Positions 1 through 26,419 of a stretch of 26,419 nt of DNA are shown here, in pieces. The notes under the pieces were generated by a model. That model had not been told where the DNA came from. It worked only from the letters and a program-made list of their open reading frames with translations, and ran no database searches. Location of the stretch: contig JBDRED010000023.1 in NCBI GenBank assembly GCA_043820025.1, positions 1-26,419 on the forward strand, given 5' to 3'. The position numbers and the translations under genes were made by a program. Every line of letters starts with the position of its first letter. Positions within the stretch are counted from its first letter, which is position 1. Source of the stretch: JBDRED01 sp043820025 [NCBI: Elusimicrobiota bacterium]. Lineage in GTDB: Bacteria; RUG730; JBDRED01.

Positions 1-1192
1 AGACATTTACCGCATTATTTAAATATCCTCTATCGTCATAATTAATGCTTAAAGCCGCTGTCTTTGCCTCGCCTAATTGTATCGTATTCGAACCCATTAT
101 TGAGATTGGATTTACTCCAAGGCCTATCTGTTCTACGAAATTATCTAATGAAATATCATCGTCTGTTTTCCATGTATGAGTTACTGTTTCATTGTTTCTT
201 GTAACATCAATATTTAATCCAAGAAATTTATTATTATCTTGAAAAATGGAAGAGACTTTGAAGAGTGTTACCCCCTCTCTCCCCTCAGGGGAGAAGGGAT
301 TTTGTGAGAGGCCTCTTTCTACAGAAGACACAACAGCGTCGAAAGAAACTATTCTGTCATTATTCCATTTTACGTTTAGATAGTTTATTGTGTTCTTTGT
401 TCCCTGCGGGTCTGTTGTGTCTATTGTAAATGATTTAGGAAGAAACTTTGGCGGGCCTATTCCGCTCTTTACAGCGTCAAGGCTTTGCCTATACATATAT
501 TTACTTGAATCATTTGAACATCTTTCCCAAGTCTTCACAAGGTCTTGATATCTACCCACATCTTGACTCTGAATATATGATATATCGCTCATTCTCTGCG
601 TGAATACATTTCCCACTATATCAATAGTATCAAGCCTCATACTGCTCGGCAGATTATTGTTGTATTGAATATCAGACGCCTTATATTGCACGTTCCAATT
701 CATATTGGATAAGGCCATATCAAAGCCTGTGATATTGTCATTTGAGATACTTACATTTGTGAATGTCTTTGGCTCGTATATTTGACTAATTGTAGAGAAG
801 CCTTCCCAAGTTAGATTGTTATCTATCTTAAATCCGCTGTAGTCTGACAGGTTTATATTTGGAGCAACATACGAATCAAGAGTCTGTGTCAGATTGCCGT
901 TCTTTGCCCACATATCAAGCTTACCGGAATAAAGAGAGGAAGATAAAAAATCAGTCCGCGCAGTAATAGCGAATAATCCCACGCTAAAATCATGCGTAAA
1001 GTTTAGGTTTAGTTTAAAGTCAGGCTGTTTGTTATAGTTATTGTATGAGGTTTTGTAATCTGAATTGTATTTATTATTTGCTAAGTAATCCCATGAATAC
1101 GCATTTAAAATTGACGCAGTAATGAAAAGGCAGAATACGAGAATTAATCCTGTTAGTTTTGTTTGATTTTTTTTGTTTCGTAAGACTTGCAT
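1..1192 (-). CDS. Exported protein of unknown function (3' end cut by window edge)
   Basis: A single open frame runs from an ATG at 1192 to the window edge (397 codons, no stop), so the C-terminus is missing. An in-frame TAA lies just upstream and there is no other ATG, which supports this start; the ribosome binding site is weak (GGGA, 7 bases before the ATG). Residues 1-33 look like a Sec signal peptide: a basic start (RNKKNQTK), a hydrophobic core (LTGLILVFCLFITASIL) and likely cleavage near NAYS. The mature part is rich in Asn, Ser, Thr, Asp and aromatics, with alternating polar/apolar stretches (FKLNLNFTHDFSVG) that suggest beta structure. An outer-membrane or surface protein is possible, but I recognise no family. 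Around residues 295-310 the coding sequence carries a palindromic repeat read as NPFSPEGREG. The gene has its own upstream region and is probably separate from the housekeeping operon. Confidence 0.8.
   Translation of the reverse strand, partial: MQVLRNKKNQTKLTGLILVFCLFITASILNAYSWDYLANNKYNSDYKTSYNNYNKQPDFKLNLNFTHDFSVGLFAITARTDFLSSSLYSGKLDMWAKNGNLTQTLDSYVAPNINLSDYSGFKIDNNLTWEGFSTISQIYEPKTFTNVSISNDNITGFDMALSNMNWNVQYKASDIQYNNNLPSSMRLDTIDIVGNVFTQRMSDISYIQSQDVGRYQDLVKTWERCSNDSSKYMYRQSLDAVKSGIGPPKFLPKSFTIDTTDPQGTKNTINYLNVKWNNDRIVSFDAVVSSVERGLSQNPFSPEGREGVTLFKVSSIFQDNNKFLGLNIDVTRNNETVTHTWKTDDDISLDNFVEQIGLGVNPISIMGSNTIQLGEAKTAALSINYDDRGYLNNAVNV
271..311 (+). repeat. Palindromic dispersed repeat inside a coding sequence
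   Basis: The core is TCTCCCCT (278-285), a one-base centre, then AGGGGAGA (287-294): a perfect 8-bp inverted repeat. It is flanked by C-rich and G-rich arms and followed by GTGAGAGG at 304-311. It lies inside the exported-protein gene and is read in frame as NPFSPEGREG without a stop. A diverged relative in the opposite orientation is at 1464-1504. This type of C-rich/G-rich palindrome commonly occurs as a dispersed intergenic element in bacterial genomes. That it inserted into the gene is an inference. Confidence 0.65.
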
Positions 1193-1274
1193 GTAATAAT
1201 CCCGGGCGCTTTTTTATCTTTTCACAACCCCTTATGAGATTATCACCCCCTGTTTTTGTTAGTATCGAAAAGAT
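1193..1274 (-). promoter_or_regulatory. 5' leader with two interleaved potential helices
   Basis: This is the predicted untranslated leader of the exported-protein gene. Helix 1 pairs ATCTTTTC (1274 to 1267) with GAAAAGAT (1223 to 1216), 8 perfect pairs. Helix 2 pairs GTGATAATC (1246 to 1238) with GATTATTAC (1201 to 1193), 9 pairs with one G-T wobble, and its last base abuts the ATG. The order 1, 2, 1', 2' means they form a pseudoknot or exclude each other. With the proposed promoter, helix 1 would begin at or next to the first transcribed base. A regulatory role is inferred; I recognise no known riboswitch class. Confidence 0.35.
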
Positions 1275-1279
1275 GATTT

Positions 1280-1309
1280 ATATTACCAGATTCATCTGTT
1301 AATCGTCAA
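1280..1309 (-). promoter_or_regulatory. Likely sigma70 promoter of the exported-protein gene
   Basis: Reading the minus strand, TTGACG (1309 to 1304) matches the -35 consensus at 5 of 6 positions. After an 18-base spacer comes TAATAT (1285 to 1280), 4 of 6 for the -10 box, preceded by TGG, which fits the extended -10 motif TGN. Transcription would start near 1273, giving a leader of about 80 bases. It is correctly placed and oriented for the gene starting at 1192. Confidence 0.5.
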
Positions 1310-1315
1310 GATTTT

Positions 1316-1339
1316 TTTACCTAATCCCCATTAGGTAAA
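1316..1339. promoter_or_regulatory. Perfect 10-bp inverted repeat, possible operator
   Basis: TTTACCTAAT (1316-1325), a CCCC centre, and ATTAGGTAAA (1330-1339) form a perfect palindrome with A/T runs on both sides. It ends six bases upstream of the -35 box at 1309, a normal position for a dimeric transcription factor site. On the plus strand the second arm is followed by a T run, so it could also work as an intrinsic terminator for plus-strand transcripts, but no plus-strand gene ends here. On the minus strand it is followed by A, so it is not the terminator of rng. Confidence 0.45.
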
Positions 1340-1351
1340 TTTTTTCTTCTC

Positions 1352-1446
1352 TTATTGCGAGGCAATCTCATCTTTAATGTGTCATCCCGGACTCGCCTGC
1401 CCCGCAAAATGCGGGCAATGGGTTAGGCAGTGGTTTTCAGAATCTC
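1352..1446. repeat. Composite of dispersed intergenic repeat fragments
   Basis: The stretch begins with ATTGC-GAG-GCAAT (1354-1366), part of the ATTGCGAG...GCAATCTC type of repeat seen in many bacterial genomes. At 1381 a second familiar element starts with GTCATCCCGG and ends with AATCTC (1441-1446). Inside it is a nested palindrome: CCCGCA (1401-1406), AAA, TGCGGG (1410-1415), enclosed by CTGCC (1397-1401) and GGCAG (1426-1430). Family resemblance is from memory of such repeats; copy number in this genome is unknown. Confidence 0.45.
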
Positions 1447-1463
1447 TAAAAATTTACATCCAT

Positions 1464-1504
1464 CGTCTCACTTCGCGTTCTCCCCTCTATCAAGAGGAGA
1501 GAAC
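1464..1504 (-). repeat. Palindromic repeat related to the one at 271-311
   Basis: GTTCTCCCCTCT (1477-1488), loop ATCA, and AGAGGAGAGAAC (1493-1504) form a 12-bp stem with one mismatch. On the minus strand the second half is followed by GTGAGACG (1471 to 1464), matching the GTGAGAGG tail of the element at 271-311, and both share TCTCTCC and AGGGGAGAA. The two look like diverged copies of one family, in opposite orientation about 1.2 kb apart. Confidence 0.55.
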
Positions 1505-1528
1505 CAAAGAATAAGGAAATGAAGATGT

Positions 1529-1551
1529 GGACGGGCCTAAAAATCCCGTCC
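1529..1551 (-). other. Stem-loop just after rng
   Basis: GGACGGG (1529-1535) and CCCGTCC (1545-1551) form a perfect 7-bp GC-rich stem with a 9-base loop, 22 bases past the rng stop codon. On the minus strand it is followed by ACATCTTC rather than a T run, so it is not a standard intrinsic terminator. It may stabilise the 3' end of the rng message, act with Rho, or be part of the repeat cluster that follows. Confidence 0.4.
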
Positions 1552-1573
1552 GGCAAATAACATAAACTGATCG

Positions 1574-3040
1574 TTATTTTATTCTTAATTCGTAGTCGTT
1601 AATATTTATCTTATAATCAAACTGAATATCAATTTTTTTATTTACCTGATCCTCTAATTTTTTTATCTTTTCCTTTGTTAAAAATTGTTTAAAAGCAGGA
1701 TGCAGAAGCAAAAACACAGCTTTGCCATCAATCTTTTCCGATAATTTCACAAGCTCGCGTTTTATTGCCAAGAATATTGTGTCTTGTGAATAAACTCTGC
1801 CGCTGCCATCGCAATAAGGACACTTATCAGAAAGATAGCTGACAATGCTCTCTCTTTTGCGCTGACGCGTCATCTCAATAAGGCCCATTGCCGTGACAGG
1901 CAGTATTTTAATCTTTGCCTTATCATAAAGAGTCGCTTTTTTTAATTCATCCAGCACCTGCTGTCTATGCAGTTTTTTATACATATCAATAAAGTCAATT
2001 ACAATAATTCCGCCTATGTTGCGAAGCCTTAACTGCAGAGCAACCTCTTTAACTGCTTCAATATTGGTTTTTAATACGGTCTGTTCCAGATTTTCAGCCT
2101 TAGCCCTGCCTGAGTTAACATCTATAGCGCATAATGATTCTGCTTCCTGTATGATTATATATCCGCCTGAAGGCAGGTATATCTTTTGTTTCATAATATT
2201 TTCCAGCACCTTATCAATGCCATACGCCTTTAAAATCGGCAGTTTGGATTTATAATACACTACCTTGTCAGCGTAATCAGGTGAAATCATCGAGATAAAC
2301 GACTTGGCCGCATCATACTCGCCCTTTGCGTCTATTACAAATGTATCCACATCGCTTGTAAGCTTGTCTCTGATAATTTTAAAAACAACTCCCAAATCTT
2401 TATGAACAAGCGAATATAACTGCGCTTTCTTTTTTTGTTTCTGTATTTTTGCCCAAATACTTACAAGATATTCTACTTCCCTTTTTAAGACCGCCTTTTC
2501 AACTCCCTCAGCCTCAGTCCTAACTATAAAACCTCCGGTTATTCCATTAACCAATCCTCTCATAATCTCTTTTAACCTTTCTCTCTCTTCGCTTTTTTGT
2601 ATATTTTTTGAAATACCCAAATGATCTTCAAATGGCATATACACAAGCAGTCTGCCGGGCAAAGACACATTCATACTACAGCGCGCTCCTTTAGTGCTTA
2701 TCGGCGCTTTAGTAATTTGAACCGGAATACTGTCTCCTTTTTTTAACTTTGGAGTAACATGTTTCTGAGCCTGTTTCCTATCATACTTATCATTCTCCAC
2801 AATCTCGCTAAACGGCATATATGCCGCCTTATCCATCCCAACCTCGACAAACACAGCCTCAAGGCTCGGAACAACCCTTGAAACCTTTCCAATATAAACA
2901 TTCCCGACTATCGACGACTCATCTTCGCGCTCAATAATCAGCTCCGCAACCTCTCCGTCTTCGAGAAGAGCAATCTTTATCTCTTCCTCTTCATAGTTTA
3001 CCACTATGTCTTTCTTGATTTTCTTAATCTCTTCATTCAT
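1574..3040 (-). CDS. rng: Ribonuclease G (RNase E/G family)
   Basis: Endoribonuclease of the RNase E/G family, 488 residues, the usual size of RNase G without the long RNase E scaffold tail. An S1-like RNA-binding domain is at about 38-125 (GNVYIGKV). The catalytic part carries the two metal-binding aspartates in AIDVNSG (D307) and IVIDFIDM (D349). The Zn-link CPYC (C407, C410) is followed by DGSGRV. The family processes rRNA (the 5' end of 16S in E. coli) and turns over mRNA in the cytoplasm. It starts at an ATG preceded by GGGAG and lies 94 bases after the radical SAM gene. The gap is very AT-rich and could hold a weak promoter, but nothing decisive. This is the last gene of the run before the repeat-rich intergenic region. 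Confidence 0.95.
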   Translation of the reverse strand: MNEEIKKIKKDIVVNYEEEEIKIALLEDGEVAELIIEREDESSIVGNVYIGKVSRVVPSLEAVFVEVGMDKAAYMPFSEIVENDKYDRKQAQKHVTPKLKKGDSIPVQITKAPISTKGARCSMNVSLPGRLLVYMPFEDHLGISKNIQKSEERERLKEIMRGLVNGITGGFIVRTEAEGVEKAVLKREVEYLVSIWAKIQKQKKKAQLYSLVHKDLGVVFKIIRDKLTSDVDTFVIDAKGEYDAAKSFISMISPDYADKVVYYKSKLPILKAYGIDKVLENIMKQKIYLPSGGYIIIQEAESLCAIDVNSGRAKAENLEQTVLKTNIEAVKEVALQLRLRNIGGIIVIDFIDMYKKLHRQQVLDELKKATLYDKAKIKILPVTAMGLIEMTRQRKRESIVSYLSDKCPYCDGSGRVYSQDTIFLAIKRELVKLSEKIDGKAVFLLLHPAFKQFLTKEKIKKLEDQVNKKIDIQFDYKININDYELRIK

Positions 3041-3134
3041 TTTCTATTACTCCCAAAAAATAAATCTATACTGATATAAAAATATAATTCTTAATCAGTT
3101 ATTCTTATATTATTAATTATATATTTCAAATTTT

Positions 3135-5564
3135 TCATTCAATCTTTTTTCTCACGACATCATATCCCTTAAGTTCTTCAAATGGAATATTAAATATTAT
3201 ACCGGCCAATCTCAATATATTAAAGTTTCTTTTTGACACATCAACTTTAATTTCCAGCGCATTATCATTAATATTAATATACTCAATTATTTCCTTTAAG
3301 TCTACCTCTTGCCTGGTCTTTGGATACAACTCATAAGTAATAACTCGTTCTTCACTATTAAATTTCGCTATTTTTTCTATATCCCAATTGACAGAATCCG
3401 GACAGGTTATTGTAAATGTCATAAATTTTATAGTTTTATGCAAAGCGCTTGTTCCCTCTTTAATTCTCTTAACTTCCTTTATAAGAAATCCGTACGGAAA
3501 CGCCTTTCTCAGTTTTGATTGCATTTGTGACTGCGATTTAGGCTTCTCAAGCCAAAAATCAAACAGCTCATTCTCGCCGCTAAATCCAACCTGCAAAGGA
3601 GGAGCAAAGCTCACGCAGGGCAAAGGATGAAACCCCTGAGAATATGCCAAGGGCAGTCCGGACCTAATGAGCGATCTTCTTATCATGTCTACCAGCTCCA
3701 GATGAGAGACAAACCTTACATGATCTGACTTCGCGTACCTCACTCTAAAGGCATACTTAACGTTCCGGTTATTCTTCTTAATTGCAGGGGCTATATATTT
3801 AGTCCGCTCCTGAACACAAATTGAGACTGCGCTATTTTGTGATTTTACGGGTTCAGTTTCCAATATTTTCTTTAAAACGGATGCTGAGACGCCAAAATCA
3901 AGATGAGACCAGGGCAGTTTATCATTAAATGAAAAATCCCTGCTCACCCATTCATTTAAGTTTATTCCGCTTTCTTTTGCCGCGTTCTGCCAAATCTCAA
4001 AATTAAAACATTCCTGCCATTGGTCAAAGCCTGCGCCCATAACCCACGCGCTCTCAATAATTTTAGCTGTTTTTCTGCCGCCGCGCGCTAAAAGCCCCTC
4101 AACCACGCTCTGTTCAATCATGCTATACTTGACCTTTGCTATGCCTTTGAGAGATTTTAATATGAATTGTTTCTTTTCAATTAAACTGCCGGCATCTTCC
4201 TGCTTTGCCCACTGAAAAGGCGTGTGAGCTTTTGGCACAAAAGAAGAGATCCCTATATTTAGATTAAGCCCTCTAAACTTTTGCTTTATCCTTTTTACAA
4301 GGTCTATCATTTCTTCAATATCATTCCAAGTTTCAGTCGGTAAACCATACATAAAATATAACTTAACAAGCCGCCATCCTCTATTCAACGCTCCATCAAG
4401 CGCGTTGAATATATCTTCTTCCCGCAAATCCTTGCCAATATAATCTCTTAATCTTTGGCTCCCTGCCTCAGGCGCAAATGTTAGCCCTGACTTTTTATTC
4501 TTGCTGACAAGATCTGCTATTGACAATGAAAACGCGTCACAGCGCAGAGAAGGCAAAGACACTGAAAGACGTTTATTTTTATCCTTCTTAATTATACTGC
4601 TTATTATAGATTCTATCTCCGGGTGGTCAACGGCCGAAAGAGACAACAGAGAGACCTTTTCATAACCTGTGTCTCTAATGCCATCTTCGATCAGTTTTAA
4701 AATAGTCTTTTTATTTCTATATCGAACAGGCCTGTTTATGTAGCTTGCCTGACAAAACTTACAGCCGCGCCAGCATCCTCTCTGAATTTCAACAGAATAC
4801 TGATTATGAACCGTGTCTACATAAGGCACCATGATCTTTGAGGGGAAAAATGACTTATTAAGATCCTTAACGATAGAGTGTTTAGGAAACTCCACTTCGG
4901 TCAATTTGTTTATTCCAATAAACTTATTGTTCTTGTCATATTCCGGATTAAAAAACAAAGGAACATAAACTCCCTCTATTTTTGACAATTCTTTTAATTT
5001 TTCCAATCTTGTTTTTTTCTTATTTTTTCTCAAACATTTTACAATAATGGGAAGAGCGCCCTCGCCATCGCCTAATACAAACGCATCCAGAAAATCTGTC
5101 ATTGGCTCCGGATTGCAGGCGCATCCTCCGCCGGCAATAACTATCGGATCATTATCAACTCGTTTATTCGAATGTATGGCAATACCGGATAAGGACAACA
5201 TTTCTAAAACATTTACATAAGAAAGTTCATACGAAAGAGAAAAACCTATTAAATCAAATGTTTCCAGCCCAAGCCTATAATGAAGAGAACTAAGCGGCAC
5301 ATTATTTTCCCTCAGTTTTGTTGAATAATCTTTCATTGGAGCGCAAACCATATCCACTAAACTTTTTTTATCTCTATCTAAAAGGTGGTATAACAATTTA
5401 ACGCCAATGTTTGAAATCCCAATCTCATACAAATCAGGGAATGCCAGACAGATACGCATATCAAACTTATTAATATCATCGGCCATATCCACATTATATT
5501 CGCAGCCAATATACCTGGACGGATGCTGAACAAACGGAAGAATTTTATCAATTTTATCTTTCAT
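3135..5564 (-). CDS. Fused radical SAM (TIGR03960-like) and DUF2344 protein
   Basis: An 809-residue protein. Residues about 15-175 resemble the cobalamin-binding-like N-terminal part of this radical SAM family (AGGGCACNPEP at 144-154). The radical SAM core follows, with the 4Fe-4S motif CWRGCKFC (C264, C268, C271) and FAPEAGSQR at 363-371. A linker at about 570-602 leads to a DUF2344 (TIGR03936-like) domain at about 603-800, with FRVRYAKSDHVRFVSHLELV. In many bacteria these are two adjacent genes; here they are one frame. Substrate and reaction are not established. The neighbourhood with rng and the rod-shape genes recurs in other phyla, which hints at a role in RNA modification or processing, but that is inference. 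The start ATG has only a weak binding site. The gap to rodA is 70 bases with no terminator. Confidence 0.9.
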   Translation of the reverse strand: MKDKIDKILPFVQHPSRYIGCEYNVDMADDINKFDMRICLAFPDLYEIGISNIGVKLLYHLLDRDKKSLVDMVCAPMKDYSTKLRENNVPLSSLHYRLGLETFDLIGFSLSYELSYVNVLEMLSLSGIAIHSNKRVDNDPIVIAGGGCACNPEPMTDFLDAFVLGDGEGALPIIVKCLRKNKKKTRLEKLKELSKIEGVYVPLFFNPEYDKNNKFIGINKLTEVEFPKHSIVKDLNKSFFPSKIMVPYVDTVHNQYSVEIQRGCWRGCKFCQASYINRPVRYRNKKTILKLIEDGIRDTGYEKVSLLSLSAVDHPEIESIISSIIKKDKNKRLSVSLPSLRCDAFSLSIADLVSKNKKSGLTFAPEAGSQRLRDYIGKDLREEDIFNALDGALNRGWRLVKLYFMYGLPTETWNDIEEMIDLVKRIKQKFRGLNLNIGISSFVPKAHTPFQWAKQEDAGSLIEKKQFILKSLKGIAKVKYSMIEQSVVEGLLARGGRKTAKIIESAWVMGAGFDQWQECFNFEIWQNAAKESGINLNEWVSRDFSFNDKLPWSHLDFGVSASVLKKILETEPVKSQNSAVSICVQERTKYIAPAIKKNNRNVKYAFRVRYAKSDHVRFVSHLELVDMIRRSLIRSGLPLAYSQGFHPLPCVSFAPPLQVGFSGENELFDFWLEKPKSQSQMQSKLRKAFPYGFLIKEVKRIKEGTSALHKTIKFMTFTITCPDSVNWDIEKIAKFNSEERVITYELYPKTRQEVDLKEIIEYININDNALEIKVDVSKRNFNILRLAGIIFNIPFEELKGYDVVRKKIE

Positions 5565-5634
5565 ATTTTAATACCATCTTTATAAATTTTTATCTTACAG
5601 GCACGAATCGTTAAGACTGAAAAGTTTATTATAA

Positions 5635-6921
5635 TTAATTCGAATATCTTTTCATTCCTACATTAAGTATTATTCCAAATGAGATGCATGTCATAATCAT
5701 CGACGAGCCTCCATAGCTTACAAGAGGAAGAGGAAGTCCTGTGACAGGCATAAGCCCCATAACTACGCCCAAATTCATAACACAATAAAAACTAAACATT
5801 ACTAAAAACCCGCTGACAATAAAACTGCCAAATCTGTCCCGCGCGCCCTGCGCAATAATATACATCCGCCATAACAGAGCAATAAACAATAAAACTAAGA
5901 ATACCGCTCCTAAAAATCCCGTCTCTTCGGCAACTACTGAGAATATAAAATCTGTGTGCCGTTCAGGCAAAAAACCAAGCTGGCCTTGAGTGCCGGAAAA
6001 CAGGCCTTTGCCAATAAGGCCTCCCGAGCCCACAGCAACCTTTGACTGAATAACATTATATCCTGCGCCCAATGGATCAAGCTCAGGGTTTAAGAATGTT
6101 ACTAATCTTTTACGCTGGTAATCCTTTAAAATATGCATTATTCCAAAACTTGAAATCAGTCCTAAAACAATTATTATATAAGTATACAAAAGCAATTTAA
6201 ACGGCACTCCAAATCTCCACCTGTTCGCTAACATGTATATGCCCCAGCAAACAATTATAGTGCCAAATATTAAAAGCGCAGGATGATTAAATGCGTGTTC
6301 TGCCGGATAACGCATCTTCATATACGTAATATACAGAGGAATACCTATACTTATAATACCGTACAGCGCCAGCCCGGATAAATAAAGCCTTGGCACACCG
6401 GCAACATACATCATGCCAAAGACTATTACAATAAAAACTAAAGATGATCCAAAATCCGGCTGAAGCAAAACAAGAACAACCAAAGCGCCTGTCATTATTA
6501 ACGCTTCTCTGACTACGCTTAACCGCTCTATTACTCTTGACCTCTTATCTAAATATGCGGCAAGCACAATGACAATAGCAATACGCGCTAACTCAGCTGG
6601 CTGAAAATGCACAAACCCTAAATCAAACCAGCTTCGCGCGCCGCGCATTGACTTGCCAAACATTAAAACAAGAATTAATAATATCATAGCAATCGCGTAA
6701 ATAATTATCCCATGCTGATAATATATCTGATAATTTATAAATGAAAAAATCGCCATAAGAACAATACCCAGGACTATAGCGATTAACTGCGTCTCAGCCA
6801 AATTATTTATTATTTTCATATTATAAATCGCGCTATACGCAATTAGATATCCATATACCATAATTATGAGAGTTATACCTACCAGTTTCCAGTCTATATG
6901 TTTAAGATTTCTTATATTCAA
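5635..6921 (-). CDS. rodA: Rod-shape peptidoglycan glycosyltransferase RodA
   Basis: SEDS-family membrane glycosyltransferase that polymerises lipid II during side-wall growth, paired with PBP2. 428 residues with about ten hydrophobic segments. Family landmarks include FQPAELARI (106-114), QPDFGSSLVF (154-163), NPELDPLGAGYN (278-289), then GSGGLIGKG, LGFLPERHTDFIFSVVAEE and LPLVSYGGSS near the end. D282 in the NP..DP segment appears to match the aspartate required for catalysis in RodA. Translation starts at TTG: GGAGG at 6932 to 6928 sits six bases before it and no in-frame ATG fits. It follows mrdA after a 114-base gap with a short inverted repeat. RodA is preferred over FtsW because of the mrdA and mreBCD neighbours. 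Confidence 0.95.
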   Translation of the reverse strand: MNIRNLKHIDWKLVGITLIIMVYGYLIAYSAIYNMKIINNLAETQLIAIVLGIVLMAIFSFINYQIYYQHGIIIYAIAMILLILVLMFGKSMRGARSWFDLGFVHFQPAELARIAIVIVLAAYLDKRSRVIERLSVVREALIMTGALVVLVLLQPDFGSSLVFIVIVFGMMYVAGVPRLYLSGLALYGIISIGIPLYITYMKMRYPAEHAFNHPALLIFGTIIVCWGIYMLANRWRFGVPFKLLLYTYIIIVLGLISSFGIMHILKDYQRKRLVTFLNPELDPLGAGYNVIQSKVAVGSGGLIGKGLFSGTQGQLGFLPERHTDFIFSVVAEETGFLGAVFLVLLFIALLWRMYIIAQGARDRFGSFIVSGFLVMFSFYCVMNLGVVMGLMPVTGLPLPLVSYGGSSMIMTCISFGIILNVGMKRYSN

Positions 6922-7035
6922 TTTTTTCCTCCATTAATTCCCTTTCAATATTACCGCTCAAACAAAGTTATTATTCTAATCTACTTATCAACGCTCCTCC
7001 GAATAATATTTCTATTCAGCTTGGGCGCTGTTAAT

Positions 7036-8826
7036 CTAATTCTTAAAATCTGCTTCCTTTCTATATATCTGTATCAATTCTCTAGCCAAAGGAGCTGCAG
7101 TAGCTCCGCCATGCCCGCCATTCTCAATAAAAACACAAATAACGATTGTTGGATCCGGCATAGGCGCTGCCGCAACAAACCAGGCATGGTCATCGCCGTG
7201 CGGGTTTTCCGCAGTTCCGGTTTTGCCGCCAACTCTGTAATTAGCTATAAACGCGCCCCTGCCTGTGCCTTCACTAACAACCAGCTCCAATGTTTCCTTA
7301 AGAAAATTAATAGTGTCTTCTGATATATTAATTTTCTTTAGCGCTATAGGTTTATTTTCAAGTAATATTTTACCCTTTGGAGATATTATCTTTTTCATAA
7401 TGTATGGTCTATAAAGATTTCCGCCATTAACAACAGCGGCTAACATATTAGCAATCTGTATCGGTGTCACTAAAAGGAATCCCTGTCCAATGCTCATATT
7501 TGCAGTATCGCCCGGAAGCCAGCCACGATTCATGCGTTCCCTCTTCCATTCCCTGGTAGGCACTAGCCCTTTTTTTTCTGACGGAAGATCTATTCCTGTA
7601 TACATATCAAATCCAAATTCTTTTGCATATTTAGAGAGTTTATCAACGCCTGTTGCAATACCTGTATGATAATAAAAAACATCGCAGGAATTTATAAACG
7701 CCTTTTTCAGGTCAACTCGTCCATGCCCGCGTTCCTCCCAGCATTTAAAGACTCTATTATCTTTACCTATATGGAGCAGTCCTTTACAAAAATATTCTGT
7801 ATCTTTATTAACCGCTCTCTCTTCAAGCGCCGCGATAGTTGTTATTATCTTAAAAACAGATCCGGGAGCATATTGGGACTGCAGAGCGCGATTCATCAAT
7901 GGATATCTTGGGTCATTTAAGACCTGCCTTTTTTCTTCATCCAATGAGTATAAAAATTGAGTCGGATCAAATCCGGGCGAAGAAACCATAGCTAGCACCT
8001 CGCCATTCCTTGGATCAATAGCGACTATTGTGCCTGCTTTTTTTGCTAAAACCTCTTCAGCTTTTTTTTGCAAATTATAACTTATCGTAAGATACACGTC
8101 ATTGCCATACACCGGCATTTGTTCACTAACGATTTTTATTTGGCGTCCTTTTGCATCTACTTCCACCTGCTTACATCCGTCTTTGCCTCTCAAATATATA
8201 TCATAAACATTTTCCACTCCGCTCTTGCCTATAAGATCGCCCAAATTATACCCCTCACCCCGAAGTAATTTTAATTCATTTGAATCTATTTCACTAAGAT
8301 AACCCAGAATATGCGCTGACAATGTGCTCAACCTGTACCTTCTCACAGGCTCAGTTACTATCAAAAGACCCGGCATATACGGCAGTCTTTCTTTAAATTC
8401 AAACATCATCTGCCTCGGTATATCTCTTGCTAAATAAATATTTTCAAAAGATTTTGATTTAAGCCTATTAATATTTTCATTAATTTTACTTAAATTGATC
8501 TGCATGAATTCGCTGGCTTTTTGGACTGTGTCTTTCAGGGTTTGAATATCAAAATTAACCTTTGAAAGAATTGCGGTGTATACCTCGCGGTTATCTACTA
8601 TAATTTCTCCGCCGCGCGCTAATATTTTTCCTCTTGGAGCTCTATATGTATATGAGTGCAGTCTATTCTCGTCGGATAGCAGAGAAAAATGAGTGCCTTT
8701 AATTATTTGCAAATAAAATAATTTACATACGATTAATACAAAAAGAAAGAGTATTCCTATATACAGCCTTTTGATACTGCTTTTGAACAAGGCTTCGTTG
8801 AGATGTGTATTTCTATTTTGCCACAT
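7036..8826 (-). CDS. mrdA: Penicillin-binding protein 2 (transpeptidase)
   Basis: Class B penicillin-binding protein that cross-links peptidoglycan with RodA. 596 residues: one membrane anchor at about 21-42, a pedestal domain to about 240, and the transpeptidase domain to the end. The three active-site motifs are present: SVFK (S323, K326), SCD (380-382) and KTG (535-537). An aspartate in the second motif is normal for PBP2, so this is not a defect. The PRGKI.ARGG segment at 64-73 is typical. The ATG lies inside the end of mreD (14-base overlap) without a strong binding site, suggesting translational coupling. Position between mreD and rodA supports PBP2 over the division enzyme PBP3/FtsI. 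Confidence 0.95.
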   Translation of the reverse strand: MWQNRNTHLNEALFKSSIKRLYIGILFLFVLIVCKLFYLQIIKGTHFSLLSDENRLHSYTYRAPRGKILARGGEIIVDNREVYTAILSKVNFDIQTLKDTVQKASEFMQINLSKINENINRLKSKSFENIYLARDIPRQMMFEFKERLPYMPGLLIVTEPVRRYRLSTLSAHILGYLSEIDSNELKLLRGEGYNLGDLIGKSGVENVYDIYLRGKDGCKQVEVDAKGRQIKIVSEQMPVYGNDVYLTISYNLQKKAEEVLAKKAGTIVAIDPRNGEVLAMVSSPGFDPTQFLYSLDEEKRQVLNDPRYPLMNRALQSQYAPGSVFKIITTIAALEERAVNKDTEYFCKGLLHIGKDNRVFKCWEERGHGRVDLKKAFINSCDVFYYHTGIATGVDKLSKYAKEFGFDMYTGIDLPSEKKGLVPTREWKRERMNRGWLPGDTANMSIGQGFLLVTPIQIANMLAAVVNGGNLYRPYIMKKIISPKGKILLENKPIALKKINISEDTINFLKETLELVVSEGTGRGAFIANYRVGGKTGTAENPHGDDHAWFVAAAPMPDPTIVICVFIENGGHGGATAAPLARELIQIYRKEADFKN

Positions 8827-9322
8827 TTTTGATATTTATCTTCAGCCATCTATTGCCAATAGTCCTAAACGCCCAAAACACGAGCGGCGTCCAGACAGCG
8901 TTAAAAAACGGCTTAATCCAATATAATAATTTAACATTTGATCTTTCAGGATACAAGCTAACGAGCTGAACAATATAAGATATTGCAATATAAATGTACG
9001 ACATTATAAAAACAATGACTATCTGTTTAGTAACATCTTCTTTATCCATATTGATCGACACATTGCCCACGGTGTATCCTAATATCGTAAACAAAAGCAT
9101 ATTGATGCCAAATATGCCAAACCCTAAAGCGTCAAAAACTAATCCTGAAAAAAAACCAATAGTCTCACCCCAAAGCGGACCGTTCCACCATGCAAAAAAT
9201 ATTACTAAAATCACAAACAACTGCGGCATAACAGCATATACAGGAATAAAATACACCCCAACTGTCTCCAATACTGAAACCGCAATTATTAAAATAATAA
9301 ACAGTGCCGCTTTTTTAAACAT
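8813..9322 (-). CDS. mreD: Rod shape-determining membrane protein MreD
   Basis: A small integral membrane protein of 169 residues, the usual MreD size. About five hydrophobic segments span the sequence, starting with ALFIILIIAVSVLETVGVYFI at 6-26. The segment GPLWGETIGFFSGLVFDALGF (48-68) resembles the conserved GxxxGFxxGLxxD region of the family. MreD belongs to the elongasome membrane complex with MreC, RodA and PBP2. GAGG precedes the ATG. The identification relies mainly on hydropathy and position, since MreD sequences diverge strongly. The 61-base gap to mreC contains a GC-rich hairpin. Confidence 0.88.
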   Translation of the reverse strand: MFKKAALFIILIIAVSVLETVGVYFIPVYAVMPQLFVILVIFFAWWNGPLWGETIGFFSGLVFDALGFGIFGINMLLFTILGYTVGNVSINMDKEDVTKQIVIVFIMSYIYIAISYIVQLVSLYPERSNVKLLYWIKPFFNAVWTPLVFWAFRTIGNRWLKINIKNVAK

Positions 9323-9342
9323 TAATCCTCACTAGTCTTTTG

Positions 9343-9360
9343 CGCGGCACATACGCCGCG
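9343..9360 (-). other. GC-rich hairpin between mreC and mreD
   Basis: CGCGGC (9343-9348) and GCCGCG (9355-9360) form a perfect 6-bp stem with a 6-base loop, extendable by one G-T pair. On the minus strand it is followed by CAAAAG, so it is not an intrinsic terminator. It stands out in AT-rich DNA inside an otherwise tightly packed operon. It may tune mRNA stability or the ratio of MreC to MreD; no function is shown. Confidence 0.4.
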
Positions 9361-9383
9361 TAAACAAATTATAAAACCCGCGC

Positions 9384-10241
9384 CTACTTTTTGCTCTCTG
9401 CTTTAATAATAAAAACCTCGCGAAGCCTGTTTAGATCAACCGCAACCTTGATAACTATATTCTGAAATTCCTCTTCCGGATTATTTATGACAGATTGTAT
9501 ATTCCCTATATATAATCCAAAAGGAAAAATACCGCCCAACCCTGAGCTAATAACAATTTCGCCTTTATCAACTACCGCATTTGAATTAACAAATTTCATA
9601 ACAAGAGTTCCGTCATTTTTGCCTTCGACAATTCCATCTAAATTAGCATTAGTTAAGTACCCGGCTACAGACGAATTTGAATCCGTTATTAATAAAACCT
9701 TTGAAAATTTCGGCATTACCTCAACTATCTGTCCAACAAGTTTTGGCAGAGGATCTTCTCCGACAATAACTACATCGCCTTTTTCTATATTATACTCCTC
9801 GCCTTTATTAATAATAACCACTCTATACCAATCTGAAGTGCTCCTCCCAACAATTCGCGCGGGCATGAGCGACCTATCAGACGTTTTTTGGAATGCGAGC
9901 ATCTGCCTTAAACGTTCATTCTCAGAAATAATTAAATCATAATTTTCACGAATACTTTTAAGTTCATTGTTTTCAGCTTCCAGTTTCTGATTTCTTTCAA
10001 AAAGCGCTACAAATCCCTTAATGTTTTTTGAAACATTTTCGCTATAATTAAAAAATTCGCTGAAATATTTTTGTGATGGGAAAATAATATATCCTACAAA
10101 ATGCCTAATAGTCTTAACCTGGAATGTAATATCCGCAAGTAGTATTAATATGGAAAGTGCTATTAATACAAAAAAAAGAATATTTGTTTTTTTTCTTCTG
10201 GGTTTTTTTGTTTGTCTTGGACGTGACTGCAATAATGTCAT
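9384..10241 (-). CDS. mreC: Rod shape-determining protein MreC
   Basis: 285 residues, typical for MreC. A basic cytoplasmic tail ([12 protein letters not shown]) precedes a single membrane helix at about 20-38. Residues about 60-118 form a coiled coil rich in Glu, Asn and Leu. The periplasmic double beta-barrel core follows, with [13 protein letters not shown] (128-140), [15 protein letters not shown] and [14 protein letters not shown] (233-246). MreC links MreB filaments to PBP2 and RodA at the cell envelope. Its ATG overlaps the mreB stop (ATGA, 4 bases), and GGAT lies just upstream. Confidence 0.95.
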
Positions 10242-11296
10242 CTTAATCCTGAAAGACTTATGTATTTTCTGAGACTAGTATTTGATTCCATCTCCTCTAA
10301 ATATTTCCCTGCGCCCAAAGCTACACAAGTTAATGGATCTTCCGCAATAGTAACCGGAAGCGCTGTTTCCTGACTCAAAAGTTTATCTAAACCGCGCAAT
10401 AGCGCTCCGCCCCCTGACAAGATAATACCTTTATCAACAAGATCTGCTGAGAGCTCAGCCGGTGTTTGTTCTAAAGTATCTTTAATTATTTCAATAATCG
10501 CTTTCATTGGTTCGCTCAAAGCTTTTCGAACCTCTTCAGAGCTAATGGTGATTGTTTTAGGCAGCCCGGATATCAAATCCCTTCCTTTTACATCAATTGT
10601 TTCTTCTTCAGCAAGCGGAAAAACCGATCCAATCTTTATCTTTACATCCTCAGCTGTGCGTTCGCCTACCAATAAACTATACTTCTTTCTAAAATATTGT
10701 AATATAGCGTCGTCTAAATCATCTCCTGCTACTCGCAGTGAATTAGCAATAACCATCCCTCCAAGCGAGATAACAGCGAGCTCAGTAGTTCCGCCGCCTA
10801 TATCAACAATCATACTTCCGGAAGGATCGTTAACTGCTATTGACGCGCCTATTGCGGCAGCCATTGGTTCATCAATTAAATATACCTCTCGCGCGCCGGC
10901 CTGCTCGGCAGATTCGCGAACCGCGCGCCTTTCCACCTCTGTAATACCGGACGGCACGCCAATAACTATACGAGGATTTAATAGACTTTTCCTATTGCTA
11001 ACCTTTTTAATAAAATATCTGATCATGTGTTCTGTAATTTCGAAATCAGCTATAACGCCGTTTCTAAGAGGACGAATTGCCACAATATTAGAGGGAGTTT
11101 TACCGACCATACGTTTTGCTTCCATGCCCACAGCTAATACTCTTTTAGTGTTTGTATCGATTGCTACTACGGAAGGTTCTTTAAGAATAATACCTTTGCC
11201 CTTAAGATACACCAATGTATTTGATGTGCCTAAATCCATGCCCATATCATTTGAAAAGAAATTAAAGAATTTTTTAAACAAATTAAAACCCCGCAA
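10238..11296 (-). CDS. mreB: Rod shape-determining actin homologue MreB
   Basis: Bacterial actin that organises side-wall synthesis at the membrane. Up to 352 residues, with the nucleotide-binding motifs DLGTSNT (21-27), [10 protein letters not shown] (141-150), DIGGGTTE (165-172) and SGGGALLRG (294-302). The N-terminus is hydrophobic/basic ([11 protein letters not shown]) and fits a membrane-binding amphipathic helix. No ATG fits the start: TTG at 11296, or a TTG five codons later at 11281 with GGGG seven bases upstream, are the candidates. The second gives the more usual MreB N-terminus. The gene begins only 16 bases after rplQ with no terminator between, tying cell shape to the ribosomal cluster. 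A 259-residue plus-strand frame over it is a shadow. Confidence 0.95.
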
Positions 11297-11312
11297 AAGG
11301 GCATTTAAACCC

Positions 11313-11669
11313 CTAAACTATTAACTTTACTACGCACATAGGAGCGTTATCTGAAATTCTATGACTTAGTTTAATTATCCTTAAATATCCGCCTTTGCGC
11401 TCCGCATAACGCGGCACAAGAACATTAAAAATCTTCTGAAAAACTTCTTTATCATTAATATCTTCACGAACTATACGTTTACTCTGCAAATCATTATTTT
11501 TAGCAACGCTAATTATTTTTTCAACAAAACTGCGCAGCATCTTTGCCTTTGCTTCTGTAGTTGTTATCTGTTCGTATTTCAATAAACTACAACTCATATT
11601 TCTATATAGCGCCTTGCGATGCGAACTTGTTCTTTGCAGTTTTTTACGCCCTGCATGAGTACCTGCCAT
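11313..11669 (-). CDS. rplQ: Ribosomal protein L17 (bL17)
   Basis: Large-subunit protein near the peptide exit tunnel. With the ATG at 11669 it has 118 residues; this start is four codons inside the longest frame and is chosen because GGGAGGAATA lies directly before it. The family signature is near the start: [19 protein letters not shown]. The C-terminus (GYLRIIKL...[10 protein letters not shown]) matches L17. It is the last gene of the alpha operon and follows rpoA, as in most bacteria. Confidence 0.96.
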
Positions 11670-11729
11670 TATTCCTCCCATTAAAAAATTTCTTTGTAGA
11701 AATTTTTTCCCTGTTTCACAACTTACTAT

Positions 11730-12713
11730 TTATAAACTGCTTATATCCATACCTAAACTTAAATTTAATTCAACAAGTTTTTCTTTTATCTCATCTAGAG
11801 ATTTCTTTCCAAAGTTTTTGTAATTTAAAAGCTCGTCTTCCTGTTTTGTTACTAAATCTTTTATTGTCTTAATTTTAGCATTGCGCAGGCAATTTGAGCT
11901 TCTAACAGAAAGTTCTATTATATCAACAGATTGGTTTAATAAATCCTTAACCTGTTTTTTCTGATCTTCTCCTTCGACCTTTGTTTCTTTACCGCTTTCA
12001 ATTATTAATTCTTCCTCGCCTTCATCAAAATTAATGAAGATATTCATAGAATCCTTTAAAATCTTTGCGGAATACGCCAATGCGTCAGCAGGATTTACGC
12101 TTCCGTCCGTCCAAATCTCAATTATTAATTTATCGTAATCCGTAATATTTCCAACACGCGCGTTGCAAACCTCATAATTAACCCTTGTTACCGGAGTAAA
12201 GATTGCATCAACAGCAATAGCATTAGCAGGCAAGCTTTCTTTATTCTGCTTTTCTACGGGAAGGTACCCGCGGCCCTTTGACACTGTGAGTTCAATATCA
12301 AGCTCGCCATTCCCTTCGAGTGCAGCAATATGTTCATCGCCGTTTAAAACCTCTAAATTCGCGTTAACTTCAATATCTTTGGCTTTAGCTTCGCCGCTTT
12401 TCTTTTTTAAGAAAACCGTTTCCGGCCCGTCAGAGAACATCTTAAACCTTACTCTTTTGAGATTTAATATAATTCCCATGGCATCTTCTACAACACCGGG
12501 TATAACAGAAAACTCATGCGCTACGCCATTAATTTTAACCGCTGTTACAGCAGCTCCTTCCATTGACGAGAGCAATAAACGTCTTATAGAATTACCTATA
12601 GTGTGGCCGTAACCAGGTTCAAATGGCTCAGCAACAAACTTACCATACATCCCTGAAAGCGTCTCTTTCTCTGCTTCCAACTTTTTTGGCATTATCAAGC
12701 TTTTAAACTTCAT
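11730..12713 (-). CDS. rpoA: RNA polymerase alpha subunit
   Basis: 327 residues. The N-terminal assembly domain has the signature PFEPGYGHTIGNSIRRLLLS (31-50) and EFSVIPGVVED (68-78). A charged linker at about 235-255 (EGEEELIIESGKETKVEGED) precedes the C-terminal domain, which contacts upstream DNA and activators: ELSVRSSNCLRNAKIKTI and LLNYKNFGKKSLDEI. Domain lengths are normal. AGGAGG sits six bases before the ATG. Sequence style resembles alpha subunits of Omnitrophota-like bacteria, which is part of the basis for my taxonomic guess. Confidence 0.97.
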   Translation of the reverse strand: MKFKSLIMPKKLEAEKETLSGMYGKFVAEPFEPGYGHTIGNSIRRLLLSSMEGAAVTAVKINGVAHEFSVIPGVVEDAMGIILNLKRVRFKMFSDGPETVFLKKKSGEAKAKDIEVNANLEVLNGDEHIAALEGNGELDIELTVSKGRGYLPVEKQNKESLPANAIAVDAIFTPVTRVNYEVCNARVGNITDYDKLIIEIWTDGSVNPADALAYSAKILKDSMNIFINFDEGEEELIIESGKETKVEGEDQKKQVKDLLNQSVDIIELSVRSSNCLRNAKIKTIKDLVTKQEDELLNYKNFGKKSLDEIKEKLVELNLSLGMDISSL

Positions 12714-12768
12714 TCTTCCTCCTGATATAATAGGTGAAAATAAAAAATTGCAATCTTATTACAAACAA

Positions 12769-13401
12769 TTACTTAGAATATAATTCTACGATTAACTGTT
12801 CATTAATTGGCGCGTCTATATCTTGCCTTAAAGGCAATCTCAATATTTTACCCTCAAGATTCGCTGCGTTAAATTCAAGCCAGCCTGAGAGCGTTTTTTG
12901 TTCTTTTTCTTCTTTGCGCAATTTGAAAATTTGCTTTTCCTGACTTTTCTCCCTTACTGTTATTACATCGCCTTCTTTAACTAAATATGAAGGCCTATCT
13001 AAAACTCTGCCATTTATCATAAAATGCCTATGCACAATTAACTGCCTAGAAAGAAGCTTCGATGATACAAACCCAAGTTTGTAAACAACATTATCCAATC
13101 GCCTTTCAAGAAATATCAGAAGATTTTCGCCGGTAATTCCCTGCTTTTTTTCAGCTTTTTCAAAATATCGTTTAAACTGGTTTTCTAAAAGCCCTGCTTG
13201 TCTCTTTGTCTTCTGCTTTTCTCTTAACTGAGTTCCATATTCAGAAAGCTTTTTATTTTTTTTTGTCGGCCCATGCTGGCCCGGCACTATATTTCGTTTT
13301 TCCAATGCGCATTTAAATGTAGAACATTTCTTGCCCTTTAAAAATAGCTTTGTTCCTTCTCTACGACATATTCTACAAACTGATCCCAAATATCTAGCCA
13401 C
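12769..13401 (-). CDS. rpsD: Ribosomal protein S4 (uS4), zinc-binding form
   Basis: 210 residues; a 16S assembly-initiating protein of the small subunit. The N-terminus holds a zinc-site set C9, C12, C26, C31 (CRIC...CSTFKC). The S4 RNA-binding domain covers about 98-160 (RRLDNVVYKLGF, HRHFMINGRVLDRPSYLV). The start is GTG, with AAGGAGG placed nine bases upstream. It sits between rpsK and rpoA in the standard alpha-operon order. Confidence 0.97.
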   Translation of the reverse strand: MARYLGSVCRICRREGTKLFLKGKKCSTFKCALEKRNIVPGQHGPTKKNKKLSEYGTQLREKQKTKRQAGLLENQFKRYFEKAEKKQGITGENLLIFLERRLDNVVYKLGFVSSKLLSRQLIVHRHFMINGRVLDRPSYLVKEGDVITVREKSQEKQIFKLRKEEKEQKTLSGWLEFNAANLEGKILRLPLRQDIDAPINEQLIVELYSK

Positions 13402-13452
13402 TAATTTTTCCTCCTTAATTTAAACTCTCAACCCGGAGCTATCTCAATTTTC

Positions 13453-13857
13453 CTATACCCTTCTTTGTTTTGGCGGTCTGCACCCATTATGAGGAATAGG
13501 AGTAACATCCTTAATTAATGTAATTTTTAATCCTGCGGCCTGCAGAGCTCTGACAGCCGTTTCTCTGCCTGCGCCAGGACCTCGAACAGCAACCTCGACG
13601 CTTCTAACACCTAAATCTAAAGCTTTTTTAGCGCATGATTCTGCAGCTACCTGAGCAGCGAATGGTGTTCCTTTTCTAGTTCCCTTAAATCCGGAGCCAC
13701 CGGCAGATGCCCAGCAAAGCGGATTTCCAATTTCATTTGTGATAGTAATAACTGTATTATTAAAAGACGATTGTACATATGCGCGCCCATTTGCAGTTAC
13801 AGTTGCCTTTAAAGTTTTCTTTGCTCTTCTAGTTGAAGTCTCTCTTGGTTTTGCCAC
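13453..13857 (-). CDS. rpsK: Ribosomal protein S11 (uS11)
   Basis: Small-subunit platform protein, 134 residues from GTG at 13857. The longest frame starts two codons earlier at a TTG, but that is only three bases after GGAGG, whereas the GTG is nine bases away, giving the usual start MAKPRE. Signatures: [48 protein letters not shown], and a C-terminal [16 protein letters not shown] with the conserved HNG. It lies between rpsM and rpsD. Confidence 0.97.
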
Positions 13858-13891
13858 TATCAAATTCCTCCTTTCGGATATTCTCTATATA

Positions 13892-14257
13892 TTATTTCTT
13901 AGCTGATATTCCTTTCCGTTTGCCGCGTCTTGTCCTGGCGTTTGTCTTGGTCCTTTGACCGCGAACAGGAAGGTTCCTTCTATGCCGTATTCCGCGATAT
14001 GAACTGATTTCCATTAAACGCTTAATATTCTGCGTAACGTCTCGTCGAAGATCGCCCTCAACCTTGATATTTTGCGTTATTACAGAAGTAATGCGGCTGA
14101 CTTCATCCTCTGTTAAATCCTTCACTCTCTTGTCAGGGTCTACCTGCGCTTCATCTAGTATATTATTCGAAGTAACCCTGCCGATACCATAAATGTATGT
14201 TAACCCAATCTCTACGCGTTTGTTTTTAGGTAAATCGACTCCAACAATTCTAGCCAT
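13892..14257 (-). CDS. rpsM: Ribosomal protein S13 (uS13)
   Basis: 121 residues; small-subunit head protein contacting the P-site tRNA and the inter-subunit bridge. Family features: [10 protein letters not shown] at the start, a helix-hairpin-helix segment [15 protein letters not shown] (19-33), [21 protein letters not shown], and the arginine-rich tail [24 protein letters not shown] lies seven bases before the ATG. It follows rpmJ in the normal order. Confidence 0.97.
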
Positions 14258-14275
14258 TAAAAGACCTCCAAAATC

Positions 14276-14389
14276 TTATCCTTGTTTCTGTTTATGCCGA
14301 GGATTCTCACAAATCACTCTAACAATATTTTTTCTTTTAACAATTTTGCACTTTTTGCAAATTTTTTTAACAGATGCTCTTACTCTCAT
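14276..14389 (-). CDS. rpmJ: Ribosomal protein L36 (bL36), zinc-binding form
   Basis: A 37-residue protein. It begins [15 protein letters not shown] and ends NPRHKQKQG, with the zinc ligands C11, C14, C27 and H32, so it is the zinc-binding (C+) form. The ATG at 14389 has AAGGAG eight bases upstream, and a TAA ends at 14276. It lies 11 bases after infA and 18 bases before rpsM, exactly where rpmJ is expected. It binds 23S rRNA. Confidence 0.95.
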
Positions 14390-14400
14390 TACATTACTCC

Positions 14401-14619
14401 TTACCGCTCTCTATAAATAATTCTTCCTCTTGTTAAATCGTATGGTGAAAGCTCAACTTTCACAGTATCTCCGGGCAATATCTTAATATAGTGCATGCGC
14501 ATCTTACCGGATATATGCGCTAATATTTTATGTCCGCCTTCTATCTCAACACGAAACATCGCGTTTGGAAGCGCCTCAAGTATCACTCCGTCAACTTCGA
14601 TTTTTGCCTCTTTAACCAA
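14401..14619 (-). CDS. infA: Translation initiation factor IF-1
   Basis: 72 residues, the normal length, forming a single OB fold. Typical stretches: [38 protein letters not shown], then [20 protein letters not shown], here interrupted only for description. IF-1 blocks the ribosomal A site during initiation in the cytoplasm. Translation must start at TTG (14619), with GAGG six bases before it, since no ATG exists upstream in frame and the next Met is residue 21. It lies between map and rpmJ, the classic order. Confidence 0.96.
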
Positions 14620-14627
14620 TTTTCACC

Positions 14628-15374
14628 TCATCCGGCAGTAATTATTTCAGCTTCTTTACCGGTTACTAATATAGTATGTTCAAAATGCGCTGATTTTTTA
14701 TTGTCATTGGTAATTACTGTCCAATTATTGTTAGTCACATGCACTTTCCATGTGCCTATATTAACCATTGGCTCTATAGCTATTGTCATTCCTGCTGTCA
14801 GCTTATAACCTGTTTTTGGCTTTCCAAAATTTGGAATCTGCGGGTCTTCATGCAATGACGAACCTACACCATGACCAACATAATTACGCACAACGCTAAA
14901 ACCATTTTGCTCAACGTATTCCTGAACAGCATGTCCTATATCGCCGACAAAGCTTCCTTCGCGCGCTGCTGCTATCCCCTTTTCCAACGCAGTTTTCGTA
15001 ACATTGATAAGTTTTTTATCTATATCGCTGATACTGCCAATTGGAATAGTTCTTGCCATATCTGTATACATACCTTCGTACAATAAACCAATATCTATAG
15101 AAAGTATATCGCCATTTTTCAGAACCCTGTGATCCGGTATTCCGTGCACTACTTCATCATTTAAAGACGCGCATATAGCCGCAGGAAAACCGTTATATCC
15201 TAAAAAAGCCGCTGACCCGCCGTATTCTTCAATCAGATTTCTTACCTTTTTATCAAGCTCTACAATAACTACGCCTTCGTGTATATCTTTTTCTAATTCA
15301 TCAAAGATCCCGGCAAGGAGCCTGCCCCCTACCCTCATACTAACAATTTCTCGTTCAGTTTTTATATGTATCAT
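14628..15374 (-). CDS. map: Methionine aminopeptidase, type I
   Basis: Removes the initiator methionine from nascent proteins. 248 residues, the compact type I length without an N-terminal extension. The five metal ligands of the pita-bread fold are visible: D94 and D105 (DIGLLYEGMYTD), H168 (GHGVGSSLHEDP), E201 (IEPMVN) and E232 (FEHTILV). H77 in VVHGIP is the conserved substrate-side histidine. The ATG overlaps the adk stop by four bases, indicating translational coupling. The secY-adk-map-infA order is widely conserved. Confidence 0.97.
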   Translation of the reverse strand: MIHIKTEREIVSMRVGGRLLAGIFDELEKDIHEGVVIVELDKKVRNLIEEYGGSAAFLGYNGFPAAICASLNDEVVHGIPDHRVLKNGDILSIDIGLLYEGMYTDMARTIPIGSISDIDKKLINVTKTALEKGIAAAREGSFVGDIGHAVQEYVEQNGFSVVRNYVGHGVGSSLHEDPQIPNFGKPKTGYKLTAGMTIAIEPMVNIGTWKVHVTNNNWTVITNDNKKSAHFEHTILVTGKEAEIITAG

Positions 15375-16012
15375 TTATTAAAATTAATTGCCTTTAATAA
15401 AGCCTTATATGTATTGTCTATACTTTGCGAGCCATCAATCTCTATTAAATTCCCTTTTTGTTTATAATATTGTAACAGGGGCTCTGTCTGCGCTTTGTAT
15501 ACTTTAATCCTGTTTCTGATTATATCTTCCCTATCATCTGATCTTTTTTCTAAGGATTTACCGCAGTGCTTACAGATATTAGCTTCACTGCCTGTGAGCC
15601 CGGCCACATTTGTGTCCTTTCCGCATTTACCGCACTTGCGCCTTCCACAAAGCCTTGAAACTATCTCTTCCTCAGTCAAACTAAAGTAAACAACAAAATC
15701 CATCTTCGCTTTAATATTCTTTAAATGTTTTTCAATGAACTCTGCCTGCGCTATAGTGCGCGGATAACCGTCGAGAATATATCCTTCGACAGGCTTAATA
15801 TTCTTTTCCATAAGATTATCAACCATCTGATCAGGAACTAATTCGCCCTTCTCTATCTTTGCTTTAATTTTTTTTCCCAATTCACTTGCGCTTGCAACTT
15901 CAGCTCTTAGTAAATCGCCTGTTGATATATGTTTAAGATTAGCTTCAGCGCTTAATTTTTTTGCCTGCGTGCCCTTTCCTGATCCCGGAGGTCCTAAAAA
16001 TATTATATTCAT
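15371..16012 (-). CDS. adk: Adenylate kinase with zinc-type LID
   Basis: Catalyses ATP + AMP to 2 ADP. 213 residues, the long form with a full LID. The P-loop GPPGSGKGT is at 7-15, the AMP-binding region at STGDLLR (30-36) and GYILDGYPRT (77-86). The LID carries four cysteines, C127, C130, C147 and C150, matching the zinc-stabilised LID common in Gram-positives and many other phyla and absent from E. coli Adk. The LID spacing between the cysteine pairs (16 residues) is normal. The ATG overlaps the secY stop by four bases. Confidence 0.97.
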   Translation of the reverse strand: MNIIFLGPPGSGKGTQAKKLSAEANLKHISTGDLLRAEVASASELGKKIKAKIEKGELVPDQMVDNLMEKNIKPVEGYILDGYPRTIAQAEFIEKHLKNIKAKMDFVVYFSLTEEEIVSRLCGRRKCGKCGKDTNVAGLTGSEANICKHCGKSLEKRSDDREDIIRNRIKVYKAQTEPLLQYYKQKGNLIEIDGSQSIDNTYKALLKAINFNK

Positions 16013-17331
16013 CGTATATTAAAATATCTTCCTTTAATTTTTCCCTGATCCATAAAACCATCATAATGCCTCATGATTAAATGCGACTCCATCTGGCCTA
16101 AGGTATCTAAAGCGACTCCTACGACAATCAAGAGCGCTGTGCCGCCAAAAAAGAACGGCGCATTGAACCATTTTCTCAAAAATTCAGGAAATACAGCTAT
16201 AATAGCTACGAATATCGCTCCGCCAAGCGTGATACGCACAAGAATTCTTTCTATATATGCAGCTGTGGCTTCTCCAGGGCGTATTCCGGGAACAAACCCG
16301 CCCCATTTTTTCATATTTTCCGCAAGATCTATCGGATTAAAAGTAATCGCTGTATAAAAATAACAAAAGAATATTATTAATCCCGCATATATTAATTCAT
16401 ACATGCCGCTTCCGCTTCCCCACCAGGTTGCTATAGTCTTAGCAACAGACGCTTCAGGAAAAAATTGCGCCATTGTCATTGGAAATGACATAATAGAAAT
16501 AGCGAATATTACAGCAATAACGCCTGATTGATTAACCTTAAGCGGTAAAAATGTAGTCTGGCCGCCAACACTTCTTCTGCCAACCATTCGCTTAGCGTAT
16601 TGAACAGGTATTCTTCTCTGCCCTTGTTCAACCATTACCACAAGACCTGTAACAATAACAACAAGCGTAACTATTAGTATCACTCCAAATAAACTAATAC
16701 CTTCGCTCTTTAAAAGAATAAATATATTTTTAACAGCTGCCGGCAATCTATCAACAATTCCGGCAAAAATAATAAGCGATATTCCATTTCCTATTCCGCG
16801 TTCAGTGATCTGCTCGCCGAGCCACATTATAAACACAGTTCCGGTTGTAAGAGTCAGCACAGTTAAAAGTTGAAATTTTATACCCGGGTGCATAACAACA
16901 GGCGTTCCATTCGGCGCTTTCATTGCCTGCATCATATAAGTTAGACCAAATGACTGAATGGCTCCTAATACTAATGTGCCATACCTTGATATCTGTGTTA
17001 ACTTCTTACGTCCGCTTTCTCCTTCTTTTGATAATTTCTCAAAATAAGGAACTATAGTCTGAAGCAGCGACATAATAATAGACGCGTTAATATAAGGCAT
17101 GATACCCATTGAGAATATCGAAAGCTTTGTCAGCGCTCCGCCAGAAAACATATCTAAAAAACCAAAGAGCGTATTTTTTTGTGTTTCAAAAAAAGCGCGA
17201 AGCGCTATTCCATCAATTCCCGGAATAGGAATTGTCGCGCCTACGCGATATACAGCTAAAATTCCTAACGCAAACAATACTCTGCGCTTAAGTTCCGGAA
17301 TTTTAAAAATATCACTGAAACTCTTTAACAT
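16009..17331 (-). CDS. secY: Protein translocase subunit SecY
   Basis: Central pore of the Sec translocon in the cytoplasmic membrane. 440 residues with ten hydrophobic segments. Diagnostic stretches: YRVGATIPIPGID (28-40) at the first helix and plug, MGIMPYINASIIMSLLQ in the second helix, the cytoplasmic loop EQGQRRIPVQYAKRMVG that contacts SecA and the ribosome, and RPGEATAAYIERIL. It follows rplO by 11 bases, and its stop overlaps adk. Confidence 0.97.
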   Translation of the reverse strand: MLKSFSDIFKIPELKRRVLFALGILAVYRVGATIPIPGIDGIALRAFFETQKNTLFGFLDMFSGGALTKLSIFSMGIMPYINASIIMSLLQTIVPYFEKLSKEGESGRKKLTQISRYGTLVLGAIQSFGLTYMMQAMKAPNGTPVVMHPGIKFQLLTVLTLTTGTVFIMWLGEQITERGIGNGISLIIFAGIVDRLPAAVKNIFILLKSEGISLFGVILIVTLVVIVTGLVVMVEQGQRRIPVQYAKRMVGRRSVGGQTTFLPLKVNQSGVIAVIFAISIMSFPMTMAQFFPEASVAKTIATWWGSGSGMYELIYAGLIIFFCYFYTAITFNPIDLAENMKKWGGFVPGIRPGEATAAYIERILVRITLGGAIFVAIIAVFPEFLRKWFNAPFFFGGTALLIVVGVALDTLGQMESHLIMRHYDGFMDQGKIKGRYFNIR

Positions 17332-17342
17332 AAAACCCCATT

Positions 17343-17789
17343 CTATTTCTGTACTATTGCTTTACCGCCGGCCTTTTCAATTTTTTCCTTAGCGCTCTTG
17401 GCAAAAGCGTGCGCATTTACAGTTTTGGCTTTTGTGATATCGCCAACGCCTAAGATCTTAATAAGCGATCCTTTTTTTACTATCTTTGACGCGTAAAAAT
17501 CCTCAATACTAATTTCATCTTTCGCGTCAAACTTATCCGCGATATCTTTAATATTTAAAACTGCGTATTCCTTTTTGAAAGAATAATTTGAAAATCCACG
17601 CTTGGGGATCCTGCGCATAAGCGGCATTTGTCCGCCTTCAAACCCGGGTCTTGTGCCTCCTCCGCTTCGTGAATTTTGGCCATTACTTCCTCTTCCGCAT
17701 GTTTTACCAAGCCCTGTGCCTTGTCCTCTGCCCACTCTTTTTTTTAATTGTCTGGCACCTTTTGCTGGTCTTAAATTACCTAAATTCAT
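17343..17789 (-). CDS. rplO: Ribosomal protein L15 (uL15)
   Basis: 148 residues. The glycine/arginine-rich N-terminal extension that threads into 23S rRNA is clear (KKRVGRGQGTGLGKTCGRG, GGTRPGFEGGQMPLMRRIPKRGF). The globular C-terminal half ends AKEKIEKAGGKAIVQ. AAGGAG precedes the ATG. It comes directly after rpsE with a 25-base gap; rpmD, normally between them, is not there. Confidence 0.96.
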   Translation of the reverse strand: MNLGNLRPAKGARQLKKRVGRGQGTGLGKTCGRGSNGQNSRSGGGTRPGFEGGQMPLMRRIPKRGFSNYSFKKEYAVLNIKDIADKFDAKDEISIEDFYASKIVKKGSLIKILGVGDITKAKTVNAHAFAKSAKEKIEKAGGKAIVQK

Positions 17790-17814
17790 TCGCCATTCTC
17801 CTTAGTTGAAAACT

Positions 17815-18294
17815 CTATTCTTTTGAAAATCGCAGCGCCTTAACGCTTTCTTCTGTCTGCAAAGACCTAAGAGCGTCAATTGTCGCATAAACTACATTAA
17901 AAGGGTTATTGCTGCGCAGTGATTTAGTCAATATGTCTTTATAACCTGCCGCGTCCAGCACTGCCCTCATGGCTCCGCCGGCTATAACACCTGTTCCGGG
18001 CCCTGCAGGCTTAAGCAAAACTCTTCCTGCTCCTAATTTATGTGTAATTTCATGTGGTATAGTCGTTCCTTTCATAGGAACCTTTCTCATATCTTTTCTA
18101 GCTTTAGTAGTAGCCTTTTGGATAGCTGATTGAACTTCCTTTGCTTTTCCTGTCCCGCATCCAACACTTCCCTTGCCATCGCCAATAACTACCAAAGCAT
18201 TAAATCCAAATCGCTTACCGCCTTTAACAACCTTTGCTACTCTATTAACTGCTACCACAGTTTCTTTTAATTCAAGTCCCTTTTCTTCTGCCAC
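17815..18294 (-). CDS. rpsE: Ribosomal protein S5 (uS5)
   Basis: 159 residues; small-subunit protein at the mRNA entry region, important for decoding accuracy. The N-terminal RNA-binding domain carries [20 protein letters not shown] and [17 protein letters not shown]. The C-terminal domain has [20 protein letters not shown] and [17 protein letters not shown]. Translation starts at GTG (18294) after GGGGG. It sits between rplR and rplO. Confidence 0.96.
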
Positions 18295-18324
18295 GTTTAA
18301 ATTCCCCCAAATCTTATTTCTTTA

Positions 18325-18693
18325 TTAGAAATTAATTCCTTTTTCTCTTACAGCCTCTGCAAAAGCCTTAACCTTACCATGATAAAAATAACCATTCCTA
18401 TCAAAGACCACTTGTAAAATACCTTTTTCTTTTGCTATTTGGCCTACTATTTTACCCAGCTCTTTTGCAGCTTCAATATTCTTACCGCTCTTTAAAGTTG
18501 TTTTTAATTCTTTCTTCATTGTCGAGCATGATGCCAGCGTCTTCCCATTATCATCATCAATAATCTGCGCTTGTAAAAATTTTAGTGATTTAGATAAAAT
18601 AAGTCTTGGGCGTTCTAATGTCCCATGAATTTTTTTCTTTATTCTCATTTTTCTAATATCTCTTCGCACATTTTTATCTCTTAACTTTTTCAT
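18325..18693 (-). CDS. rplR: Ribosomal protein L18 (uL18)
   Basis: 122 residues; binds 5S rRNA with L5. Features: the basic N-terminus [16 protein letters not shown], then [33 protein letters not shown], and the C-terminal [20 protein letters not shown] with REKGI. Length and order (rplF, rplR, rpsE) are standard. GAGGAAGGGG lies just before the ATG. Confidence 0.96.
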
Positions 18694-18717
18694 TGCCCCT
18701 TCCTCTTTAGAGTCATA

Positions 18718-19269
18718 TTATTTTTTTGCCGATGCTGCTGCCTTACCTGCTTTTCTTCTTATATGCTCGTCAATATATGCAATACCTGTCGCTTTGTACG
18801 GTTCCGGCGGCCTTACTCGACGAATCTGAGACGCTATCTCTCCAACAACAGCCTTATTTATCCCGGTAATTATAAGCTGGTTTGCTTTTCCGTCAACAGC
18901 TATATTTATCCCTTCCGGAATTGCAAAATTAACAACATGAGAATAACCAACGGTTAAAACTAAATTTTTACCTGAAACCTGCGCCTTAAAACCAATCCCT
19001 TTTATAATCAATTCTTTTTTAAAAGGCGTTTCCATCCCCTTAATAGAATTCGCGATTAAATTTCTTGTCATACCCTGCATTGCCCTTGTTTTCTTCTCTG
19101 CATTGTTACAAGTAACCTTAATAATATTATCTCCTTCTTTAGCAACAGAGACAGTGGGATGAATCGCTACTGTCAGCGTGTTATTTCCTTTGGATATTAT
19201 TACTTTATCCTTAATTTCAACTTTGATATCTTTAGGAATTACAATTTCTTTTCTGCCAACTCTACTCAT
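18718..19269 (-). CDS. rplF: Ribosomal protein L6 (uL6)
   Basis: 183 residues from the ATG at 19269 (MSRVGRKEIVIP), which has GGAG nine bases upstream. A start 17 codons earlier would run into rpsH and is rejected. The protein is a duplicated fold; the second half ends with the family signature RVRPPEPYKATGIAY and RRKAGKA. L6 lies near the sarcin-ricin loop, where translation factors bind. It follows rpsH after 19 bases. Confidence 0.96.
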   Translation of the reverse strand: MSRVGRKEIVIPKDIKVEIKDKVIISKGNNTLTVAIHPTVSVAKEGDNIIKVTCNNAEKKTRAMQGMTRNLIANSIKGMETPFKKELIIKGIGFKAQVSGKNLVLTVGYSHVVNFAIPEGINIAVDGKANQLIITGINKAVVGEIASQIRRVRPPEPYKATGIAYIDEHIRRKAGKAAASAKK

Positions 19270-19288
19270 AATTATTCTCCAAACCTTT

Positions 19289-19687
19289 TTACCAAATATA
19301 ACATAAAATTTCGCCGCCAATCTTCATAGATCTTGCTTTCTTGCATGACATTATACCGCTCGATGTTGATACTAGAGCAACACCTATGCCGCCTCTAACC
19401 TTTGGCAGTTCATCGCTGCCTCTATAAATTCTCAAACCCGGCTTACTTACTCTTTGAATTGCCGTAATAACCCTGGTCTTATTTGCGCCATATTTCATAT
19501 ATACGCGCAATATACCTTGTTTAGTGTCATCAATGCGTTTGTAGTTAGATATATACCCCTCGTCTTTTAAAAGCTTTAGAACCTCTTCCTTAACTTTTGA
19601 CGCAGGAACATCTACTTTTTCATGAAATCTGTGATTCGCATTTCTTATACATGTAAGCATATCCGCAATTGGATCTGTCGATGCCAT
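19289..19687 (-). CDS. rpsH: Ribosomal protein S8 (uS8)
   Basis: 132 residues from the ATG at 19687 ([17 protein letters not shown]), preceded by GGGGGAG; a start six codons upstream is less likely because the binding site would lie inside the gene. The C-terminal signature is [21 protein letters not shown] followed by [11 protein letters not shown]8 binds the central domain of 16S rRNA. It lies 11 bases after rpsN. Confidence 0.96.
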
Positions 19688-19698
19688 AATAACTCCCC

Positions 19699-19884
19699 CT
19701 ACCAACTTGCCTTAGTAACGCCCGGGATTTCTCCTCGATGCGCCAGCTGTCTGAAACAGATACGACAAATGCCAAAATCTCTCAAAAATGCCCTTGGCCT
19801 GCCGCATCTCCTACAACGATTATATTTCCTTGTGCTAAACTTCGGTGTTCTCTTTTGTTTATAAATCAAACTTGTCTTTGCCAC
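19699..19884 (-). CDS. rpsN: Ribosomal protein S14 (uS14), short zinc form
   Basis: 61 residues, the short type Z form. The zinc ligands C24, C27, C40 and C43 are in place ([20 protein letters not shown]). It ends REIPGV-like ([13 protein letters not shown]). The start is GTG at 19884 with GGAGG six bases upstream. It is placed between rplE and rpsH as in most bacteria; the longer zinc-free form is not present here. Confidence 0.97.
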
Positions 19885-19896
19885 TCAAATCCTCCA

Positions 19897-20442
19897 TTAC
19901 TTTTTATCACTAAAAGGCATTCCTAAAAGTGTTAACAGTTCTTTAGCTTCAGTATTATTTGAAGCAGTGGTAACTATTGTAATATTCATACCGCGCGTCT
20001 TATCTGAGCTATCTAAATCAATTTCCGGAAATATATATTGTTCATTCATTCCAAAATTATAGTTACCCTGTCCATCAAAAGCGTTAGGCTTTATTCCTTT
20101 AAAATCTCTTATTCTCGGAATAGCCACATTTATTAATCTATCAAAAAACTCGTACATTCTAATGCCTCTAAGAGTTACCATACACCCAATCGGCATACCT
20201 TCGCGCAGTTTAAAATTAGAAATTGATTTCTTAGCTCGAGTAATTACAGGCCTTTGCCCTGCGATCGCTGCTAATTCAATAGGAGCTATTTCTAAAGCTT
20301 TTGCGTTTTCTTTTGCTTCGCCAAGTCCTATGTTAATAACAATCTTCTTTAGTTTTGGAGCCTGCATTTTGCTCTTATATTTAAATTTCTCCATAAGAAC
20401 AGGAACTACTTCTTTATTATAAAAATCTAAAATTCGCGCCAT
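19897..20442 (-). CDS. rplE: Ribosomal protein L5 (uL5)
   Basis: 181 residues; binds 5S rRNA and contacts the P-site tRNA and the S13 bridge. Signatures: [16 protein letters not shown] (33-48), [43 protein letters not shown], and a C-terminal [20 protein letters not shown]. Starts at ATG with AAGGAAGG upstream; follows rplX by 19 bases. Confidence 0.96.
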
Positions 20443-20461
20443 ATTTCTTTACCTTCCTTAA

Positions 20462-20773
20462 TTATACGATCATTTCTCCGCATTTTTTACAGATGCGCAC
20501 TTTTTTTCCATCAGAAAGCCTCTCAGAATGTATTCTGGATGGCTTACCGCATTTTGTGCAAATAAGCTGAACCTTTGATACATGCATAGGCGCTTCCTTT
20601 TCTCTTATTCCGCCTGGATCTGTCTGCGTAGAACGCGTATGACGTTTAATAAAATTAATTTTTGCCACAATTACCTTATCGCTTTTAGGATAACATTTAA
20701 GCACTTCTCCTGTCTTACCCTTATCCTTTCCGGATAGAATAATTACCTTATCTTTCTTTTTTATATGAAACAT
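20462..20773 (-). CDS. rplX: Ribosomal protein L24 (uL24) with C-terminal zinc ribbon
   Basis: 103 residues. The KOW motif is at the start (KKDKVIILSGKDKGKTGEVL). The C-terminus adds a four-cysteine zinc ribbon: C72, C75, C95 and C98 (CTKCGKPSR ... ICKKCGE). L24 starts 23S folding at the tunnel exit. GGGG precedes the ATG. The ribbon occurs in many bacterial phyla but is lost in E. coli-type L24, so here it fits the other zinc forms in the window. Confidence 0.96.
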   Translation of the reverse strand: MFHIKKKDKVIILSGKDKGKTGEVLKCYPKSDKVIVAKINFIKRHTRSTQTDPGGIREKEAPMHVSKVQLICTKCGKPSRIHSERLSDGKKVRICKKCGEMIV

Positions 20774-20787
20774 CGTTCATCCCCTTC

Positions 20788-21156
20788 TTACAAGACCTCA
20801 GGCGCCAGAGAAATAATTTTCATGAAATTCTTTTCTCTTAATTCACGCGCTATAGGTCCAAATATACGGGTCCCTTTGGGTTCATTATTATTATCAACCA
20901 CAACAGCACCATTTTCATCAAACCTAATATATGATCCGTCTTTACGTCTATAAGCTCTTTTTGTCCTAACTATAACAGCCTTAATAACATCTCCCTTTTT
21001 AATAGCAGCGCCGGGAGTCGCATCTTTTACTGATGCTACTATAACATCGCCTATGGTTGCATAACGCTTACGCGTGCCGCCAAGTACTTTTATACACATA
21101 ATTTTTTTTGCGCCTGAATTATCCGCGATATTTAATCTAGTTTGTTGTTGTATCAT
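20788..21156 (-). CDS. rplN: Ribosomal protein L14 (uL14)
   Basis: 122 residues, the invariant length of the family. Signatures: [48 protein letters not shown]-like [21 protein letters not shown] and [13 protein letters not shown]14 forms part of the inter-subunit bridge next to 16S helix 44. It lies between rpsQ and rplX; AAGGAT precedes the ATG. Confidence 0.97.
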
Positions 21157-21177
21157 AGTTTTATCCTTATTTCAAAT

Positions 21178-21435
21178 TTATATTGTTTCGCTCTCAACAA
21201 TCTTGACCAGCTTCCAGCATTTATTTTTGCTAAGGGGCCTAATGAGACAGATGTCAACTAAATCACCTTTTTTGGATTCATTCTTCTCATCATGAACCAT
21301 TAATTTAGTACTGCGCGTAATTACTTTTTCATATAACGGATGCCTGAAACGTCTTGATATAAGCACAACTCTGGATTTATTCATCTTATCACTGACTACA
21401 GTCCCTCTAAAGATTTTTTGTTTTGGTTTTGCCAT
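21178..21435 (-). CDS. rpsQ: Ribosomal protein S17 (uS17)
   Basis: 85 residues with an OB fold. Signatures: [39 protein letters not shown], and [21 protein letters not shown]. It begins one base after the rpmC stop, with GGAG inside the end of rpmC, so translation is probably coupled. It binds the 5' domain of 16S rRNA. Confidence 0.96.
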
Positions 21436-21436
21436 A

Positions 21437-21649
21437 CTATTTTTTCTCCGTTTTAGCTTTTTGTATCTCTTTTTCTTTTAAAATAGTCTTAAGGCGCGCA
21501 ATATCTTTTCTTAATAGCCTCAAGATCATGGAATTCTTTAAAGGATTGGTCTTATGCTCAAACTGTTTAGCAATAAACTCCCTTTCCTTGGCATGAATCT
21601 GCTGCGTTAATTCTTCATTTGATAATGCTCTAATTTCTGATGTTTTCAT
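21437..21649 (-). CDS. rpmC: Ribosomal protein L29 (uL29)
   Basis: 70 residues, two long helices. Signatures: [14 protein letters not shown] near the start and [21 protein letters not shown] in the second helix, then a lysine-rich tail. L29 sits at the tunnel exit next to L23, where chaperones and the signal recognition particle dock. It follows rplP by 16 bases and nearly touches rpsQ. Confidence 0.95.
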
Positions 21650-21665
21650 AATTGTAGTATACCAC

Positions 21666-22070
21666 CTATCTTGAAATAAACTTTGTCTTTATTGGTAATT
21701 TATGGGATGCCAGTCTCATAGCTTCTTTTGCTAAGTCAACATCAACTCCCTCTATCTCAAAAAGAATACGGCCGGGCTTTACAACAGATACCCAAAATTC
21801 CGGGGATCCTTTACCTTTACCCATTCTTGTTTCCGCAGGTTTTTTTGTCACAGGCTTATCAGGAAATATACGTATCCATATTTTTCCGCCGCGTTTTAAA
21901 AATCTTGTAAGCGCTATTCTAGCCGCTTCTATTTGACGGCTTTGAACCCATGCCGGTTCAAGAGCCTGCAATCCATATGAACCAAAGTTCAGCTCAGTGC
22001 CTCCCTTAGCATTGCCCTTCATTCTTCCTCTTTGCTGTTTTCTATATTTAACCCTCTTGGGCATTAACAT
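21666..22070 (-). CDS. rplP: Ribosomal protein L16 (uL16)
   Basis: 134 residues, starting [19 protein letters not shown]. The first ATG (22070) is preferred over the one two codons later because GAGG lies about eight bases upstream. The gene therefore begins 23 bases inside rpsC. Further signatures: [40 protein letters not shown] and [17 protein letters not shown]16 helps to form the A-site tRNA cleft. Confidence 0.96.
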
Positions 22071-22773
22071 CGTCTTTTACCTCGCTTGATTTATTATTAT
22101 TTTCCTCTCCAATAACTGTTACAGGAGAAATAATATCCGGGAGTTTTTCTCCAAAATATTCCTTTCTAAATATCCATGTTTTTACGCCTATCTGGCCATA
22201 AGTTGTATATGCTTCCGCAAAACCATAATCGATATCCGCTCTAAATGTTTGAAGAGGCGTCCTGCCTTCTTTCGCCCATTCTGTTCTTGCTATTTCAGCG
22301 CCGCCAAGTCTTCCTGCAACCATTATTTTGATACCTAAAGCGCCTAATTTTAAACTGCGTTCCATTGCCTTTTTCATCGCTCTTCTATAGGATACCTTTT
22401 TTTCAAGCTGCATAGCTATGCCTTCTGCGACTAATTGAGCGTCAAGTTCCGGAGTTTTAATCTCGATAATATTAACATATGTCTTACGGCCTGTTATATT
22501 CTCCATATTCTTGCGCAGATTCTCAACATCGCTTCCCTTTTTTCCGATAACGATTCCGGGACGCGCAGTGTGAATATTAACTCTGACATACTTTCCGGCG
22601 CGTTCTATTCCCACCTTTGAAATGCCTGCGTTTTTATGGTGTTTCTTTATATATGCTCGGATCTTTAAATCCTCTTCTAATAAATCTGCGAAATTCCCTC
22701 GAGCAAACCACTTAGAATCCCAATCATTGATATATCCTAAGCGAATACCCTTCGGATGTACTTTTTGCCCCAC
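22048..22773 (-). CDS. rpsC: Ribosomal protein S3 (uS3)
   Basis: 241 residues; it lines the mRNA entry channel. It starts [13 protein letters not shown] at a GTG with AGGAGG six bases upstream. The type 2 KH domain has [15 protein letters not shown] with the GxxG loop GKKG. The C-terminal domain has [20 protein letters not shown] and GVKTWIF. An acidic, polar tail of about 25 residues ([14 protein letters not shown]) follows and is the variable part of the family. The end overlaps rplP. Confidence 0.97.
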
Positions 22774-22788
22774 GAAAGTCCTCCTAAA

Positions 22789-23121
22789 TTAACTAAGCTT
22801 CTTTAATATTATTGTTATATGCGCTGTCTTACGTTTATATGTCGTTCCTCTTCCCATAGCCGCAGGCCGCATTCTTGACATAGACGGACCGGGCCCAACA
22901 TAAGCTTCTTTTATAATAATTGTCTTTGTATCTATGCTTCTGCCAAAATTTGAAACAGCTGAATTTATAGCTTTAATTATTATTGGCACTGCTGTTTTAT
23001 TTGTAAATTTCAATGTCCTAAGCGCTGCGTCAACCTTCTTGCCTGAAATTAGATCGATTACCTGCCCTGCTTTTCTTGGAGTTACGCGCGCATATCGAAC
23101 TATACATTTTGTCTCTGTCAT
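22789..23121 (-). CDS. rplV: Ribosomal protein L22 (uL22)
   Basis: 110 residues. Signatures: VRYARVTPRKAGQVIDLISGK, KAINSAVSNFGRSIDT, AYVGPGPSMSRMRPAAMGRG in the hairpin that reaches into the exit tunnel, and TAHITIIL at the end. Placed between rpsS and rpsC. GAGG lies before the ATG. The 63-base gap upstream holds a possible weak promoter. Confidence 0.96.
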   Translation of the reverse strand: MTETKCIVRYARVTPRKAGQVIDLISGKKVDAALRTLKFTNKTAVPIIIKAINSAVSNFGRSIDTKTIIIKEAYVGPGPSMSRMRPAAMGRGTTYKRKTAHITIILKKLS

Positions 23122-23138
23122 TTTTTTCCTCGTTAAAA

Positions 23139-23166
23139 ATTAAATAGTAAAATTATTAGCAATCAA
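23139..23166 (-). promoter_or_regulatory. Possible weak internal promoter before rplV
   Basis: On the minus strand, TTGATT (23166 to 23161, 4 of 6 for -35) is followed after 16 bases by TTTAAT (23144 to 23139, 5 of 6 for -10), ending 17 bases before the rplV ATG. The gap between rpsS and rplV (63 bases) is among the longest in the ribosomal cluster. AT-rich DNA gives such matches by chance, so the call is tentative. Confidence 0.2.
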
Positions 23167-23184
23167 CAATGATAAACTATTGAT

Positions 23185-23469
23185 TTATGTTAAACCTTTT
23201 GTTTCTTTTTTAAACTCTCCGTGTCCTTTAAAGAAACGGGTAGGAGCAAACTCTCCTAATTTATGTCCAACCATACTTTCTGTTATGAATACTGAAACAA
23301 ATTTTTTCCCGTTATGCACAGCTATTGTATGGCCTACAAAATCCGGAGAAATCATGGAATTTCTGGCCCATGTCTTTATAACACTTTTGGCGCTATCTTT
23401 ATTCATATTTTCAAGTTTTTTTAACAGCCTTTCGTCAATATATGGCCCTTTTTTAGTCGATCTTCCCAT
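23185..23469 (-). CDS. rpsS: Ribosomal protein S19 (uS19)
   Basis: 94 residues; small-subunit head protein paired with S13. It begins [18 protein letters not shown], and the family signature near the C-terminus is clear: [39 protein letters not shown] lies 11 bases before the ATG. It follows rplB after 15 bases. Confidence 0.97.
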
Positions 23470-23484
23470 CTATCTAAAATCCTC

Positions 23485-24309
23485 CTACGATTTTCTGCGT
23501 TTTACAATAAACTTATCAGAATATTTTGGCTTTCGAGTTTTATATCCTTTAGCAGGTTGATTCCAAGGAGACCGAGGCTGATTATTTCCTTTACTCTTTC
23601 CTCGTCCTCCGCCATGCGGATGGTCAACAGCGTTCATTGCTGTTCCTCGCACTGTAGGCCGTATTCCCATACGCCTGGACCTGCCTGCTGAACCAATAGT
23701 AATATTTTCGTGATCTGTATTTCCCAACTGTCCAATTGTCGCTATACAATGCACAGGAACAAGCCTTACTTCTCCTGACGGCATTTTTACATGCGCGAAA
23801 ACCTCTTCCTTTGCCAAAAGCTGAGCAACTGCGCCTGCGCTTCTCGCAAGCTGGCCGCCACGGCCTCTCTTAAGCTCAATATTATGTATTAAAGTACCTT
23901 CAGGCATTGACTTAAGCGGCATTGCGTTGCCTGTCTTTATTTCAACATTATCACCGCTTATTATTATCTCTCCAACTTGCAAGCCAAGCGGCGACAAAAT
24001 ATATCTTTTTTCTCCATCTACATATTGAATAAGAGCAATATTTGCAGATCTATTTGGATCATACTCAACGCTGACTACCTTGCCGGGAATATTGAACTTA
24101 TCTCTTTTAAAATCAATTACTCTATATTTACGTTTGTGCCCGCCGCCTTGATGCCTGACTGTAATACTGCCAGAGTTGTTTCTACCGCCGTTTTTCTTTA
24201 AAACACGCAAAAGGCTCTTTTCAGGAGTCTTTTTCGTTATCTCTGCAAAATCATTTACTGACATTCCGCGTCTTGATGGTGTTGTTGGCCTATATTTAAT
24301 TATTCCCAT
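23485..24309 (-). CDS. rplB: Ribosomal protein L2 (uL2)
   Basis: 274 residues, the usual length; needed for subunit joining and peptidyl transfer. Signatures: [18 protein letters not shown] at the start, [40 protein letters not shown], and the conserved C-terminal [20 protein letters not shown] with [12 protein letters not shown]. The histidine-containing loop and basic tail are complete. Follows rplW by 11 bases. Confidence 0.98.
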
Positions 24310-24320
24310 TATTTAAATCC

Positions 24321-24614
24321 TCATTTCTTTTCTTGCGCTACTTTAATTGTATCGCCTTTTTTTAATTGCACTACAGCTTTTTTCCAATCACTGCACTTTC
24401 CTTGATAAGCGCCTACTCTTTTCTTCTTCCCTTTAATATTAAAAGTGTTTACACTTTCAACCTTTACTTTAAAAAACTCTTCAACCGCTCTTTTAACGTC
24501 AATCTTATTGCTATTTCTATTTACTTCAAAAATATATTTATTTTCTGTTTCTTTTATATCGCTTGATTTTTCAGTAGTAATCGGCCTAATTAGCACCCTA
24601 TTATTCTGGTTCAT
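24321..24614 (-). CDS. rplW: Ribosomal protein L23 (uL23)
   Basis: 97 residues; it forms the docking site at the tunnel exit for trigger factor and SRP. Signatures: IRPITTEKSSDIKETENKYI, the helix KIDVKRAVEEFFKVKVESVN and KKKRVGAYQGKCSDWKKAVV. Its ATG overlaps the rplD stop by four bases, so translation is likely coupled. Confidence 0.96.
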   Translation of the reverse strand: MNQNNRVLIRPITTEKSSDIKETENKYIFEVNRNSNKIDVKRAVEEFFKVKVESVNTFNIKGKKKRVGAYQGKCSDWKKAVVQLKKGDTIKVAQEKK

Positions 24615-25240
24615 TTTGATTTCTCCAATTTCTGATTCAAGAACTCTAATGAATCCTTATCGCACACAACATTGTCTGCAGATAATAATTCGTATGCATG
24701 TAATTTATCAACAAGAGTTACACTCAAAATAGGAATATTTCTTGTTGCGCGATTCATTTCAGTTGTAAAATTTTTAACTACAAGCAGAGTCTTTGTTGCC
24801 CAATTCATTTCCTTAAGCCAAGCTGCATAATCTTTTGTCTTTGCTCCAATACCTGCGATTGTATCAATTACAATTAGTTTGTTATTATTGTTTTTATCTA
24901 CAAGAGCGTGAAGCAAAGCTATCTTCTTTTTCTTTTGCGGCAAATCATATCTATAACTTCTTGGTTTTGGACCAAATGTTATACCGCCATGATACCACAA
25001 AGGAGAACGGCTGCTTCCTGCTCTAGCTCTTCCTGTTCCTTTTTGCTTCCATGGTTTTGCGCCGCCGCCAGACACCTCAGCTCTAGTTTTTGTGCTTGAT
25101 GTCCCTTGTCTTTGATTAGCTAAGTAATTTACAACTACCTCGTGTAACAATGTGCCATTTACCTTGCCGGCAGTCATATATTCAAAGACTGTAATCTTTT
25201 CTTTGTCTTTGCCTTTTTTATCTTTTACCTGGAGTTCCAA
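24611..25240 (-). CDS. rplD: Ribosomal protein L4 (uL4)
   Basis: 209 residues. The long tunnel-lining loop is intact: AEVSGGGAKPWKQKGTGRAR, AGSSRSPLWYHGGITFGPKP, followed by KKKKIALLHALVD. The start is TTG at 25240, with GAGG about eight bases upstream; there is no ATG in the region. In E. coli L4 also regulates the S10 operon, but no leader for this can be judged here because the operon start is outside the window. Confidence 0.96.
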   Translation of the reverse strand: MELQVKDKKGKDKEKITVFEYMTAGKVNGTLLHEVVVNYLANQRQGTSSTKTRAEVSGGGAKPWKQKGTGRARAGSSRSPLWYHGGITFGPKPRSYRYDLPQKKKKIALLHALVDKNNNNKLIVIDTIAGIGAKTKDYAAWLKEMNWATKTLLVVKNFTTEMNRATRNIPILSVTLVDKLHAYELLSADNVVCDKDSLEFLNQKLEKSK

Positions 25241-25261
25241 TGTTCTTACCTCTTTTTTAAC

Positions 25262-25930
25262 TTACTTTTTTTTGGCTTCAACTATTTTTCGCTCTTTTTT
25301 ACTCTTATTGGTTTTTTTAATAAGCAGATTACTGTTCCTTACTCCGGGAACTGACCCCTTAATTAAAATTAATCTTTCTTCTGTATTTACCTGAAATATT
25401 TCAAGCTTTTGCACTGTGTGTCTTTCTGCGCCCATATGTCCAGGTAGTTTTTTCCCTTTAAATACTCTTGAAGGATCAGAACTTGCAGCCATACCACCCG
25501 GAGCTCTTCTATATTCGCCATGTCCATGGCTGTGTGGCAGTCCATGAAAACCATGCCTTTTGATTACGCCTGCATATCCCTTGCCTTTTGTAATTCCAAC
25601 AACATCAACATAATCGCCCGGCTTGAATATATCTAATAAAATATCTGCGCCGATTTCGTATTCATCCAGGCTGCCGCTCTCAATTCTAAATTCTTTGAGT
25701 TTACGCGCAAGCATACCATTTTTTTTATCTTTAAACGCGCCTGCCCAAACTTTTGTAGCCTCCTTTTTCTCGCCATATCCAACAACAAAAGCATTATATC
25801 CATTTTTTTCCTTGGTGCATTTATTTACAATCCAGCAAGATTCTACTTTCACAACCGTAACCGGTACAGAAGCGCCTGTATTATCAAATACTCTAGTCAT
25901 TCCAATTTTTGTTGCAAGTAATCGATCCAT
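25262..25930 (-). CDS. rplC: Ribosomal protein L3 (uL3)
   Basis: 222 residues from the ATG at 25930 (MDRLLATKIGMTRVF), which has AGGAG about eleven bases upstream and gives the family's usual N-terminus. A TTG nine codons earlier extends the frame, but the binding site would then lie inside the gene, so it is rejected. Signatures: GTPVTVV-like ASVPVTVVKVE, HGFHGLPHSHGHGEYRRAPGG, and KLPGHMGAERHTVQKLEI. Its loop reaches towards the peptidyl transferase centre. Confidence 0.96.
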   Translation of the reverse strand: MDRLLATKIGMTRVFDNTGASVPVTVVKVESCWIVNKCTKEKNGYNAFVVGYGEKKEATKVWAGAFKDKKNGMLARKLKEFRIESGSLDEYEIGADILLDIFKPGDYVDVVGITKGKGYAGVIKRHGFHGLPHSHGHGEYRRAPGGMAASSDPSRVFKGKKLPGHMGAERHTVQKLEIFQVNTEERLILIKGSVPGVRNSNLLIKKTNKSKKERKIVEAKKK

Positions 25931-25958
25931 CTTATGTTTCTCTCCTAACACTTTCAAA

Positions 25959-26270
25959 TTAAAGCTTTATTTCGACATCTACACCTGCCGGTAAATCCAG
26001 CTTCATAAGGGCATCTACAGTCTGTGATGTTGGACTCAATATATCAACAAGTCTTTTATGAATCCGCATTTCAAACTGCTCTCGTGACTTTTTATCCACA
26101 TGCGGCGACCTTAGAACCGTGTATCTTCTTGTCCGCGTTGGCAAGAGTATAGGCCCTGCTATAGATGCGCCTGTTCGTTTTGCAGTCATTACAATTTCCT
26201 TTAATGACTGATCCAGCATTTTGTGGTCGTACGCTTTTAATCGTATTCTGATTCTTTGTTCATCAACCAT
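25959..26270 (-). CDS. rpsJ: Ribosomal protein S10 (uS10)
   Basis: 103 residues, the usual length. Signatures: [40 protein letters not shown], and [20 protein letters not shown] followed by RLVDI. S10 belongs to the small-subunit head and can also join transcription antitermination with NusB. GAGG nine bases before the ATG is inside the short gap after the tuf stop, consistent with co-transcription. Confidence 0.97.
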
Positions 26271-26284
26271 TTAATACAACCTCT

Positions 26285-26419
26285 TTATTCAATAATCTCG
26301 CTAATAACGCCCGCTCCAACAGTTCTTCCGCCTTCTCGTATCGCAAACCTCAATTCCTTTTCCATTGCTATCGGTGTTATTAATTCTGCCTCTATCTTTA
26401 TATTATCTCCGGGCATTAC
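26285..26419 (-). CDS. tuf: Elongation factor Tu, C-terminal 44 residues
   Basis: Only the 3' end of the gene is in the window; its start lies beyond 26419. The frame reads [19 protein letters not shown], then [16 protein letters not shown] and ends SEIIE before a TAA. This is the conserved end of domain 3 of EF-Tu, the GTPase that delivers aminoacyl-tRNA to the ribosome. The stop lies 14 bases before rpsJ, the common tuf-rpsJ arrangement. IF-2 and SelB lack this C-terminal sequence. Confidence 0.95.

What the first reader, a model, noticed from the sequence alone, without database searches (positions are those of the whole stretch)
264..322. Palindromic repeat carried in frame inside an exported-protein gene
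A C-rich/G-rich palindrome (TCTCCCCT, centre, AGGGGAGA) sits in the middle of a signal-peptide protein and is translated as NPFSPEGREG with no frame disruption. A relative with the same GTGAGA tail lies in the intergenic region at 1464-1504. This looks like a dispersed repeat that entered a gene and was tolerated, as known for Rickettsia palindromic elements. It may be a route for adding short peptides to surface proteins.
Basis: partly seen in the sequence, partly recalled or inferred. Interest (0 to 1): 0.6.

Follow-up and report, generated by a model that had tools for sequence, protein, structure and literature searches.

The report
Box C-like repeat inside a gene
A short, foldable DNA repeat related to the known E. 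coli 'Box C' repeat sits inside an apparently exported-protein gene and is read as part of the protein; copies of that repeat in plasmid genes of other bacteria also sit in frame and are missing from some relatives, so such repeats can add small peptides to proteins.

Summary
An 8-bp-arm palindrome (278-294) lies in the open frame 2-1192(-), is read as NPFSPEGREG (residues 298-307), and an intergenic relative sits at 1464-1504. It is not a Rickettsia palindromic element. Window 277-311 matches the E. coli Box C / PIT / TM_ECO 'intrastrand triplex' repeat: 27 of 35 columns identical, one gap, a score reached by 1 of 500 shuffles of the window. The 'GTGAGA tail' corresponds to that repeat's third strand, here decayed.

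I tested the idea on other Box C copies instead. In plasmid records they avoid genes, but 8 of 12 gene-overlapping copies examined lie inside genes, all with the frame open. In four of those genes relatives lack the peptide (clear for rfbB, DUF1365 and a biotin-operon hydrolase, weaker for an E2 linker). The hydrolase peptide NPLTLTLSPEGRG resembles the window's NPFSPEGREG. So in-frame Box C presence/absence occurs in other bacteria; insertion in this gene is likely but unproven. 'A route for surface proteins' is not supported: the affected genes are of many kinds.

The parts
2..1192 (-). Host gene: apparently exported protein, 397 aa in the window, open at the window edge; no known family
   Evidence: ORF; no Pfam or NCBIfam family; no relative found in genome contigs, viral contigs or plasmids
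273..311 (+). Box C-like element, 39 nt: CCCTCTCTCCCC - TCA - GGGGAGAAGGG - ATTTT - GTGAGAGG (C-rich arm, loop, G-rich arm, loop, decayed third strand). The alignment itself covers 277-311; 273-276 were added by eye to complete the C-rich arm
   Evidence: local score 36 to the TM_ECO sequence of copies 9/16/19/22 in Table 1 of PMC4666352; 1 of 500 whole-window shuffles reaches 36; best score in the window with the element masked 26
278..294 (.). Palindromic core TCTCCCCT-C-AGGGGAGA
272..293 (-). Short class II intrastrand-triplex motif (6-nt stems, no mismatch), on the strand opposite to the canonical Box C orientation
   Evidence: my re-implementation of the published ITxF rules for classes I and II only; one of two strict loci in the window and the only G/C-rich one; no shuffle control was run for this count
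272..301 (-). Codons for NPFSPEGREG, residues 298-307
1464..1504 (-). Intergenic relative between the neighbouring gene and the host gene: hairpin 1477-1504 (12-position arms, one not Watson-Crick) plus GTGAGACG tail 1464-1471
   Evidence: not a significant Box C match on its own (score 23)
1574..3040 (-). Neighbouring gene, ribonuclease G/E-like (name from reading the sequence, not from a family search)
   Evidence: used to look for relatives (4 distant hits, 33-40% identity)

Best explanation
Window 273-311 is a degenerate copy of a Box C-type repeat (C-rich arm, loop, G-rich arm, loop, G-rich third strand) lying inside the gene in the orientation opposite to transcription. Shown: the sequence match, the open frame, and that other Box C copies lie in frame inside genes of other bacteria, some of whose relatives lack them. 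Inferred: that this copy was inserted into this gene. Mechanism (inferred): Box C copies spread by an unknown route and mostly land or survive between genes. A copy inside a gene survives when the added length is a multiple of three and the frame is one without a stop (antisense frames 1 and 3 are open in 17 of 17 distinct E. coli sequences). It then adds a hydrophilic Pro/Ser/Gly/Arg/Glu-rich peptide, tolerated in loops, linkers and C-terminal tails. The insert is probably neutral for the protein; the third strand decays because coding, not triplex formation, is now selected.
For: Box C match: 27 of 35 columns identical, 7 mismatches, 1 gap, same order of all three strands; 1 of 500 shuffles reaches the score (none of 40). 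A blastn search with window 240-340 finds only weak places (E 0.8-3), but the 8 records are Azospirillum (6), Rhizobium (1) and Escherichia (1), groups that carry Box C; 7 of the 8 are annotated and none of those 7 has a gene under the match (compare). Box C is dispersed there: 276 of 72,556 plasmid records, 1,145 places; in 7 plasmid records chosen from my loci a Box C pattern matches in 7 of 7 and the reversed control pattern in 0 of 7. In-frame genic copies: 12 gene-overlapping places examined, 8 inside the gene and 4 at its 3' end, none with an internal stop. Relatives without the peptide: rfbB 378 aa against 361 in 2 of 2 fetched, and the 24 other rows listed span 1080-1083 nt; hydrolase, 1 of 5 fetched relatives lacks the block in frame, 213 aa; DUF1365, 2 of 3 fetched relatives lack it; E2 linker, 2 of 2 lack the peptide. 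Hydrolase peptide NPLTLTLSPEGRG resembles window NPFSPEGREG.
Against: No homologue of this protein and no whole genome, so neither insertion nor copy number is shown for this gene. The homologue searches in genome contigs and viral contigs need exact 8-residue stretches and reach close relatives only. The bare hairpin is not exceptionally stable (z -0.72). The third strand is decayed: under the published ITxF rules the + strand does not score; only a loosened rule (3 mismatches in a 9-nt stem) fits. The intergenic relative is not itself a significant Box C match. One of 500 shuffles equals the score, and Box C was chosen as the comparison after seeing the sequence. Internal repeats of the protein do not help: one alignment puts a 14-residue gap over residues 297-310 (64 of 2000 shuffles as good; 70 of 2000 with cheaper gaps), but another aligns the same peptide without such a gap to the C-terminal part (36 of 2000). 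The AlphaFold2 model that puts the peptide between two strands has mean pLDDT 36 and is not reliable. Box C copies avoid genes: a CDS under 5 of 54 and 9 of 55 annotated plasmid rows listed and under 0 of 60 E. coli rows listed.
Confidence: 0.6

Rival explanations
1. Ordinary coding sequence: the palindrome and the Box C likeness arose by chance or by codon choice in a native stretch of the protein.
For: Hairpin z-score -0.72; one of 500 shuffles reaches the Box C score; another 39-nt stretch of the gene is nearly as G+C-rich (0.59 against a maximum of 0.62); one internal alignment of the protein includes the peptide without a gap there.
Against: Match over 35 nt in the order of all three Box C strands; a second copy of the GGGGAGA...GTGAGA pair 1.2 kb away; the similar peptide in genic Box C copies elsewhere.
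Confidence: 0.27
2. A functional nucleic-acid signal inside the gene (mRNA hairpin, triplex that stalls polymerases), kept for regulation rather than as a leftover repeat.
For: A strict 6-nt class II triplex motif is present on the coding strand; PMC4666352 reports stable triplexes of E. coli Box C oligonucleotides in vitro and a polymerase-stop band in its primer-extension assay.
Against: PMC4666352 reports no protection in the in vivo footprint and cites an earlier study that found no promoter or terminator activity; here the canonical third strand is decayed; Rfam finds nothing at gathering thresholds.
Confidence: 0.07
3. A member of another small-repeat class: a Rickettsia-type palindromic element or a GTAG/CGTC-tagged REP moved by a RAYT transposase.
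For: In-frame genic palindrome, as in RPEs (PMC10969869, passages); a GTAG tetramer lies at 319-322 on the - strand.
Against: RPEs are about 150 bp, this is about 39 nt; a given tetramer is expected often by chance; the genome could not be searched for a transposase.
Confidence: 0.05

Closest known systems
E. coli Box C = PIT = TM_ECO intrastrand-triplex repeat (PMC4666352; BoxC also in PMC2267715)
   Same: Length class (34-37 nt there, about 39 nt here), order C-rich arm / loop / G-rich arm / loop / GTGAG third strand, G/C-rich; 27 of 35 columns identical with one gap.
   Different: Third strand decayed; lies inside a gene, whereas PMC4666352 reports the 23 MG1655 copies always intergenic; the window's host is not identified (26,419 bases, 37.7% G+C); copy number unknown.
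Rickettsia palindromic elements (RPE; PMC10969869 review, passages)
   Same: Works like them: a palindromic repeat carried in frame inside a protein gene.
   Different: Size (about 150 bp against about 39 nt); no homologue alignment for this gene; sequences of RPEs were not compared.
GTAG/CGTC-tagged REP elements (PMC3733652, listing and abstract start only)
   Same: Small dispersed palindrome.
   Different: No tag-plus-palindrome arrangement shown; transposase link not testable here.

Membership tests
Box C / TM_ECO | Sequence similarity over hairpin and third strand | tested here: met
   score 36, 27 of 35 columns identical, 1 of 500 shuffles as good
Box C / TM_ECO | Three strands able to form a class II triplex under the ITxF rules | tested here: inconclusive
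   canonical (+) orientation fails (fits only with 3 mismatches in 9 nt); a 6-nt strict motif exists on the - strand
Box C / TM_ECO | Many copies in the genome | not testable with these tools
   genome not held; one further, weaker relative in 26 kb
Box C / TM_ECO | Intergenic location (reported for the 23 copies of E. coli MG1655) | tested here: not met
   lies inside ORF 2-1192. Not treated as defining: the BoxC row of the table in PMC2267715 carries no genic or intergenic class (passage), and 8 of 12 gene-overlapping plasmid copies examined lie inside the gene
Rickettsia palindromic element | About 150 bp palindromic repeat of the RPE families | tested here: not met
   element is about 39 nt
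Rickettsia palindromic element | Carried in frame in a coding gene | tested here: met
   frame open through the element
Rickettsia palindromic element | Absent from orthologues | not testable with these tools
   no homologue found
GTAG/CGTC-tagged REP | RAYT transposase in the genome | not testable with these tools
   genome not held

The most novel reading that the evidence does not exclude
Box C-type triplex repeats, described as extragenic in E. coli, are a cross-phylum source of in-frame protein insertions: they recurrently enter genes in the few stop-free frames, seed short Pro/Ser/Gly/Arg-rich peptides ('LSPxGRG', 'PSPxxGEGRGEG', 'PHPxPLPxGER') in loops, linkers and C-termini, or supply new stop codons, and the window holds such an event in a host that could not be placed.
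Probability: 0.45. Interest if true: 0.65.

Novelty: new variant of a known kind. Interest (0 to 1): 0.47.

Why it matters
In-frame palindromic inserts are best known from Rickettsia. If a 36-nt repeat as widespread as Box C does the same, there is a general, easily searched source of new loops and tails in bacterial proteins, and a way to study how small non-autonomous repeats spread, because genes give clean empty sites in relatives. It also warns annotators that peptides of this kind in predicted proteins may be repeat DNA.

Tried and rejected
Homologues of the host protein: none in genome contigs (18 stretches matched a pattern, none confirmed), viral contigs (no pattern match), plasmids (tblastn, E up to 0.01), Pfam or NCBIfam; the phage collection was not searched with it. 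The ribonuclease G/E-like neighbour as bait gave 4 distant loci, no help in placing the host. RAYT (PF01797) matched in 0 of the 4 genomes of those loci, which says nothing about this host. Exact search for the intergenic copy in viral contigs: 0; a Box C-like pattern there: 1 stretch, L005. Two window patterns were uninformative: 0 matches, its gap excluded a 1-nt centre; 1 match with 2 mismatches, 0.34 expected. Structure: single-sequence AlphaFold2, mean pLDDT 36, not used; no fold search was run. Internal repeats in the protein: conflicting, not used as support. Rickettsia palindromic element rejected on size; Rfam negative. Peptide strings typical of translated Box C gave 0 papers. In their listings, and in the passages and sections I opened, I saw no account of Box C carried in frame in genes. 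Papers opened: PMC4666352 (sections 10, 15, 17, 18, first part of 20, and passages), PMC10969869 and PMC2267715 (passages), PMC10845240 (no passage found).

Counts and what was left out: of 14 gene-overlapping rows (5, 9) I examined 12; H237 and H263 (hypothetical proteins) were not fetched, and the same coordinates as H237 carry no gene in a second record of the same length (H238). Each listing shows 60 records of 276 or 84, best place only; 6 and 5 of the 60 had no annotation and were left out of the counts. The two listings share records. Of the 8 internal cases, relatives were compared for 6: four have relatives lacking the peptide; in HlyD and RbbA both strains compared carry Box C-like sequence, so they give no empty site. 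The methyltransferase and the hypothetical protein were not compared with relatives. Of 6 other records with the hydrolase 5 were fetched.

Full report
Observation. The palindrome TCTCCCCT-C-AGGGGAGA is at 278-294, inside an ORF of 397 codons on the minus strand that runs off the window. It is read without a stop as NPFSPEGREG, residues 298-307. As RNA, the intergenic hairpin is exceptional (z below -4) and the genic one is not (z -0.72).

Identity. A search of papers for strings of this kind that I recalled led to PMC4666352, which describes Box C / PIT / TM_ECO: C-rich arm, loop, G-rich arm, loop, G-rich third strand, able to form an intrastrand triplex in vitro, 23 copies in E. coli MG1655, always intergenic there (named sections and passages). 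Aligned to the 17 distinct sequences of its Table 1, window 277-311 scores 36 (27 of 35 columns identical, 7 mismatches, one gap). Over 500 dinucleotide-preserving shuffles of the whole window that score is reached once; with the element masked the window's best is 26. The intergenic copy scores only 23. Triplex potential is decayed: by my re-implementation of the published rules (classes I and II only) the canonical orientation fails, while a 6-nt strict motif lies on the opposite strand at 272-293.

Not directly. No whole genome is held and no homologue of the protein was found. Internal repeats in the protein do not decide: one alignment leaves a 14-residue gap over residues 297-310, overlapping the element (294-307), with 64 of 2000 shuffles as good; another aligns the same peptide without that gap to the C-terminal part, 36 of 2000. 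The single-sequence structure model is unreliable.

Testing the idea on Box C elsewhere. One E. coli Box C sequence finds 276 of 72,556 plasmid records (1,145 places), most in Rhizobium (97), Sinorhizobium (64), Azospirillum (46) and Escherichia (29), 3 of 50,697 phage records, and 5,090 of 5,426 E. coli genomes. In E. coli 0 of 60 listed best places lie under a gene. In plasmids 5 of 54 listed annotated rows do, and 9 of 55 with a second Box C sequence, although genes cover about three quarters of a plasmid at the median (tool description). So the repeat avoids genes but is not confined outside them.

Of those 14 rows I examined 12. Four reach only the gene's 3' end, where the repeat supplies the last codons and the stop (lsrK, DUF3306, DMT transporter, xdhC). 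Eight are internal, all with an open frame: a hydrolase in a biotin operon (PLTLTLSPEGRG), rfbB (PSPLGGEGRGEG), HlyD (PSPPRGEGRGEG, in its C-terminal tail), DUF1365 (PPHPDPLPGGERA), a cyanobacterial DNA methyltransferase (PSPSGRGAGGEG), RbbA (LPLPPGERAGVRG), an E2 acyltransferase (PSPLVGEGRGEG) and a hypothetical protein, cut in my stretch (PPHPDPLPGGERG). Open frames are expected of annotated genes, so this alone proves little. The relatives carry the weight. rfbB of an Enterobacter hormaechei plasmid has 378 aa; 2 of 2 fetched relatives have 361 and lack a 17-residue stretch that contains the Box C codons, and the 24 other rows listed span 1080-1083 nt against 1134. The Azospirillum hydrolase carries a longer block with Box C sequence in 5 of the 6 strains aligned and lacks it, in frame, in A. 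argentinense MTCC4035 (insertion and precise deletion cannot be told apart there). DUF1365 lacks it in 2 of 3 fetched relatives; the third has a different insert. The E2 linker lacks the peptide in 2 of 2 relatives, though linkers vary anyway. HlyD and RbbA give no empty site.

Why it can be tolerated. In the 17 distinct E. coli sequences, antisense frames 1 and 3 are open in 17 of 17 and sense frame 2 in 14 of 17; the other three are open in 5 or 6 of 17. The window copy is antisense to its gene, and its frame gives SPEGREG, close to SPEGRG in the hydrolase, also antisense. The peptides are hydrophilic and rich in Pro, Ser, Gly, Arg and Glu.

Conclusion. The window element is most likely a decayed Box C-type copy carried in frame. 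Presence and absence of this repeat in frame within genes is shown in other bacteria; insertion is inferred here. It works like Rickettsia palindromic elements (PMC10969869, passages) but is too short to be one. Nothing singles out surface proteins.

Noticed in passing
window 1355-1369 and 1381-1431: The same intergenic region holds two other palindrome-like stretches (TTGCGAGGCAATCTC and GTCATCCCGGACTCGCCTGCCCCGC...GCGGG...) that look, from memory, like other widespread small repeats.
   Followed up: no
L005 1-6353 (IMG/VR contig): A phage-like contig (terminase-like ORF by eye) has one exact match to a Box C-like pattern at 981-1001 and, by eye, further such stretches between its genes, although PMC4666352 found E. 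coli Box C not associated with phages.
   Followed up: partly
MG065686.1 and MG065691.1 (phages collection): Two Campylobacter phage records of about 174 kb contain Box C, 3 places each, the best place identical to the E. coli query; host DNA or assembly contamination is possible.
   Followed up: no
L007, L008, L010, L019: Box C copies overlapping the 3' ends of genes supply the last codons and stop of lsrK, a DUF3306 protein, a DMT transporter and xdhC.
   Followed up: partly
L018 469-1662 and L022 303-1472: HlyD-family adaptors of two Azospirillum strains end in a tail made of two Box C-type peptides (PSPPRGEGRGEG ... PLTLTLSPGGRG), and the adjacent RbbA also carries such sequence.
   Followed up: partly
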